Below the pieces are notes generated by a model that saw only the letters and a program-made list of their open reading frames with translations, had not been told where the DNA came from and did no database searches. Shown piece after piece: positions 1 to 64,000 of a DNA stretch of 64,000 bases. Source of the stretch: Cyanobacteria bacterium FACHB-DQ100. GTDB taxonomy: Bacteria; Cyanobacteriota; Cyanobacteriia; Leptolyngbyales; Leptolyngbyaceae. The stretch covers positions 248,001 through 312,000 of the forward strand of contig JACJNW010000039.1 of assembly GCA_014695195.1 (NCBI GenBank). Direction: 5' to 3'. Both the position numbers and the translations under genes were made by a program. Numbering within the stretch: the stretch's first letter is position 1; each line of letters starts with the position of its first letter.

Positions 1-2
1 TG

Positions 3-425
3 CTGAATCAATTTTCTAACCTAGAATCAATCAAGCAAAACTTCTACGATCGTCGTCGATTATCAACGCGCGAAATTGAGCGATTCCGCAATGATTTATC
101 CTGGCGATTTCGGGTCGAGCGATTTTTTAATGAGCCAAAAGCGATGTTTGAAAGCCGTTATCGCCTCTTTGTCTTGAGTGAATATGGCATCGATCGCATT
201 ACCATCTATTCCCCCAGAACTGAAGAACTCGAAACGCTTTCCGGAGTACAATTAGCAGTCACGCTGGCGCTAGAAACTCGCGATGCAATTTCTCCACGAT
301 TAAGAAGTACGATCGCATTTCTTGGCAGTGGAATTGTCTATCTGTTGACTGAAGTGATCGGACGGGGGATCGGACTGATTGGACGGGGAATTCTCAAAGG
401 AATTGGAAAATCAGTTCGCGGATAG
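3..425 (+). CDS. C-terminal part of a Ycf55/DUF3685-like protein (5' end outside the window)
   Basis: The frame is open from the first bases of the window to the TAG at 423-425, so this is the tail (about 140 residues) of a longer protein. The first in-frame ATG, at 144, lies in the middle of conserved-looking sequence and is unlikely to be the start. The charged stretch TREIERFRNDLSWR, then EPKAMFESRY, and the closing glycine-rich repeat GRGIGLIGRGI resemble the C-terminus of cyanobacterial/red-plastid Ycf55 (DUF3685) proteins, from memory of the family. Its function is unknown. The hydrophobic Gly-rich end could sit at a membrane. Confidence 0.6.
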   Translation: MNQFSNLESIKQNFYDRRRLSTREIERFRNDLSWRFRVERFFNEPKAMFESRYRLFVLSEYGIDRITIYSPRTEELETLSGVQLAVTLALETRDAISPRLRSTIAFLGSGIVYLLTEVIGRGIGLIGRGILKGIGKSVRG

Positions 426-586
426 CACGAACTCGCCAAGAACGGCAAAACAATATCAGGAGAAACGTTGATCGATCTTGAATTTCGCGCTTGAATCTGC
501 AACATTTTCAAGGAGAGCGATTAGACTAAATTTGCAATCTCTATTTTTGAAATCATTAAAACTCTGGTTTGGCGGGAGCGCGATCT

Positions 587-1390
587 ATGCTTGAAATTAT
601 TGGTGCATTCTGTCTGATTCTGTTAGGCGGTGTGATTGGCTCAATCCGCGTCATTGAGCAAGGTGATCAAGCGATCGTGCAGCGACTTGGAAGATATGAA
701 CGTACCCTCAATCCAGGGCCGAATGTGGTCATTCCGTTTCTAGATACGGTATTAGTGGAAACGGTGCGGGAGCAACTTTTAGACATCGATCCCCAGCGGG
801 CATTTACCAAAGACAATGTGCCGATCGAAGTCGACGCGATCGTATCGTGGCAGATTCTCGATTTGCAGAAGGCTTATTATGCGGTCGAAGATCTGCAAGA
901 GTCGCTGAAGCAGATTGTGATCTCAACTTTGCGGAACGAGATTGGGCTGCTGACACTAGAACAACTCTTTTCTTCTTCAGCCGCGATTAATAAAGCACTA
1001 TTGCGCGAGTTAGATCAGTCCACTGCAAACTGGGGCGTGAAGGTAATTCGCGTTGAGGTGCAAGAGTTTCAGATTTCGCAAGCACTGCGGGAGTCGTTAG
1101 AGAAAGAGCGGGCAGCAAAGGCAGAAAAGGCAGCCGAACTGACTCGTACTCAAGGAACGGTCGAATCGATTCAGCAGCTCGCTCAGGCGCTCCAGGGACA
1201 AATGAATGCAGAAGATGTACTCCGCTATCTGGTAGCAAAGGATTATGTCTCAGCAAGTATGGAAATCGGTAAGAGCGATAACTCTAAAATTGTGTTTATG
1301 GATCCACGCGCATTGAGTGAAGCGGTGACCGAGCTAATGGGACAAGTTGAAGAACCTCGCAATCGTGGCAATCTCGACGGTGAGGCTTAG
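587..1390 (+). CDS. SPFH/Band 7 (stomatin-like) membrane protein
   Basis: Membrane-anchored scaffold of the stomatin/prohibitin family. Such proteins oligomerise in lipid microdomains and often affect the stability of membrane proteases. One N-terminal hydrophobic segment (about residues 3-20) is followed by the SPFH signature IEQGDQAIVQRLGRYERTL and NPGPNVVIPFLD, then an Ala/Glu/Lys-rich helix (about 165-200, EKERAAKAEKAAELTRTQG) that probably forms a coiled coil. An upstream TTG at 569 is in frame, but the ATG at 587 has a GGGAG ribosome site 8-9 bases before it and starts right at the hydrophobic segment. No NfeD partner lies beside it. The stop codons of this gene and of the converging folP overlap by 4 bp. 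Confidence 0.85.
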   Translation: MLEIIGAFCLILLGGVIGSIRVIEQGDQAIVQRLGRYERTLNPGPNVVIPFLDTVLVETVREQLLDIDPQRAFTKDNVPIEVDAIVSWQILDLQKAYYAVEDLQESLKQIVISTLRNEIGLLTLEQLFSSSAAINKALLRELDQSTANWGVKVIRVEVQEFQISQALRESLEKERAAKAEKAAELTRTQGTVESIQQLAQALQGQMNAEDVLRYLVAKDYVSASMEIGKSDNSKIVFMDPRALSEAVTELMGQVEEPRNRGNLDGEA

Positions 1391-2223
1391 GAATTTCGCC
1401 AAATCGCATCAGCAACGCGACAAGCATCGCGCATTTCTGCAACATCGTGAACGCGAACAACATCGGCTCCATTGGCGATCGCGCTGACACAGGCGGCAGC
1501 CGTTCCCCAAGCTCGCTGTTTCGGATCAGGCTGATCGAGAATCTGTCCGATAAAGCTTTTGCGCGAGGCTCCGACTAAAATCGGACAATTCAAAGATTTA
1601 AAGTCTTGTAATCGCCGCAGAATTTCCAAATTTTGATCATATTTTTTCGCAAATCCAATTCCTGGATCAATCATGATCTGGGTAATTCCCTGTGCGATCG
1701 CGCTTTGGATGCGTTCCTGTAAGAAATCACAAATCTCTTGAACGAGATTGTCATACTCGGTTAACGACTGCATGGTTTTCGGTGTTCCTCGCATGTGCAT
1801 CAAAATGATTGGAACTCCTAATTTGCCAACGGTTGTAAGCATTTCTGCATCGAAGACTGCACCGGAAATATCGTTGATCATATCTGCTCCCACTGCGATC
1901 GCGGCTTTTGCCACCTGTGATCGCGTGGTATCGACTGAAATTGGAATCTCAAATCGCTGACGAATTGCCTCGATAATGGGCAGTACGCGATCAAGTTCTT
2001 CTTGCAATGAAACTTCGTCAGCGTTTGGACGAGTAGATTGTCCACCAATATCGAGAATGTCTGCACCGTCTTTGACCATTTGCTCAGCTTGAGCGATCGC
2101 GCTCTGGAGCGAATTAAACTGTCCGCCGTCGCTAAAGCTATCGGGTGTCACATTCAAAACACCCATAATGTAGGTTTTCTGTCCCCAACTCAACGTCGTG
2201 CGCGATAGTTCCCAAGCTTGCAT
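1387..2223 (-). CDS. folP: dihydropteroate synthase
   Basis: Condenses 6-hydroxymethyl-7,8-dihydropterin diphosphate with p-aminobenzoate to give 7,8-dihydropteroate in the cytosolic folate pathway; this is the sulfonamide target. The 278-residue TIM-barrel protein has the usual length. Visible signatures are NVTPDSFSDGG near residue 24 (diphosphate loop), DIGGQSTRPNADEV (p-aminobenzoate/sulfonamide loop), MINDISG, MIDPGIGFAK and GASRKSFIG. The start ATG at 2223 begins MQAWELSRTTL. It converges with the SPFH gene, and no other folate gene is adjacent. Confidence 0.95.
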   Translation of the reverse strand: MQAWELSRTTLSWGQKTYIMGVLNVTPDSFSDGGQFNSLQSAIAQAEQMVKDGADILDIGGQSTRPNADEVSLQEELDRVLPIIEAIRQRFEIPISVDTTRSQVAKAAIAVGADMINDISGAVFDAEMLTTVGKLGVPIILMHMRGTPKTMQSLTEYDNLVQEICDFLQERIQSAIAQGITQIMIDPGIGFAKKYDQNLEILRRLQDFKSLNCPILVGASRKSFIGQILDQPDPKQRAWGTAAACVSAIANGADVVRVHDVAEMRDACRVADAIWRNS

Positions 2224-2268
2224 GGCGAATTAAAGATTCTGCTTCTTGAATCATCGCATCAAAAACTA

Positions 2269-2292
2269 CACCCCTATCACTGCACCCCTATC
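2269..2292. repeat. two direct copies of CACCCCTATC between folP and psaK
   Basis: The decamer CACCCCTATC occurs at 2269-2278 and 2283-2292, 14 bp start to start, about 100 bp before the psaK ATG and about 50 bp upstream of folP. The position in a divergent intergenic region suggests a regulator site, but no regulator is implied by the sequence itself. Confidence 0.3.
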
Positions 2293-2385
2293 TTTGGGTA
2301 GAGCCGAAATCCCCCACTGAGAAAGACGCGAAGAGTGCAGCGATCGTCAAATGATAGTCCCAGTACCATTATGGAGTTACGCTTT

Positions 2386-2661
2386 ATGTTGAATCTCGTT
2401 GCTGCTGCCTTTCAACAACCGCCCTCTGGCAACCTCTGGAACTGGCAAGGAACCCCCTTTATTGTTGGAGCTTGCCTGTTAGTGTTACTCATCGGATCGC
2501 GCACCATTAAATATCCACACACAGGCGCAAGAATGCCGCTACCTTTTTCTAAATCTCTGTTCAACAGCATCAGCGTTGGCGGATTCTTAGCTTGCATGAG
2601 CTTTGGGCATATTCTCGGCTTCTTGCTCACGCTCGGATTTGCGAATACCGCACTGAAATAG
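2386..2661 (+). CDS. psaK: photosystem I reaction centre subunit PsaK
   Basis: Small two-helix thylakoid subunit at the periphery of photosystem I, involved in antenna interaction and state-transition coupling. The 91-residue product has a first helix at about 24-40 and a second at about 65-88. The family pattern TIKYPHTGARMP, then SVGGFLACMSFGHILG, then LGFAN is clear. The frame is open upstream to a GTG at 2335, but the ATG at 2386 has GGAG nine bases before it and gives the usual PsaK length. A 16-base palindromic hairpin (GGGGCG/CGCCCC, about 2684-2699) lies between it and the converging kinase gene and may end both transcripts. Confidence 0.88.
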   Translation: MLNLVAAAFQQPPSGNLWNWQGTPFIVGACLLVLLIGSRTIKYPHTGARMPLPFSKSLFNSISVGGFLACMSFGHILGFLLTLGFANTALK

Positions 2662-2704
2662 AGTGGAGCGGGAATAGAGTGGATCGGGGCGATCGCGCCC
2701 CCAA

Positions 2705-5700
2705 TTACCGCTTCAGCAGCGAGACGATCGCGTTCACTAACTCATCCACATCCACAGGCTTGGCCAAGTGCCGCTGAAATCCCGCTTTCAGAATTTGCCG
2801 CTGATTCGTTTCTCCGGCATAAGCCGTGAGTGCGATCGCAGGAATTTCGCTCTTTTGTCGAACCTGCTGTATCAGTTCATAGCCATCGAGGTCGGGCATT
2901 GCGATATCGCTGACCAAGATATCCGGGGCAAATTCAGACAGGATTTCAAGGGCTGATGACGCAGATTGAACTCCCCGAACGATCGCGCCTGCTGTTTCCA
3001 ATAAGAACACCAGAAAATCAAGGTTATCCGCTTCGTCGTCTACGGCAAGAATTTTGAGTCCAGCCAGATCTCCCTGTGATTCTACCGGCTCTAAGGCTGA
3101 GCTAGGTTGCTCTAAAGTGTGGGCGATCGGCAACCTCACGGTAAAGATCGCGCCTTGATCTTCGCCTAAGCTCTCAGCAGAGATGGTTCCCCCGTGTAGC
3201 TCAACCAAGTGACGAGCGATCGCGAGTCCTAATCCTAATCCGCCAAACTGCCGCGTCGTGGAAGAATCCGCCTGCCAAAATCGCTCGAAAATGTGCGGCA
3301 AGACCTCCGCTTGAATTCCTTTTCCAGTGTCGCGCACTTGAATTTCCGCCTCGCTGCCAATCTGGGAGAGTATTACCTCAATTCGCCCCCCGCTCGGTGT
3401 GAATTTCACTGCATTCGAGAGTAAGTTCCAAATCACCTGCTGCAATCGATTTGCGTCGCCTCGTACCCTGCCAACCGTTGCACCAAGATTGAAGACGAGG
3501 TCGATCGCTTTTGATTCTGCCGCTAGCTGAACGGTTTCTGATGCCGCTGCGATCGTCTCTGCAAGATTGACCCAGTCATTATTTGACATAATTTTGCCCT
3601 GGAGAACGCGAGAGACATCCAGGAGATCCTCGATCAGTTGAGTTTGCAGATGGGCATTGCGCTCGATCGTGTCTAAGGCCTGCGGCACTTTTGCAGGTGG
3701 GCATTTTCCTGCTTTTAGCATCCTCACCCAGCCTAAAATTGGATTCAGCGGCGTTCTCAACTCATGCGACAGCACCGCGAGGAATTCATCCTTGATGCGA
3801 TTGGCTTGTTCGGCTTGTTCGCGTAGAAGTTTCTCGCGATCGAGTAACTTCTGCCGTTCCGCTTCACGCTGTTTCGCTTCCGTAATATCAATGACTGTCC
3901 CGATCAATCGAATCGCACGTCCAGACGGATCAAAGAGTGCTTTTCCAATCGCTGAAATCCAGCGCTGAATGCCATCTGAGAATCGAATGACGCGATATTC
4001 AAGCTTGAGATCTCCGGCGCTGTGCGGTGCGATTGCGGCCTCGACTGCTTGATTACTCCGATCGCGATCGTCGGGATGCAGCAAAGTTTCAAAGCGTCCA
4101 TAGCTGACTTCTGCGTCGTTCGGCAATCCAAACGTTGCCTTACAGCCGTTATCCCAAGTGAGTTGTTGGGTGACAAGATTAAAATCCCAAGTGCCCAAAT
4201 TTGCACATTCGATCGCCAGTCGTAAGCGTTCTTCGGCTTCTCGCAGTGCCGCTTCGGTCTGTTTGCGCTCGGTAATATCGGAGAGTGCGCCTAGAAAAGA
4301 GATGGGAGTGCCGTCTGCATCGTATTCCACTCGTCCCCGCGCTGCGACCCAGCGTTCCTCTCCGCTTGCCGATCGCACTCGGTATTCTGCAAGATAATCC
4401 TCACCCGTTGCGATCGCGGTTTGAATCGCTGCGCTTACGGGTTCACGATCGTCCGGGTGCATTCCATCCAGGAAAAACTTGATCGGCAGTCCTCGCGCAG
4501 CGGCTTCCGGGTCAACTCCAAATAAATTGGCAAGTGCTGCATTTGTGAAAGTGAGATCTTCTTGAATTCGCCAGCGCCACGTGTAAATCGATCCCGCCGC
4601 TAACGCGGAAGACAAAAGCACGTCAGCTTCTCTTAGATTGGCTTCGGTTTGTTTGAGTTGGCTCAGATCGATCGCAAAGCAAATCCCACTAGGTAAGCCA
4701 ATACTAAACGCGCCGCCACCGAGCAAAATTGGGATGCGCCGCCCGTCTTTGTGAAGATATTCCTTCTCGAAAGGGGTGCAATATCCTTGAGTGACGCTTT
4801 CTGTAAAGGCGCGACTGTCCTGCTCTGCCCACTCTGGAGGCGTTAAGTTTCTCCAACTGAGTTGCCCGGATTCCAGTTCTGAGCGCGTATATCCCACTAG
4901 ATTGAGGAAGGCATCATTCGCATCGCTGAGGCGCTCTTCTTCCCAAATCGCGATCGGAATCATATTGCACTCAAAGATGCTGCGGAATCGCGTCTCACTG
5001 TCACGGAGAGCTTGTTCGGTTTGCTTGCGATCGGTGATATCGGTGACAAAGATCGAAGCTCCCGTGGCGGAGGGATAAACCCGATTCAGATACCAGCGAT
5101 TTCGGGATGGATAAAAAAATTCAAACTCGATCGTGCGCTGTTCTTGGATGGCTCGGTGATACTCAATCTCGATCGAGCTTCCAAGCAAATCCGGGAACAC
5201 GTCCCAAAGCCGATTCCCGATGAGTTGCGCTTCGGATCGCTGCAACAACTCGGTTGCTGCTGAATTGACATAGGTATAGCGCCAATCATGAGCGAAAACG
5301 GCAAACGCATCGGTAATACTTCGTAAAACCGCTTCGGTTTGCGCTTTTGCGGCTTCGGCTTCTTGGCGTAAAAGCCGTTCCCGCTCGTTGGCTTCTTGCT
5401 GAGCTTTTTCGCTGAGTTTTTCCTGAGTGATATCGCGTACTTCGATCACTGTGCCGATCGTTTGCCCTGCTTCTCGAATTGGGCTAGCGGTGTAGGCGAC
5501 CGGATAAAAGTGTCCGTCTCGATGCACGAACACTTCTTCGCCTTGCTCTTGATTGTTTTGGGGAAACACTTGATCGATCGGGCATTCGCAGAGCGGATAA
5601 GGACGACCATCTGGGCGGGTGTGGTGAATCACATCGTGTAGCGCCCGTCCTTGAAGTTCTGAGAGCGCATACCCCGTTAACTTCTCAGCCGCCGGATTCA

Positions 5701-5854
5701 TATAAACACACTGTTGACGCTCATCCATGACAAACAGCGCCAGAGTTGCATTATTACAGACCGTTTCTAAATACTGCTTATAGTATTGGGTGTCCGTTTT
5801 GGGTTGCGGTAGTCGCTGGTGTTCGCTGAGGGATCGAAAAGGTTGCGAAGTCAT
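2705..5854 (-). CDS. multi-PAS hybrid sensor histidine kinase with receiver domain
   Basis: Soluble hybrid kinase of about 1,050 residues. Five PAS or PAS-PAC units can be read in succession (roughly residues 20-145, 170-280, 290-405, 410-530 and 535-660), several ending in the PAC phrase DITERKQTE or a variant. Next come a HisKA domain with the phosphorylated histidine in SHELRTPLNPILG, a HATPase domain (NLLSNAVKFTP, DTGKGI, GGLGLGLAIARHLV) and a C-terminal receiver (AVDDEADN, phospho-Asp in VSDIAMPDLDGYE, conserved Lys in HLAKPVD). No transmembrane helix is seen. The frame runs back to 6058, inside rimM, so the start is probably the ATG at 5854 or the tandem ATGs at 5902/5905; none has a strong ribosome site. 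The signal and output are unknown. Confidence 0.9.
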   Translation of the reverse strand: MTSQPFRSLSEHQRLPQPKTDTQYYKQYLETVCNNATLALFVMDERQQCVYMNPAAEKLTGYALSELQGRALHDVIHHTRPDGRPYPLCECPIDQVFPQNNQEQGEEVFVHRDGHFYPVAYTASPIREAGQTIGTVIEVRDITQEKLSEKAQQEANERERLLRQEAEAAKAQTEAVLRSITDAFAVFAHDWRYTYVNSAATELLQRSEAQLIGNRLWDVFPDLLGSSIEIEYHRAIQEQRTIEFEFFYPSRNRWYLNRVYPSATGASIFVTDITDRKQTEQALRDSETRFRSIFECNMIPIAIWEEERLSDANDAFLNLVGYTRSELESGQLSWRNLTPPEWAEQDSRAFTESVTQGYCTPFEKEYLHKDGRRIPILLGGGAFSIGLPSGICFAIDLSQLKQTEANLREADVLLSSALAAGSIYTWRWRIQEDLTFTNAALANLFGVDPEAAARGLPIKFFLDGMHPDDREPVSAAIQTAIATGEDYLAEYRVRSASGEERWVAARGRVEYDADGTPISFLGALSDITERKQTEAALREAEERLRLAIECANLGTWDFNLVTQQLTWDNGCKATFGLPNDAEVSYGRFETLLHPDDRDRSNQAVEAAIAPHSAGDLKLEYRVIRFSDGIQRWISAIGKALFDPSGRAIRLIGTVIDITEAKQREAERQKLLDREKLLREQAEQANRIKDEFLAVLSHELRTPLNPILGWVRMLKAGKCPPAKVPQALDTIERNAHLQTQLIEDLLDVSRVLQGKIMSNNDWVNLAETIAAASETVQLAAESKAIDLVFNLGATVGRVRGDANRLQQVIWNLLSNAVKFTPSGGRIEVILSQIGSEAEIQVRDTGKGIQAEVLPHIFERFWQADSSTTRQFGGLGLGLAIARHLVELHGGTISAESLGEDQGAIFTVRLPIAHTLEQPSSALEPVESQGDLAGLKILAVDDEADNLDFLVFLLETAGAIVRGVQSASSALEILSEFAPDILVSDIAMPDLDGYELIQQVRQKSEIPAIALTAYAGETNQRQILKAGFQRHLAKPVDVDELVNAIVSLLKR

Positions 5855-5975
5855 GAAGAGCCGGAATAAATAAATGTCAGGCAAAGGCGAGATTATATCC
5901 ATCATACGGTAGGCGGTTAGGGGTTTTAGTCCACCGATCGTAGGAGTTCGCCTGCTCTGTGGTTTTAGAGACTGC

Positions 5976-6509
5976 TTATAAATCAAGTAATCCGGGCGGA
6001 GGTGTGATTTCGATGCGATGTCGATCGAGGTCAACAATCGGGACGATCGCTTCGACAAAGGGAATCAAAATTTGCCGATTTTTTCCGTCTTCTATTGTCT
6101 TAGTGACTTGCAGTAAGTCATGTCCTGCTGGAATTACATCGCTCACTGTTCCAATCAATTCTTGAGTCGCTTGCTCATAAACGGATAAGCCGATCAGATC
6201 CGCAACGTGAAATTCACCCTCTTCGAGTTCGAGTCGATCGGTGTCTGGAACGAGCAGTTTGCAATCTCGCAGCGCTTCAGCCGCGTTGCGATCGTGAATT
6301 CCTTTCAGTTGAATCACGTAGAGTCCTTTGCCATCCAGGTAACGCCCAGAGACAAGTTCGATCGGTTCGGGTTCGGTCTGGTTAGGGCGCAAAAGCCAGC
6401 GCTGTCCGGGTTCCTCGAAGCGCTCCGGAAAGTCCGTATTGGGATAAACGCGCAATTCACCTTTGAGTCCTTGAGCCGCGACAATTTTACCGATTTCTAA
6501 GTAACCCAT
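5976..6509 (-). CDS. rimM: ribosome maturation factor RimM
   Basis: Binds ribosomal protein S19 and helps mature the 3' domain of the 30S subunit. The 177-residue protein begins [21 protein letters not shown], the typical RimM N-terminal beta-barrel, with the PRC-barrel-like part following (about 95-175, [21 protein letters not shown] and PPPGLLDL at the end). It lies 5 bp downstream of avtA on the same strand and is probably co-transcribed with it. The usual trmD and rpsP neighbours are absent. Confidence 0.93.
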
Positions 6510-6514
6510 GCGTT

Positions 6515-7786
6515 CTATGATCCATAAACTTGCTGTGCGACTTGTGCAAGTCGCTCCATTGCCGTTTGTAATTCGGCATCTGTTCCGGTAAGGCTAATTC
6601 TGAGACATTGCTGCTTGTGCTGCCACTCTTCTCGTAAACCTGGGAAGAACGTACTGCCGGGAACGACGATCACGCCGACTTTTTTGAGTTCTTGGTAAAA
6701 TTCCCAATCGCTTATGGGCAATTCATCCAGCCAAAGCCATGCAAAGATTGCTCCCTCACCTCGATGCAGAAACCACGGCAGCGATCGCGGCAGGGTGCGA
6801 TCGAGCGTTGCTTCGACGATGGCAATTTTGCGTTGATAAAACGGACGAATCACATTCACGGCAATGTCTGCGAGTTGACCGGATTGAATGGCGCGGGCTG
6901 CGATTGCTTGTCCATATCGCGGCGAGTGAATGCAGAGGTTGGTTTGGAAACATTCGAGCGCTTGAATTATGGCGGGTTCTCCGATCGCGATGCCAATGCG
7001 CTCTCCGGGAAGTCCTGCTTTCGATAAGCTCATGCAGTGAACCACATTGCCGCCGAACAAGGGTGCCATTTCTGTAAAGTTCAGCGCCGGAAAGGGTGGT
7101 GCGTAGGCAGAATCAATCAGAACTGGGACATCATGAATTGCTGCAAGTGAAGTGATCTTATTCACTTCGTCGTTGCTTAAAACGTTTCCAGTTGGATTGC
7201 AGGGGCGTGAGAAGATTACACATCCAGTCTGTTCATCAATTTGTAGCTGATTGAAGTTCGGGCGATACTTAAATCGATGATTTTCCTGATCAATTTCTAA
7301 TTCCGGTTTATACGCGATTAGCGCTTCTGGAGTGAGCGTAACGCCGCCATATCCGGTGTAATCAGGACTCAACGGCAGTACGATTTTTCGGAGTTCTCCG
7401 CTTGCGGTATATCCGCCGAACGCATTCGCTGCGTAGAAATAGAGGCTTTGACTTCCGGGCGTAATCAGGACGTTACGATCGCTCAAGTTCAACCCGTAGC
7501 GCTGATTAAAGTCTTGAACGATCGCATCGATTAAAGGCTGATATCCCTGGCTTGCTCCATAGCGGCAGACGACCTCGCCATATTCAGGACTAGCCAGTAA
7601 TTCTGCGGTACAGTCGCGCCAAAGCTGCTCAACTTCCGGCAAAATCACCGGATTTCCTGCACTGAGATTGATAAAGCTCTGTCCGGCTCCTGCGCGAAGC
7701 GTCTCAATAATGTCTTTCATAATCGCCCGTACACCAGACAGGCGAGACATTTCGGTTCCAAGTTGACTCAGCGCAGGATTCATCAC
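6515..7786 (-). CDS. avtA: valine--pyruvate aminotransferase (AvtA-like)
   Basis: PLP-dependent class I aminotransferase, 423 residues. In enterobacteria AvtA exchanges amino groups between valine and pyruvate/alanine. The phrases [46 protein letters not shown] and the PLP-lysine region [15 protein letters not shown] match AvtA more closely than aspartate aminotransferases, as does the C-terminal PGSTFFPGL. Start is one of the tandem ATGs at 7786/7783. It is the first gene of a likely two-gene unit with rimM. The exact amino-acid specificity is inferred from resemblance only. Confidence 0.85.
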
Positions 7787-8078
7787 AAACCGTAAAATTT
7801 AGAGCAATCTTGATGCTACCGATCAATGGGCGCGATCGTGCATTAATTTTTGCTGCAATTCGTTCAATAGATTTTGAAAAGTCTGAGCAAGACTCTCAGG
7901 GGCTTGAGAGCTTGCAACTGTGATGTGTCTGTCTTGCCTCTAGGGGGAACTGCAAGACCAAAAAAGCGACCCTACTGGGTAGACTGCCAAACTACGTAAG
8001 AGCATACTTACGCATTTTCCTCAACGCATCCGTAGATCTGCACAAGTTTAGTGATTTTTGACTCAGTGTTCAGCGAAA
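7787..8078. other. non-coding stretch with two small hairpins
   Basis: No convincing gene. It holds two inverted repeats: CTCTCA/TGAGAG at 7893-7898 and 7905-7910 (6-base loop), and CGTAAG/CTTACG at 7995-8000 and 8007-8012 (6-base loop). It lies upstream of avtA and downstream of the peptidase gene, so it should carry the avtA promoter and possibly a peptidase terminator. Neither hairpin is followed by a clear T run. Confidence 0.4.
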
Positions 8079-9032
8079 TTACACCGTTCCGGTTTGCAGA
8101 TTAGTCGGTAGATCTAAAGTGTCACCGATACGATCGCCGGTATGATACGCCGCTAACAGCACTTCGCTAGTTTTTCCCCAACCGATCGAACCCTCTGCGG
8201 AAAGACCGATCGCGCCTAAGTCGCGGCGATTTCGATAGGCTTCACCAAAGGACTTCTCTAGCGAATTTGCCAGCGACTGCCCATCTGTAACCCGAATCAC
8301 AATCCGAGCGGCTAAACATTCATCGATAATGTCTTCTCCGATCCCAGTACAGCTAATCGCGGCATCTGCGTTTGCGTAATTTCCCGCAGGCATCGCAGAA
8401 TCACTCACCCGTCCGATCCGCTCAAAGCCTTTACCTCCGGTTGATGTCCCAACGGCAATCCGCCCTTGATGATCCAGCGCGACAACCCCGATCGTGCCTC
8501 GTCCCGCTGATTCGGAAATCAGTTCTTTTTCCGCGACCACGCCTGCCATTGCTCGATTAAAGTTGCCCTCGCGCTCTTGAATCCATTCCTGTAAGCGCAG
8601 CTCGGTCATCGGATCGTAAAGCGGCAGTTGCAGTTCTCGCAAGAGTTCCGCAGAGCCAATATCAGACAGCACGCGATCGTCTGAAGTTTGTAGAAATAAG
8701 GCAAGCTCGATCGGGTTTTTGACTCGCGACGTATTAATCACGCCGCTGAATCGCTGCCGCGCTCCATCCATCAACGCCGCGCTCATACGGATTTGTCCAT
8801 CGGATTGCAGCACTGATCCGGTTCCTGCATTAAATCGCGGATCGTCTTCGAGCAGTTGGCATCCGGTGACAACCGCTTCGGTTGCCGTTGCCCCTGCCAG
8901 GAGGAGTGCGTAGACTTCTTCCACAACCTTGTAGAGCGATCGCCGAACCGCTTCTGCGCCGCCTTTTCCCTTGAGCGAACTCCCGGCTCCCCCGTGAATG
9001 ATCAGTTTGGGCTGAACGCGATCAACAGACAT
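8079..9032 (-). CDS. iaaA: isoaspartyl peptidase / L-asparaginase (Ntn hydrolase)
   Basis: Plant-type asparaginase that splits isoaspartyl dipeptides and asparagine, useful in recycling damaged protein and possibly cyanophycin-derived dipeptides. The chain begins PKLIIHGGAGSS and contains GATATEAVVTGCQLLEDDP. The self-cleavage point and catalytic threonine lie in SAGRGTIGVVALD, so the enzyme should process into alpha and beta subunits. GTSTGGKGFERIGRVSDSA, downstream, is the usual beta-subunit region. The ATG at 9032 has GAGGT seven bases upstream and is preferred over 9062. The DUF2256 gene lies upstream on the same strand, 61 bp away. Confidence 0.92.
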   Translation of the reverse strand: MSVDRVQPKLIIHGGAGSSLKGKGGAEAVRRSLYKVVEEVYALLLAGATATEAVVTGCQLLEDDPRFNAGTGSVLQSDGQIRMSAALMDGARQRFSGVINTSRVKNPIELALFLQTSDDRVLSDIGSAELLRELQLPLYDPMTELRLQEWIQEREGNFNRAMAGVVAEKELISESAGRGTIGVVALDHQGRIAVGTSTGGKGFERIGRVSDSAMPAGNYANADAAISCTGIGEDIIDECLAARIVIRVTDGQSLANSLEKSFGEAYRNRRDLGAIGLSAEGSIGWGKTSEVLLAAYHTGDRIGDTLDLPTNLQTGTV

Positions 9033-9093
9033 GAAAGAGACCTCGCACAAGACAGATAGCACAAAAGCTTATCATGTCTCAATCACATCGCAA

Positions 9094-9258
9094 TCACAGG
9101 GATTCAGGTTTAGTTTGCGACTTGCGCTTGCGGCAGCGATCGGAGCAATATTTCACATCGTCCCAGCAGTCCGCCCATTTCTTGCGCCAGGTGAACGGTA
9201 AGCCACAAACAGGACACACTTTGGTCGGTAAATCAGATTTGGCACGATGGCGCGGCAT
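9094..9258 (-). CDS. DUF2256 small zinc-finger-like protein
   Basis: A 54-residue protein beginning [19 protein letters not shown]. It has two CxxC-type pairs (CPVC near residue 15, CSDRC near 38) and the hallmark [18 protein letters not shown], which I recognise as DUF2256. Such proteins are short, basic and probably bind one zinc; their function is not established. It precedes the isoaspartyl peptidase gene on the same strand and is divergent from trmJ, whose ATG at 9298 is 39 bp away, so the two probably share a compact promoter region. Confidence 0.8.
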
Positions 9259-9297
9259 AACAGATTCGAGACGTAAGATAGTTTATTTTAGAAGTCT

Positions 9298-10020
9298 ATG
9301 TCAGAGATGCCTGCTCAAGTCCGAATTGTTCTCGTCGAGCCTGCGGGAGCGCTGAATGTCGGGTCGATCGCTCGGGTGATGAAAAATATGGGGTTGAGTC
9401 AGTTAGTGCTGGTGAATCCCCAGTGCGATCTGCAATCCGATGATGCGCGAAAAATGGCAATGCGGGCGATCGACGTTTTAGAAGCGGCACAGATTGTGGA
9501 TTCGATTCCAGCAGCCTTAGTCGGCTGTCATCGCGCGATCGCCACCGCCGTTCGATCGCGCATTAATGCACCGCTAGAGCATCCCCGCGAGGCACTACCT
9601 TGGTTATTAGAACCTGGGCTGAATACGGCTTTGTTATTTGGCTCAGAAGATCGGGGACTGAGTAACGATGAATTGAAATACGCGCAGCGATTTGTTTATA
9701 TCCCGACGAGCGATCAGTACCGATCGCTCAATCTCGCTCAAGCCGTCGCAATCTGCTGTTACGAACTGTTCCAAGTACCGCTACCCCCCCAACCCCAAAC
9801 GATTCCCTGCTCGCTCGACGCGCTCGATCGCGCTTATCAACATCTCGAATCCGTGCTGCTTGAGATTGGATATCTGCAACCGCACACAGCAGCCAGTCGG
9901 ATGGAAAAATTTCGCTATGTGTTCGATCGCGCCAATTTATCAGACGCTGAGCTTGCTCTGCTGCGGGGCGTTCTGCGACAGGTCGAATGGGCAAGCCGCG
10001 ATCAGAAGGCTAAAGATTGA
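9298..10020 (+). CDS. trmJ: TrmJ-type tRNA (Cm32/Um32) 2'-O-methyltransferase, SPOUT family
   Basis: Knotted SPOUT methyltransferase that puts a 2'-O-methyl on position 32 of tRNA anticodon loops, using S-adenosylmethionine. The three SpoU motifs are seen: PAGALNVGSIARVMKNMG (about residues 15-32), LLFGSEDRGLSNDE (about 105) and IPTSDQYRSLNLAQAVAI (about 127). The C-terminal helical extension is typical of TrmJ rather than TrmL. Length (240) fits. The position-32 assignment is by family. Confidence 0.88.
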   Translation: MSEMPAQVRIVLVEPAGALNVGSIARVMKNMGLSQLVLVNPQCDLQSDDARKMAMRAIDVLEAAQIVDSIPAALVGCHRAIATAVRSRINAPLEHPREALPWLLEPGLNTALLFGSEDRGLSNDELKYAQRFVYIPTSDQYRSLNLAQAVAICCYELFQVPLPPQPQTIPCSLDALDRAYQHLESVLLEIGYLQPHTAASRMEKFRYVFDRANLSDAELALLRGVLRQVEWASRDQKAKD

Positions 10021-10173
10021 TCGATCCGGACGGATCACTTTTCCGAAGTCAATGTAAAATCCCTAAAACATAGAGTAAATCAAGCGTCCTCAACTTCAAA
10101 CCGATCGTTTGCCCGAATCTCGGTAAAATGTCGCTGAAATCTAACCTTGTTTGACCAACGGAGAAAAGCGTAA

Positions 10174-11598
10174 ATGTGGGATGAAACTGACGAGCCAGCC
10201 GCATCAAATCCTAACCGCAGCGAACGATCAGCCTCTCGTTCACGTCGCCGCCCCCCAGAGGCATTACGCCCTCCGCAACCTCCGACTTCGCTGTCCTCGC
10301 GTCGGAGTGGCGATCGTCGTCGGGAGCGAACCCGACAGGAAACGAAGCCGCTGCGTAAAACCGCCCCAGAACGCCCGATTGCTCAATCCCGCGAATTTTC
10401 AACAACGGTGCGATCGTTTCGCACCCCCCCAGAACGCCCACCCGCTAGAGCCGAGCGCCGTCGGCTGGAAGTAGTGCCACCTCCAGAACCGCGTCGCCCA
10501 CAGCCGCTCCGAAAACCGATCGTCCAAGTTCCCAAAAGCCGATCGGCATTAGCCGTTCTTTATGGCGCTCGACTGTTAATTCTGGGTATAGGAATCGGCG
10601 TGATTGTAGGCACAAGTTTATCCATCCTTGACCCAGCCAACCGATTCAGCGCCTCATCTCAACCTGAAAAACCCGAACAAGTTGCACCCTCGCCTCCTCC
10701 GCCTGTGGTTCAACTCGAACTCGGTCAGGAAATCACCGCGCTCAAACCCCAACTTCAAAGCGCGATCGCACCCCAAACTCAACTCACTCCAGGGATCATG
10801 CTGGTTGATGCGGATACCCGCGCTCAAATTGACATTAACGGCTCTACGCCGATCGCGGCCGCGAGTACGATCAAATTCCCGCTTCTCGTTGCGTTTTTCC
10901 AAGCGGTAGACGAAGGTAAAGTCCGGCTTGATGAACCGCTGACGATGCGAAAAGAACTGGTCGCCACAGAATCCGGGGATCTGCAAGATTTACCCGCTGG
11001 CTCTCAGATCCCCGCGATCGAAGTTGCCGCCAAAATGATCGAGATCAGCGACAATACCGCCACCAATATGATCCTCGATCGTTTAGGCGGTAAGGATGCA
11101 GTGAATCAGCGCTTTCAAACATGGGGTCTGACCCATACCAAAATTCAAAATCTGCTCCCTGATTTGCAGGGAACCAACCTGACTACGCCGCATGATATGG
11201 TGGCGCTGCTGGATGCCCTGCATCGCGGGAAAATGGTATCGCCTCGATCGCAAGATCGAATGCTCAACATTATGCGGAAAGTGAGAAATAATTCCTTAAT
11301 TCCGCAAGGCTTGGGACAAGATGCAATGATCGCCCATAAAACTGGAGACATCGGCACCGTGTTGGGGGATGTCGGCATGATCGATTTACCGAATGGCAAG
11401 CGCTACTTTATGGCAGCCCTGGTTAAGCGTCCGCACAATGACGATCGAGCGGGTGATTTGATTCGGCAGATGTCAAAGCTGACGTACCAATACTTCAATC
11501 AATTGAATATCGCGCCGCCAAGTCCAACCGCATCACCGAGTCCAGCCCCTGAATCTCAAGGGGCAGAGCCTTCACGATCGACGATCGCGCAACCCTAA
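10174..11598 (+). CDS. membrane-anchored serine hydrolase with class A beta-lactamase fold, lacking the deacylation Glu
   Basis: 474 residues, with GGAGAA eight bases before the ATG. The first ~120 residues are very rich in Arg and Pro and should be cytoplasmic. A hydrophobic helix follows (LLILGIGIGVIVGTSLSIL, about 131-149), then a Pro-rich linker and a periplasmic domain. The serine hydrolase triad is present: S-x-x-K in ASTIKFPLLVAF, SDN in EISDNTATNMIL and KTG in AHKTGDIGTVLGDVG. In class A beta-lactamases an omega-loop E-x-x-L-N supplies the deacylating Glu; the equivalent stretch here reads LLPDLQGTNLTTP, with no Glu or Asn at those places. A cell-wall role (slow acyl-enzyme or carboxypeptidase-like) is more likely than drug hydrolysis. 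The tail is Pro/Ser-rich. Confidence 0.85.
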   Translation: MWDETDEPAASNPNRSERSASRSRRRPPEALRPPQPPTSLSSRRSGDRRRERTRQETKPLRKTAPERPIAQSREFSTTVRSFRTPPERPPARAERRRLEVVPPPEPRRPQPLRKPIVQVPKSRSALAVLYGARLLILGIGIGVIVGTSLSILDPANRFSASSQPEKPEQVAPSPPPPVVQLELGQEITALKPQLQSAIAPQTQLTPGIMLVDADTRAQIDINGSTPIAAASTIKFPLLVAFFQAVDEGKVRLDEPLTMRKELVATESGDLQDLPAGSQIPAIEVAAKMIEISDNTATNMILDRLGGKDAVNQRFQTWGLTHTKIQNLLPDLQGTNLTTPHDMVALLDALHRGKMVSPRSQDRMLNIMRKVRNNSLIPQGLGQDAMIAHKTGDIGTVLGDVGMIDLPNGKRYFMAALVKRPHNDDRAGDLIRQMSKLTYQYFNQLNIAPPSPTASPSPAPESQGAEPSRSTIAQP

Positions 11599-11628
11599 TA
11601 AAAATATAGGTCAGGAAAACTCCTGACC
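11598..11628 (-). terminator. intrinsic terminator of the Pro/Thr/Ser-rich protein gene
   Basis: Perfect 8-bp stem GGTCAGGA/TCCTGACC (11609-11616 and 11621-11628) with a 4-base loop. On the minus strand it is followed by TATATTTTTAT, so it best ends the minus-strand gene at 11675-12604. It sits directly after the stop of the converging serine hydrolase and may act in both directions. Confidence 0.75.
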
Positions 11629-11635
11629 CACAACA

Positions 11636-11661
11636 TCTTTAAGACGATTCTTTAAGACGAT
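11636..11661. repeat. tandem 13-bp duplication
   Basis: Two exact head-to-tail copies of TCTTTAAGACGAT between the terminator and the stop codon of the minus-strand gene. It looks like a recent slippage duplication without evident function. Confidence 0.6.
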
Positions 11662-11674
11662 TCAAACAGCTAAT

Positions 11675-12604
11675 TTATCCTGCACAGACAGGCTTACCAG
11701 TAGCATTCAGGCGGATTTTACCTTCTGTTCCGTTGATCATAAATGGAACTTTCTGGTCTTCAACCACGCGCACAAACGCGGGTTTATCTTGCAAACAAGC
11801 ACCTACTGCTGCACCCCAAGCTGTTAAATCTTTCGACAGCTTATCGGTGATCGGCGTATCGCTGGTCACGGATGCCTCTTGCGCCACCGTCACTTGAATG
11901 GGTAGCGTGAATCTGGCAGGAGCATTCCCGATCGAGGGCAAGCTTGTTTCCTTGATTCCTGTGATGGATTCACCTTCAAGCACCATCGTTTTTGCAGTCA
12001 CCTGAGTATTGGGGGCAGAAGACTGTTCAGCCGGATTGGTTGGAGCTGGTGCAGTTGTGGGAGCCGACGGCGTTGTCGGTGTGGTTGCGTCGCTCGGCGC
12101 TGCCGGAGTCGGGTTTGAGGGAGTGGTTGCATCAGGCGGAGCCGTCGGCGTTCCCGGAGTGGTGTTCAAAGGAGCGGCGGGACTGAGGCCAGGGTTTGGA
12201 GTGATCGTGTCCGGAGCCGCCTGTGTGGGTGAATCGGATGAAGGCGCGATCGGAGCCGTTCCGGGTGGAGTGGAGTCTGTTGGGGTGGGTTTTGCCGAAT
12301 CAGAAGTCGTCGAACTATCAGGAGTGGTTGGACTCGAAGCCGGGGCAAGCGAAGGCGTTTGAGTTAAACCGGATGGACTGGCTTCTGGAGCGCTAGGGGT
12401 TGAATTGGTTGGATAACTCAGAGGAGTGGTTTCGGGTTTGGAGATCGGAGAAAGTCCCGGAGTTGCGGGGGTACTCATCGTGGGTTCAGTCGGCGCGGTT
12501 TTCACAGGCTTTTTGTCCGACTGAGCGATCGTAGGAACGGTGTATCCTGCAAGCACTGCGGCTACGCCAATAGCGGCAATCTGTTTCAGTTTGCTCACGT
12601 TCAT
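11675..12604 (-). CDS. secreted Pro/Thr/Ser-rich protein with conserved-looking C-terminal domain
   Basis: About 309 residues. An N-terminal signal peptide is clear (KLKQIAAIGVAAVLAGYTVPTIAQ, cleavage after the Ala or Gln near residue 26). Residues ~30-200 are almost wholly Pro, Thr, Ser and Ala in irregular PTAPSDATTP-like repeats, a low-complexity linker that could span the cell wall. The last ~105 residues are ordinary sequence with two Cys (VGACLQDK and KPVCAG) that may pair. The family is not recognised. Start: ATG 12604 directly abuts a GGAG; a GTG two codons later (12598) has better spacing, and the frame also extends to a TTG at 12610. Confidence 0.7.
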   Translation of the reverse strand: MNVSKLKQIAAIGVAAVLAGYTVPTIAQSDKKPVKTAPTEPTMSTPATPGLSPISKPETTPLSYPTNSTPSAPEASPSGLTQTPSLAPASSPTTPDSSTTSDSAKPTPTDSTPPGTAPIAPSSDSPTQAAPDTITPNPGLSPAAPLNTTPGTPTAPPDATTPSNPTPAAPSDATTPTTPSAPTTAPAPTNPAEQSSAPNTQVTAKTMVLEGESITGIKETSLPSIGNAPARFTLPIQVTVAQEASVTSDTPITDKLSKDLTAWGAAVGACLQDKPAFVRVVEDQKVPFMINGTEGKIRLNATGKPVCAG

Positions 12605-12877
12605 CTCCAAATTTGCTAAAGGTCAATGGGTTTCGCACGTTGAGAACGCACCGTGATCATTTGTCGAACGTCTGTGTATTTGGAAAGTAATAGGTCAGCG
12701 CTCGACAGCCAAACCGTACCGAAGCGATCGCGCTCGGCTCAACTAAGCAAGAGACAGATTATTAAGTGGCACAAGTCAGAGTAGATTACTGGAAAAATTA
12801 GCGTTTAAACAGCAAAAATCCGCTTTGCTTTAAAGTAAGGCGATGCAAGGGATTCGATCGAGGGCTGAGGGAAAAGA

Positions 12878-15070
12878 ATGCAGAGTGCGTATCACCGATT
12901 AGCGCCTTTTATTCAGGAGTATATTTACCAACAGGGCTGGGCGAGTTTACGTCCAATTCAAGCCGAAGCTTGTCGCATTGTATTTGAGACGGATAATCAT
13001 TTGCTAATCGCCGCAGGTACGGCATCTGGGAAAACTGAGGCGGCGTTTCTCCCTGTGTTGACGTTATTGCATGAAAAGCCTTCCCGTAGCGTTGGCGCAA
13101 TTTATATCAGCCCGATTAAAGCGTTGATTAATGATCAATTCGATCGATTAACAGAACTGTTACAGTATGCGGATCTTCCCGTTTGGGCGTGGCATGGGGA
13201 TGTGGCGCAAAGTCGCAAGAAAAAGTTGCTCACTCATCCACGCGGCATTCTGCAAATTACACCGGAATCTCTGGAAAGTTTACTTATTAACAAAAGCGCA
13301 GAAATTGATCGTATCTTTGGCGACTTGCGCTTTGTGATTATCGATGAAGTTCATGCCTTTATTGGCAGCGATCGGGGTTGTCAGATTTTGTGTCAGCTCT
13401 CGCGGCTTGCAAAGCTTACTAGCAACCAACCTCGGAGGATTGGACTGTCTGCAACGCTAGGGGATTATTCTCTAGCAGAATCTTGGCTACAGGCGGACAC
13501 TTCTCAAACTGTCATTACCCCTAAAATTTCTGGAGCCGCAAGAAAACTCCAACTGTCGATCGAGCATTTCTATGATCCGGGCTTGGTGGTTCGCGCTAAA
13601 GGAGACACCCGCGACAAGGTTTTTAATCCTTATCATCTATATTTGTTTCGGCAAACTGAAGGGCGCAAGAGTCTGATTTTTGCCAACGGGCGAACGGCAA
13701 CCGAAGAAGCGATCGCGGCACTGCGAGAGATTGCCCAAGCAAAAGGCGCACCGGATATTTATCACGTCCATCACGGTAGCATTTCGGCAGCGCTGCGAGA
13801 AACCGCAGAAGAAGCCATGCGCGATCCCGAAAAAATGGCGGTGACGGCGGCGACTGTGACATTTGAAATGGGGATTGATTTGGGACATCTCGATCGGGTG
13901 TTGCAATTAGAAGCGCCTGCATCGGTCGCGAGTTTTCTGCAACGGTTGGGACGATCGGGACGCAGAGGGGATACTGCAGAAATGCGGTTCATCTGTGCGG
14001 AAGATAAGCCAACAGGCGAAGAGATCCTACCTGAACAAATTCCGTGGCAGTTGTTGCAATCGATCGCCATTATTCAACTCTATTTAGAAGAACAATGGAT
14101 CGAACCTGCTCGAATCCTGCGCTATCCCTTTAGTTTGCTGTATCACCAAACGATGAGTACACTAGCATCGCTGGGAGAATTGTCACCGAGTGAGATCGCT
14201 CAAAATGTTCTGAAGTTACCGCCGTTTCGATCGATTTCTCAAGATGACTTCCGATTGTTTCTCCGGCACTTGTTAGACATTGATCACTTGGAGCGCACTC
14301 CAGAAGGCGGTTTGATTGTGGGAATTGCCGCAGAAAAGTTAATCAACAATTTCAAGTTTTACGCAATCTTCCCGGACACTGAGGAATATTTAGTCAAATA
14401 CGCCGGGAAAGCGATCGGCAGTATTATCGTTCCACCCATGGAAGGCGATCGTTTTTCGCTCGCTGGAAAAACTTGGGAAGTGATCGAAGTGAATGCAAAG
14501 AAAAAAACGATCGCTGTTGAGCCAAGCAAAAAATCAGTCACATCAAGTTCATGGCGCGGTAATACGGGTGAGATTCATTCCAAAGTGCTACAGCGAATGA
14601 AACAGGTATTGCAAGAAACAACGCTTTATTCTTATTTGCAACCCGGAGCAAAACAACGCCTACAAGATGCGCGAGAATTGGCAAAATCAACCGGACTCTT
14701 ACACAAGCCAATTCAGTTAATCGATGAGGAAGTTTGCTGTATTTTTCCGTGGATGGGAACGATCGCGTTTCGCACGCTAGAACGATTTCTGCGCTTTTAT
14801 GCCAAAGATGCCTTGGGATTGAAAAGCATCAAAGCCCGATCGCCGTATTTCCTAATCGTGCGGCTGGGAAAATGCCAGCTTGAGAATTTATATACAGAGA
14901 TTCAGTCCTTAAGCGATCGAGCAACTAGCGTAACGGATCTGATCAAGCCGGATGAAACATTAATCTTCAATAAATACGACCCTTACATTCCGATCGAACT
15001 GCTCGAAAAAGCGTTTACTCACGACTATCTCGATCTCGCAGAAGTGCAAACGCTACTCAAGAACTGGTAA
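12878..15070 (+). CDS. Lhr-like DEAD/DEAH-box (DEVH) helicase
   Basis: 730-residue superfamily 2 helicase. Motif I is AAGTASGKTEAAF (about residue 47), Ia IYISPIKALINDQFDRL, motif II DEVH in VIIDEVHAFIGSDRG, motif III LSATLGD, and the second RecA domain has FEMGIDLGHLDRVLQ and the arginine-finger motif FLQRLGRSGRRGDTAEMRF. The order and wording resemble Lhr-type helicases (nucleic-acid repair or surveillance), but the ~330-residue C-terminal region is shorter than in full-length Lhr and I cannot assign it to a domain. The ATG at 12878 is followed by MQSAYHRLAPFIQ; upstream lies GAGGG. A terminator follows the gene. The small gene at 15154 is next on the same strand. Substrate unknown. Confidence 0.82.
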   Translation: MQSAYHRLAPFIQEYIYQQGWASLRPIQAEACRIVFETDNHLLIAAGTASGKTEAAFLPVLTLLHEKPSRSVGAIYISPIKALINDQFDRLTELLQYADLPVWAWHGDVAQSRKKKLLTHPRGILQITPESLESLLINKSAEIDRIFGDLRFVIIDEVHAFIGSDRGCQILCQLSRLAKLTSNQPRRIGLSATLGDYSLAESWLQADTSQTVITPKISGAARKLQLSIEHFYDPGLVVRAKGDTRDKVFNPYHLYLFRQTEGRKSLIFANGRTATEEAIAALREIAQAKGAPDIYHVHHGSISAALRETAEEAMRDPEKMAVTAATVTFEMGIDLGHLDRVLQLEAPASVASFLQRLGRSGRRGDTAEMRFICAEDKPTGEEILPEQIPWQLLQSIAIIQLYLEEQWIEPARILRYPFSLLYHQTMSTLASLGELSPSEIAQNVLKLPPFRSISQDDFRLFLRHLLDIDHLERTPEGGLIVGIAAEKLINNFKFYAIFPDTEEYLVKYAGKAIGSIIVPPMEGDRFSLAGKTWEVIEVNAKKKTIAVEPSKKSVTSSSWRGNTGEIHSKVLQRMKQVLQETTLYSYLQPGAKQRLQDARELAKSTGLLHKPIQLIDEEVCCIFPWMGTIAFRTLERFLRFYAKDALGLKSIKARSPYFLIVRLGKCQLENLYTEIQSLSDRATSVTDLIKPDETLIFNKYDPYIPIELLEKAFTHDYLDLAEVQTLLKNW

Positions 15071-15096
15071 ATCTTCCGTAAGGAGGATGATTTTTT
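15071..15096 (+). terminator. intrinsic terminator after the helicase gene
   Basis: ATCTTCC / GGAGGAT stem (one G-U pair) with loop GTAA at 15071-15088, then GA and six T (15091-15096). It starts one base after the helicase stop codon. Confidence 0.65.
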
Positions 15097-15153
15097 CGCT
15101 CAATTATTTTCCAACCTGTTATGCTGTCCTGAAACCTTAGGAGAAACAGCACT

Positions 15154-15405
15154 GTGCGGAATTCTCAGTCGATCGTCGTGGATTTAGAAATGTCCGATAT
15201 CGAATATCTTGAATTGTTAGCGCAAGGACGCAATCCACTTCAGGAACAATCTTATACACAGCAATTAATCTGTTTTGGTGTTGAGCTAACAGAAGCCAAA
15301 GAAATTGCACCCCTATTCGACAAGAAAGACACCTCGATCGCTGAAAAAATTGCCGTCAATCGTGCCCTCAAACAAGTGTGGAATCGCCTCATCAAAATGG
15401 CGTGA
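15154..15405 (+). CDS. small hypothetical protein downstream of the helicase
   Basis: 83 residues, GTG start at 15154 with AGGAGA about nine bases upstream. The composition is ordinary and mostly helical: an acidic first half (VVDLEMSDIEYLELLAQG) and a basic C-terminus (NRALKQVWNRLIKMA). No membrane segment or known motif. It follows the helicase terminator, so it probably has its own promoter in the 58-bp gap or depends on read-through. The family is not recognised. Confidence 0.65.
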   Translation: MRNSQSIVVDLEMSDIEYLELLAQGRNPLQEQSYTQQLICFGVELTEAKEIAPLFDKKDTSIAEKIAVNRALKQVWNRLIKMA

Positions 15406-15479
15406 AACCCGCTCCTCTAGACTGATTGCGCCGCCTCGATCGTTGCCATAATGGAGAAGTAAGGCAATGATTGAGGCGC

Positions 15480-16535
15480 ATGGTAGTTACTGCACCAGTT
15501 CGTGAAGCTCGTGGCTCGAAGTTATGGATGCCCGATCGTGTGATTGTCACTCCCGCTGCATTAGATGAGCCTTGGGGACAGCAGATCGTCGAGCGGGTTC
15601 AGCAGTTAGGCTTACCCGTCGAAGAATTACCGCGCAATCGCCTCAGTGGGTTACGAGGCGAGGATGAGCGCGAGACATACAGCATTGCAAAGCGGACTTT
15701 AGCGATCGTCACTGCTCCTCAGAGTCAGTTTAAGCTCAGCCCGATTCCCCCGTCTGCGGATTGGCAGTTTCACATTGCAGAGGGCTGTCCGGGTCACTGT
15801 CAGTATTGTTATCTTGCAGGCAGCTTATCGGGGCCGCCTGTGATTCGCGTTTACGCTAATCTGCCGCAGATCTTGGATAACTTAGGGCGATATGAGCGTC
15901 CCGGCAGCGAGACCAGTTACGAGGTGAGTTGTTACACTGATCCGCTTGGCATCGAGCATCTCACAGGTAGCCTTGCCGAGTGTATTCGCTACTTTGGCAC
16001 ACGCGAGGATGGTTATCTACGCTGGGTGTCGAAGTTTAGCAATGTCGAGGGCTTGTTAGATTTGCCGCACAATGGACATACTCGCTGTCGCGTTAGCGTG
16101 AATGCGGCTCCAGTGAGTCAGCGTTTAGAGGGCGGTACTTCCTCGGTCGAGGAGCGGCTTCAGGCATTGCGCCGACTCGGTTTAGAGGGCGGCTATCCGT
16201 TGGGCATTGTGATTGCACCGATTATGCCGATCGACAATTGGCAGGAGCATTACACGCAGTTGCTCGATCGGATGTCTGAGTTGATCGACTTTGATTGTGA
16301 CTTGACTTTTGAGTTGATTTCACACCGCTTTACTCCTGGCTCGAAGCAGGTCTTGCTAAATTGGTATCCGAATACCAAGCTAGACATGGAGGAGTCTGCG
16401 CGGGTCGTCAAGCGCAATAAGTTTGGGGGCATGAAGTATGTGTACGATGCCAAGACGATGCGCGAGTTGCGCTGCTTCTTTGAGCGGGAGCTAGCGCAGC
16501 GGTTCCCGCAGGGTAAGGTGTTGTACTGGACTTAA
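15480..16535 (+). CDS. SPL-like radical SAM protein (spore photoproduct lyase family)
   Basis: 351 residues. The 4Fe-4S-binding C-x3-C-x2-C motif is in EGCPGHCQYCYLAGS (about residue 105), as in SplB-type radical SAM enzymes that reverse a thymine dimer photoproduct; other conserved pieces are YEVSCYTDPLGIEH, LRWVSKFSNVEGLL and YPLGIVIAPIMP. Cyanobacteria do not sporulate, so the substrate may be another DNA or RNA lesion. ATG 15480 is preferred to the TTG at 15471. Codon choice is striking: by hand count Gln is CAG in all 16 cases, Lys AAG in all 11, Glu GAG in 25 of 28, unlike the helicase gene upstream, while TTA is freely used for Leu. A terminator follows. Confidence 0.8.
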   Translation: MVVTAPVREARGSKLWMPDRVIVTPAALDEPWGQQIVERVQQLGLPVEELPRNRLSGLRGEDERETYSIAKRTLAIVTAPQSQFKLSPIPPSADWQFHIAEGCPGHCQYCYLAGSLSGPPVIRVYANLPQILDNLGRYERPGSETSYEVSCYTDPLGIEHLTGSLAECIRYFGTREDGYLRWVSKFSNVEGLLDLPHNGHTRCRVSVNAAPVSQRLEGGTSSVEERLQALRRLGLEGGYPLGIVIAPIMPIDNWQEHYTQLLDRMSELIDFDCDLTFELISHRFTPGSKQVLLNWYPNTKLDMEESARVVKRNKFGGMKYVYDAKTMRELRCFFERELAQRFPQGKVLYWT

Positions 16536-16544
16536 GAGCTTGAT

Positions 16545-16577
16545 TCGGGTGATTCTGATATGAGTCACCCGATTTTT
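16545..16577 (+). terminator. intrinsic terminator of the SPL-like gene
   Basis: Perfect 8-bp stem TCGGGTGA/TCACCCGA (16545-16552, 16565-16572), 12-base loop, then TTTTT. The start codon nearest the 5' end of the next open frame (ATG 16560) falls inside this loop, which argues that the next gene really starts later. Confidence 0.8.
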
Positions 16578-16652
16578 ATTCATGGTGTGGGGAAACTGAA
16601 ATTGATTCTAGAGTGTGCCTCAAGGATCGCTTATTCGCCGCTGGATGATCGT

Positions 16653-16976
16653 ATGCTGCATGATTCTCCTAGCAATCCGACTCCTGAAGAAATGCCAAAA
16701 GTCCGATCTCTCGATCGTCTCACCCTAGATCCACCGCTCATTAATCCGTGGCGACATCTCAAGATTGTCCGTCGCCTCGATCTCGCTGAGCCGTTTGATC
16801 ACGCAGCACCCCTGTCCCCGCTCCGCCATCGTGATCTAGAGAGTATGGCGCGATGGTTCGATCGTCTAGATATGCTTGAAATCGAGCAGGAAATTAATCA
16901 TCAATTGTCGCTCCTGCACCCAGAGCCACCCTGGGAAGAAGACCTCGACCTAAATTTTCTGCAAGATTACCTTTGA
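16653..16976 (+). CDS. hypothetical acidic protein
   Basis: About 107 residues from the ATG at 16653 (MLHDSPSNPTPEEMPKV). The frame is open from 16560, but that ATG is within the preceding terminator hairpin. The sequence is rich in Asp/Leu/Arg/Pro, with several DRL/RHLKIVRRLD-like helices and an acidic end (PPWEEDLDLNFLQDYL). No membrane span, no recognised domain. The stop codon is part of a tandem 15-bp duplication. Confidence 0.5.
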   Translation: MLHDSPSNPTPEEMPKVRSLDRLTLDPPLINPWRHLKIVRRLDLAEPFDHAAPLSPLRHRDLESMARWFDRLDMLEIEQEINHQLSLLHPEPPWEEDLDLNFLQDYL

Positions 16977-17003
16977 TTACAGAGCTTCTGATTACAGAGC
17001 TTC
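16974..17003 (+). repeat. tandem 15-bp duplication carrying the stop codon
   Basis: TGATTACAGAGCTTC is repeated exactly at 16974-16988 and 16989-17003. The first TGA is the stop of the preceding gene, and because the unit is 15 bp the duplicate supplies a second in-frame TGA. Confidence 0.7.
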
Positions 17004-17087
17004 GTGAAGTTTGATTGACAATTGCAGCCCGATCAAAAACACAGTGCGACCATATGAGGAAGCTGTCGATCGTGGTGAGCGTTAACA

Positions 17088-17447
17088 ATGCTGGATTCAC
17101 TGTTTGAATTTTCGCGAACAAATTGTGTGGGAATTTGCGCGTTTCTTGTTCCTACGAATCTGCTGACGACTTCTCTGACCTTAGCTCTGACAGGGTTAGG
17201 ACGATCGCGCGCTCAAGTTTTTGTCGCAGCAGGAGTGGCATCGCTGTTTTCCGGCATCATGGTACTGCACGTGCTCACCTGGTTTTTGATCGGGGTTGTG
17301 ATGCCGCCGACTTTTATTTTGCTGGGTTTGGGCAGTTTGTGTTTAGCGACAAACCTAGTTGCATTTTTCCGACCAGAACAAATCAGAGGACTGTTACGCG
17401 CACTCGTACAGCTTTTTGGTGCAACGTTTGAGGAGAATTTGCACTAG
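17088..17447 (+). CDS. small hydrophobic membrane protein
   Basis: 119 residues. Three probable membrane helices can be seen: about 14-35 (VGICAFLVPTNLLTTSLTLAL), 43-69 (ending in LTWFLIGVVMPPTF) and 74-92 (ILLGLGSLCLATNLVAFF). The short charged C-terminus ends ATFEENLH. The family is not recognised. It lies 29 bp before the DUF2232 gene on the same strand, possibly in one unit with it and the cobT-like gene. Confidence 0.6.
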   Translation: MLDSLFEFSRTNCVGICAFLVPTNLLTTSLTLALTGLGRSRAQVFVAAGVASLFSGIMVLHVLTWFLIGVVMPPTFILLGLGSLCLATNLVAFFRPEQIRGLLRALVQLFGATFEENLH

Positions 17448-17476
17448 AGTAGATGTGCTAATCAGAACCAACTTCA

Positions 17477-18226
17477 ATGACTGAATTGCCGAATGACGAT
17501 CGCTCCAATCAATCTGCAAATTCGATCGACCTCGACGAAGAGTGGATTCCCGATGTCGATCCGGAGCCGAATTTTGCGGATCAGCCGCCCGTTCGTCGTC
17601 GCGTTGATCCAGATAGCCCGATCGTCATGGTGGAAACGGCATTTTTAGCGAGTGCTGCCAGCTTAGTTTGGCTGGTGAATACTTATTTCCCAATGGGACC
17701 GTTTCTGCAAATCTTTTTTCCGATTCCGATCGCATTAATTTATCTGCGTTGGGGAAGTCGAGCGGCGTGGATGGGATGTGCGATCGCGGGATTGCTGCTT
17801 TCGGTGTTGATGGCTCCAGTTCGTAGCATTCAATATGTCATTCCTTACGGGTTGATGGGCGTATTGCTAGGAGCATTGTGGTATCGACGCGTGAAATGGT
17901 TTGTCTCCATTCCGATCGGTACGCTCCTTGGTGTGTTGGGGGCGTTCTTCCGAGTGTGGTTAGTTTCGCTCTTACTCGGTGATGATTTGTGGCAGTATGG
18001 CACCGTTCAGGTGACAAACTTTCTGGATTGGATTTTCTCGCTGTTAGGATTATTAATTCAGCCCTCGCTTGCATTGGTGCAATTGTTTATATTTTTATCT
18101 ATTATTGCGGCAAATACAATGTATCTGTTTGTGGTGCATTTAGTGGCTTGGTTTCTGTTCGATCGCTTAAACAATCCGATTCCCCGTCCGCCGCAATGGG
18201 TGCAAGTAATCTTTGACAATGAGTAG
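17477..18226 (+). CDS. DUF2232 (YybS-like) membrane protein
   Basis: 249 residues. The first ~50 are acidic and cytoplasmic (EEWIPDVDPEPNFADQPP); the remainder holds about five or six helices typical of DUF2232, an S-component-like integral membrane family. It overlaps the cobT-like gene by 8 bp (ATGAGTAG), so the two are translationally coupled. Pairing with a cobT-type gene suggests a link to cobalamin precursor handling or uptake, which is inference from context. Confidence 0.75.
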   Translation: MTELPNDDRSNQSANSIDLDEEWIPDVDPEPNFADQPPVRRRVDPDSPIVMVETAFLASAASLVWLVNTYFPMGPFLQIFFPIPIALIYLRWGSRAAWMGCAIAGLLLSVLMAPVRSIQYVIPYGLMGVLLGALWYRRVKWFVSIPIGTLLGVLGAFFRVWLVSLLLGDDLWQYGTVQVTNFLDWIFSLLGLLIQPSLALVQLFIFLSIIAANTMYLFVVHLVAWFLFDRLNNPIPRPPQWVQVIFDNE

Positions 18227-19307
18227 CGCGATCGCCATCTACACCAGGGAAAAACAAGCGCGTCTCTGGCTCGATCAATACCGAGGAAAAAAGCCTCATT
18301 TTGCTTGTGTTTTAGGATTTACAGAAACCGGATTAATTCCAGAAATTTCTGCGGCAGGAGCCACACCCAACGATCGACAATTTACCGCGATCGCCGATGC
18401 AGAATTTCTCGTCAACGGGGTTCAACCCAATCCAAGATTTCCGCTACCGCCACTTCATGTCGGTGCGTCTCCGGTTTACATTTCTCGCGCCGTGACTGAA
18501 GCGCTGCAAATTCCGGTAACAGTTTTTAATGCGGGATTACCTCGATCGCCTGCAATTAGCGCAATTGATTTACACGGCAGTCCGGCTCGATGTGTGAGTA
18601 CAGGCGCAGCGTTAGATTGGGCGATCGTGCATCACCTGTTTAATCAAGGCTTGAAATGGGGTGAAAAGCTCGCTCAAGACGCAGATTATCTGATTTTGGG
18701 AGAATGTGTGGTTGGCGGAACAACAACCGCGCTCTCGGTTCTGACTGGGCTTGGAATCGATGCTGCTGGAAAAGTGAATAGTAGCCATGCAATCTGCAAT
18801 CACGCTCAGAAATGGGAGCTTGTGCAGCAAGGATTAGCCAATCATCCTGAAGATCCGTTCTCGATCGTTGCTGCTGTTGGCGATCCGATGCAAATTACCG
18901 TAGCGGGAATGGCGATCGCGGCAAGTCGCTCAAGCGGCGTTTTACTGGCAGGTGGAACACAAATGCTGGCGGTATACGCACTGATTCGAGCGATTGCGCG
19001 TGTGCAAACTTTGGTCTGGAACTCTGATCAAATCATCATTGGTACAACGCGCTGGGTGGCAGAAGATTCGACCGGAGACACAGTTGGACTTGCGACAATG
19101 TTGAGTGATGCAACCCTAATGGCAACTCGATTGAGCTTTGCTGACTCGCGCTGGAATCAGCTTCGAGCCTATGAACAAGGATTCGTCAAAGAAGGCGTAG
19201 GAGCGGGAGGATGCGCGATCGCGGCTTCGGTCTTTCAGAACTGGGGGCAGATTGAATTATTAGGCGCGATCGAACAGTTACTTGATCGCTCATCCCGATT
19301 TATTTAA
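18219..19307 (+). CDS. CobT-like nicotinate-nucleotide--dimethylbenzimidazole phosphoribosyltransferase family protein
   Basis: About 362 residues of the TIGR00303/CobT-like branch found in cyanobacteria and archaea, thought to activate the lower-ligand base for cobamide assembly. Recognisable parts: HVGASPVYISRAVTEAL, NAGLPRSPAISAIDLHGS, YLILGECVVGGTTTALSVLTGLG and VAAVGDPMQITVAGMAIAAS, which shares the Gly-rich nucleotide-binding style of CobT. ATG 18219 overlaps the stop of the DUF2232 gene; the upstream TTG (18213) is less likely. Cyanobacteria usually make pseudocobalamin, so the true base may be adenine. Confidence 0.8.
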   Translation: MSSAIAIYTREKQARLWLDQYRGKKPHFACVLGFTETGLIPEISAAGATPNDRQFTAIADAEFLVNGVQPNPRFPLPPLHVGASPVYISRAVTEALQIPVTVFNAGLPRSPAISAIDLHGSPARCVSTGAALDWAIVHHLFNQGLKWGEKLAQDADYLILGECVVGGTTTALSVLTGLGIDAAGKVNSSHAICNHAQKWELVQQGLANHPEDPFSIVAAVGDPMQITVAGMAIAASRSSGVLLAGGTQMLAVYALIRAIARVQTLVWNSDQIIIGTTRWVAEDSTGDTVGLATMLSDATLMATRLSFADSRWNQLRAYEQGFVKEGVGAGGCAIAASVFQNWGQIELLGAIEQLLDRSSRFI

Positions 19308-19676
19308 TTAGTGAACGCGCTGCGCCAAAAGTTGTTCTTCTAGCGCTGCAATTCGATTGTAAGCAGCCGTCAATTGGGCGGTGAGGCGTTGAATTTGGAT
19401 TTCTGGAGACAGCGTTTTTTCGCCACTGTGAGCAGACGAATCAACTGTATGGCTATCCGATAAAACGTCTTTGTGTTCCATCGAAGTATCGAACGATCGC
19501 GAATAGGCATAGCGTCCGTTCGTAGTTCCGAAGGTCGATCGACTAATTCCAGACTGAGAGCCAGTCTGAATTTCGGTCAAGGCTTGCACCAGATTTGCTC
19601 CTAAATGTTCAATGGTCTGGTGCAGCGAATCTACCTTGCTGTTGAGAGCGTTGATCTGGGTCTGGATGGTATCCAT
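19308..19676 (-). CDS. coiled-coil hypothetical protein
   Basis: 122 residues. Two heptad-rich helices flank a Ser/Gly-rich middle: residues 1-40 (IQTQINALNSKVDSLHQTIE) and 90-120 (IQRLTAQLTAAYNRIAALEE). The centre (SRSTFGTTNGRYAYSRSFD) is low in hydrophobics. No signal peptide. Its stop abuts the stop of the converging cobT-like gene (19307/19308). Function unknown; probably a structural or scaffold protein. Confidence 0.6.
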   Translation of the reverse strand: MDTIQTQINALNSKVDSLHQTIEHLGANLVQALTEIQTGSQSGISRSTFGTTNGRYAYSRSFDTSMEHKDVLSDSHTVDSSAHSGEKTLSPEIQIQRLTAQLTAAYNRIAALEEQLLAQRVH

Positions 19677-20096
19677 TAGTTAACCTTTACCCCTACTTTT
19701 CTAAGGTCTTATGGTAGTTCACGAAAGTGTATTTCGTGGCTTATTCCTGAATCATTTAACGTTCTATGGTGAATCAAAATTTTCTGAAATAAACGAATGA
19801 GCATTAGCTCAATTTAAGTCTCGAAAGGTAAACAAAATCTAAAATAAGGAAAAAGATCAACTCGAATCTAAAGCAGAAATGCGTCAATTTTTTTGCAACA
19901 AAACTAGAAGATTCATTCACTTTGGAATGGCACGATCGCTTTGGGATCTAGTTAGTTTCATCCTAAATTTTGAATCTCAGAAAACATCAGCCATTGCGCG
20001 CATAATGTAAAGGCGTTTCGCTGAGATGCTCTTGTCTCGATCGTCACCACTTTGATCCGTTTTGGGGTAGAACGAAAGAGGTAACAGGATATCAAC
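19677..20096. other. 420-bp AT-rich intergenic region with an inverted repeat
   Basis: No supported gene. The divergent region must hold promoters for the coiled-coil gene and the solute-binding protein gene. An exact inverted repeat CACGAAA/TTTCGTG (19720-19726, 19732-19738, 5-base loop) lies 44 bp upstream of the coiled-coil ATG, the right place for an operator. Confidence 0.4.
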
Positions 20097-21269
20097 ATGG
20101 ATCGACGCAGTTTCTTACTCGGAATCGCAGCACTCAGCACAACGCTTAGCGGATGTAGTAGTCCCAATCAGGCAGCGTTCCGAATTCGCTTGCTAAAAAA
20201 CTCGATCCCGGTTCAACTGCCGAGCCAATTTCGTAGACAGCTAACCGAGTTCAAAGATACGCCGACCGATTTCAAACCGGAAAATCAGCTACAAACGCTA
20301 TTTACCGCTCTGCAAGCCTGGAAACAACAAACGGGTAAAGCACCGGAGCGCTCTCTCGGTCTGCCGTTTCTGCCGAAGCAAGACGCAATTCCGGATCTGA
20401 TCACAATAGGCGATTATTGGCTTTCTGCTGCCATTCGCCAACAACTAATCCAACCGCTCGACCCGAACACCTGGCAACTTTGGCAGCAACTCCCCGATCG
20501 CTTCAAGCAAATTGTCACGCGCGACAATCAAGGCAATCTAACGCGCAATTCGGCTCAAGTCTGGGGCGCACCCTATCGCTGGGGTGCAACCGCGATCGTC
20601 TATCGCACCGATATCTTTCGCGATCGCAATCTCAAACCGCCGCAAGACTGGGCAGATCTTTGGCGTGAAGACTTACGCGGACGCATTGCGCTACTGGATC
20701 AATCCCGTGAAACGATCGGTCTTACGTTGAAAAAGCTCGGTCAATCCTACAACACACCCGACCTCACCAAAGTCCCAACGCTCGAAGCAGAACTCGCGGC
20801 GCTCAATCGCCAAACTCGGTTCTATAGCTCTGATTCCGTGCTGCAATCGCTGTTAATCGATGATGTCTGGATGGCGGTTGCTTGGTCTACTGATATCTTG
20901 CAAGCGATGAAACGTAATCCGACGATCGCCGCTGTTTTCCCCAGTTCGGGTACTGCACTCTTTAGCGATCTTTGGGTGCGTCCGGCGACCGTTCCCAACT
21001 CAGATAAAGCTGTGCAATCTTTACTCGCGCAGTGGATTAGCTTTTGTTGGCAACCGACGATCGCGCCGCAACTCTCCCTTCTGAGTCAAGCCGCATCTCC
21101 GATCTTATCGACCTTAAATCCTGCTGAGTTTCCCGCAGCACTACGGCAAAACTCCCTGTTAGTGCCACCCCCGGAATCGCTCGATCGCAGCGAATTCCTC
21201 GCACCCCTTAGCGATGCCACGATCGAGCAATATCGCACCCTTTGGGCTAAAGTCCGAAGGGCTGTCTAG
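20097..21269 (+). CDS. extracellular solute-binding protein, Tat/lipoprotein signal
   Basis: 390 residues. The start MDRRSFLLGIAALSTTLSGC has a twin-arginine motif and a lipobox (LSGC, lipidated Cys about residue 20), so it should be anchored on the periplasmic face. The body resembles polyamine/iron-type binding proteins of ABC importers (PDLITIGDYWLSAAIRQQLI, GAPYRWGATAIVYRTDIF, DWADLWREDLRGRIALLD). No permease or ATPase gene is nearby, so ligand and partner are unknown. Its 3' end overlaps the converging gene by 23 bp. Confidence 0.8.
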   Translation: MDRRSFLLGIAALSTTLSGCSSPNQAAFRIRLLKNSIPVQLPSQFRRQLTEFKDTPTDFKPENQLQTLFTALQAWKQQTGKAPERSLGLPFLPKQDAIPDLITIGDYWLSAAIRQQLIQPLDPNTWQLWQQLPDRFKQIVTRDNQGNLTRNSAQVWGAPYRWGATAIVYRTDIFRDRNLKPPQDWADLWREDLRGRIALLDQSRETIGLTLKKLGQSYNTPDLTKVPTLEAELAALNRQTRFYSSDSVLQSLLIDDVWMAVAWSTDILQAMKRNPTIAAVFPSSGTALFSDLWVRPATVPNSDKAVQSLLAQWISFCWQPTIAPQLSLLSQAASPILSTLNPAEFPAALRQNSLLVPPPESLDRSEFLAPLSDATIEQYRTLWAKVRRAV

Positions 21270-21858
21270 ACGGCGACCAGAAATTCGTTCGCGCTAACCT
21301 ATCAAACGTCGAACACTCGATCGCTTCATCCACGGTCGAGTTCTGCTTTATTTGGGCTGCGACCTCTGAATTAAAGTTACACGTATAAGCACCTAAGATC
21401 TCCCCTTGCGGATCAAACACTCGCAAATTGTAGCCGTAGTCACTCGATGCGGTGCCAAACCGTTTGATGAACTCATAGCGATCAAGCAAATCTAACAAAC
21501 TCCAAATCTGAGCATTCACCATCACATCGACTCGATTGGTTTCACCCGTTCCCTCACACGCCAACCAACTATCAATCAATCGCCGCCCGTACTTATTCTG
21601 TGCCGCAATCTGATCGCGAATCCACCACAAACTTGGCTTGGTCAAACCAGACTGTTGAATCGTTGTATCGGTGATGCCCGCGATCTCTGGGGTACACATT
21701 CCCTGTTGAATCATTTCTGGCTTAAACGGAGTCGTCGAAGGTGCAAGCTCTGGTTTTGCCAAGGCGCTCTGAGTAATCACCCCGACAATAACGCTTGCCC
21801 GAACGACATGACTTATCACAGATAGAACCGAGTTTGGAATCACAAAGGGATATGGCAT
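21247..21858 (-). CDS. secreted hypothetical protein
   Basis: About 203 residues from the ATG at 21858 (MPYPFVIPNSVLSVISHVVR); the open frame extends to 21903. A signal-like hydrophobic stretch (VVRASVIVGVITQSALA) ends in an ALA-KP cleavage site. The mature part has four Cys (MCTPEI, LACEGTG, YTCNFN, IECSTF) that may form disulfides, and the phrase YGYNLRVFDPQGEILGAYTC. The family is not recognised; four paired Cys and a signal peptide suggest a periplasmic role. Confidence 0.6.
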   Translation of the reverse strand: MPYPFVIPNSVLSVISHVVRASVIVGVITQSALAKPELAPSTTPFKPEMIQQGMCTPEIAGITDTTIQQSGLTKPSLWWIRDQIAAQNKYGRRLIDSWLACEGTGETNRVDVMVNAQIWSLLDLLDRYEFIKRFGTASSDYGYNLRVFDPQGEILGAYTCNFNSEVAAQIKQNSTVDEAIECSTFDRLARTNFWSPSRQPFGL

Positions 21859-21949
21859 AGTGGGTTCGAGCAACTCTAATCGAATGACGCTAACTTGAGT
21901 CAAAAGTGCCTACTGGCTGTTGTAGTTTAACTCTCTAAATTAAACCCCG

Positions 21950-22372
21950 ATGTTCAATCCTTTGCGTCCCCTGAAATACTTACCCTGGACTGAATTGATG
22001 CAAGTGGCGCTGATTACGATCGGCTTTACGATTCTATTGGATTGGTTATTGTTCCAAGTGGCTGCAATTCCAGCGCTGCGCTCAATGATTGTTCAACTGC
22101 TAGAGTCCCCGTTTGCCGTGATCGTCTTTTTAGGGGCGGCTGTGGGAGTCGGAGCGCTGGCAGTCGCGATTACAGAACGGTGGTTCCGCCGAATTGTGAT
22201 TACCAATGCGATTTTGTGGGCATTGGTTCCTTGTTTGCTGTTCGGGTTGTGGCTGCGATCGTTGTTACCCGATGCGGTTTTCCCGCAACTGCTTACGCCT
22301 GGTGTGAACTTTAATTCGGCAATGGGGATGATCATCGGTCTATTTTGGAAAGGAAAACCCTATTGGCGATAA
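21950..22372 (+). CDS. small integral membrane protein
   Basis: 140 residues with probable helices at about 16-36, 50-75 and 83-105 and a hydrophobic end (SAMGMIIGLFWKGKPYWR). The family is not recognised with certainty. It precedes the DUF456 gene by 61 bp on the same strand. Confidence 0.6.
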   Translation: MFNPLRPLKYLPWTELMQVALITIGFTILLDWLLFQVAAIPALRSMIVQLLESPFAVIVFLGAAVGVGALAVAITERWFRRIVITNAILWALVPCLLFGLWLRSLLPDAVFPQLLTPGVNFNSAMGMIIGLFWKGKPYWR

Positions 22373-22433
22373 TTCAGCCCTCACGATACGCTACGTTAAT
22401 GACAACCCTTCACTTAACTTAAAGGACGCTGGA

Positions 22434-22979
22434 ATGCCTGCTCTGTACATGTTTGCTCTGTATTGTGTCTTGGTGATCGCCATGCTGGTTGGAATCGTTG
22501 GCGCAGTCGTGCCGGGTATTCCGGGAACCAGCTTAATTCTCGTCGCGATCGTGATTTGGGGCGCAGTTCGAGGATTTTCAGATGTGACAGTCGCTCTCAT
22601 TATTGGGAGTGTCGTCTTTTTACTGAGCTTTGGAATTGATTTTCTGGCGACGTACTGGGGAGCCAAGAAAGCGGGAGCTAGCAACTGGGGGCAAATCGGC
22701 TCAGTCGTCGGATTTATTCTCGGAATTCTTGGATTTCTGCCCGCTTTGCCGATCGGTGGACTTCCGGGATTAATTGTGGGTCTGTTTTTTGGCCCGCTTG
22801 TCGGGGCGATCGTCGGTGAATTTCTCTACTGCAAAGATGCCATGATCGCAATCAAAGCGGGACTCGGCATTGTCGTAGGTTCTGTGGTGGGTAACTTAGC
22901 TCAAGGCGTTTTGGCAGTATTAACCGTTGCAGTGTTTATTTTCACCACGTTTCCGCAAGCCCAAGCGCTGATGAATTAG
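22434..22979 (+). CDS. DUF456 membrane protein
   Basis: 181 residues of Gly-rich hydrophobic helices with the family pattern VGAVVPGIPGTSLILVAIVI near the start, DFLATYWGAKKAGASNWG in the middle and PLVGAIVGEFLY later. DUF456 proteins are small polytopic inner-membrane proteins without an established function. The stop overlaps the converging pilin-like gene by 4 bp. A short upstream membrane protein gene may be in the same unit. Confidence 0.8.
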   Translation: MPALYMFALYCVLVIAMLVGIVGAVVPGIPGTSLILVAIVIWGAVRGFSDVTVALIIGSVVFLLSFGIDFLATYWGAKKAGASNWGQIGSVVGFILGILGFLPALPIGGLPGLIVGLFFGPLVGAIVGEFLYCKDAMIAIKAGLGIVVGSVVGNLAQGVLAVLTVAVFIFTTFPQAQALMN

Positions 22980-24052
22980 AGTTTCTGCGATCGTGCAGCA
23001 CAGGCGGTTTTTTTGCCTTTGGTCGCGGCTGGCTTTTCAGGAGCTTGCACCGACGGCTTGAGTGATTGACAGATTAAACTCTCAGCTCCCGATGCAGCTA
23101 CCCTGACAACTCCAATATAGCTATGTAAACCAGCCTCACGGGGTACAGCCGTAATCACAGAATCAGTGCCGACGCGCAGGCGATACGCGTAGCTGTAGCT
23201 CTGAGAAATCACATTTGCCGATCGCTCTAGCTCCTCTAAGCTGCGAGCGAATCGGTTATTCCGCTGATAAAATTTCTCCTGTGCAGCGATCATCGCTTTG
23301 AGATAGCTTTCCGCTTCCTTTTGCCGCTCCAGCGCAGCATCGTTAGGCGGCTTGCTGGCGGTTCCCTGTGATCCTTGAGACTGACTTTTTGCGGTTGACC
23401 AAAATGCTGTCGTCCCGCCTGCGACAAATCCCGCAACCACGACGAGCGCAACCGGAATCGCGTACACTCGCCACCGCGTTTTTAGCCAGCCCCGCAACGA
23501 GAGCGGCTCTTCGAGTTCTTCCTCTTCTCCGATCGCTTCTGCAATTATCGGTTGAGCTTCAGGGGTAGCCTCTACAACCGGAGGTTGGACTTCAGCGATC
23601 GCCGCTGCAACCGGAGATTCGACTTCAGGAGTTGCTTCTTCAACTAGAGGTTGCGATTCAGTTGGAGCATCCAGCGTCGCAACAGAAGCCTCTAGTTCAG
23701 CATCCGGCAGAGTTGAGATTGCAACCGGAGCCGTTACGACCGGAGCAGATAATTCAGGCGATCGCAGCGAAAACTCCCGTGTCCAAGCGAAGTGATCTTC
23801 TCCGATCTTTTTCGCTTGTGCCCGTACCGATCGGATTGAATCATTCCCTAACTCTAATAGCCCCTTTTGAATAAAGGTGACGAGTGTTTCTTGATTGAGT
23901 GGCTTCTGCGACTCCAAACACACCCACAAACAGTCCTCATCCAAACCCGCCTGCGCTGTGATGCCTTTTGGGGACAATACCGCATTCATCAACGCTGCGA
24001 TCGCAGCCGGTTCACCTTGCTTTGCGAGTTCTAATAGATTCGGCTGTTGCAT
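22976..24052 (-). CDS. type IV pilin-like protein with cyanobacterial N-terminal domain
   Basis: 358 residues in four parts: an N-terminal ~100-residue domain widespread in cyanobacteria (EPAAIAALMNAVLSPKGITA, then DCLWVCLESQKPLNQETLV), an Ala/Pro/Glu-rich linker (about 105-185), one transmembrane helix (IPVALVVVAGFVAGGTTAFW, about 198-218) and a pilin-like C-terminal part (ESYLKAMIAAQEKFYQRNNR, then SLEEL and paired Cys at LICQSL and KTACAA). The pilin motif here is not at the N-terminus and no prepilin peptidase site is seen, so it is a pilin-fold sensor or scaffold rather than a fibre subunit (inference). Confidence 0.65.
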   Translation of the reverse strand: MQQPNLLELAKQGEPAAIAALMNAVLSPKGITAQAGLDEDCLWVCLESQKPLNQETLVTFIQKGLLELGNDSIRSVRAQAKKIGEDHFAWTREFSLRSPELSAPVVTAPVAISTLPDAELEASVATLDAPTESQPLVEEATPEVESPVAAAIAEVQPPVVEATPEAQPIIAEAIGEEEELEEPLSLRGWLKTRWRVYAIPVALVVVAGFVAGGTTAFWSTAKSQSQGSQGTASKPPNDAALERQKEAESYLKAMIAAQEKFYQRNNRFARSLEELERSANVISQSYSYAYRLRVGTDSVITAVPREAGLHSYIGVVRVAASGAESLICQSLKPSVQAPEKPAATKGKKTACAARSQKL

Positions 24053-24373
24053 AGAAACACTTGCTTGACTCTCAATTCTAGACCGCTGAAGTTGCTTTAC
24101 TTTACCGTCGAAAACTCAGTTTTGTCTAACTGTCCCCTCAACTCTCAGGTTATTCTCAGCGTTGTGCCGGATTAAAGTCACGTCGGTTAAAACATTTCAA
24201 TACTGCAAGCGGAAAGTTGATATTAAAACAGCTTTTGACGAAATTGCAGCAAAGATTTGCGTTAAAAGCAATTTAGCCTATTTTTGCCGTGAATTCTTAC
24301 CGCTTTTGGGAACACTCAGAACACAGGGCAAACTTTCCCGGTCTTGTGAATTTGTCACTTCAGGAGCAGGGCG
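24053..24373. other. 321-bp intergenic region before the Hpt gene
   Basis: No gene supported. Divergent promoters for the pilin-like gene and the Hpt gene should lie here. The ribosome site AGGAG (about 24362) precedes the Hpt GTG. No strong hairpin or repeat was found. Confidence 0.4.
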
Positions 24374-25300
24374 GTGCAAACGGTTAAGCAACAGCAGATT
24401 CTTGGCTATTTCATTGAAGAAGCAAAAGAACATTTAGACACGATCGAACAGGGCTTGGTCGATCTTGCTGCAACGATGGCAGATTCAGAGCGAGTGAATG
24501 AGCTATTTCGGGCAGCTCACTCGGTGAAAGGCGGGGCTGCAATGCTGGGCTTTGATGGTATCCAGAGAACCGCTCACCATTTCGAGGATTGCTTCAAAAT
24601 TCTCAAAGAGCATCCCGTTAGAATCGATCAGCGCCTTGAAGATTTGTTTCTCAAAGGATTTGACACGCTCAAAGAACTGATCGAAGCGCTTCAAAGCCCG
24701 TTTGGACTGCGAGAAGAAGAGGCACAGCAAGCCGTTTCCGCCGCAGAACCCACGTTTCGAGAACTCCAAGCCTATCTCAGCACTCTAATTGCCGGGAGAA
24801 GCGCTGCGCCGAAAGCCTCAACTTTACCGCAAGGCGTTGCAGCCCAGATTACCGCAGTCCTTAAGGCGATGCTGCAACTGTTTAAGCAGGGCGATTCTCA
24901 GAAGAGTCGGCAGCAGTTGATCGCTTTATGCAATCGCCTAATCCAAGTGAGCAGCACGACTCCAGCCTGGGTACTGTTGTTGCAGACGGCGCAACGGGCG
25001 ATCGCAAATTCCAAAAATAGCTATGCCACGCTTGCCCCAGTGGTGATTAAGGATCTAAAGCAAGCGAGTGATTTTCTGCTCACAGGCGGCGCTAACCGCA
25101 TTGCAATCAGTCCGAACCTGAAGAATTTAGTCAGTCCGCCTACTCAACCTGCAAAGCCTCCCGCGTCGGTTACGCCCGCGGCAAAGCCCCAAATCACAAT
25201 TTCATTAGAGCCGAGAGCCGCTGCCCGATCGTTAGTAGAGTCGTTCAACAAAGCAGAACTGCTTGAAATCGCTGAGTTCATCATGAAAACAATCCAATAG
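24374..25300 (+). CDS. Hpt (histidine phosphotransfer) domain protein
   Basis: 308 residues, GTG start with AGGAG upstream. The N-terminal Hpt domain (about 1-115) carries the phosphorylated histidine in FRAAHSVKGGAAMLGF. The rest (about 150-308) is helical with a Pro-rich linker near residue 255 and no kinase or receiver domain. It is probably an intermediate or regulator in a phosphorelay, perhaps for motility or pilus control, given that CheA-like Hpt domains use the same HSVKGG motif. The cognate kinase is not adjacent, although hybrid kinases are elsewhere in the window. Confidence 0.8.
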   Translation: MQTVKQQQILGYFIEEAKEHLDTIEQGLVDLAATMADSERVNELFRAAHSVKGGAAMLGFDGIQRTAHHFEDCFKILKEHPVRIDQRLEDLFLKGFDTLKELIEALQSPFGLREEEAQQAVSAAEPTFRELQAYLSTLIAGRSAAPKASTLPQGVAAQITAVLKAMLQLFKQGDSQKSRQQLIALCNRLIQVSSTTPAWVLLLQTAQRAIANSKNSYATLAPVVIKDLKQASDFLLTGGANRIAISPNLKNLVSPPTQPAKPPASVTPAAKPQITISLEPRAAARSLVESFNKAELLEIAEFIMKTIQ

Positions 25301-25345
25301 ATCGTTTCCCTCTAGACTGTGAAAAGAATTGTCTGGAGCGGAGCA

Positions 25346-26233
25346 ATGGCGAAGATCGGATTTATTGGCACAGGGTTAATGGGTTTACCGATGGCACAGC
25401 GGCTAATAACCGCCGGTCATTCTGTCACTGCCTACAATCGCACTGCTGCAAAGTTAGAATCCTTGGTGGGAGCGACGATCGCCACTTCTAGCTCGCAGGC
25501 AATCGCGGCTTCTGACTGTGTAATTTTGATGCTCACGAATGCTGAAGCGATCGAACAAACCTTGCTATCGGATCAAGCGGTTCTGCAAGGGCGCACCGTG
25601 ATTCAAATGAGTACGATCGCGCCCGATGAGAGTCAATCCATTCGCGATCGAGTTGTCGTTGCGGGTGGAAGTTACCTAGAGGCGCCGGTGCTTGGAAGTA
25701 TTCCAGAGGCGCGATCCGGCAAATTGATCGTGATGGTGGGTGCGGAAGTCGAGCAGTTTGAACAATGGCGATCGCTGCTGCAAACGCTTGGTGAAAATCC
25801 GGTTTTACTAGGGACAGTGGGTTCGGCTTCGACGGTGAAGCTTGCCTTAAATCAACTCATTGGATCATTAACCAGTGCTTTTGCCGTGAGTTTAGGTTTA
25901 GTCTTGCGGCAGAATGTCGAGGTCGAAGCGTTTATGCAAATTCTGCGGCAGAGTGCTTTGTACGCGCCGACTTTTGATAAGAAATTACAACGAATGCTCG
26001 ATCGAGACTTTGAAAACCCCAATTTCCCGACAAAGCATTTGCAAAAAGACATCAATCTGTTTGTTGAAGCGGCACAATCGGCGAACCTGAATGTTGCTTC
26101 TGTTGAGGGAGTTCGAGAGATTTTGCAAAGTGCGATCGCTCAAAATTTATCTGATCTCGATTATGCTGCTTTATTTTCGATTGTTTGTCCACCAGAGCCC
26201 CAGAATGATCAGTCTGTGGAAGATCTGGGATAA
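25346..26233 (+). CDS. NAD(P)-dependent beta-hydroxyacid dehydrogenase family protein
   Basis: 295 residues of the 3-hydroxyisobutyrate/6-phosphogluconate-like family. Rossmann motif GFIGTGLMGLPMAQRLI at the start, then VILMLTNAEAI, substrate loop APVLGSIPEARSGKLIVMVG (usual APVSGG replaced by APVLGS) and catalytic-lysine helix VKLALNQLIGS. GGAG nine bases before the ATG at 25346 supports this start over the GTG at 25319. In this family such proteins reduce glyoxylate, succinic semialdehyde or similar small acids; the substrate here is not known. Confidence 0.85.
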   Translation: MAKIGFIGTGLMGLPMAQRLITAGHSVTAYNRTAAKLESLVGATIATSSSQAIAASDCVILMLTNAEAIEQTLLSDQAVLQGRTVIQMSTIAPDESQSIRDRVVVAGGSYLEAPVLGSIPEARSGKLIVMVGAEVEQFEQWRSLLQTLGENPVLLGTVGSASTVKLALNQLIGSLTSAFAVSLGLVLRQNVEVEAFMQILRQSALYAPTFDKKLQRMLDRDFENPNFPTKHLQKDINLFVEAAQSANLNVASVEGVREILQSAIAQNLSDLDYAALFSIVCPPEPQNDQSVEDLG

Positions 26234-26523
26234 AAGCTTGTTATTTCAATCACATCGAGCAGAAAAACGAAATTTAGCATTTTCCAGCAAAGCAATGTAA
26301 AGACGAGTGTTTTCTGGGCAACCTAGACCTAGCGTCCCTGATTTGCTACAAACGTTCAGCCCAGAACTCACAGGACTCCGTTTCCTGACCTCGATCGCAG
26401 GATTTTCTGCATGTGACCCCTAGCACATTCTAAATATCGAACAGGTTCAAGTCATCTGTGGCTTCTGAACGCTTGACGGCTGAGTTCTTCATCGCGACCA
26501 TTGCCGTTTGGGTTCACTAAGCT
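26234..26523. other. 290-bp intergenic region upstream of the polysaccharide cassette
   Basis: No gene or strong hairpin was recognised. It should contain the terminator of the dehydrogenase gene and the promoter of the glycosyltransferase cassette. Confidence 0.35.
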
Positions 26524-27801
26524 ATGCGTGTTTTGATCTATTCCTATAACTATCATCCTGAACCGATTGGAATTGCACCTCTGATGACCGAACTGGCTGA
26601 GGGATTGGTCAGACGGGGGCATCAAGTCCGAGTGATCACTGGGATGCCGAACTATCCGCAACGCCAGATTTATGAGGGCTATCGAGGCAAGCTCTACATG
26701 ACAGAAGAATGCAACGGAGTGGTCATTCAGCGCAGCTATATGTGGGTTAAACCCAAGCCAAACCTGCTCGATCGACTGCTGCTTGATAGTAGCTTTGTCT
26801 TGACTAGCTTCCTGCAAGCGCTGCGAGGCTGGCGACCGGATGTGATTCTTCTCACGGTTCCGCCACTTCCGGTCTGTGTTCCGGCAGCGCTTTTGAGCTG
26901 GCTTCACAACTGCCCGATCGTTCTCAATGTGCAGGATATTCTGCCAGAAGCGGCGGTACAGGTCGGGCTGTTGAAAAATAAAACGATGATTCGGGTATTT
27001 GAAGCTTTAGAGAAGTTTGCTTATCGCACCGCCCACACCATCAGTGTGATTGCGGATGGATTTGTTGAAAATCTAGAAAACAAAGGAGTCCCATCCAGTA
27101 AGCTTACCTGCATTCCAAATTGGGTTGATACTAGCTTTATTCGTCCCCTGCCTAAGAGCAATAATGCCTTTCGGAGCGAACATGGACTGGATGGAAAGTT
27201 TGTAGTTTTGTATGCCGGAAATATTGCATTGACACAGGGTTTAGAGACTGTGATTGATGCCGCTGCCCAATTGCGCCATGTTTCAGACATTGCTTTTGCA
27301 ATTGTGGGAGAGCCAAAAGCGATCGAACAACTCAAGCAGCATTGTGAGCTACAGGGTGTCGATAATGTGAAGCTCTTGCCGTTTCAACCGCGAGAGAAAC
27401 TGCCTGAAATGCTGGCAGCTGCAGATGTGGGGTTGATTGTGCAGAAGCGCAATGTAGTTTCGTTTAATATGCCCTCGAAAACTCAGGTACTTCTTGCCAG
27501 TGGACGGGCGATCGTTGCTGCAGTTCCCAGTACAGGGAGTGCGGCAAGCGCAATCGAGAAAAGCCGCGGTGGAGTTGTTGTAGAGCCAGAAAATCCAGAA
27601 GCTTTAGCAGAGCAAATTTTAGCGCTGTATCACGATCCGGAGCTTGCGGCGCGGCTGGGAAGACAAGGGCGACAGCACGCGATCGAGCGCTATTCATTCG
27701 AGCAAGCTTTAACTCAGTATGAAGCTTTGTTTGAGCAGGTTGTGAAGTTGCCCTTCCCCAAGACTGATTACCGTTTGAGTGTGGATAAGTCGAGCAGCTA
27801 G
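26524..27801 (+). CDS. WcaI/WbuB-like family 4 glycosyltransferase
   Basis: 425 residues, GT-B fold. It begins LIYSYNYHPEPIGIAPLMTELAEGL, the acceptor-binding start typical of colanic-acid WcaI-like enzymes, then ITGMPNYPQ, VLNVQDILPEAAVQVGLL and CIPNWVD. The donor-binding half has VLYAGNIALTQGLETVIDAA and NVVSFNMPSKTQVLLASGRAIVA. It probably adds a sugar (fucose-like in the colanic pathway) to a lipid-linked exopolysaccharide repeat. Two more polysaccharide genes follow on the same strand, separated by a terminator. Confidence 0.85.
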   Translation: MRVLIYSYNYHPEPIGIAPLMTELAEGLVRRGHQVRVITGMPNYPQRQIYEGYRGKLYMTEECNGVVIQRSYMWVKPKPNLLDRLLLDSSFVLTSFLQALRGWRPDVILLTVPPLPVCVPAALLSWLHNCPIVLNVQDILPEAAVQVGLLKNKTMIRVFEALEKFAYRTAHTISVIADGFVENLENKGVPSSKLTCIPNWVDTSFIRPLPKSNNAFRSEHGLDGKFVVLYAGNIALTQGLETVIDAAAQLRHVSDIAFAIVGEPKAIEQLKQHCELQGVDNVKLLPFQPREKLPEMLAAADVGLIVQKRNVVSFNMPSKTQVLLASGRAIVAAVPSTGSAASAIEKSRGGVVVEPENPEALAEQILALYHDPELAARLGRQGRQHAIERYSFEQALTQYEALFEQVVKLPFPKTDYRLSVDKSSS

Positions 27802-27832
27802 AGTTTTATCTCACTCTATCTATTTTTTGATG

Positions 27833-27870
27833 AAAGATCGGGGTTTAGCTGACTCCGATCTTTTGTGTTG
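27833..27870 (+). terminator. intrinsic terminator after the WcaI-like gene
   Basis: AAAGATCGG/CCGATCTTT stem (27833-27841, 27855-27863) with a 13-base loop, followed by TGTGTTGTTT. It separates the first glycosyltransferase from the next two genes, which may have their own promoter. Confidence 0.6.
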
Positions 27871-27981
27871 TTTGATCGGTGCGATCGTCTACTAGAAGCT
27901 AAATCCTTCGGTATGGTCTTCAACAGAATGGGAATACTGAAGCAGTCATAGCAAATTGTAGCTATAGCATTTCTTCCCTAG

Positions 27982-28914
27982 ATGCCGATTATGACCCTTT
28001 CAAAACTTCCCGTTTCAGTTCTGATTCCTGCTCGTAATGAAGAAGCAAATTTGCCTGCTTGTCTCGAAAGTGTCGCCAGAGCAGATGAAGTCTTCGTTGT
28101 TGATTCACAAAGTAGCGATCGCTCCGTTGCAATTGCAGAAAGCTATGGGGCAACAGTTGTTCAGTTTCACTTTAATGGACGCTGGCCCAAGAAGAAGAAT
28201 TGGTCACTGGACAACTTACCGTTTCGCAACGAATGGGTGTTAATTGTTGATTGTGATGAGCGAATTACGCCGGAATTGTGGGATGAGATCGCAGCAGCAA
28301 TTCAGAACCCGGAGTTTGAGGGATATTATCTCAATCGCAAAGTGTTCTTTTTGGGGCAATGGATTCGGCATGGTGGCAAGTATCCAGACTGGAACCTGAG
28401 ATTGTTTCAACATAAAAAAGGACGTTATGAAAATCTCAGTACCGAAGCCATTCGGAACACCGGAGATAACGAAGTTCATGAACACGTTGTGCTATCCGGC
28501 AAAGTCGGGTATCTGAAAAACGATATGCTGCACATCGACTTCAAAGATCTGTATCACTGGCTAGAACGGCATAATCGCTACTCGAACTGGGAAGCGAAAG
28601 TGTATCTCAACTTGCTCACAGGTCAGGGGGAAGATGGCACGATCGGGGCAAATTTGCTTGGAGATTCGGTGCAGCGCAAGCGCTTTTTGAAGCGAATTTG
28701 GGTGAGATTACCGTTTAAGCCGACATTGCGGTTTTTGTTGGCTTATGTGTTTCGGCTGGGATTTCTAGATGGAAAAGCGGGGTATATCTATGCACGGTTA
28801 CTCAGCCAGTATGAGTTTCAAATTGGCGTGAAGTTGTTTGAGTTGCAGCAGTTTGGCGGGACGCTGAACACCCCACAGCCAGTTAAACCTTCGATCGTAC
28901 AGCCAGAATCATGA
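27982..28914 (+). CDS. family 2 glycosyltransferase, WaaE/KdtX-like
   Basis: 310 residues, GT-A fold. The N-terminus has IPARNEEANLPACLESV, then VDSQSSDRSVAIAESYGA and the DxD-like VDCDERITPELW; TDWNLRLFQH-like sequence (YPDWNLRLFQHKKGRYE) follows. These match WaaE/LgtF-type glucosyltransferases that act on lipopolysaccharide or exopolysaccharide. Two ATGs (27982 and 27991) are possible starts. The C-terminal helices probably attach it to the membrane. It overlaps the next gene by 4 bp (ATGA). Confidence 0.82.
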   Translation: MPIMTLSKLPVSVLIPARNEEANLPACLESVARADEVFVVDSQSSDRSVAIAESYGATVVQFHFNGRWPKKKNWSLDNLPFRNEWVLIVDCDERITPELWDEIAAAIQNPEFEGYYLNRKVFFLGQWIRHGGKYPDWNLRLFQHKKGRYENLSTEAIRNTGDNEVHEHVVLSGKVGYLKNDMLHIDFKDLYHWLERHNRYSNWEAKVYLNLLTGQGEDGTIGANLLGDSVQRKRFLKRIWVRLPFKPTLRFLLAYVFRLGFLDGKAGYIYARLLSQYEFQIGVKLFELQQFGGTLNTPQPVKPSIVQPES

Positions 28915-29522
28915 TGCCGATTCGAGAGTCTCCGATCGACATTCACGCTCCCTCACTGGTTGATCTACGCGATTATGATCAGTCCTGGTTTGATCGAGGT
29001 CGTCCAGGTTGGTATGTTTTGTTCTGGTGGCTGGTGCAAGCGATCGTCTTTCCCATAACTCCCCATCCGCTCAATTCGCTTCGATGTTTGGTGCTGCGAT
29101 GGTTTGGAGCCAAGATCGGTCAAGGCGTTTTAATTCGCCCAACTGCGCGATTCACTTATCCCTGGAAAGTCGAAATCGGCGATTACAGTTGGATTGGTGA
29201 TGATGTTGTACTTTACAGTCTCGATCGTATCTCAATTGGAAATCACTGTGTTATTTCCCAAAAAAGCTATCTATGTACAGGAAGTCATAATGTCAGCGAT
29301 TCAGCGTTTAAGTTAGAGACCCGTCCGATCGAGATCGGTCACGGGGTTTGGATTGCGACAGATTGCTTTATCGCGCCTGGGGTGCAGATTGGTTCAAACG
29401 CAGTGATCGGAGCGCGGAGTACCGTGCTGAAGTCGATGCCGACTCAATCCGTTTGCTGGGGATCTCCTTGTCGATCGCAGTATCTAAGGCAAATAAATTT
29501 TGCAAGCGAGGAATCGCAGTAG
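28911..29522 (+). CDS. WcaF-like hexapeptide-repeat acetyltransferase
   Basis: 203 residues. A short membrane-facing N-terminus (WYVLFWWLVQAIVFPITPHP) is followed by left-handed beta-helix repeats (IGQGVLIRPTARFTYPWKVE, IGDYSWIGDDVVLYS, IGHGVWIATDCFIAPGVQ, IGSNAVIGARSTV), typical of colanic-acid WcaF O-acetyltransferases. Acetyl-CoA is the expected donor. It is translationally coupled to the WaaE-like gene, so both likely modify the same surface polysaccharide. Confidence 0.85.
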   Translation: MMPIRESPIDIHAPSLVDLRDYDQSWFDRGRPGWYVLFWWLVQAIVFPITPHPLNSLRCLVLRWFGAKIGQGVLIRPTARFTYPWKVEIGDYSWIGDDVVLYSLDRISIGNHCVISQKSYLCTGSHNVSDSAFKLETRPIEIGHGVWIATDCFIAPGVQIGSNAVIGARSTVLKSMPTQSVCWGSPCRSQYLRQINFASEESQ

Positions 29523-29543
29523 CATTGCTTTGTTCACTTGGGC

Positions 29544-30389
29544 TTAACTTGCACTCAGGTTTAGCGATCGTTGTTCTGCAAAGGTCTTGTACTCGATCGC
29601 ATCATGGCTGCAAAATAGGCGAACCTCGTCGCCATGATTCAGGGATAGTTTGCGGAGACGATCTTGATTGAGCAATCTGGCATTGCGATCGACTTCCATC
29701 ATCCATTGATATGCTTTTAATCCCGGTGTGCATTTCGGATTCGGTTTCATCTCGTCGCGATAGAAGTAAGCATCTCCCGCATGTAGGAGCCAACCGTCGG
29801 AGGTTTCGATCGCGACCCCTGCGTGACCAGGTGTATGTCCAACGAGCGGAATAAACAAAATTTCCGGCGGTAATCCCTCTAGCTCTCGCACGGCTTCAAA
29901 TCCGAACCAAGGTTCACCATTTGCTGTGTAGAATTTCCAGGACTTAACCTCATCCCATTGTTCCGGACGATAGCGGCGACGCGCAATAAAGCCTTCCCGA
30001 TTCCGTACCGCCTCAATCTCACTCTGCATGACATGAACTGTTGCGTTAGGAAAGTCTTCTAGACCTCCTGCATGATCAAAGTCGAGATGAGTCAGAACAA
30101 TATGACGGACATCTTGAGGCGAGAATCCCAGCTTTTCGATTTGGTCGATCGCACTGTATTTACGATCGAATTGAATGTTATTAAATGCAATAAAAAACGG
30201 ACTCAGCCGATGTGAGGGAGCTTGAATATCGCGCAACCCAAAGCCCGTATCGATTAGAACAAGTCCTTGATTTGTTTCAATCAGCAAACAGTGACAGACA
30301 AGATGGGAAGTCAAGCCTCGACTGAAGCCATCGAACAAGGCTCCACCCACCGGACACATACAGCCACAGTTTAGATGATGAATTCGCAT
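29544..30389 (-). CDS. metallo-beta-lactamase-fold hydrolase
   Basis: 281 residues with the metal motif HxHxDH as LTHLDFDHAGG (about residue 104), a later His in LVGHTPGHAGV and an Asp in LHAGDAYFYRD; so a binuclear zinc site is complete. The N-terminus HLNCGCMCPVGG is Cys-rich. Lactonase-like (quorum-quenching) and glyoxalase-II-like members share this fold, so the substrate cannot be told. It converges with the WcaF-like gene and lies upstream-adjacent to dam on the same strand, with 74 bp between. Confidence 0.85.
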   Translation of the reverse strand: MRIHHLNCGCMCPVGGALFDGFSRGLTSHLVCHCLLIETNQGLVLIDTGFGLRDIQAPSHRLSPFFIAFNNIQFDRKYSAIDQIEKLGFSPQDVRHIVLTHLDFDHAGGLEDFPNATVHVMQSEIEAVRNREGFIARRRYRPEQWDEVKSWKFYTANGEPWFGFEAVRELEGLPPEILFIPLVGHTPGHAGVAIETSDGWLLHAGDAYFYRDEMKPNPKCTPGLKAYQWMMEVDRNARLLNQDRLRKLSLNHGDEVRLFCSHDAIEYKTFAEQRSLNLSAS

Positions 30390-30463
30390 AGCGGTTCTCT
30401 GGTGCGATCAACTACGTGAATGCTAGAGAGATTGCGATCGAATTCCGTCTTTCCAATGGGAGA

Positions 30464-31315
30464 TCAGTAATTTGTCACCAAGACTTCTGTGATCTTGCCG
30501 CGTTTTTCTGCATTGCAGTTAATATTGCGGGTTGCATAAATGGTGTGAATGTTGAATTCTTTGTACACCTCACGAATAAACGGACAATCGGAGTTTGAGA
30601 GCATCACCTTTACGCCTCGATCGCTTAACTCTGTCATCACATCGCGCAATTGCACCTGCTGATCTTCGCTGAACGAATAGCGATTGTAAGCAGTGAAGTT
30701 ACTGGTTGGGCTAATCGGATAGTAAGGTGGATCAAAGTAAACAAAGTCTTCTGAACTACAAGCATATTGCAGCACTTGATCAAATGATCCAGGTTCAATT
30801 TGCGCGTTCGATAGCGCGATCGAGTCCGCTCGAAGCACCTCTGGATCATAAATCCCAGGCTTTTTGTAACTGCCGATCGGCACATTAAAATGCCCTTTGG
30901 AGTTCTCACGGTACAGTCCGTTAAAGCAAGTTTTATTCAGATAAATCAGTCTTGCAGCGCGATCGACATTATTACCGGCATAAAACCAATCGTCTGAGGC
31001 GGTGATTTGAGCGCGGACTTGGTAGTAATGCTCTGGGCAATGTTGCTGATGATGTTGCTCTAAGCGATCGATCAACTCTTCCACCTGATCGCGCACACAC
31101 CGATAGACATTGACTAGCTCAAGATTAATATCAATCAATAATGATGTTGCGGGCTGGAGATGAAAGAAAATTGCTCCACCTCCGACAAACGGCTCATAGT
31201 AATTCTGGTAACGTTTCGGGAAATAGGAAACGTACTGCGAAATTAGCTGGTTTTTTCCGCCTGCCCACTTAATAAATGGGCGTGGTAACCCTGGGGACTG
31301 TACTTGAGTAATCAT
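30464..31315 (-). CDS. dam: Dam-type (D12 class) DNA adenine-N6 methyltransferase, probably GATC-specific
   Basis: About 283 residues. SAM site FIKWAGGKNQLISQY, FVGGGAIFFHL, catalytic DPPY in YFDPPYYPISPTSNFTAY and the D12 ending KRGKITEVLVTNY. Order and length match Dam/DpnIIA alpha-class enzymes that make GmATC. No restriction endonuclease gene is adjacent, so it looks like an orphan (housekeeping) methylase. In cyanobacteria GATC methylation coexists with abundant HIP1 sites (GCGATCGC), which contain GATC. ATG 31315 is preferred to GTG 31330. Its promoter region, 31340-31410, has an unusual GATC cluster. Confidence 0.88.
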   Translation of the reverse strand: MITQVQSPGLPRPFIKWAGGKNQLISQYVSYFPKRYQNYYEPFVGGGAIFFHLQPATSLLIDINLELVNVYRCVRDQVEELIDRLEQHHQQHCPEHYYQVRAQITASDDWFYAGNNVDRAARLIYLNKTCFNGLYRENSKGHFNVPIGSYKKPGIYDPEVLRADSIALSNAQIEPGSFDQVLQYACSSEDFVYFDPPYYPISPTSNFTAYNRYSFSEDQQVQLRDVMTELSDRGVKVMLSNSDCPFIREVYKEFNIHTIYATRNINCNAEKRGKITEVLVTNY

Positions 31316-31346
31316 GTTTTTATTTAACACCTAAAATACATTTGAT

Positions 31347-31386
31347 CTGATCAGTATTCGTATTATAAAAATGACACTCTGATCAG
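31347..31386 (-). promoter_or_regulatory. dam promoter with paired CTGATCAG palindromes
   Basis: Minus-strand TATAAT (31362-31367) gives a consensus -10 box, placing the transcription start near 31355 and leaving a leader of about 40 nt before the dam ATG. Identical 8-bp palindromes CTGATCAG sit at 31347-31354, at the expected start, and at 31379-31386, between -10 and -35, exactly 32 bp apart start to start (about three helical turns). No good -35 was found. Five GATC sites lie between 31344 and 31408. This is operator-like; the regulator is unknown. Confidence 0.55.
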
Positions 31387-31444
31387 GTTTCGTAATTGAT
31401 CTCTGATCTCGATATGATGGAATGGAGTTTAGAAAATAACCCTT

Positions 31445-31651
31445 ATGATTCAAGACCTTTGGAACACCGTTTCTAAATACCCCAAGTTTGTAATCGGTGT
31501 CATTCTTGGCATATTCCTGAATGCTGCTGCGCCGCTCGTGCCGCTGTTCAAACGCCCTGTAACCGCGATCGCGCTGGTTGGTGTTCTTGTCGGTGGACTT
31601 GCCTTTGTTTCTTTCACCCTCAAAGCAATGCTCGGTTTAGATCCGCTTTAA
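31445..31651 (+). CDS. DUF751 small membrane protein
   Basis: 68 residues with two hydrophobic helices (about 14-34, VIGVILGIFLNAAAPLVPLF, and 40-62, AIALVGVLVGGLAFVSFTLK). DUF751 genes are conserved in cyanobacteria and plastids, often next to rbfA as here (33 bp upstream). Function unknown. Transcription is divergent from dam, and the GATC-rich intergenic region is shared. Confidence 0.78.
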   Translation: MIQDLWNTVSKYPKFVIGVILGIFLNAAAPLVPLFKRPVTAIALVGVLVGGLAFVSFTLKAMLGLDPL

Positions 31652-31684
31652 TAGAATGGAATTTTGTAGGTAGGAAGGAATTGT

Positions 31685-32077
31685 ATGGCGACAGATCGAA
31701 GAATGGCTCGTGTCGCAGAATCTATCCGGCGCGAAGTGAGTCAAATGCTGTTGAATGGCATCAAAGACGATCGCGTAGGAACCGGAATGGTGAGCGTCAC
31801 CGATGTGGATGTATCCGGGGATTTGCAGCACGCCAAAATCTTTGTCAGCATCTACGGTGACGAAGAAGCCAAAGCCGAAACGATGGCAGGCTTAAAGTCC
31901 GCGACAGGCTATGTTCGCAGCGAATTAGGACAGCGAATCCGCTTACGGAGAACGCCTGAAGTTATCTTTATTGAGGATCGATCGCTAGAGCGGGGTGATA
32001 AAGTTCTAGGGTTAATCAATCGCCTCAGCCAAGAGCGCAAAGAGTTCCCCGATGAAGACGTTTCTCCCGAATCTTGA
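31685..32077 (+). CDS. rbfA: ribosome-binding factor A
   Basis: Assists late 30S maturation and 16S rRNA 5'-end processing, especially in the cold. The 130-residue KH-like fold has [17 protein letters not shown] at the start, then [20 protein letters not shown] and [19 protein letters not shown], all characteristic. Start ATG 31685 follows AGGAAGGAA. The last 26 bp overlap the GH3 gene. Confidence 0.95.
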
Positions 32078-33716
32078 TGAGTTAACGCTGCGTCAGCAAG
32101 TGGCTCAAATGGTGGTCGTGAGGGCTTCGGGCTTTCTGTTTGACCATGAGATTCAGTATCCCGTCTGGGAGCCACCTGCGGCGACGTTAGAGGGTTGGAT
32201 TAGGGAGTGGGGCGTGGGGGGTGTGATTCTCCTGGGTGCGAGTGCGGGAGAAATTGCGCTCAGAACGCAGCAGTTGCAAGCTTGGGCATCGATTCCGCTC
32301 TTGATTTGTGCGGATGTTGAGGAAGGAGTTGGGCAGCGGTTTTCGGGGGCAACTTGGTTTCCACCGCCAATGGCGATCGCAGAAATTGCCAAACGGGATC
32401 TCACTCTTGCGTGTCACTATGCTGAGCAAATGGGGCGAATTACGGCAGCAGAAAGTTTAGCGATCGGCTTGAATTGGCTGCTTTCTCCCACGGTGGATGT
32501 CAACAACAATCCTGACAATCCTGTGATCAATGTCCGGGCTTTTGGCGAAACTCCAGAGATTGTTGGCGAACTGGCAAAAGCTTTTATCCGAGGCGCACAC
32601 CAGCACCCGATTTTAACCACTGCAAAACATTTTCCGGGGCATGGTGATACGGAGACCGATTCTCACCTCGAATTACCTGTAATTCCGCATAATCGCGATC
32701 GCCTAGAACAAATTGAACTTCCGCCTTTTAGAGCCGCAATCTCAGCAGGTGTCGATGTTGTAATGAGCGCTCACCTTCAAATTCCCGCGCTTGATTCGAA
32801 CTATCCTGCAACGCTTTCTCCAAAGGTTCTTACAAATGAGTTGAGACGGAATCTTGAATTTGAAGGCTTGATTGTCACGGATGCTTTAGTGATGGGCGCG
32901 ATCGCCAATCGATATGGAACCGAGGAAGCTTGTGTTCTGGCAGTCGAAGCAGGCGCAGATATTTTATTGATGCCATTAGAGCCAGAAAAGGCAATTACAG
33001 CCGTTTGTGAAGCCGTAGAAAGCGGGCGGATTAGTCACGATCGCATCCAATCTTCGGTTGAAAGACTCTGGAGAGCTAAACAAAAAGCTTGTGCAGTCAC
33101 AATTCCATCTGAAGAAGGTCACGCTTGGGAAAATCCGCCCGAACCCATTTTAGAAACAATTGAATTAACCTCGAAAATTGCTCAGCCAGATGCACTTTCA
33201 ATCAATGCTGAATTGCTGCGTCACTCGATGCGGTCACGTTCGCCTGTGCCAAAGGCATCGCATCATCCAAATTCTTCTCGCTTAGATTCGCTTTCCGGTG
33301 GGGGTCGCAATCTAGTCATTGTCGATAGCATTCTGGATTGTGATTTCCTGGGTCGAACCGCTCCTGCGATCGCATTTCCCGCTCAATTTGGATTGACAGA
33401 GACTCAGATTATCGATCGGCATACCCCTTACATTGCTCCAAATAATCGCGCTCAAGTTCCAACTGTATTGCAATTATTTATCCGGGGTAATCCCTTTCGT
33501 GGAATCGCTGGATTAACTCAAGCGGCAGAAGATTGGTTTACGTTTCTATTAAATACAAATCAACTTTGTGCGATCGCAGTTTACGGCAGTCCTTATGTTC
33601 TCGATCGCTTTCTTCCCAGTTTGCCGCCGGATGTCCCTTATGTATTCAGCTACGGGCAAATGCAAGCGGCTCAAGCGATCGCATTAGAAACCCTGTTTAG
33701 AAGCCAATGCAAGTAG
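32052..33716 (+). CDS. family 3 glycoside hydrolase (beta-N-acetylhexosaminidase-like)
   Basis: 554 residues. N-terminal TIM barrel of GH3 with [46 protein letters not shown], the substrate loop [19 protein letters not shown] typical of NagZ-type enzymes, and the nucleophile Asp in [14 protein letters not shown]. The C-terminal ~170 residues form a second, less conserved domain absent from small NagZ proteins. Cytosolic, with no signal peptide. It may recycle muropeptides by removing GlcNAc from anhydro-MurNAc chains. It overlaps rbfA by 26 bp, so expression is coupled. Confidence 0.85.
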
Positions 33717-33906
33717 AACATCTAACACCGGAAGCGACAGAAATTATCTTGAACACTTTGCCAGAAAAGTCCAGTTAGGGCTACGTGCTTATGCGGCAGC
33801 GATCGACTTCCCGATCGAGGCAGTGATTGAAATGGCTGTTCCGCAAACTGTCGTTCACAGTCTTGGCAATAGCCAGAAACTTTACTTCTCCATCATTACA
33901 TCTTGA
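33707..33906 (+). pseudogene. possible frameshifted remnant of a small gene
   Basis: ATG 33707 overlaps the GH3 stop. It reads [23 protein letters not shown] and stops at 33776; switching frame, the following bases read LGLRAYAAAIDFPIEAVIEMA and on to a TGA at 33904. Together they look like one short helical protein broken by a small frameshift near 33770. Both halves use plausible codons. The family is not recognised, and a chance resemblance remains possible. Confidence 0.4.
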
Positions 33907-34076
33907 GCACTACTTACATCTTCACTACTACAGTGTGTGCAGTGCGTTGTCCAATTTTTTCTATGATGGATACACAATTCGGACTTGGGCGGTGATACGT
34001 ACTATTTCTTTTGCCACGTTCCAAGCTGAGATACGATACCCTATCTATGGAGTAGATTTGTGCGATCGTCTAACCT

Positions 34077-36419
34077 ATGACTGTTGATTTTCTCAGCCAT
34101 CTTAATCCGTCCCAAAGGCAAGCCGTTCAGCATTTTTGTGGCCCTTTGCTGGTGATTGCTGGCGCGGGTTCAGGCAAGACAAGAGCATTGACGTATCGCA
34201 TCGCCAATCTGGTGCTGAAACATCGCGTCGATCCAGAAAATATTCTGGCGGTGACATTTACGAATAAAGCGGCGCGGGAAATGAAAGACCGGATCGAACG
34301 GTTGTTTGCCGAGCAGGAGGCATTAAGCGAACATGGCAAGCCGCTCGAATCGCTGCCCGGTCATGTTCAGACGAAATTGCGATCGCACGTCTACAAAACC
34401 ATCACCAAAGATCTCTGGATTGGCACATTTCACGCGCTTTGCTGTCGAATTCTTCGCTTTGATATCGAAAAGTTCCAGGATGAAAAAGGACGGAAGTGGA
34501 CGCGATCGTTTTCGATTTTTGATGAGTCCGATGCTCAAAGCTTGGTGAAAGATATCATCATTAATCAATTGAATATTGATGAAAAGAAATTCGATCCGCG
34601 ATCGGTTCGATATGCAATCAGCAACGCCAAAAATAAAGGTTTATCGCCGCGAGATTATGAAAAAGAGCAATCGAACTTCAAAAGCAAAGTGATTGCAAAC
34701 GTCTATAGCGTTTATCAGGATAAACTCGCTGAAAACAATGCTGTTGATTTCGATGATTTAATCTGGATTCCAGTACAACTCTTTCGTCAGAATGAACAGA
34801 TCCGCGCATACTGGCATAAACGCTTCAGACATATCTTGGTAGATGAATATCAAGATACCAATCGCACTCAGTACGATCTGATTCAGTTATTAGTGACGAA
34901 TGGAGAACCCCCGAATCGATTTAACGAGTGGGAACATCGATCGGTCTTTGTGGTGGGCGATGCCGATCAGTCGATCTACTCGTTCCGCATGGCAGACTTC
35001 ACAATTCTGATGGGCTTTCAGCAAGACTTTGGGGATAGCTTGCCCGATGATGACACCCGGACAATGGTGAAGCTCGAAGAGAACTATCGATCGACCGAAA
35101 ATATCCTGCAACTCGCGAACGAACTGATCGAAAACAACACCGAACGCATTGATAAAATCCTTAAACCGACTCGCGGACAAGGTGAACCGAATTTCTGCTA
35201 CCGCGCTCAGGATGAAATCGACGAAGCAGAATTTGTCGTTCAACAAATGCGGCGACTCGAAGCGATGAACTCCGATTTGCATTGGGGTAAATTTGCGATT
35301 CTCTATCGAACCAATGCTCAATCACGGGCGTTTGAAGAAATTTTGGTGCGTTGGGGTGTACCTTATAAGGTCGTGGGTGGTCTGCGATTCTATGACCGGA
35401 AAGAAATCAAGGATGTGCTTGCGTATTTGAGAGCGATCGCCAATCCTTCTGATACCGTTAGCCTCTTGCGCGTGATTAATACACCTCGTCGCGGAGTCGG
35501 AAAAACCACGATCGAATCTCTACAAAAAGCTTCGATCGAACTCGGTGTTCCTTTGTGGGAAATTCTCAGCGATGAAAACTCGATCAAAACTCTAGCGGGT
35601 CGGTCTTCGAGAGGCGTGATTCAGTTTGCTCAGATCATTCAGAAATGGCGATCGCAGCTCGACGCAGTGAGCGCTTCAGAACTGGTACAAGGTGTGCTCG
35701 AAGACTCTGGGTACATCGCCGATCTAAAATCTCAAGGCACAGACGAAGCCGAAGACCGCTTGCAGAACGTTCAAGAGTTGTATAACGCTGTGCTGCAATT
35801 TGAGGAAGAAAACGAAGACGATAAGAGCCTGATCGGTTTCCTCGCCAGCGCGTCTCTCGCTTCGGATTTAGACGACGTACAAGAAGAAACAACCAAAGTT
35901 TCTTTGATGACGCTGCACTCCTCGAAAGGGTTAGAATTTCCGATCGTCTTTCTAGTCGGTTTAGAACAAGGCTTATTTCCGAGTTATCGATCACTCGATG
36001 ATCCCGCCGCGATCGAAGAAGAACGCCGCCTCTGTTACGTCGGCATCACCCGCGCTCAAGAACGCCTATTCCTTTCTCACGCCCGCGAACGTCGGCTATA
36101 CGGAAATCGCGAACCCGCCAGCCCCTCGCTATTCCTGGGAGAAATGCCTCGCGAATTGATGGATAGCAACACCAAAGCCGCGATCCCAGCCAAATACACC
36201 ACCAAGCCTGCCGCCAAACCCGCCCCTGTGATTCAGAGTACCGAAACCGATTGGAGCGTCGGTGATCGCGTCATGCACAGTCAATTCGGAATCGGAGAAA
36301 TTACTAATATCTTCGGTAGTGGTAATAAAGCGACTTTGGCGATTCGATTCGATAACTTGACCGGAATGAAGCGCAAGATTCTCCCGATCGGCGATCGCGC
36401 CTTAACTGCGATCGATTAA
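34077..36419 (+). CDS. pcrA: UvrD/PcrA-type 3'-5' DNA helicase
   Basis: 780 residues, superfamily 1A. Motif I GAGSGKTRALTYRIANLV, motif Ia AVTFTNKAAREMKDRI, motif II VDEYQDTNRTQYDLI, motif III VGDADQSIYSFRMADF, motif IV EENYRST, motif V TLHSSKGLEFPIVFLVG and motif VI EERRLCYVGITRAQERL are complete. The C-terminal Tudor-like PcrA tail is present (DRVMHSQFGIGEITNIFGSG). The enzyme acts in nucleotide excision and mismatch repair and at stalled forks or transcription complexes. Start ATG 34077. No cofactor ligase gene lies beside it. Confidence 0.95.
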   Translation: MTVDFLSHLNPSQRQAVQHFCGPLLVIAGAGSGKTRALTYRIANLVLKHRVDPENILAVTFTNKAAREMKDRIERLFAEQEALSEHGKPLESLPGHVQTKLRSHVYKTITKDLWIGTFHALCCRILRFDIEKFQDEKGRKWTRSFSIFDESDAQSLVKDIIINQLNIDEKKFDPRSVRYAISNAKNKGLSPRDYEKEQSNFKSKVIANVYSVYQDKLAENNAVDFDDLIWIPVQLFRQNEQIRAYWHKRFRHILVDEYQDTNRTQYDLIQLLVTNGEPPNRFNEWEHRSVFVVGDADQSIYSFRMADFTILMGFQQDFGDSLPDDDTRTMVKLEENYRSTENILQLANELIENNTERIDKILKPTRGQGEPNFCYRAQDEIDEAEFVVQQMRRLEAMNSDLHWGKFAILYRTNAQSRAFEEILVRWGVPYKVVGGLRFYDRKEIKDVLAYLRAIANPSDTVSLLRVINTPRRGVGKTTIESLQKASIELGVPLWEILSDENSIKTLAGRSSRGVIQFAQIIQKWRSQLDAVSASELVQGVLEDSGYIADLKSQGTDEAEDRLQNVQELYNAVLQFEEENEDDKSLIGFLASASLASDLDDVQEETTKVSLMTLHSSKGLEFPIVFLVGLEQGLFPSYRSLDDPAAIEEERRLCYVGITRAQERLFLSHARERRLYGNREPASPSLFLGEMPRELMDSNTKAAIPAKYTTKPAAKPAPVIQSTETDWSVGDRVMHSQFGIGEITNIFGSGNKATLAIRFDNLTGMKRKILPIGDRALTAID

Positions 36420-36428
36420 TCTCAAACT

Positions 36429-37127
36429 ATGGTGATTCAATCCTCGAAATCAAACCGCTCTGTCCCGCCCTTGGAGAATGGCGATCGTTTGTCTCGCGCC
36501 GAATTTGAGCGGCGTTATACGGCTGCACCCCACATCAAAAAAGCCGAACTGATCGAAGGAATTGTCTATATGCCAGCCGCGCTCCGCTTTAGAAGTCATG
36601 GTCAACCCCATGCCCGGTTAATGGTCTGGCTGGGCAACTATCAGATTGCCACGATCGGGACTGCTTTGGCGGATAACACCACTGTCCGGCTCGATTTAGA
36701 CAATGAGCCGCAACCTGATATCGCCTTATTTATCGAACCTGAATTCGGTGGACAAGTGCGAATTTCAAGCGATGACTATCTCGAAGGCGCACCCGAACTG
36801 ATCGCAGAAATCGCCGCCAGTAGTGCCGCTTACGATTTAGGCGATAAGAAAAAGGCGTATCGGCGCAACGGAGTCCGAGAATATCTCGTCTGGCAAATGT
36901 TTGAAAACAAGCTCGATTGGTTTGCGCTGCAAGACGATGAATATGTTCCGCTATTACCAGACGAAACCGGAATCATTCGGAGTCAAACGTTTCCGGGATT
37001 GTGGCTGGCGATCAACTCCCTGCTCAACGGTGAAATGCTGCAAGTCATGGCAGTTTTGCAGCAGGGATTGAATTCTCAAGAACATCAAACATTTGTGCAG
37101 CAGTTGCGCGATCGTCTAGCCGACTAA
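36429..37127 (+). CDS. Uma2-family (DUF820) PD-(D/E)XK nuclease-like protein
   Basis: 232 residues. The cyanobacterial Uma2 pattern is clear: KKAELIEGIVYMPAALRFRS, the catalytic-type Asp in PQPDIALFIEPE, AELIAEIAASSAAYD-like ELIAEIAASSAAYDLGDKK and KAYRRNGVREYLVWQ. These proteins occur in many copies per cyanobacterial genome, often near mobile regions; their cut substrate is unknown. It lies 9 bp after pcrA on the same strand and overlaps the converging regulator gene by 12 bp. Confidence 0.85.
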   Translation: MVIQSSKSNRSVPPLENGDRLSRAEFERRYTAAPHIKKAELIEGIVYMPAALRFRSHGQPHARLMVWLGNYQIATIGTALADNTTVRLDLDNEPQPDIALFIEPEFGGQVRISSDDYLEGAPELIAEIAASSAAYDLGDKKKAYRRNGVREYLVWQMFENKLDWFALQDDEYVPLLPDETGIIRSQTFPGLWLAINSLLNGEMLQVMAVLQQGLNSQEHQTFVQQLRDRLAD

Positions 37128-37838
37128 TCCCGATCGCAACGCCCTCACCGCCGCCTGGGTTCGATCATCCGCACACAGCTTATTCAGAATGTTCCGAACG
37201 TGCGTCTTCACTGTTCCCACCGTGATATAAAGCTTTTCAGCGATCGCAGCATTGCTACAACCATCCACAATCAACTGCAATACTTCTAATTCCCGCTCTG
37301 TTAATGGATACGCCTCAATAATTTGGTTATATTCTGGCTCGGTTGCGGTAATGGCGACCTGTTGAGCTTCAGATTGAGCCGCAGTTTGAGGCGCGGTTGA
37401 CTGAGTTTGACGCAGCACCACACGAGCGATCGCCGGATCGATCCAGGAGTTTCCTTCTTGGGTGACGCGCAACGCCTCGACCAACTGATCTAAACTGACA
37501 TCTTTCATGCAGTACGAGTCTGCACCCGCCGCAAACGCTGCTAGAACTGTATCTTCGTGATCTTGTAGCGTTAAAATAAGAACTTTTGTATTGGGGTGAT
37601 CTTCCATCTCAGCTTGCGCTTGACGGAAACGGCGCGTCAGTTCTACGCCATCGATATCGGGCAAGCCAATATCTACGATCGCAACATCCGGCTTCAAATT
37701 CGTCAGCATTTTCAATCCATCGGTTCCATTCGCTGCTTCTCCCACGACTTCAAACCCTGGGCGTTGCTGTAACGCGGTCTTCATTCCCACCCTGGTTAAG
37801 TCATGATCCTCAATCAGCGTAATCCGAATGTCATTCAT
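37116..37838 (-). CDS. NarL/FixJ-type response regulator
   Basis: About 240 residues from the ATG at 37838. Receiver domain with acidic pocket ITLIEDHDLTRVGM, phospho-Asp in PDVAIVDIGLPDIDGVEL and LILTLQDHED; a Gln/Ala-rich linker (about 140-165); then a LuxR-type helix-turn-helix (LTERELEVLQLIVDGCSNAA, EKLYITVGTVKTHVRNILNK). The open frame reaches GTG 37853. No kinase is adjacent, so its partner is unknown; the DICT-GAF kinase at 40482 is 2.6 kb away. Confidence 0.88.
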   Translation of the reverse strand: MNDIRITLIEDHDLTRVGMKTALQQRPGFEVVGEAANGTDGLKMLTNLKPDVAIVDIGLPDIDGVELTRRFRQAQAEMEDHPNTKVLILTLQDHEDTVLAAFAAGADSYCMKDVSLDQLVEALRVTQEGNSWIDPAIARVVLRQTQSTAPQTAAQSEAQQVAITATEPEYNQIIEAYPLTERELEVLQLIVDGCSNAAIAEKLYITVGTVKTHVRNILNKLCADDRTQAAVRALRSGLVG

Positions 37839-38191
37839 ATGAAAAAACCCCACAGTATTTAGAGAATATCAAAATTGCATAGAAATACATCAATGCGCCG
37901 CACCAGTGTTGGAGCGGTGCTTAATTACAAATCCACATAGAGATAGTCAATTTTATTGTGCTTTAAAAATAGTCGTAAATCCTCCTCCCTGTTGTACTAC
38001 CTGTGGCATAAACCTTACGTAGGATCTTCTTCATCCTCGTCTCTAGGGCTGAAATGGCATCAACTCTTTGCTTCGTTATAGCAACTCAAGCAATGAATGT
38101 TGCAAATGGTGCCTTTCCATGACTCGATTAGGGCGTTTCGCCGAAACGCCTCAGCATAGAATATAAATTGCATTTACTGCATCTAAGGGAC
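37839..38191. other. 353-bp intergenic region with a long palindrome
   Basis: No gene supported. It contains the near-perfect palindrome GGCGTTTCG-C-CGAAACGCC (38132-38150), 42 bp after the trpE stop, and the smaller repeat GCACC/GGTGC (37900-37904, 37916-37920) close to the response regulator. The first could end trpE transcription but lacks a T run; both could instead be binding sites. Confidence 0.4.
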
Positions 38192-39724
38192 TCACTCTTG
38201 TAAGCAGCGAATTGCCTCTAAAAGCCCCCGCGCTTTATTTAGCGTTTCTTGATACTCACTTTCGGGTACAGAATCCGCCACCAGTCCGGCTCCTGCTTGT
38301 ACCTGAACTGTGTGTTTACCATCACCTCGATCGCGCACCACCATCGTCCGAATAGCGATCGCGCTATTCAGTTGCCCCTCAAAGTCGTAGTACCCATACG
38401 CGCCCGAATACACCCCGCGCCGACAAGGTTCTAAATTGTGAATAATCTCCATTGCTCGAATCTTCGGCGCACCGCTCACTGTTCCGGCTGGAAATCCTGC
38501 TTTGAGCAAATCCCACGCGGTTTTATCGGGTGATAACTCTCCGACGACGTTACTGACAATGTGCATCACATGAGAATAACGCTCGATCACCATCAATTCA
38601 TCGACTTTCACCGTTCCGTTCATGCAGACGCGCCCTAAATCATTGCGTCCTAAATCGACTAACATCACATGCTCTGCCACTTCTTTGGGATCAGCCAGTA
38701 AATCTTGTTCTAGAGCGAGATCTTCTGCGTGAGTTTTGCCGCGTTTACGAGTTCCCGCGATCGGTCGCACTGTGGCAATTTTCGGCTGAGTCGGATCGCT
38801 CGATCGCTCGGCTTTAACCAAGACTTCTGGACTCGATCCAATAATCTGCCAATTGTTGAAGTGGAAATACGCCATATAGGGCGAGGGATTGATTAATCGC
38901 AGCGATCGATACAGTGCAAACGGCTCTCCGACAAATTCCGAATTCAGCCGTTGTGAAATCACAACCTGAAAAATATCACCCGCTTTGATGTGCGCTTTGG
39001 CAGTTTCGACGTTGGCGCAGAATTGTTCTTTTGTGGTGTTGCTTGTCCACGTGATTGATGAATCATTATTTGCAGGTGGCTTCCAGGAAAGCAATCGAGT
39101 TTTCTCAGGAAGCGGCGATTTGAGCTTATTGACTAATTGCGTGACGCGATCGCAGGCTTGCTGATACGCTGCTTCTAAATCAGTGTTTGGATCGCGCAAA
39201 TCTGCATACGCGATCGCCCAAATCTTCCGCTTCACCTGATCAAAAATCAACACCTGATCAATCTGCATCCACAATCCATCGGGCAAATCCTCTTCGGTTG
39301 CCTGATAGATTGGAACACGCGGTTCAATCCAATTGATCAGTTCATATCCCCAAAATCCGAACAGTCCGCCAATTCCTGACGGCAATTCAGGTAGTTTTAC
39401 CGGCTGATAAGGCGCTAAACATTCAGATAGTGTCGCAAACGGATCGCCTTCAAACACTCTCTGAGTTCCGTCTCGGTGAGTTTGGGTGGTGCGATCACCC
39501 CTCGCTTCCAAAACCCACAGCGGATCACACCCTAAGAAACTGTAGCGCCCGATCGTTTCTCCGCCTTCGACCGACTCCAGCAAAAAGCTATAAGGCTGCC
39601 CATCGCACACGCGATACCATGCAGAAACGGGCGTATCCAAATCAGCGACCCATTCTTGATAAACGGGGACAAAATTACCTTGCTGTGCGAGTTCCTTGAA
39701 TTGAGAAAAATCGGGAGAAATCAT
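38192..39724 (-). CDS. trpE: anthranilate synthase component I
   Basis: Makes anthranilate from chorismate with ammonia from the glutaminase partner TrpG, the first step of tryptophan synthesis. The 510-residue protein has the feedback site SFLLESVEGGETIGRYSFLG, PSPYMAYFHFNN, RPIAGTRKRGKTHAEDLALE, VDLGRNDLGRVC and GTVSGAPKIRAMEII, all diagnostic. Related PabB/isochorismate synthases lack the LLES plus PSPYMAYF set. trpG is not adjacent. It is downstream of psaD on the same strand with a terminator between, so it is probably separately transcribed. Confidence 0.93.
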   Translation of the reverse strand: MISPDFSQFKELAQQGNFVPVYQEWVADLDTPVSAWYRVCDGQPYSFLLESVEGGETIGRYSFLGCDPLWVLEARGDRTTQTHRDGTQRVFEGDPFATLSECLAPYQPVKLPELPSGIGGLFGFWGYELINWIEPRVPIYQATEEDLPDGLWMQIDQVLIFDQVKRKIWAIAYADLRDPNTDLEAAYQQACDRVTQLVNKLKSPLPEKTRLLSWKPPANNDSSITWTSNTTKEQFCANVETAKAHIKAGDIFQVVISQRLNSEFVGEPFALYRSLRLINPSPYMAYFHFNNWQIIGSSPEVLVKAERSSDPTQPKIATVRPIAGTRKRGKTHAEDLALEQDLLADPKEVAEHVMLVDLGRNDLGRVCMNGTVKVDELMVIERYSHVMHIVSNVVGELSPDKTAWDLLKAGFPAGTVSGAPKIRAMEIIHNLEPCRRGVYSGAYGYYDFEGQLNSAIAIRTMVVRDRGDGKHTVQVQAGAGLVADSVPESEYQETLNKARGLLEAIRCLQE

Positions 39725-39808
39725 AGCAACTTAGAACGATCGTACAGTTAGGATACAAGCTTTCTTTTACTGATGACTATACAGACTGAATTTCTTACTC
39801 GAAACAAG

Positions 39809-39849
39809 AGGAGCCAAACTTTAACCAAGAAGGCTAAAATTCGGCTCCT
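39809..39849 (-). terminator. long-stem terminator of psaD
   Basis: Outer arms AGGAGCC/GGCTCCT (39809-39815, 39843-39849) enclose a second, nested pairing TTTAGCC/GGTTAAA on the minus strand, giving an extended stem. It lies 27 bp after the psaD stop. The following T-rich tail (CTTGTTT) is weak. Confidence 0.5.
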
Positions 39850-39876
39850 AAAAGCACAATTCGAGACGATCGAGGC

Positions 39877-40299
39877 TTAAGGATCGTAGGGTTTACGACC
39901 GCTAAACTTCAACTTGGCAGGCTCATAGTTCGCTCCGATGTTGCGCGGAACGCTATTGACTGCAACACGACCAGGATTTACCCTTTCAGGGAAAACGCCA
40001 TCATTCGGGTGCAGGTACTGAATTTCGCCGTTCGGGAAAATGCGATAGACCTTGTAGTTGGTGATCTTGAACTTCGTGCGAAGTTGTCCACCCAAAGCTA
40101 GGCAGTGTTCCTTGCGGGCTAAATACAGTAGATTGTCGCCTTGACGCATCGTTGCTGCACCACTCATGGGCATTTCAAAGACTTGCTCTTTGGGACTGCT
40201 CCAGGTGATGGCGTATTTCTCTTCTATTAGGGCTTTGGTTAGCAGTCCACCTGTACTGCCACCGAACAAAGGTGCTTGTCCAGTAAGAGTTTCTGACAT
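39877..40299 (-). CDS. psaD: photosystem I subunit PsaD
   Basis: Stromal extrinsic subunit that docks ferredoxin and holds PsaC on the reaction centre. 140 residues from the ATG at 40299 ([20 protein letters not shown]); the frame runs up to 40335. Typical blocks: [51 protein letters not shown] and [14 protein letters not shown], with the C-terminal basic patch. No operon partner; it ends with a terminator and should be highly expressed. Confidence 0.95.
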
Positions 40300-40340
40300 A
40301 GGGTCTCGCTCTAAACGTTTTAGGCATCGTATCACCGCAC

Positions 40341-40376
40341 GTTTACAGCTTTAACGATTCCGTAACAGTTGTTAAT
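40341..40376 (-). promoter_or_regulatory. tentative HLR1-like repeats upstream of psaD
   Basis: On the minus strand TTAACAACTGTTACGGAATC and GTTAAAG follow each other about 45-80 bp before the psaD ATG. HLR1, the RpaB site of PSI genes, is a pair of GTTACA-like halves about 10 bp apart. Two or three half-sites are seen here, but the spacing and bases deviate, so this is a weak candidate only. Confidence 0.25.
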
Positions 40377-40481
40377 AGGTACGAATTTTTCCAGGTTTAA
40401 GCGTAGAAAATTCTAAACTTTTGGGTAGGAGGCACAGCAAAACCGTGCCAATTATCATGCGGCATTTTGCATTTCGGGCAT

Positions 40482-42467
40482 TTAATCTCTCGATCGCGTT
40501 CTTTTTCTCTGAGCGGATCGCTTAGACTCTCCCACGGGCACGATCGGAATCGTAAAGTGAAACTCACTGCCGCGATCTTTGCCGCTCGATTCTGCCCAGA
40601 TGCGTCCGCCCCAGTTGGCGATAATTTGGCGACAGATGGCAAGTCCGAGACCGGTTCCGCCTGTGGTACGCCTCAGTGCGCCTTCTTCTTGGTAGAAGCG
40701 ATCGAACACCGTTTCTAGCCGATTTTCTTCGATGCCGCGTCCAGTATCTGCGACCATCACTTCAAGCATGGTGTCGCTGCTACGCTTCGCTCGAATGGTG
40801 ACTCTGCCCCCAGCATCCGTAAACTTGCAGGCATTATCGAGTAGTTTGGTGAGAACTTCGACTAGCCATTCACCATCGACTTGAACCAGCGGCAGTTCGG
40901 TGGAAATCTGGGTAACAATTTGCGGCAGTGGAGTTGCCATTCTGCGGGCTTGCAGACTGCTGAGAGCGAGATCAACACATTCCCAAAGCGGCAACGGTTC
41001 CATTCTCCACTCCACTCGTCCGCTTTCAAGCCGCGACAACGTGAGAAAGTCTTGAATCAGCTTCCGCATTCGTTCTCCGTCGGCTAGGGCGGAATTGAGC
41101 ATCACTTGCCGCAGGTCGGGAGACATATCGGGTTCGCTGGCAAGGCTTTCGAGACACACTTGAATGGTCGAAAGCGGGGTGCGAAGTTCGTGCCCGGTAA
41201 TGGCAATCAAATTGCTGCGGGTGCGATCGAGCGCTTCTAGCTGCTGATTGAGATCTTCTAGATTGGCAAACGATTCGGCTTGAATCAAAGCCACTCCGAC
41301 TTGAGTGGCGATCGCTTCGATCATGGCGACTTCATCGCGCTCTAGAACGTGCGGAGTCGTGCCGCAATAGTGCAGTTCGACCATGCCCAAAAGCTGATTC
41401 TGATGCAGCACCGGAACCATCAGCCACGATCGAACATCCCATTCCTGAGTTAAGGCTTGCAGCGTGCGATCGCCATCTTTGATCATCGCCAATCTTGCAT
41501 CGGTTTGAGTGTCTTCGATAAAGACTGCTTCTTGGCGCTGCACAACTTCTTCAAACAACGGATTGCCATGCAGTGTCCAAGTCCGACCTGCAAGCGAAGG
41601 AACCGAATCGAGTAAATATTCGTGCTGCAAAATCGCAGAAGCATCGGTTGATTTGCAGCGATAAATTAAACAGCGTCCGGCACCTAACACTTTTCCGAGT
41701 TCTTCTGCTGCAACATTGAGAATTTCATGCGGATCAAGCGATCGTCGCACTGCTGCCGTAATTGAATTCACCAAGCGTTCTTTGCGCTCTTTTTCTGCAA
41801 TCGAGCGGTAAGCTTTTGCGAGTTTATACTGTCCTGCTTGCAAGTAGGTGACTAAGCGATCGGCAAACGGAGCCGGATCAACTTGGTTAATATTGGAGGT
41901 TGAACTCGCGGCAATTCGCACCAGCACTGGAGCAATTTTGCTTTGTAGCTCTGGGCGATATTGCAGAATTCGATTCAGCAGAATCTCAGCCGATTTGTGA
42001 ACCACAGCGCGATCGAATGTCCAAATTCCTTCAAATCGTCGGGCTTGATCGACGTGCAGTGGCGCAATGGACTGATTTTCTGCACTGAGATCGCGCTCTC
42101 GGCAAATCAAACAAGCGGCGTACTGTTCGCTGACAACAATGAGATGCCACTCCTGACTCAGCGCATCTTCCGGCTCAAAGGCGATCGTTTCGTAATGCTC
42201 GGAGCGATTGGCAAAATCGGTTTCTGGAGCCGCAAGCACATAGACTTGATCGGTACGATCAGAGATTCTCAGATACCGATGGGCTTCTTGCCGATAAAAA
42301 CGCTCCCGCTGAAAACTCGCGATTACAAGCGGATGATCATTGCCTGCTAAAACCTGGTCTTCCATCGCGTGCGACAAGGCAGTGAGGGAAGACTTGAAGT
42401 AGATTTGAGGTCGCACCTGGGGAAGCGCCTTCAGCAGCGTCTCCAGGACTGAGTCAGGAATGATCAT
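40482..42467 (-). CDS. DICT-GAF sensor histidine kinase
   Basis: 661 residues, soluble. The N-terminal ~125 residues form a DICT domain (FKSSLTALSHAMEDQVLAGN, VLAAPETDFANRS), a sensory unit common in cyanobacteria. A GAF domain follows (about 240-395, with LGAGRCLIYRCKSTD and WDVRSWLMVPVLHQ), then HisKA with the phospho-His in ITGHELRTPLSTIQ (about 425) and HATPase (NACKFTDAGGRVTI, DTGRGIEENRLE, GGTGLGLAICRQI). DICT-GAF architecture suggests light- or redox-linked sensing, but no bilin-binding Cys was identified. No regulator is adjacent. Confidence 0.88.
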   Translation of the reverse strand: MIIPDSVLETLLKALPQVRPQIYFKSSLTALSHAMEDQVLAGNDHPLVIASFQRERFYRQEAHRYLRISDRTDQVYVLAAPETDFANRSEHYETIAFEPEDALSQEWHLIVVSEQYAACLICRERDLSAENQSIAPLHVDQARRFEGIWTFDRAVVHKSAEILLNRILQYRPELQSKIAPVLVRIAASSTSNINQVDPAPFADRLVTYLQAGQYKLAKAYRSIAEKERKERLVNSITAAVRRSLDPHEILNVAAEELGKVLGAGRCLIYRCKSTDASAILQHEYLLDSVPSLAGRTWTLHGNPLFEEVVQRQEAVFIEDTQTDARLAMIKDGDRTLQALTQEWDVRSWLMVPVLHQNQLLGMVELHYCGTTPHVLERDEVAMIEAIATQVGVALIQAESFANLEDLNQQLEALDRTRSNLIAITGHELRTPLSTIQVCLESLASEPDMSPDLRQVMLNSALADGERMRKLIQDFLTLSRLESGRVEWRMEPLPLWECVDLALSSLQARRMATPLPQIVTQISTELPLVQVDGEWLVEVLTKLLDNACKFTDAGGRVTIRAKRSSDTMLEVMVADTGRGIEENRLETVFDRFYQEEGALRRTTGGTGLGLAICRQIIANWGGRIWAESSGKDRGSEFHFTIPIVPVGESKRSAQRKRTRSRD

Positions 42468-42637
42468 TGTTATAGTAAGTAACCCGCCAACTGTTGAATT
42501 CCCAGTGGGTCGAGAAGCTAGGGTCGAAAATGACCTAGACCGTAGTAGAACTTTTGTTTATGAGAATCAAAGTAATTCCCTCAGCCATTGTAAAGGGTGG
42601 ATGGGGTCGATCGCAGGTTCACGTTTCGTTTCTTAAC

Positions 42638-43117
42638 TCAGGCTTGTTCCAGCAGCACTACAGCGTGAGCGACGATCGCATCTTCCTGCCCGACGGCATC
42701 CATTTTTTCGTTCGTGGTGGCTTTGACTCCGACGCAATCTGGAGGGAGACTCAGAGCGGTGGCGAGACGCGATCGCATTGCTTCAATGTACGGCTTCAGT
42801 TTCGGGCGTTCTGCCACAATCACTGAATCGATGTTGCCGATTTTCCAGCCTTTGTCTTGAATTAATTGATGCACTTGTTCAAGTAAAACAATGCTGTCAG
42901 CTCCTGCCCATTTTGGGTCAGTTGGTGGGAAATAATGCCCGATGTCGCCTAGACTCAGTGCCCCAAGCATTGCATCCATGATCGCGTGAGTCAAAACGTC
43001 CGCATCACTGTGACCCAGCAACCCGGTTTCATGTTCGATCTTGATGCCGCCAAGGATCAAATCTCGTCCACTGACAAGGCGATGAATGTCGTAACCGTTG
43101 CCGATGCGAATTGCCAT
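42638..43117 (-). CDS. ispF: 2-C-methyl-D-erythritol 2,4-cyclodiphosphate synthase
   Basis: Fifth step of the MEP isoprenoid pathway (for carotenoids and the chlorophyll tail): CDP-ME 2-phosphate to MEcPP with release of CMP. ~159 residues from the ATG at 43117. [17 protein letters not shown] carries the zinc-binding Asp and His; [20 protein letters not shown] and [11 protein letters not shown] complete the metal and substrate site; the end has [17 protein letters not shown]. The upstream open frame to 43180 is not needed. Divergent from the BlaI-like gene, 91 bp away. Confidence 0.94.
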
Positions 43118-43208
43118 AACTTTGAAGAAATCACTGCGACTTTTAGGATAGTTGAATCTGAGCGATCGCAGACAGTACAATCAAATGCGATCCACACCTG
43201 CTTAACAC

Positions 43209-43625
43209 ATGGCTCCGCTTCCAGAATACCGCCCAAAACAACTCTCGCTAGGCCCCTTAGAAGCTGAGATTCTTCGCATCGTTTGGGAACTCGAAATGGT
43301 CACGGTAAAGGACGTTCACGATCGCATTCTGGCTGACCCCGATCGAGAACTGGCTTACACTTCAGTCACGACGGTTCTGAATCGATTGGTGAAAAAAGGG
43401 TGGTTAACCTGTAACAAGCAGAATCGATCGTTTACTTGGTCGGCGATCGTTTCGCAATCTGAGGCAAGAGCAATTCAGGCAATGGAGCAACTGAATCAAT
43501 TTTTAGCAGTGACTAATCCGGATGTGGTTGCGGCATTTGCAGATAGTTTGGATCAAGCGAGTTGTGATCAGCTTGACGCGATCGCACAACGCCTCAAGGC
43601 AGTTCGTCAAGCACGGGAGAAATAA
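43209..43625 (+). CDS. BlaI/MecI/CopY-family transcriptional repressor
   Basis: 138 residues. The winged-helix N-terminal domain reads LGPLEAEILRIVWELEMVTV, then YTSVTTVLNRLVKKGWLTCN, typical of BlaI-type repressors that are cleaved by a sensor protease. The C-terminal dimer part is shorter than in staphylococcal BlaI. Two bases separate it from the M56 peptidase gene, so the pair is an operon of the BlaI-BlaR1 type. No beta-lactamase or PBP gene is adjacent; the target genes are unknown. Confidence 0.88.
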   Translation: MAPLPEYRPKQLSLGPLEAEILRIVWELEMVTVKDVHDRILADPDRELAYTSVTTVLNRLVKKGWLTCNKQNRSFTWSAIVSQSEARAIQAMEQLNQFLAVTNPDVVAAFADSLDQASCDQLDAIAQRLKAVRQAREK

Positions 43626-43627
43626 TT

Positions 43628-44470
43628 ATGCACTTCACTTTATTGCTCATTTCCGTTAGCGTGGCGATCGCGTTTCGGCTTGCCTGGAAAACGAGTGCTT
43701 CAGACTGGAATACCCGTTGGCAAATGGCGTTAGGCGTATTTTTATTTTCGCCGCTTCTGTTAATCACAAGCGCGATCGCGATTTTGTGCATGGGGCCTCG
43801 CGGTCAAATGGTACAAACTTGGGAAGGCTGGGGGAGTTATGGAATTGCGATCGGATTTTTGGGTCTTGGCGTTGTTTTGATGATGCAGTTGGCAAGGCAG
43901 GCAGGGCGATCGCTGAAAGAAATCGACCAGTTGTCGCAAGAAATTATCTTGTCAACACCCGCGCGATTACTAAAAAGCTCAACTCCGTTCATTGCTCAAA
44001 TCGGTTTCTGGAATCCTGAGTTAGTGATCAGTGATGGACTTCTAGACACGCTAGACGAAGCGCATTTACAAGTGGCGCTAACGCATGAAGAAGCACATCG
44101 TCATTATCGCGATACGTTCTGGTTTTTCTGGCTAGGTGGGTTGCGCCGTTTAACTGCCTGGTTGCCAAACACCGAAGCCCTTTGGCAAGAGTTAATTTTG
44201 CTGAGGGAACTCCGCGCCGATCGCTGGGCAGCACAGCAAACCGATGGATTGCTGCTTGCAGAAGCGTTGTTATCGATCGTTTCTGCCTCGCAAGCTGAAT
44301 CCGAACCCTGGATGGCGGCGCTAAACGATTCGATGCCTCAAACTCGACTGAATGAGCGAATTGATGCGTTATTAGATGAATCGGAACCTTTACCAGAAAA
44401 GAGTTATGCGGTTTGGATTGGGTTGTTGATCGTATTATTGCCGCTATTCGTCATTCCGTTTCATTCCTGA
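43628..44470 (+). CDS. M56-family (BlaR1-like) membrane metallopeptidase
   Basis: 280 residues. Membrane helices at about 5-20, 34-55, 68-85 and 263-278. Zinc motif HExxH is THEEAHRHYRD (about residue 153) and a third ligand lies in LLRELRADRWAAQQ, as in BlaR1/MecR1. It lacks the ~260-residue extracellular penicillin-sensor domain of BlaR1, so the signal must come another way. Paired with the BlaI-like repressor, it should cleave that repressor (inference from the family). Confidence 0.88.
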   Translation: MHFTLLLISVSVAIAFRLAWKTSASDWNTRWQMALGVFLFSPLLLITSAIAILCMGPRGQMVQTWEGWGSYGIAIGFLGLGVVLMMQLARQAGRSLKEIDQLSQEIILSTPARLLKSSTPFIAQIGFWNPELVISDGLLDTLDEAHLQVALTHEEAHRHYRDTFWFFWLGGLRRLTAWLPNTEALWQELILLRELRADRWAAQQTDGLLLAEALLSIVSASQAESEPWMAALNDSMPQTRLNERIDALLDESEPLPEKSYAVWIGLLIVLLPLFVIPFHS

Positions 44471-44534
44471 TTACTACCGCATTGTGCAAGAGCGACTTGC
44501 AGAATTGCAAAATGTATTATCTTAGCTGTTCACA

Positions 44535-45569
44535 CTACTGATCATCTAAGCGTTTCTGAATCTGTTTGATGGCTTGATACATCTCATATAAACGGCTGTA
44601 AATCGCTGAAGATTTGAGATAGATTTTATGCTCCACCGCAGGATAGCCTGACATGATTGCACCAGGTTTCACGTTCGCATGAACGCCTGCTTTTGCCGAC
44701 GCGATCGAGCCGTCGCCCATCTTGGCTTCGTTCGCAACTCCAGACTGTCCACCCAGAATCACCCGATTACCGATCGTCGATCCGCCGGCAATGCCAACTT
44801 GAGCCGCAAACGCACAAGCTTCACCGACTTTCACACCATGCCCAACTTGAACAAAGTTGTCAAGCTTGGTGTTGCGCCCAATCCGGGTTACACCGACGGC
44901 AGGACGATCGATCGCGGAATTACACCCAACCTCGACTCCATCTTCTAGCACCGTGTAGCCGGATTGCTCCATTTTCAGCCAGCCTTCACGAGTCGGCACA
45001 AACCCAAACCCTTCTGATCCAATCACTGCCCCAGCATGAATCACGCAATCTGCACCGATTTGACTCCGTTCGTGAATCGTGCAGTTGGCATGAAGTACCG
45101 TACGATCGCCAATACTTGCCCCCGGATAAATGACAACATTGGGGTGAATGCAGGCATGATTACCAACTTTAACGCCGGATTCAATCACCACATGAGCACC
45201 GATCGCAACACCTTCGCCAATCTGAGCCGATGGATCGATCACAGCAGTTGGATGAATCTTAGGCGAAGGTTTGAAGGGTTGGTAAAACAGCGCGATCGCT
45301 TGGGCAAACGCAAAACGCGGCTGAGAGACAACAATCCAGGCTAAATCGCGCTCGGTGGCGATCGCCTGTAAGGTTTCGTTAGCAGGCAAAATTACGGCAG
45401 TCGCTTTTGTCGATTGAAGCTGCGCCGTATATTTTGTGCTTTCTGCATAAGTCAAAGTGTTGGGAGTGGCATCGGCGATCGGGCTTACACCTGTAATGTC
45501 TAAACTTGGTGTGGCACTGTAGCTGATGACCGATTTACCTAACTTTTCGACTAGATCCTTGAATTGCAT
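44535..45569 (-). CDS. lpxD: UDP-3-O-acylglucosamine N-acyltransferase (LpxD)
   Basis: Adds the second acyl chain in lipid A synthesis. 344 residues: N-terminal uridine-binding domain, then about ten hexapeptide repeats ([40 protein letters not shown]) forming a left-handed beta-helix, with the catalytic His in the [13 protein letters not shown] stretch, and a C-terminal helical tail. Other Lpx genes are not present in the window. Its start abuts the stop of rlmD, so the two are one transcript. Confidence 0.93.
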
Positions 45570-46964
45570 TTACTCATCCACCCGTTTCAAGAAAGCTGCA
45601 CATTCGACGTGAGCGGTCTGCGGAAAAAAGTCCGCAGGCTGCACCCGCTTCAGTTGATACATATTACCTGCACACAGCACCTTTAGATCGCGTGCAAGAG
45701 TTGCAGGGTTACAACTGACGTAAACGATTTGCTTTGGTTTCTGAAGGCGTAACGTTTCTAAAACGCTAGCATCACAGCCTTTTCGGGGCGGATCGAGCAT
45801 GACTAAATCAGGGTGAAGGGAGAGGGTGCGCAAAGCTTTTTCAACCGAGCCGACCTCAAAGCTGACATTTCCAATTCCATTTAATGCTGCGTTCTGCTGC
45901 GCTTGCTCGATCGCTTCGGGCTGAATTTCGATTCCGATCGCAGTTTTGACGCGCTGTGCGATCGGTAAAGTCATCGTGCCAATTCCGCAGTACAGATCAA
46001 TAAAGGTTTCATCCCCTTGTAAGTTCAACTCATCCAAGATTGTCGTTAACAATGCTTCTGCTTGCTCGGTATGAACTTGGAAAAATGTATCCGGTCGAAT
46101 GTGAAAGGTTAATCCAGCAAATTGCTCACTGAGAAACGGTTGCCCCGCAATGCAATGGGTTTCTGCCCCAAAGATGGCGTTTGTGCGATCGGGCTGCACA
46201 TTGATCGACACTCCTACAAGAGCTGGGTACCGTTGTAGCCATTCCTGCGCTTGAGCTTCTAGATTTGGTAATTCTGGATCAGCCGTCACCAACGTTAACA
46301 GCACTTCACCTGTACGCTGTCCGATTCTCAAAGCTAAATGCCGCACTTGTCCCCGATGATACTTCTCATCATAAACCCGCCAACCTTGCTGCTGAATATC
46401 GTGTTTCACCTCAGCCAAGAACGGATTCAATCGTTCATCCTGAATCGGGCATTGATTCAGATTCACAATTTGATGCGTTCCTTTCTGGTAATACCCGGCT
46501 TGTACTTGTCGATGCTGCGATATCCCTAGCGGATAAGTTGCTTTATTGCGATAGTGCAGAGGCTCGCTGACGTTAAGAACTTCATCAATTGCAACTCCCT
46601 CGAATCCCCCGATCCGCTCTAACGCTTGCACAACCTGATTGCGTTTCGCCGTGCGCTGATATTCATACTCGACGTGCTGCCACTGACATCCGCCACACTT
46701 ATCCGCCACAATGCAACTCGGACGCACTCCATACGGAGACTCTTCGAGCAGTTCATGTATCTTTGCATGAGCGTAATTCGGCTTGACGTGCATCAATCGG
46801 ACGATCGCCCGATCGCCCGTCACCGTATCCGGCACAAATACCACCCGCGATCCGGATCGTCCAACGCCATCACCCCGATCGCTTAAATCTGTGATCGTCA
46901 CTTCGATCAGATCACCTTGTTTCCAAGGGCTATCAATCGGGGCGGTTTCTAACTCTGAGGGCAC
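45570..46964 (-). CDS. rlmD: 23S rRNA (uracil-5-)-methyltransferase, RlmD/RumA family
   Basis: 464 residues. An N-terminal TRAM domain (EVTITDLSDRGDGVGRSG), the 4Fe-4S cysteine cluster (CIVADKCGGCQWQH plus NLNQCPIQ), and the SAM methyltransferase core with FIDLYCGIGTMTLPIAQ, MLDPPRKGCDASV and VYVSCNPATLARDL (catalytic Cys). The position specificity (U1939 versus U747) cannot be read with certainty. Immediately upstream of lpxD with no gap. Confidence 0.88.
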   Translation of the reverse strand: MPSELETAPIDSPWKQGDLIEVTITDLSDRGDGVGRSGSRVVFVPDTVTGDRAIVRLMHVKPNYAHAKIHELLEESPYGVRPSCIVADKCGGCQWQHVEYEYQRTAKRNQVVQALERIGGFEGVAIDEVLNVSEPLHYRNKATYPLGISQHRQVQAGYYQKGTHQIVNLNQCPIQDERLNPFLAEVKHDIQQQGWRVYDEKYHRGQVRHLALRIGQRTGEVLLTLVTADPELPNLEAQAQEWLQRYPALVGVSINVQPDRTNAIFGAETHCIAGQPFLSEQFAGLTFHIRPDTFFQVHTEQAEALLTTILDELNLQGDETFIDLYCGIGTMTLPIAQRVKTAIGIEIQPEAIEQAQQNAALNGIGNVSFEVGSVEKALRTLSLHPDLVMLDPPRKGCDASVLETLRLQKPKQIVYVSCNPATLARDLKVLCAGNMYQLKRVQPADFFPQTAHVECAAFLKRVDE

Positions 46965-47016
46965 AACAATTTACCAATAAGGTCTGTTCCATTGTGACGT
47001 TTTTTGGCAAAGTCGA

Positions 47017-48150
47017 TTATCGCACAGCCGCGATCGCAGCTTTTGATAACACATCTTCATAGTAGTTCTGCAATTGTTTCGTTGCGGCTGACCAACTCCA
47101 GCGCTCTGCTTCAGCGCGAGCATTCTGTCTCAGCTTCTCGCGTTCTTCGGTGCGCGATAACAGATGCTGCGTGGCGACGATCGCGCCCTTCTCATCGGTC
47201 GGATCGAAGAGATAGCCATTCACGCCATCTTCGACAATATCGGGAATGCCGCCCGATCGGGCTGCCACCACTGGACAGCCTGCCGCCATTGCTTCAAGTA
47301 ACACAAGTCCAAGCGTTTCAGTTCGGGACGGAAACACAAACGCATCTGCAGAGGCAAATGCAGATGCCAGTTCTTGACCTGCAAGATACCCGACAAAATT
47401 TGTATTGGTGCCTGCAAAGTGTTGCTCTAACGCTTGGCGATTTGGGCCATCACCGACTAAGGCTAATCGTGCATTCGGAATCGATTCGAGAACGGCTTTG
47501 ATGCGATCGACCTCTTTCTCCGCAGATAAGCGCCCGACATAGAGCAACAATGGCGCTTCAGGATGACCTTGCGAGAGGCGCGATCGCATTTCCAGGTTCG
47601 AAAAATGCGGCTGAAACGTCTCCGTATCCACGCCACGCTGCCAAAGATTGACTCGTTCAATTCCGTGATCTGTCAATGCCTGCATCATTGCGGTTGAAGT
47701 GCAGAGATTGATTTCAGCTTGATTATGTCCAGCTTTGAGCAATTCCCACAGAACACCCTCTAACGCCCCCAAACCGTAGTGATGAAGATATTCCGGTAAG
47801 TGCGTGTGATAAGACGCGATCAATGGAATGCTGAGAACCTTGCTGTAAAACAGTCCTGCCAATCCTAAAACCGCAGGATTCACAATATGAATCAGATCGG
47901 GTTTGAAGTGTGAAAGTTGATCACCGATCGCAGGTCGCGGCAATGCTAACTTCAACTCTGGATACAACGGTAACGGAAATCCTGAAACACCATAAATTTT
48001 TGCGCCTTTGTACTCGGTTAAACCCCCATCGGGCGAGAAGATCAACACTTCGTTGCCCTGTCTTTGCAGGTGGTCAACGGTGTGTTTTAACCGAGTAACA
48101 ATTCCATCAACTTTTGGCAGAAACGTTTCTGTAAATAAAGCAATACGCAT
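47017..48150 (-). CDS. sqdX: sulfoquinovosyl transferase SqdX (GT4 family)
   Basis: 377 residues. Transfers sulfoquinovose from UDP-sulfoquinovose to diacylglycerol, making sulfolipid SQDG of thylakoids. GT-B fold: TETFLPKVDGIVTRLKHTVD, HIVNPAVLGLAGLF, YHTHLPEYLHHYG, WQRGVDTETFQP and the donor loop FPSRTETLGLVLLEAMAAG. Family 4 members are many, but position directly after sqdB makes SqdX most likely. A terminator hairpin lies between the two genes. Confidence 0.9.
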   Translation of the reverse strand: MRIALFTETFLPKVDGIVTRLKHTVDHLQRQGNEVLIFSPDGGLTEYKGAKIYGVSGFPLPLYPELKLALPRPAIGDQLSHFKPDLIHIVNPAVLGLAGLFYSKVLSIPLIASYHTHLPEYLHHYGLGALEGVLWELLKAGHNQAEINLCTSTAMMQALTDHGIERVNLWQRGVDTETFQPHFSNLEMRSRLSQGHPEAPLLLYVGRLSAEKEVDRIKAVLESIPNARLALVGDGPNRQALEQHFAGTNTNFVGYLAGQELASAFASADAFVFPSRTETLGLVLLEAMAAGCPVVAARSGGIPDIVEDGVNGYLFDPTDEKGAIVATQHLLSRTEEREKLRQNARAEAERWSWSAATKQLQNYYEDVLSKAAIAAVR

Positions 48151-48176
48151 AACCGTTATGAGAAGGGTCGATCGTA

Positions 48177-48208
48177 AAAAAGCGATGATCCGAAAACCAT
48201 CGCTTTTT
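48177..48208 (-). terminator. strong intrinsic terminator between sqdB and sqdX
   Basis: Inverted repeat AAAAAGCGATG/CATCGCTTTTT (48177-48187, 48198-48208) with a 10-base loop and a U run on both strands. It sits 9 bp after the sqdB stop and 27 bp before the sqdX ATG, so it would cut most read-through into sqdX. Confidence 0.8.
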
Positions 48209-48216
48209 GAATTGAA

Positions 48217-49374
<1,158 letters not shown>

Positions 49375-49537
49375 TCAATCTTTCCTGCGGATACTTTGCC
49401 AAATCTACCAGGTTTCGGCACTCAGAAGATCGCAATTCGCAGCGAGTTCGCCTGAATTCTTAACTGTAATCTTCCGATTCACCCCAATATCTATCTAATG
49501 GCGGAAGTGTGATTGTCCTACGGTGTATTCAAAATTA

Positions 49538-50134
49538 CTAAATCTGTACCTCATCGGCAAAGCTTGCCCATCGCACAAATTCAAATGCACCTGCAACCGA
49601 TCCCCAAACGTGCTCATCGGTTTCCGGGTCGCGTCCACGATCGAGACTGGTAAATCGCTCTCCATCAATCTCAAATTCACTATCTAAGTAAGTCTCTTTG
49701 CCTTTGCGAGTCACCATACAGGCTTTTCCAGGCTCGACTCGTCCTTTGAAGCTGCTGCCCGTCCATTCCACAATCATGTTGCAGCCTGGAAGCTTTTCTA
49801 GCTGATCTGCTTTCAATTCCTTCAGGCGGTTCAAATCGCGGGATGCTCCATACAGCTTTTGTTCATCGCGCACTTGGTAATTTTCGATTTCGATGTAACC
49901 GTTGCGATCGATCAATTTCAATACTCGCAACCGATACGGATCATTCAGCATATAGTCGTAGGCTTGCTCAACAAAAAATCCGACTCCACCAAGCACATCC
50001 AACGGCAACGGACGCATACACACGCGAATGTGAGCATACATCGGCGGATTTTCAAAAGCTTGTAACTGATTGCTGAAATCCGCAGCCATCCAACGTGCCA
50101 AAGTTGCAATATCAGTAGAGTGTGTCATAGCCAT
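49538..50134 (-). CDS. cpcT: CpcT/CpeT-type phycobilin chromophore lyase
   Basis: 198 residues. CpcT attaches phycocyanobilin to a Cys (153/155) of the phycocyanin beta subunit. Blocks ATLARWMAADFSNQLQAFEN, RVCMRPLPLDVLGGVGFFVE and QAYDYMLNDPYRLRVLKLID match the lyase family; a beta-barrel end (DSEFEIDGERFTSLDRGRDP) follows. Two ATGs (50134, 50128) are possible. It indicates phycobilisomes in the host; phycobiliprotein genes are not in the window. Confidence 0.9.
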   Translation of the reverse strand: MAMTHSTDIATLARWMAADFSNQLQAFENPPMYAHIRVCMRPLPLDVLGGVGFFVEQAYDYMLNDPYRLRVLKLIDRNGYIEIENYQVRDEQKLYGASRDLNRLKELKADQLEKLPGCNMIVEWTGSSFKGRVEPGKACMVTRKGKETYLDSEFEIDGERFTSLDRGRDPETDEHVWGSVAGAFEFVRWASFADEVQI

Positions 50135-50179
50135 TTCATCGAGACTTGGATTTTATTGTAAGGGGTTGCAGCCGACAAA

Positions 50180-51319
50180 TCATCCTTTTAGTCCCTTGAG
50201 CCGAAACAGCAAGAATTGTGTCACTTGCCCTAAGCTGAAATTGTCATCGCTGACCAGCACTAAGCTATGCGATCCATCTGGTAATCTTGCGCCGATCGTC
50301 ATTGCTTCCAAGTTATCAATCCGAACACCTAACTGATTGAGATCTTGCAATAGCTCCTTTCTTACGGGTCTCACCTTCGCTCCACGCAGGGATTCGATCG
50401 AAGACGTATCACTTGCCGTTCCAGTTGCAACTTGAAACAGTTTGACCTGAAATCCACCCACTCCGAACGATCGCTCTAAGCTCAAGAAATGCCCACCTTG
50501 ATCGATCGACAATAGTTCAGTCAGTCCAGAATCAGATGCGCCTGCGGGTTTCGGATCTAACGGATAAGCGTGTTCTGAAATCAATGTCGATCGCGTGGGA
50601 ATCAGTTGATAATGCAGCAATCGATTCAACAGACTTTCTTTTGTCGTTGGCAGTTCAAGATCTTGGGCTAACGGGGACTCGATCGCGGCAAACAATCGGA
50701 ACGGTTCAGCAGAGGGAGCCGTGGAAGCGCCTGCATTCAGCGTCAACGCTTCAAATCCGAGATTATCCCGAACTCCGCGAGTTTGCGTCATTCCTTTTGC
50801 ATCCGGCAAATACGACTCCGGCATCTGCAACTTCCGCTTCAGTTTCCCGGTTTGCAAATCGAACTCCCCAATAAAGGGTGCAATCCCGTCTTTCGTCACT
50901 CCCTCGCTGGAAACAAACACAGAGTTGAGCGGCGATAATGCAATGCCTTCCGGGTCGATAGTTCCTTTCGCAAACGGTTGCCCTGTCTCATCAGTTAAAG
51001 TCGTGACGTTCTGAACTTCGACCGATTTGAGTGTGTTCTGAGCAATCTGCAATTTCAGCGTGTAAAAACGGGCGGGATTGCGATCGCTGCGATCGTCCGA
51101 AATGGCGTAATAGAGATCTCGTTTACGATCATAGGCAATCCCTGACAGTCCACCGATCGTCGTTTCTTTGAACGCTTTATCGGTCAAAGTGTAGCTACCG
51201 AGAAACTCGATCGACAGAGGCAAAAATAGCCGATCTTCTGCATTCACACGCGGCAAACTGCATCCAGTCAAGCCGATCACACAGAGAACGAGCGCAATCC
51301 AAGAAATCCAGCGACGCAT
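50180..51319 (-). CDS. esterase-like/phytase-like (beta-propeller) lipoprotein
   Basis: 379 residues. Signal peptide and lipobox IALVLCVIGLTGCSLP (lipidated Cys about 20). The rest looks like the esterase-like phytase-like domain: TTIGGLSGIAYDRKRDLYYA, SDDRSDRNPARFYTL, GTIDPEGIALSPLNSVFVSS and DNLGFEALTL. Activity is unproven in such proteins; phosphate-ester or other periplasmic hydrolysis is possible. ATG 51319. Confidence 0.8.
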   Translation of the reverse strand: MRRWISWIALVLCVIGLTGCSLPRVNAEDRLFLPLSIEFLGSYTLTDKAFKETTIGGLSGIAYDRKRDLYYAISDDRSDRNPARFYTLKLQIAQNTLKSVEVQNVTTLTDETGQPFAKGTIDPEGIALSPLNSVFVSSEGVTKDGIAPFIGEFDLQTGKLKRKLQMPESYLPDAKGMTQTRGVRDNLGFEALTLNAGASTAPSAEPFRLFAAIESPLAQDLELPTTKESLLNRLLHYQLIPTRSTLISEHAYPLDPKPAGASDSGLTELLSIDQGGHFLSLERSFGVGGFQVKLFQVATGTASDTSSIESLRGAKVRPVRKELLQDLNQLGVRIDNLEAMTIGARLPDGSHSLVLVSDDNFSLGQVTQFLLFRLKGLKG

Positions 51320-51456
51320 TGATCTTTCCTTGCAAATCTCCGTTTACTGTAGCGCGAGATTTGGATCAAATGAGTTGATTTCCAGATTAGATGAGGGTCA
51401 CGTAAAGCGATCGCTTCTGCGAGTGCTTCGACGGTGAGTTTGACGATCGCTGGCAT
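51277..51456 (-). other. possible small gene or remnant overlapping the phytase-like start
   Basis: A 59-codon frame starting ATG 51456, with AAGGGA about 8 bases before it, begins MPAIVKLTVEALAEAIALRD, which looks like ordinary helical coding sequence; after about residue 25 the reading turns unlike a protein and it ends inside the lipoprotein gene. It may be the 5' piece of a lost gene. Confidence 0.25.
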
Positions 51457-51595
51457 AGTGTTTTCCCTTGCATCATTCCTTCAATTATTGCTGGGAGAAT
51501 CGCAGATTAAAGCGCTCTAACCTCTATAAATTGAATTCAAGGTAGAGCGCAATAGAGACAGAGAAGCTGAATTATCGTCCAGATACGCTCAACAA

Positions 51596-52060
51596 TTAAC
51601 CAGCTTTTACATCGTCAAGTTTTGCCTGGACAGATTTCTGGAAAGCAGAAATCCCGCCTTTAGAGTCCCAAGCTTCTCTAAAGGTTGGTAGTTCTTCTAG
51701 CCTCATCACATTGCCGCCTTGATAACTAAGAACGGCTGGGTATTCAAAAATTACCTCTGCCCTGAATTCATCAGGTGGATTATTAATTGTCCATATCACT
51801 TTAACTTCGCGATAAAAGTTAAAGTCGCCTTCCACTTTCAAGTCTTTACGGTCAGACTTGTCATCGAGAACTTTGACTAGGTGCGTAACGTAGCCACGCT
51901 GTCGCAGGAGAATTAGGTCATTACGTTGCGGTTTGTTGGCGTTGTTCTCGCAGTTCTTCCATTCCAACTTAAACGGAGTTTGAGGGTTGGGATAAGCCCA
52001 TTCTTTGTTAGGCTCTACGCTTTTTACGTTTTTCGTCCAATAAAGGCGTTGTAAGTCCAT
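51596..52060 (-). CDS. hypothetical protein downstream of the rbc operon
   Basis: 154 residues beginning MDLQRLYWTKNVKSVEPNKE. The middle NDLILLRQRGYVTHLVKVLD resembles the start of PUA/EVE-like or similar small-barrel domains, but this is not firm. The rest is charged, with no signal or membrane span. It lies beyond the rbc terminator, so it must have another promoter within the 150 bp after the rbcS stop. It is AT-richer than its neighbours. The family is not recognised. Confidence 0.6.
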   Translation of the reverse strand: MDLQRLYWTKNVKSVEPNKEWAYPNPQTPFKLEWKNCENNANKPQRNDLILLRQRGYVTHLVKVLDDKSDRKDLKVEGDFNFYREVKVIWTINNPPDEFRAEVIFEYPAVLSYQGGNVMRLEELPTFREAWDSKGGISAFQKSVQAKLDDVKAG

Positions 52061-52142
52061 TGATTCTTTTACCTACGTAACTTTGCTGTTAGGTTTCCCT
52101 GTTACGCATGGCAGTACCCCATTTACCCTGGACAATCTGAAC

Positions 52143-52175
52143 AATAAAAAAGGAGATGGACAATCCATCTCCTTT
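52143..52175 (-). terminator. intrinsic terminator of the rbcL-rbcX-rbcS operon
   Basis: Perfect 12-bp stem AAAGGAGATGGA/TCCATCTCCTTT (52149-52160, 52164-52175) with a 3-base loop; on the minus strand it runs into TTTATTG. It is 34 bp after the rbcS stop. Confidence 0.88.
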
Positions 52176-52208
52176 AAAAACGATCGCAGAACCAACTGCG
52201 AATCAAAA

Positions 52209-52556
52209 TTAGTAGCGGTAGCCGCTATTGTTTGAACCCGGTTTGTGAACGATAAAGCTCATCACCTGGCACTGTTTGATGTTGTCAAACGCCACCACGC
52301 GGATGTAGCAATTGCCATACTCAGAACGGCACTGTTGCACTTCGTTCAGCACTTCTTGGGGAGAAGTTGCGTTAAACAAAGGCAACTTCCACATCGTCCA
52401 GTAGTAAACGGTCGGGTCAGACGACTCGTTGAACTCGATACAAGGGAAATACCCTTGATCAAGCGTGTACTGAATCTGACGCGCAATTTGAGCATCGGTC
52501 AGCGCAGGCAGATAAGAAAACGTCTCAAAACGCTGCTCTTTGGGTAGAGTTTTCAT
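52209..52556 (-). CDS. rbcS: RuBisCO small subunit
   Basis: 115 residues. [20 protein letters not shown] is the canonical form IB start; [16 protein letters not shown] and [20 protein letters not shown] follow, then a C-terminal block with [11 protein letters not shown]. Caps the L8 core in carboxysomes. It follows rbcX by 22 bp. Confidence 0.97.
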
Positions 52557-52578
52557 GAAATCCTCAATGATTAGGTCG

Positions 52579-52959
52579 TCAATTACTTTCAGAGTCAGAA
52601 TCTTGCGATTCGGTCGTTAAGTCGAGTTGCGTCATGCGCTCTAGCTGTTTGCGGCGTTGTTCCATATTCGCTTGTTGCATCGACGATCGCAACATTTCCG
52701 GCAGCACATCAGCGATTTCCTCGGCAAGATGTTCTCTCACCGTTAAAATCCGAAACGCCAAATCTTGCCGTTCTCGAAACATCGCTTCCATAAACGCTTC
52801 ACCATCTGTAATGCTTTCCTGTGAAGAAAACTTGTGCAGCCAGTAAGCCTTTTTTGGATCAGTTTCGTCTAGCTGAGCATAAACAACCCGGACAGCTTGA
52901 TACGTCAAATAACTAATCAGTGTCTTTGTCGTATCTTTCGCAATTCGCTTCAGATCCAT
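52579..52959 (-). CDS. rbcX: RuBisCO assembly chaperone RbcX
   Basis: 126 residues, all-helical dimer that clamps the C-terminal tail of RbcL during L8 assembly. [20 protein letters not shown] and [20 protein letters not shown] are typical. Lies between rbcL and rbcS (82 and 22 bp gaps), the common order in filamentous cyanobacteria. Confidence 0.95.
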
Positions 52960-53041
52960 ACGTTGGATTGTGAGTTTTGGATTTTAGATTCTGGACAGAG
53001 ATCGCCCCATCCAAAATCTAAAATCTTCGATCAAACGGTCA

Positions 53042-54472
53042 TCAGACGGTATCAACAGCTTCAAACTCGAACTTGATTTCTTTCCACAGTTCACAAGCCG
53101 CAGCCAATTCTGGCGACCAGCGGCAAGCTTCACGAATGATGTCGCCGCCTTCACGCATGAGATCACGACCTTCGTTCCGAGCTTGCACACAAGCTTCCAA
53201 TGCAACACGGTTTGCCGTTGCACCCGGCGCGTTACCCCAGGGGTGACCCAAGGTTCCACCACCGAACTGAAGCACCGAGTCATCACCGAAGATTTCAACC
53301 AGTGCAGGCATGTGCCATACGTGGATACCACCCGAAGCAACCGCCATCACACCCGGCATCGAAGCCCAGTCTTGGGTGAAGTAAACACCACGAGACGGAT
53401 CGCGCTCGATGTAGTTTTCACGCAGCAAGTCGATGAAACCAAGCGTAATCGCCTTGTCACCTTCGAGCTTACCGACGACGGTTCCGGTGTGAATGTGGTC
53501 ACCACCAGACATCCGTAAGCACTTCGACAACACGCGGAAGTGGATACCGTGGTTCTTCTGACGATCGATCACCGCGTGCATTGCACGGTGAATGTGCAAC
53601 AGCAGACCATTCGCACGGCAGTATTTCGCCAGAGTCGTGTTTGCTGTGAAACCTGCGGTCAAGAAGTCGTGCATGATGATCGGCATTTCGAGTTCTTTCG
53701 CGAATGCCGCACGCTCTAACATATCTTCGCAAGTTGCAGCGGTCACGTTGAGGTAGTGACCTTTGATTTCGCCCGTTTCAGCTTGCGACTTGTGAATTGC
53801 ATCAGCAACGAACAAGAAGCGATCGCGCCAGCGTTGGAACGGCTGCGAGTTGATGTTTTCGTCGTCTTTGGTGAAGTCCAAACCGCCGCGCAGACATTCG
53901 TACACTGCACGACCGTAGTTCTTCGCAGACAGACCGAGTTTCGGCTTAATCGTACATCCAAGTAGCGGACGACCGTACTTGTTGATTTTGTCGCGCTCAA
54001 CCTGAATGCCGTGAGGCGGTCCTTGGAAGGTCTTCAAGTAAGCAACCGGGATGCGGAGGTCTTCGAGACGCAGCGCTTTCAACGCTTTGAACCCGAAGAC
54101 GTTACCCACCAACGAGGTCAGCAGGTTGGTTACAGATCCTTCTTCAAACAGGTCGAGAGGATATGCAATATAAGCGATGAATTGGCTATCTTCACCCCGG
54201 ACAGGCTCGATATCGTAGCAGCGTCCTTTGTAGCGATCGAGGTCGGTCAACAAGTCCGTCCACACAGTCGTCCAGGTACCCGTGGAAGACTCAGCAGCAA
54301 CCGCAGCAGCAGCTTCTTCCGGAGGAACGCCAGGTTGAGGAGTCACCCGGAACGCTGCCAAAATATCAGTGTCTTTAGGCGTGTAGTCTGGGGTGTAGTA
54401 CGTTAAACGGTAATCTTGTACCCCAGCCTTATACCCAGCTTTGGACTGGGTTTTGGTTTGAGCGTAGGACAT
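53042..54472 (-). CDS. rbcL: RuBisCO large subunit, form IB
   Basis: 476 residues. Catalyses ribulose-1,5-bisphosphate carboxylation in the carboxysome. Active-site features: [16 protein letters not shown], the carbamylated lysine in [53 protein letters not shown] and the C-terminal RbcX-binding tail [13 protein letters not shown] 54472 follows GGGAGAT. First gene of rbcL-rbcX-rbcS. Confidence 0.98.
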
Positions 54473-54858
54473 ATCTCCCTTCCTGTAATGAAAACGATTG
54501 AAAACCTTGATTCAGACATCACCAACAGTGACCAGGAAATTCCTGACCGATGTGGCTGGCATTACACCTTGACACTGGGGATCAGCTTGCCATACATGAT
54601 CCCATGTTTGGAGACAGTTTGTGAATCTCGCTGCTCTCCCGTGCATAGGCGCGAACTGATCTGAATCATATCAGGATTTCAATAAGCCTTAGTTTAGAGA
54701 ATCTGTGTTGATTAATAAAAAAATGTTATGAGATTTACCTAGATGTAACGTTTGGCATATGAAAACTTAAGAAACAGTTAAAACGCCCATTTCTGCATCA
54801 AGCGCGCTCGAAGTCAAGGGGATCGCTGCAGCAAATTTTTTACTTTCTTTAACTTTCG
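54473..54858 (-). promoter_or_regulatory. rbcL leader/promoter region with two inverted repeats
   Basis: 386 bp without a gene, upstream of rbcL on the minus strand. Inverted repeats: CAGGAA-A-TTCCTG (54533-54545) and GGGATCA/TGATCCC (54578-54584, 54597-54603, 12-base loop), 60-130 bp before the ATG, so likely in the 5' leader or at a regulator site. TATGAT-like sequence near 54668-54674 could be a -10 box. ExbD ends on the far side, so a terminator for it is not evident here. Confidence 0.45.
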
Positions 54859-55260
54859 TTACGACTGACGAGTTGCGATTCCTAGCCGAATCCCAGGAAT
54901 CGATCGCAATCGATCCATTACGGTAATCACTTGACCATGCGAAACTCTTTCGTCGGCATTGATTACGACAACCGCTTGGCGATTGCGGCTCAAGATTTCA
55001 CGCACTGTCGCTGGAAGCGTATCAATCACAATCGGCTTTTTATCAACTGCGATTTCTCCCTTTGGATTAATCGTCACCACAATCTGAGCTGTTTTTTGGG
55101 CTTCAGCCGTGACAGCTTTCGGAAGCGAAACGGGGAGACCTTGCGATCGCGTTAAAAACAGCGTAGACATAATAAAGAATGTCAATAGCGCAAACACCAC
55201 ATCGATCAGAGGCGCAAGATAAATTTGCGGGGGTAGGTCTGGCTCTTCAGGAAGACGCAT
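54859..55260 (-). CDS. exbD: ExbD/TolR-type biopolymer transport protein
   Basis: 133 residues with one N-terminal helix (IYLAPLIDVVFALLTFFIMS, with the conserved proton-pathway Asp) and a periplasmic domain (VVTINPKGEIAVDKK). Works with ExbB/TonB to energise outer-membrane transport. 21 bp after exbB, same strand. No TonB gene is present here. Confidence 0.9.
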   Translation of the reverse strand: MRLPEEPDLPPQIYLAPLIDVVFALLTFFIMSTLFLTRSQGLPVSLPKAVTAEAQKTAQIVVTINPKGEIAVDKKPIVIDTLPATVREILSRNRQAVVVINADERVSHGQVITVMDRLRSIPGIRLGIATRQS

Positions 55261-55281
55261 CGGGAACTCCTCGACAGTTTT

Positions 55282-55899
55282 TCAGATAGCGTGGCGACGA
55301 CGGTAAAGCAATTCTAATTGTCCACCGTATTCTTGAATCAGTGCGAGTTGTTTGGTGTACAAACCGCGAAAGAGATTCGCAAAAAATAGCGTAAAAATGG
55401 CAACGACCAAGCCTGCTGCGGTTGAAATCAACGCTTCACTAATTCCACCCGTTACCCCTAGTGTATTGGCTCCTCCCACATCCCCCAAGCGCAATGAAGC
55501 AAATGAAGTAATTAGTCCGGTTACGGTTCCCAGTAAGCCAAGGAGCGGGGCGAGACCGACGATCGTATCAAACACCGTGTTAAACCGTTTTAACAGTGGA
55601 ATCTCTGCCATACCCGCACTTTCGAGTGCCAGCCGGAATTCTTCAGGCGTGGCTTGCTCCAGCTCTAAAGCTGCAAGAAAGATTCGAGCGATCGGTAAAT
55701 CTGAATTTTTCTCTAACATCTGAAAGGCAGCGATCGGATTGCGCTTGTAAACATTCATCACTTCTCTAGCGACTCGCTGCTGACGCTGAGAAATTTTTAC
55801 CCAAAACAGCGATCGTTCTAGAATCAGTGCCACTGCCAAAATTGAAAACAGCAGCAACGGAATCATCACAACTCCGCCAGCAATGAACCAGTTAGGCAT
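55282..55899 (-). CDS. exbB: ExbB/TolQ/MotA-family proton channel protein
   Basis: About 205 residues from the ATG at 55899 (MPNWFIAGGVVMIPLLLFSI). Three helices, with TVFDTIVGLAPLLGLLGTVT and SEALISTAAGLVVAIFTLFF as the family's conserved pore helices. Pairs with the downstream exbD; together a TonB-type or Tol-type proton motor. Confidence 0.9.
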   Translation of the reverse strand: MPNWFIAGGVVMIPLLLFSILAVALILERSLFWVKISQRQQRVAREVMNVYKRNPIAAFQMLEKNSDLPIARIFLAALELEQATPEEFRLALESAGMAEIPLLKRFNTVFDTIVGLAPLLGLLGTVTGLITSFASLRLGDVGGANTLGVTGGISEALISTAAGLVVAIFTLFFANLFRGLYTKQLALIQEYGGQLELLYRRRHAI

Positions 55900-55961
55900 G
55901 AGAAATCGCGACTTTAGAACAACCACCCATTATGAATGAAGCGGGGAACGATCGTGGCGAT

Positions 55962-56192
55962 TTAATTAGCTGAATCTTCCTCAAGCGCCTGAATCCGTTC
56001 TTCGTCTGTTAATCCAGGAAAAGCTTCTGTTTGTTCTTCATACTCATAAATCAACATCACCAAAACCCTCAAATAACCGTGAACATCGTCATTTGAGGGA
56101 CGGCTCAGGACTTGATTAATTTGCTCTTGCGTCGCTCGTAACAGCGCTTTATCTTGAATTGAATGCGGCGAAAACTCTGTTAATGGCTTGCA
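55962..56192 (-). pseudogene. start-less 77-codon open frame, possible antitoxin remnant
   Basis: This frame continues directly from the TGA that ends the methyltransferase (56193-56195) and stays open for 76 codons to TAA at 55962-55964. No ATG or GTG occurs near its beginning; the first internal ones are deep in the sequence. The peptide has a coherent helical look (HSIQDKALLRATQEQINQVL, YLRVLVMLIYEYEEQTE), which recalls the N-terminal part of HigA-type antitoxins, but with no helix-turn-helix. Either a degraded gene or a gene with a non-standard start. Confidence 0.35.
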
Positions 56193-56954
56193 TCACGCTT
56201 GATCGATTGGTTTTGACAACTTGAAGGCAACAGAATAAGGAAGATTTTGATATTTGAAGAATTCTTGCTCATTTTTGGCGAGATGCGCCCGATCGCTTCC
56301 TAATCTCGGTTCCTCAAAATCAACTACATCAAAACCAGCCAACTTAAACGCTTTCCAATAGTCTGATAGAGGTCGGTGGAACCAGATAAACGAAGCCGTA
56401 AAGTGTTTCCAAGGCGGATCTTGGCGCTTTTGCCGTCCAAAGTATGATTCTTTCCAGTGATACGCAACAGAGGCATCATTCACAACGGCGGCTCCTTGAT
56501 CAAAACAAGGATGTGAAAACACCAAAACCGCAATCCCACCCAGCTTTAACACTCGTTGGAAAGCGAGAATTGTCTCTTCTAAATCAGGTAAATCCATCAA
56601 AACATAATTGGACACAAGCAAATCAAAGTGTTCATCTGGAAGCGTTTTGAGTTCTGAGCAGGAATCTTCGTGAAAGTCGATCGATAATCCTTATCGTGCT
56701 TTTTGTTGCGCGATCACCAACATCCCTGGCGCAAGATCAACTCCGGTGACGATTGCACCCTTTCGACAAAGTTGATGTGATAAATATCCGGTTCCACAAC
56801 CTGCATCTAAAACAGCGCGCCCGTCTACCGCTCCCAAAAACTGCCACACTACCGGATCAGAATTGAGAATGCGATTGCGATCTCCCGGCTCACCAACCTG
56901 AATATTCCAATCTTGAGCCTTCTGATTCCAAGACTCGTAAATTTCTTGTTCCAT
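56193..56954 (-). pseudogene. SAM-dependent methyltransferase interrupted by an in-frame TAA
   Basis: Read as one frame from ATG 56954 (MEQEIYESWNQKAQDWN) to TGA 56193, it has motif I AVLDAGCGTGYLSHQLCRKG, motif post-I GVDLAPGM, motif IV-like LLVSNYVLMDLPDLEET and VLKLGGIAVLVFSHPCFDQG near the middle. The frame is interrupted once, by TAA at 56691-56693, between KAR and GLSIDFHEDSCSEL; both sides are in the same frame. The likely ancestral codon was CAA, GAA or AAA. Unless it is read through, the product is truncated to about 87 residues. Confidence 0.7.
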
Positions 56955-56993
56955 AACTTTGCAGAATAGTTGGAACAAGTCAGGCTAAGATAA

Positions 56994-57794
56994 TTAACCC
57001 TGTTTCGGAAAATGCGTGACTTCTGCATAACCGCTAAAAATCAGCTTATCGTCTTCAGTTTCTAAGCGATTTAGGCGCATCGTCACACCATCAAGATTAA
57101 ATCGATCGAGATCCACCATATTATTTAAAATCTCAGCAAAGGTATTGCTCAAAAGCTCTGACACTCCACGTTGAGCTTCAGGAATGTCATCAACAATAAA
57201 TTGTGGATTTTGAAACAGAATGCGACGACGACGTTCGATCGCGATCGTTGCAGTTAAGCAAATTGGAATGAGTCCATTCGGTAATGCTGCTTTTGCAGAA
57301 ATCTGGATTTGATTTTCGGGCAGAAGCTTCAGAACAACTTCCGAGAAGGCAACAGGTTCACCCCCGGAGAGATTCATCAATGACGCTTCCGTAATGTTTT
57401 CCATTCGAGGCTTAACTAGTTCAGACTGAAATGCCTTATTCAGACCCGCTTCTGTAAGGATGACCTTTGCAACAGCTTGAGCCGCTTGCTTGAGGCGAAT
57501 CTTACCCGATAGGACAGAGCCGAAATCGATCGACACCGCATCGGTTTCAAACCACATCTCCTCAACCCAGAATTCACGGCGGATCAGCAACCCACGTCCG
57601 CTCATTTTGAAGCTGTCAATGCTGCCCTGCAACAGCTTGCTTGATGGAAAACATTTGAGTGAAACATCCACAGACTCACTCTGCGTAAACAGATGGCGAA
57701 TCGATTGACTCAACACAGAGTTCAGCATCTGTTCGCCGAAGTCCGTGTTATTGGTGGGGGGCTTGAAGCCAGTAAATCCGCCAAACATAAGCAT
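56994..57794 (-). CDS. DUF2993 protein
   Basis: About 266 residues from ATG 57794 (MLMFGGFTGFKPPTN), with AAGG eight bases before. The family start is MFGG; other parts are QSESVDVSLKCFPSSKLLQG, IDSFKMSGRGLLIRREFWVE and ETDAVSIDFGSVLSGKI. DUF2993 members are lipid-associated or secreted beta-barrel-like proteins, mostly cyanobacterial and actinobacterial; function unknown. The open frame to 57929 lacks start support. Confidence 0.8.
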   Translation of the reverse strand: MLMFGGFTGFKPPTNNTDFGEQMLNSVLSQSIRHLFTQSESVDVSLKCFPSSKLLQGSIDSFKMSGRGLLIRREFWVEEMWFETDAVSIDFGSVLSGKIRLKQAAQAVAKVILTEAGLNKAFQSELVKPRMENITEASLMNLSGGEPVAFSEVVLKLLPENQIQISAKAALPNGLIPICLTATIAIERRRRILFQNPQFIVDDIPEAQRGVSELLSNTFAEILNNMVDLDRFNLDGVTMRLNRLETEDDKLIFSGYAEVTHFPKQG

Positions 57795-58172
57795 TTTTAG
57801 AACCTTGCTCCATTCATTATGTAACAGAATGTTAAGACTGGCAACAAATGGGATATCAACGGAGGTAATGCAAAGCTTCAGAAACTTGAATCGTTTGCTT
57901 GAGCCATAACGCTGGCTTCTTAGAGCCATTATGCTTAATCAAAGCACGAATCGCGAGTTGAATCAGATTTGCAGGTGCTATGACAGACATAAGCAGTCCC
58001 GCAAAAGTTGTTTCCTGGATGCACGATCGACCCTAAGCCAAAAGCGAAGAAATCGCTGGGAATCATTCAACACTTCAAGCTTTTTCGCTGAAGTTGGCTT
58101 ATGTCTAGTCTATCCGGGTACAGAAATAATCTTGTAATGAACCATTTTGATCAAACAAGCACCAGAAATCTA
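57795..58172. other. 378-bp divergent intergenic region
   Basis: No supported gene between the DUF2993 start and the start at 58173. Short frames exist here, but their sequences do not look protein-like. The promoters of both neighbours should be here. Confidence 0.4.
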
Positions 58173-58508
58173 ATGATGAAAAATGTTCTTGTTTTCTTCA
58201 GTCTCAGCGTTTTGATCTCGCTTGTAACTCAGCTATTTTCACCTGCCGACGCACAGATCGGATTAGTAGAATCGCGGCTTTCGCGGATCGAAACTGAACT
58301 TGTGGGGATTCGCTCGGAGTTAAATCAACTGTCTGCAAGCCGTCCCCGCGCTGGAGTCTCAGTTCCCTCTCCTTCAAGCTCTCCAACGCTTCCACGATCA
58401 ACAAAGTTCACGGATGCCCAGTTCGATCGACTCGCAACCCTGGTGATTGAATTACGTGAACGAATCAAAACTTTAGAAGAAAAAGTCGCTAAATTGCAGG
58501 GGCGGTAA
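58173..58508 (+). CDS. small secreted coiled-coil protein
   Basis: About 112 residues from ATG 58173. The signal peptide MMKNVLVFFSLSVLISLVTQ ends near ADAQ; then a coiled-coil (IGLVESRLSRIETELVGIRS), a Ser/Pro linker and a second charged helix (LATLVIELRERIKTLEEKVA). No family assigned. An ATG at 58137 is also in frame. Confidence 0.6.
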   Translation: MMKNVLVFFSLSVLISLVTQLFSPADAQIGLVESRLSRIETELVGIRSELNQLSASRPRAGVSVPSPSSSPTLPRSTKFTDAQFDRLATLVIELRERIKTLEEKVAKLQGR

Positions 58509-58659
58509 GAGCCTACGTATCCCATTTTTATGCTGCGTGTAATAAATCACGCTTCTCTGAATTGACTCCGCTCTGGAACTAAACTCGAGAAAACTCTATC
58601 TTGTTCCACGATTAGCACAAGTTGATCTTTGATCTCTAGCAGGATAACTTCCACAACAC

Positions 58660-59565
58660 ATGAAGAGGCTTTTTCAGGTTCTTGCGATCGTCCTAGTCGG
58701 GTTTGCTACATTTTTGATTGCTGTTCAATCGGGACAAGCCGAATGGCTCGATGGGCTTCGGATCAAGACCTCCCAACCCCGGTTGATTAGTTTTCAGCAA
58801 AATATTGCCGAGGCAAGCGATCTGCTATCGAGCGCTTGTGCCATTAAACCCGTCTCAAGAGGCGGTAGACCCCGAAATCTTCCCGCCATTCAAGGCACTC
58901 CTTCTCTGAGTCGATTCCGCCAAGACTCGCCCCCTAGCTCGACTTATCAACCGAGAGAAGAAGTTGCTCTAGCACATCCTTCAAACTTCGGACGACGATT
59001 TGCTCAAGATCTGTACGGTCGTCCGGTCAGCAATGAGCCGATCGTCGTTCTGCATGAAACCGTGGGGTCGGGCAGCTCTGCGATTAACTACTTTAGAACG
59101 CCCCACCCGAATGATAATGATCAAGTGAGCTATCACGCTCTCATTCGGGAAAACGGTAATGTGGTTTATCTTGTTCCGCCCGATCGTCGTGCTTTTGGAG
59201 CCGGAAACTCTGTGTTTAATGGCAATAAAGGGGAAGAAGCGGTCAAAACAAATCCCACCTTTCCGCCTTCTGTCAACAATTTTGCTTACCATATCTCGCT
59301 AGTGACACCGCCTGATGGACGAGACGATGGAGCTAGACATAGCGGCTACACTCGCGCTCAATATCAGTCCTTGGCTTGGCTAGTCGCCAAAACAGGCATT
59401 TCCAACGATCGCATTAGTACCCATCAGCTTGTTGATCGATCAAGGTCGCGACGTGATCCCCGCAGCTTCAATACCCAGCTCTTCGCCCAACTTCTGGATG
59501 CTTTCCCGAAGACGAGCGACATTTCAATGCAGTGCACATTGCCTGCGATCGCTCAAGAAGAATAA
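58660..59565 (+). CDS. N-acetylmuramoyl-L-alanine amidase (Amidase_2, AmpD-type), secreted
   Basis: 301 residues. Signal peptide FQVLAIVLVGFATFLIAVQS to SGQA. Zinc-amidase domain: PIVVLHETVGSGSSAINYF (first His), VSYHALIRENGNVVYLVPP and ISTHQLVDRSRSRRDPRSFN (third ligand region), typical of the family that cuts the MurNAc-L-Ala bond of peptidoglycan. Between ~170 and 215 is an extra Gly/Asn loop. Probably extracytoplasmic wall turnover. A terminator follows the stop. Confidence 0.85.
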   Translation: MKRLFQVLAIVLVGFATFLIAVQSGQAEWLDGLRIKTSQPRLISFQQNIAEASDLLSSACAIKPVSRGGRPRNLPAIQGTPSLSRFRQDSPPSSTYQPREEVALAHPSNFGRRFAQDLYGRPVSNEPIVVLHETVGSGSSAINYFRTPHPNDNDQVSYHALIRENGNVVYLVPPDRRAFGAGNSVFNGNKGEEAVKTNPTFPPSVNNFAYHISLVTPPDGRDDGARHSGYTRAQYQSLAWLVAKTGISNDRISTHQLVDRSRSRRDPRSFNTQLFAQLLDAFPKTSDISMQCTLPAIAQEE

Positions 59566-59594
59566 AAAACAGGGACGCTGGTGAAGCGTCCCTG
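59562..59594. terminator. bidirectional terminator between the amidase and FG-GAP genes
   Basis: Perfect 10-bp stem CAGGGACGCT/AGCGTCCCTG (59570-59579, 59585-59594), 5-base loop. The minus strand is followed by GTTTTTTATT, so it strongly ends the FG-GAP gene (59614-62373) and may serve the amidase too. Confidence 0.85.
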
Positions 59595-59613
59595 TCTATC
59601 AGACACAATTGAG

Positions 59614-62373
59614 TTAGTTGTAAGTGAACTTGATGTAGTTCTTGCCGATCGTGTCTTCGGGAGCCACCGGATTCAAGTCAGCATTTAATGGGTCGATCCT
59701 GTTGTTTGCGAAGTCCGCTTCCTTAGCAGTATTTTCTGCCGGATCAATCCAGACTGAGAGGTAATAGGTTTGTCCGCGCACCAGCGAAGCTGCGGGAGGA
59801 AGCTTGAGGTTAAGATCTAGCATCCTCGTATCCGATCCGCTACCTTTTGCCCCCAGAATCGTGCCACTTGTTGGAGCATTGACGAAGAACTGGTTAAAAT
59901 TGCCAGAGGTAGTGCCTGCTGCCCAAACCTCTAAGGGGATGTCTGTGGTTTGATCTAGAGTTGTATCTAAAGAGAGATAGAACTGGAGTGGAAGAGCAGT
60001 GTCGCTAGGGAACGCTCGATTTCCAAGGTTTTGCAGCGTGAATGACAATCCAAGCGTCTGATCCGGCGCAAAGGTTCCGCTCGTTACCCGCATATCCGAG
60101 CCAACCAGCTCGATCGTTTCTGTCCGAGTTACAGCAAGCTGTCCCTTGTCGGTGTTGAGCGCTACGTTGAAGTTGTTGCTCTCGTTGTCTTCAGTCAACT
60201 TGTTGTTGGGATCGACGACCATCCCGATCGTGTACTGCCCATCCACAAACCAGAAGTCTGCGGCGGTATCGGGTAAGACCAGTTGAACTTCAATCTCAGC
60301 ACTTGTTGCACCCGCTGCCAGAGATGCGATGGTGTAAACGGGCAGCGTTGAGCCTGTAGTCCCTCCGATCTCAAGTTGTGCATCTGCTGTTGTCGTCGTG
60401 TCAATCCGACCATCACGCGAAATTCGGAAACCAACTTCAAGATTATTGATCGCAAGCGAACTGTTGTTTCTAACTTTGAATCTCGCGGTGAGGCGGTTCT
60501 TCTCGAAGACTTGACCGCTGCCTGGCTCAGGTGTGGGATTGAGCGCAAGTGCAGCGTCCAGCAACGAGAAGGAGACTCCCGCAACATCAGTGGTCTTGGG
60601 TTTGCCCGTTACGCTTAGCGTGTAGTCGGGGGCTAAGTCTGTCCGGGTTGTGGACACTTTCACAGCGTAAGCCCCCCCATTCAGCAGCATATCAGGCGTA
60701 GCCGCGATCGCGCTTCCAAGGGTGCCATTTTGCAGAATCGGGAAGAGTTCCAGGGTCACTCCAGTGCCTGTCGCATTGAGCGTCACATTCGACTGAGTAG
60801 AAACGTTGAATCTGAAGTAGTCAGCCGCATTGAACTGTACTCTATCCCGGTAAGTTGCGCTTCCATCTAACAAGCCCAGGTTGAAAGCCGTCGCTGCCAC
60901 ATAGCCCCCCGATTGGGAACGTCCGCTAATTTCAAACGGCTGGGCTTGAATTTTGCGCTGCATGATGCCTTGAACTCTCCAGGGGCTGCCGATCGTACTT
61001 GCCGGGGCATTCCTGGTGCTAATATTCGTTCCGTTCATCAGCAAGATTTCAATTCCCCCCTGCTGGTCGTTGCGGTAGATGATATCTTCCTTGCTGTCAT
61101 AGTTAAAATCGCCAATTCCGGCGATCGTCCAGCCTGCGCCGTTGTTGTAGTTGCTGCCGTTGAATTGGACAAATTGCTGGCTTGAGAAGCTCTTGCCATC
61201 CGGATTCATCAGCCAAATTGCCATTTCACCTGTTCTGCGGTTGCGCCACAGCAAGTCTTTGTTGCCGTTGCCACTGTTTGTTCTGCCGTCAAAGTTGCCT
61301 AACGCCTCAATTTGCCAGTCTAGTGAAATTGCCGCCGTCATCCAACCATGACTGATACTGGTTCCATCCATCAACCAAATTGCCGCAGTACCTGTGGAGC
61401 GATCGCGCAGTACAATGTCTGTCTTGCCGTCGCTATTGAAATCACCGTAGAGCTGCGGTTGCCATGAAGGTGCAATTTTAATTAAAGCTCCACGTCTGAT
61501 CTCAGCACCGTTCATCAGCCAGAATGCGAAGTCGCCAGTTGACAGGTTCTGGAGGATGATATCTGATCTAGTATCTGCGTCAAGATCAACGGCTGCAACA
61601 GTTCTCCAACCCGGACCAACATTAACTAAGTTTCCGTTGACCGATACTCCACCCTTAAGTTGCCAAACCGCAACTTGTCCTTGACTAGTATTTTGCCAAA
61701 CAAGGTCTGCTTGCCCATCGCCACTGAGATCCTTTACAGCGGTAATCTGCCATTCTGGACCAATTGAGAGATTTGCCGAAAATCCTGCATTCGCAACCTC
61801 TCCTCCTTTAAACGTCCAGAAAGCAACCTGCCCCTGACCATTGCGCCAGAGGAGATCTTCTTCTCCGTCCCCGTCTAAGTCTGCAATGCCCTGAACTTGC
61901 CAATCTGAGGCGACATCTTCCTGCGATGTTGCCCCTGCAACAGTTGTGCCATCCATTCTCCAGACAGCAGATTGAGCGCCAGGAGCATTACGCCAAAAGA
62001 TATTGCTCAGGCTAGCGTCAGTGTTAACTGCAACATTCAGCTTGTAATTTGCAGTTGGAGCGTCTTGGGCAAGCGACACCTCTATGGTGTAAACTCCGGG
62101 AGTCAGAGCGCCTGTCCCCAGTAAAAGCGACTCAGAAAGCTTGCCTTGATTTCTAGATTCTCCGACTAAGACTCTGGTACCGTCAGTCATCGCCGGTTCT
62201 CGGAACACTCGGAGATCTGCATCACCAGACAGATCCGTCAATGAAAAATTTCCTGCACTGCTCCGAAAATTTCTGAGATCGATTTGAAAGCTAGTGGTAG
62301 GAGTGTTGGTATTGAGGGAGCCGCTCTGGGTCGATGGAATCAGTGGATTTTGAATAAGGGTGGGTGAAGTCAT
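59614..62373 (-). CDS. FG-GAP repeat protein with PPC-like and CARDB-like domains
   Basis: 919 residues, no clear signal peptide (MTSPTLIQNPLIPSTQSGSL). Residues about 30-115 look like a pre-peptidase C-terminal (PPC) domain (GALTPGVYTIEVSLAQD). Seven ~45-residue FG-GAP-like units follow (about 130-440), each with a D-x-D-x-D-G-style calcium loop (ADLDGDGEEDLLWRN, DLSGDGQADLVWQN, DFNSDGKTDIVLRD) and WLMNG or similar. Next, a second PPC-like part (about 480-570), then two CARDB-like domains (about 610-720 and 740-860, SSLAINNLEVGFRISRDG). A large surface-exposed, calcium-binding beta-propeller-type protein; export route unclear. ATG 62373. Confidence 0.8.
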   Translation of the reverse strand: MTSPTLIQNPLIPSTQSGSLNTNTPTTSFQIDLRNFRSSAGNFSLTDLSGDADLRVFREPAMTDGTRVLVGESRNQGKLSESLLLGTGALTPGVYTIEVSLAQDAPTANYKLNVAVNTDASLSNIFWRNAPGAQSAVWRMDGTTVAGATSQEDVASDWQVQGIADLDGDGEEDLLWRNGQGQVAFWTFKGGEVANAGFSANLSIGPEWQITAVKDLSGDGQADLVWQNTSQGQVAVWQLKGGVSVNGNLVNVGPGWRTVAAVDLDADTRSDIILQNLSTGDFAFWLMNGAEIRRGALIKIAPSWQPQLYGDFNSDGKTDIVLRDRSTGTAAIWLMDGTSISHGWMTAAISLDWQIEALGNFDGRTNSGNGNKDLLWRNRRTGEMAIWLMNPDGKSFSSQQFVQFNGSNYNNGAGWTIAGIGDFNYDSKEDIIYRNDQQGGIEILLMNGTNISTRNAPASTIGSPWRVQGIMQRKIQAQPFEISGRSQSGGYVAATAFNLGLLDGSATYRDRVQFNAADYFRFNVSTQSNVTLNATGTGVTLELFPILQNGTLGSAIAATPDMLLNGGAYAVKVSTTRTDLAPDYTLSVTGKPKTTDVAGVSFSLLDAALALNPTPEPGSGQVFEKNRLTARFKVRNNSSLAINNLEVGFRISRDGRIDTTTTADAQLEIGGTTGSTLPVYTIASLAAGATSAEIEVQLVLPDTAADFWFVDGQYTIGMVVDPNNKLTEDNESNNFNVALNTDKGQLAVTRTETIELVGSDMRVTSGTFAPDQTLGLSFTLQNLGNRAFPSDTALPLQFYLSLDTTLDQTTDIPLEVWAAGTTSGNFNQFFVNAPTSGTILGAKGSGSDTRMLDLNLKLPPAASLVRGQTYYLSVWIDPAENTAKEADFANNRIDPLNADLNPVAPEDTIGKNYIKFTYN

Positions 62374-62623
62374 AGTGTGCTGATTTAGGCTGAATTGCTA
62401 CCGACTTTTGACGTAGTATTCCCTGATGTAGGAGGTCAAAAAGCGCTTTTCTAGGAAATTCTCAATTCAGCCGAACCAACAGAGCAAGCAACACTTAGAA
62501 AAATTTATACAGACTTATCCGATATTGCTTCAGAGTGAATACTGAAAATAATTCCCTTTGAGAGACTGACAGATCGCCCCTCCGTGAAGCTCCGGATTGC
62601 ATTGTTTCACCTGGAAGATGCAA

Positions 62624-63235
62624 TTAAAACTCAATTCCCGGCTGAGCTTTGATCCCTTGTTCGCGGAAGGGATGCTTCACGATCGTCATTTCGGTGACGA
62701 GATCTGCTCGATCAACGAGAGCAGCGGGTGCCCCTCTTCCGGTGAGAATGACATGAGAGTCTTCTGGTTTTTGGTCGAGTCCTGCTAAAACGGTTTCTAC
62801 TTCGAGATAGCCCAGCTTCAGAGCGACATTGACTTCATCGAGCAAGACTAATCGAAAGTTGGGATTCTGAATATAAGAGAGTGCTCTTTCCCAGGCTTCT
62901 GTGGCTTTGAGAATATCGCGATCGCGATCTTGGGTTTCCCAGGTAAAGCCTTCTCCCATTGCATGAAACTCAAGCTGATCGCCCCAGTGCTCGAATGCAG
63001 CTTTCTCCGCAGGTTCCCATGCGCCTTTGATGAATTGCACGATCGCGACTTTGTAGCCGTGACCCAAGGAGCGTAACACCATTCCTAAAGCTGCAGTAGT
63101 TTTTCCTTTTCCGTTTCCGGTGTTCACGATAATCAAGCCTTTTTCACGGGTGCGATCGGCAATGCGTTGATCCTGGACTTGTTTGCGGCGCTGCATTTTC
63201 AGGCGGTGCTGTTCCGCGTTTAAAGCGTCAGACAT
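62624..63235 (-). CDS. cobO: cob(I)yrinic acid a,c-diamide adenosyltransferase
   Basis: 203 residues. Adds the 5'-deoxyadenosyl group to the cobalt of corrinoids using ATP. P-loop IVNTGNGKGKTTAALGMVLR (about residue 36) and QFIKGAWEPAEKAAFE, later VLLDEVNVALKLGYL, are typical of the CobO/BtuR family. ATG 63235. No other cobalamin gene is adjacent; the cobT-like gene is at 18.2 kb. Confidence 0.92.
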   Translation of the reverse strand: MSDALNAEQHRLKMQRRKQVQDQRIADRTREKGLIIVNTGNGKGKTTAALGMVLRSLGHGYKVAIVQFIKGAWEPAEKAAFEHWGDQLEFHAMGEGFTWETQDRDRDILKATEAWERALSYIQNPNFRLVLLDEVNVALKLGYLEVETVLAGLDQKPEDSHVILTGRGAPAALVDRADLVTEMTIVKHPFREQGIKAQPGIEF

Positions 63236-63759
63236 GATTTCAGTAGAATGATAGGGCGATAGATTGTAGCGTATTTGTGTTCACTCTGTAGCGGAAGCTA
63301 TTAATAAAAACGTGCCATTTTTTTTAACAGTGCTAGGATGAGGCTATCTGTAGCAGTTGCAGGTTAAGAGAACAGAATTGAAACGTTTTTCTTTAACTGG
63401 ATATCCTTGGCGACCGCTGTGGTATCTGGAGCTGAAATTGAAGCGCATAGGGCAGTGCGATCCGACGCTATCTTGGGTTGATCGCTGCGAAGCTCCCAGT
63501 ATGAACTGACCGATCTGTAACTTTAGGTTCGTCGATCGTTCTTCTCTCTTGAGAAGTTAATTACCGCACGGACTGGATCGGTCGGATTCTCTATGAACGG
63601 GAATTCTTAAACTTAAATAGTGCGATCGGCTCAAAGCGGTCTAGTTTGTGCTGGATAACTTCTGAAGTTTTCAGTGGTCATAGCTGCGTTGCAAATTTCA
63701 GCCTGGGTTCATTTTGTCTGTCTTCACTCTATGCGTTCGGCCTTTTCTGGAGTATCACA
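63236..63759. other. 524-bp intergenic region before the last gene
   Basis: No firm gene, and no cobalamin riboswitch box was recognised upstream of cobO. It holds a short frame (63378-63509) and a small hairpin CTTCTC/GAGAAG (63541-63546, 63551-63556). Confidence 0.4.
63378..63509 (+). CDS. possible small leader peptide or ORF
   Basis: TTG start, 43 codons: LKRFSLTGYPWRPLWYLELK and on to APSMN. The residues look plausible (Trp/Tyr-rich, basic), but no ribosome site is evident beyond AAGAG about 10 bases upstream, and no homologue is known to me. It ends about 250 bp before the deoxyhypusine-synthase-like gene. Confidence 0.25.
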   Translation: MKRFSLTGYPWRPLWYLELKLKRIGQCDPTLSWVDRCEAPSMN

Positions 63760-64000
63760 ATGTCCAAGCTTCTTAGCCGCAAGATTACACCCGCCCCCAT
63801 TCCAAATGATATTAGCGTGGTGGATTTAATCGACGGATATTTTACCGCTTACAATTCTGCGCGATTGCGCGAGGTGTGCCATCTGCTGAGCCGCGAAGTG
63901 ATGCAAGCAGGGGTGACGGTTGGTGTGAGTTTGTCAGGAGCGATGACTCCGGCGGGTTTTGGAACTTCGGTGTTAGCGCCCTTGATGCAGAATGGCTTTA
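63760..64000 (+). CDS. deoxyhypusine-synthase-like protein, 5' part (3' end outside the window)
   Basis: The ATG at 63760 has GGAG seven bases upstream. The first 80 codons read MSKLLSRKITPAPIPNDISV and VDLIDGYFTAYNSARLREVC, then TVGVSLSGAMTPAGFGTSVL, the N-terminal part of the deoxyhypusine/homospermidine synthase-like family that is common in cyanobacteria. Bacteria lack eIF5A, so a homospermidine-type or other NAD-dependent aminobutyl transfer is more likely. The catalytic lysine lies outside the window. Confidence 0.8.
   Translation, partial: MSKLLSRKITPAPIPNDISVVDLIDGYFTAYNSARLREVCHLLSREVMQAGVTVGVSLSGAMTPAGFGTSVLAPLMQNGF

Follow-up and report, generated by a model that had tools for sequence, protein, structure and literature searches.

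What accounts for a dense group of GATC sites directly in front of a gene whose own product methylates GATC: chance in a GATC-rich genome, an ordinary promoter, or a control region that responds to the enzyme? The question is raised by a locus in Cyanobacteria bacterium FACHB-DQ100 (GCA_014695195.1), which lies in a stretch of 64,000 nt (contig JACJNW010000039.1, positions 248,001-312,000, forward strand) that is called the window in the following and whose numbering is used for all coordinates. The spacer concerned separates two divergent genes:

30464..31315, minus strand: dam, encoding a DpnM-type GATC adenine methyltransferase of 283 aa, with its ATG at 31315
31445..31651, plus strand: the gene encoding a DUF751 (Ycf33-like) protein (PF05421, 2.1e-26), the divergent neighbour of dam

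The dam product was recovered by profile matches to PF02086 (1e-67) and TIGR00571 (above cut-off), and by comparison with structures to DpnM (2dpm, 1.6e-76) and E. coli Dam (2g1p, 1.5e-46). Its DPPY and FNGL.R.N...FNVP.G.YK motifs, which represent the D12 domain and the Dam-type recognition segment, align with those of both enzymes, and by homology the protein is GATC-specific. The ATG at 31315 was preferred as start over the GTG at 31330 (288 aa), because in more distant orthologues the alignment begins at about residue 6 of the GTG frame, and in three of them a stop directly precedes this point. The surrounding genes encode MBL-fold, DUF751, RbfA and GH3 proteins, and the divergent dam-DUF751 order is common to many cyanobacteria, from Leptolyngbyaceae to Nostoc and Microcoleus. 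Neither the DpnII endonuclease (PF04556) nor SeqA (PF03925; E. coli control detected) gave a match in the 8 genomes of the genus, which suggests that dam is an orphan methylase comparable to DmtA and M.Ssp6803III.

An earlier note on this DNA had described five GATCs within 65 bp of the dam-DUF751 spacer, which are indeed present (at 31344, 31349, 31381, 31398 and 31405), and had described two identical CTGATCAG palindromes 32 bp apart, which are found at 31347-31354 and 31379-31386. The exclusion of the common HIP1 repeat also holds, as 0/5 of the GATCs have a GCGATCGC / CGATCG context. Both of the window's copies of CTGATCAG lie in this spacer, and the 99 sites in 5.51 Mb lead to an expectation of about 0.06 pairs within 32 bp genome-wide; pairs of TGATCA at 10-40 bp from each other number 56 in the genome. 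The window as a whole contains 702 GATCs, against about 358 expected from dinucleotide shuffles, and 337 of the 702 are CGATCG. Since five GATCs within 65 bp or less are found at two further places in the window, clustering by itself says little and it is conservation that carries the case. One of these places, at 46849-46913 (65 bp), is likewise free of HIP1 and lies within a long minus-strand reading frame (46002-46970). Read in the sense of dam, all five GATCs of the spacer are followed by A and then by A or G (GATCAA / GATCAG), and thus form loose direct repeats.

The dam upstream region was readable in seven genomes of the genus (G000, G001, G002, G004, G005, G006 and G007); G003 was left out of the upstream alignment because its contig starts within dam. 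Fourfold-degenerate sites within dam are near saturation (pairwise differences 0.25-0.59), and 9/70 of them (13%) are invariant in all seven. The alignment of the spacer contains two conserved blocks, E1 and E2, which together hold four of the five GATCs:

31331..31354, minus strand: E2, the proximal block, in dam sense CTGATCAGATCAAATGTATTTTAG, with GATC C (31349-31352) and GATC D (31344-31347)
31381..31401, no strand assigned: E1, the distal block, a 21-bp imperfect inverted repeat, in dam sense GATCAATTACGAAACCTGATC, with GATC B (31381-31384) and GATC A (31398-31401)
31405..31408, no strand assigned: GATC A', the fifth site, present just in this genome and G007

E2 is invariant in 24/24 columns, its GATCs C and D being 5 bp apart, and no longer invariant run occurs in the 1.56 kb over which the six genomes with DUF751 upstream were aligned. 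E1 (GATCAnTTAnnAAACCTGATC), a nearly invariant imperfect inverted repeat of the form GATCA-n11-TGATC, is kept in all seven genomes, with GATC A changed to GATT in G006, and its segment AAACCTGATCA is invariant in 10/11 columns. The layout of the alignment in dam sense is CATCATATCGAGA - variable - GATCAATTACnAAACCTGATCA - 25 variable columns - CTGATCAGATCAAATGTATTTTAG - RTGTTAAATA...ATG. The 25 bp that separate E1 from E2 have 5 invariant columns and a constant length, and the distance from GATC B to GATC C is 32 bp (about three helical turns) in 7/7 genomes; the far side of E1 has several lengths. In the 150 bp before dam the genus has 29 GATCs against 10.9 expected, and 29 against 5.6 when non-HIP1 sites are considered, although the relatedness of the seven genomes means that these are not seven independent tests. 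A general enrichment of GATC before dam was rejected, as a further 55 dam loci, almost all from cyanobacteria, have 58 GATCs in the 150 bp before dam against 48 expected; the effect is therefore specific to this lineage. Being confined to this genome and G007, GATC A' is probably incidental. That E1 and E2 are under selection as a two-part element linked to dam, each part containing GATCs and the spacing being fixed, is well supported.

The promoter layout that the earlier note had drawn around the GATCs did not fare equally well. The candidate signals in the spacer are:

31362..31367, minus strand: TATAAT, present in this genome as described and proposed there as −10, conserved just here and in G007
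31333..31338, minus strand: TATTTT, a candidate dam −10 of the TAnnnT type within E2, invariant in 7/7 genomes and TATTTG in a further genus, g3
31407..31419, plus strand: TCTCGATATGATG, a candidate −10 region of DUF751 by its position, with TATGAT at 31413-31418, invariant in 7/7 genomes and kept in g3

The two palindromes are kept as an identical pair in 2/7 genomes (this one and G007), the second site being CTGATCAAA in the other five. TATAAT likewise is found in 2/7 (the same two), TGTAAT in 3/7 (G001, G004 and G006) and neither in 2/7 (G005 and G002). A consensus scan of the spacer recovered no recognisable −35 and no sigma-70-type promoter, so that the placement of one site at the transcription start and of the other between −10 and −35 was an interpretation. 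Most relatives thus lack the paired palindromes, which is the outcome that the note had named as refuting its proposal, but they keep the GATC-bearing blocks that underlie them, and for that reason the idea of self-regulation survives in altered form. A selected regulatory element with fixed spacing stands, and a methylation-linked self-regulation of dam is plausible; judged from the alignments, the conserved element is real and stronger than first argued, and the two-palindrome TATAAT framing is unsupported. TATTTT would fit a TAnnnT-type −10, in which case GATCs C and D would be situated just upstream of it.

The association extends beyond the genus and follows dam. In two genomes of genus g3 (dam 66-69% identical), E1 as GATCGATTATCAAACCTGATCG and the E2 core CAGATCAAATGTATTT precede dam; GATCs B and D are 31-32 bp apart, GATC C is absent, and one of the two genomes (G009) has a degenerate E1 without GATC A. 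In G017 (genus g11), E1 is found as ATCAATTAGAAAACCTGATC, inverted and about 100 bp before dam, with DUF751 elsewhere; its nature as an imperfect inverted repeat may explain why orientation is unimportant. GATC A is thus lost in G006, G009 and G017. In G002, E1 and E2 remain at dam and a 15.3-kb insertion separates DUF751 from them. As G017 keeps E1, and G002 both blocks, without an adjacent DUF751, E1, plus E2 where present, goes with dam, and these two genomes argue against DUF751 as the owner of E1. The insertion in G002 (L121, G002:C1:4021500-4038300) ends on one side with an IS110-family transposase gene and also contains an AAA-ATPase gene; it parts DUF751 from its presumed −10, the TATGAT remaining on the dam side.

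In genera g5 and g8, of the same protein clade, dam and DUF751 are separated by 18-21 bp and the element is missing. The tree places g1, g3, g5 and g8 together, with moderate support, so that the distribution of E1 and E2 may reflect loss or separate gain, both being compatible with the data; since DmtA proteins are reported not to follow the strain phylogeny (PMC4390886), transfer of the element together with dam is also possible. The dam loci of Nostoc and Microcoleus that were examined do not have the element, nor do most cyanobacterial dam genes. In several loci of other genera (L008-L011, L014, L016, L017) the start codons of dam and DUF751 are about 20-45 bp apart and TTATGATA or TATATCATAA adjoins the dam ATG; so short a distance forces the divergent promoters to overlap, either with one another or with the coding sequences, and dam may have hardly any leader there. 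In Microcoleus and relatives (L064, L065, L071) the dam-DUF751 spacer contains tandem GATCGGGC units (CGATCGGGCGATCGGGC), a GATC-rich sequence of another kind, in another lineage.

We also considered whether the blocks mark a regulon. Among 42 genomes of the family, the exact E2 core CAGATCAAATGTATTT occurs exclusively before dam, with one-mismatch matches scattered, and the shorter CAGATCAAATGTAT is never near dam outside the two genera. E1-like strings away from dam lie mostly within reading frames, two or three being outside and not obviously related. The string TGATCWGATCA is found 4-9 times per genome of the genus, and the two non-dam copies that were examined in this genome lie within reading frames. 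The exclusive position of the E2 core and the location of most E1-like strings in reading frames led us to reject a regulon and point to a dedicated dam element; no second functional copy was found, and the element is apparently unique to dam.

We therefore read the dam-DUF751 spacer as a putative dedicated, two-part cis-regulatory region of dam. E1, which by itself looks like one operator (GATCA...TGATC, 21 bp), with a GATC at each end, would be the probable operator of a dimeric DNA-binding protein, and E2 probably overlaps the dam core promoter (with TATTTT as the TAnnnT-type −10) or the start region. As the encoded enzyme has targets in both blocks, methylation of their GATCs may alter the binding of RNA polymerase and/or of the E1-binding protein, and dam transcription would thereby be tuned to the level of methylation; in the simplest form this would be a negative feedback, in which un- or hemimethylated DNA permits dam transcription and full methylation reduces it. 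We give an even chance to a dam-specific operator/core promoter whose GATCs let transcription respond to methylation, and consider methylation feedback to be the best-supported mechanism, with the scales about level. More tentative, and in our view rather unlikely in this specific form, is that the predicted dimeric protein itself reads the methylation of E1 (and E2) and so sets the level of the orphan GATC methylase. Such a sensor would constitute a homeostat for genome-wide GATC methylation in cyanobacteria without SeqA, or would provide a replication-coupled pulse of dam. A conserved cis-element built on the enzyme's own sites would make self-regulation testable by a few point mutations and a reporter.

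The main rival is that E1 and E2 serve dam, and perhaps DUF751 as well, as a conventional operator and core promoter, with the GATCs as incidental letters and methylation irrelevant. Entire blocks are conserved and not GATC alone; the flanks are conserved to the same degree as the GATCs, a picture that would be expected of any sequence-specific operator, and this, together with the absence of GATC A in three genomes, where it is dispensable, and the resemblance of E1 to a dimer operator, makes the rival a strong one. It has to accommodate the fact that 35 conserved bases contain three invariant GATCs, all of them non-HIP1, against about 0.17 predicted from the window density (C and D belonging to one motif and not being independent), and that these are located at the very gene whose enzyme acts on GATC; we regard the rival as a serious possibility that falls somewhat short of even. 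That the cluster is merely a product of chance in a GATC-rich genome would agree with the 702 GATCs in 64 kb and with the other five-GATC clusters of the window, and chance may be the origin of the fifth site A'; for B, C and D it is contradicted by selective conservation in two or three genera, and as an explanation of the whole it is hardly credible.

Two further readings place the function elsewhere. E2 could act in the mRNA, as a conserved segment of the 5' leader of dam, such as a translation element or the following mini-ORF:

31325-31342, minus strand: mini-ORF ATG TAT TTT AGR TGT TAA (AGG here) in the presumed dam leader

E2 would indeed lie in the leader if TATAAT were the −10, and the mini-ORF (MYFRC-stop) is intact in 6/7 genomes of the genus, AGG and AGA being synonymous. 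TATAAT is unconserved, however, the leader has no stable fold (z 0.79), and the ATG of the mini-ORF is without a preceding Shine-Dalgarno-like sequence; moreover, the mini-ORF is not kept in g3 and its stop is lost in G004, where it is in frame with dam. A role in the mRNA therefore appears improbable. Alternatively, the element might mainly serve DUF751 (Ycf33) and affect dam incidentally, as its position between divergent genes and the invariant TATGAT adjoining E1 would allow. This is very improbable in view of G017, in which E1 precedes dam with no DUF751 nearby, and of G002, in which both blocks stayed at dam after the 15-kb insertion (which may be recent). The reading that we prefer remains the dam-specific element whose GATCs may make transcription responsive to methylation.

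In enterobacteria, Dam-sensitive operators consist of SeqA- or regulator-based GATC clusters in regulatory DNA. E1 and E2 resemble them in having their GATCs within regulatory DNA, and differ from SeqA-type control in that SeqA was not found in the 8 genomes of the genus. Enzymes of the same kind are the cyanobacterial orphan GATC adenine methylases DmtA of Anabaena and M.Ssp6803III (slr1803) of Synechocystis, both of which were reported to be essential (PMC4390886, PMC6604393). A word search of the HIP/DmtA paper (PMC4390886) revealed no mention of a promoter or of autoregulation, and the papers that we found do not describe how the level of this orphan methylation, reported as essential in Anabaena and Synechocystis, is controlled. 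Direct precedents for control by methylation of the enzyme's own promoter come from restriction-modification systems: the methylase promoter of CfrBI is blocked once a site between the overlapping divergent promoters is methylated, and the AhdI and LlaDII methylase genes are likewise controlled (PMC12707154). These systems share with dam the presence of the methylase's own target sites in its upstream regulatory region, and CfrBI also shares the position between divergent genes, whereas for dam no DpnII endonuclease was recovered, the neighbour is DUF751, and the dependence on methylation is a predicted one. The ccrM gene of Caulobacter, which is most probably self-regulated through methylation of GANTC sites in its promoter (PMC3973325), differs from dam in enzyme class and target site, and resembles it as an orphan adenine methylase, one for which there is evidence of control via its own sites.
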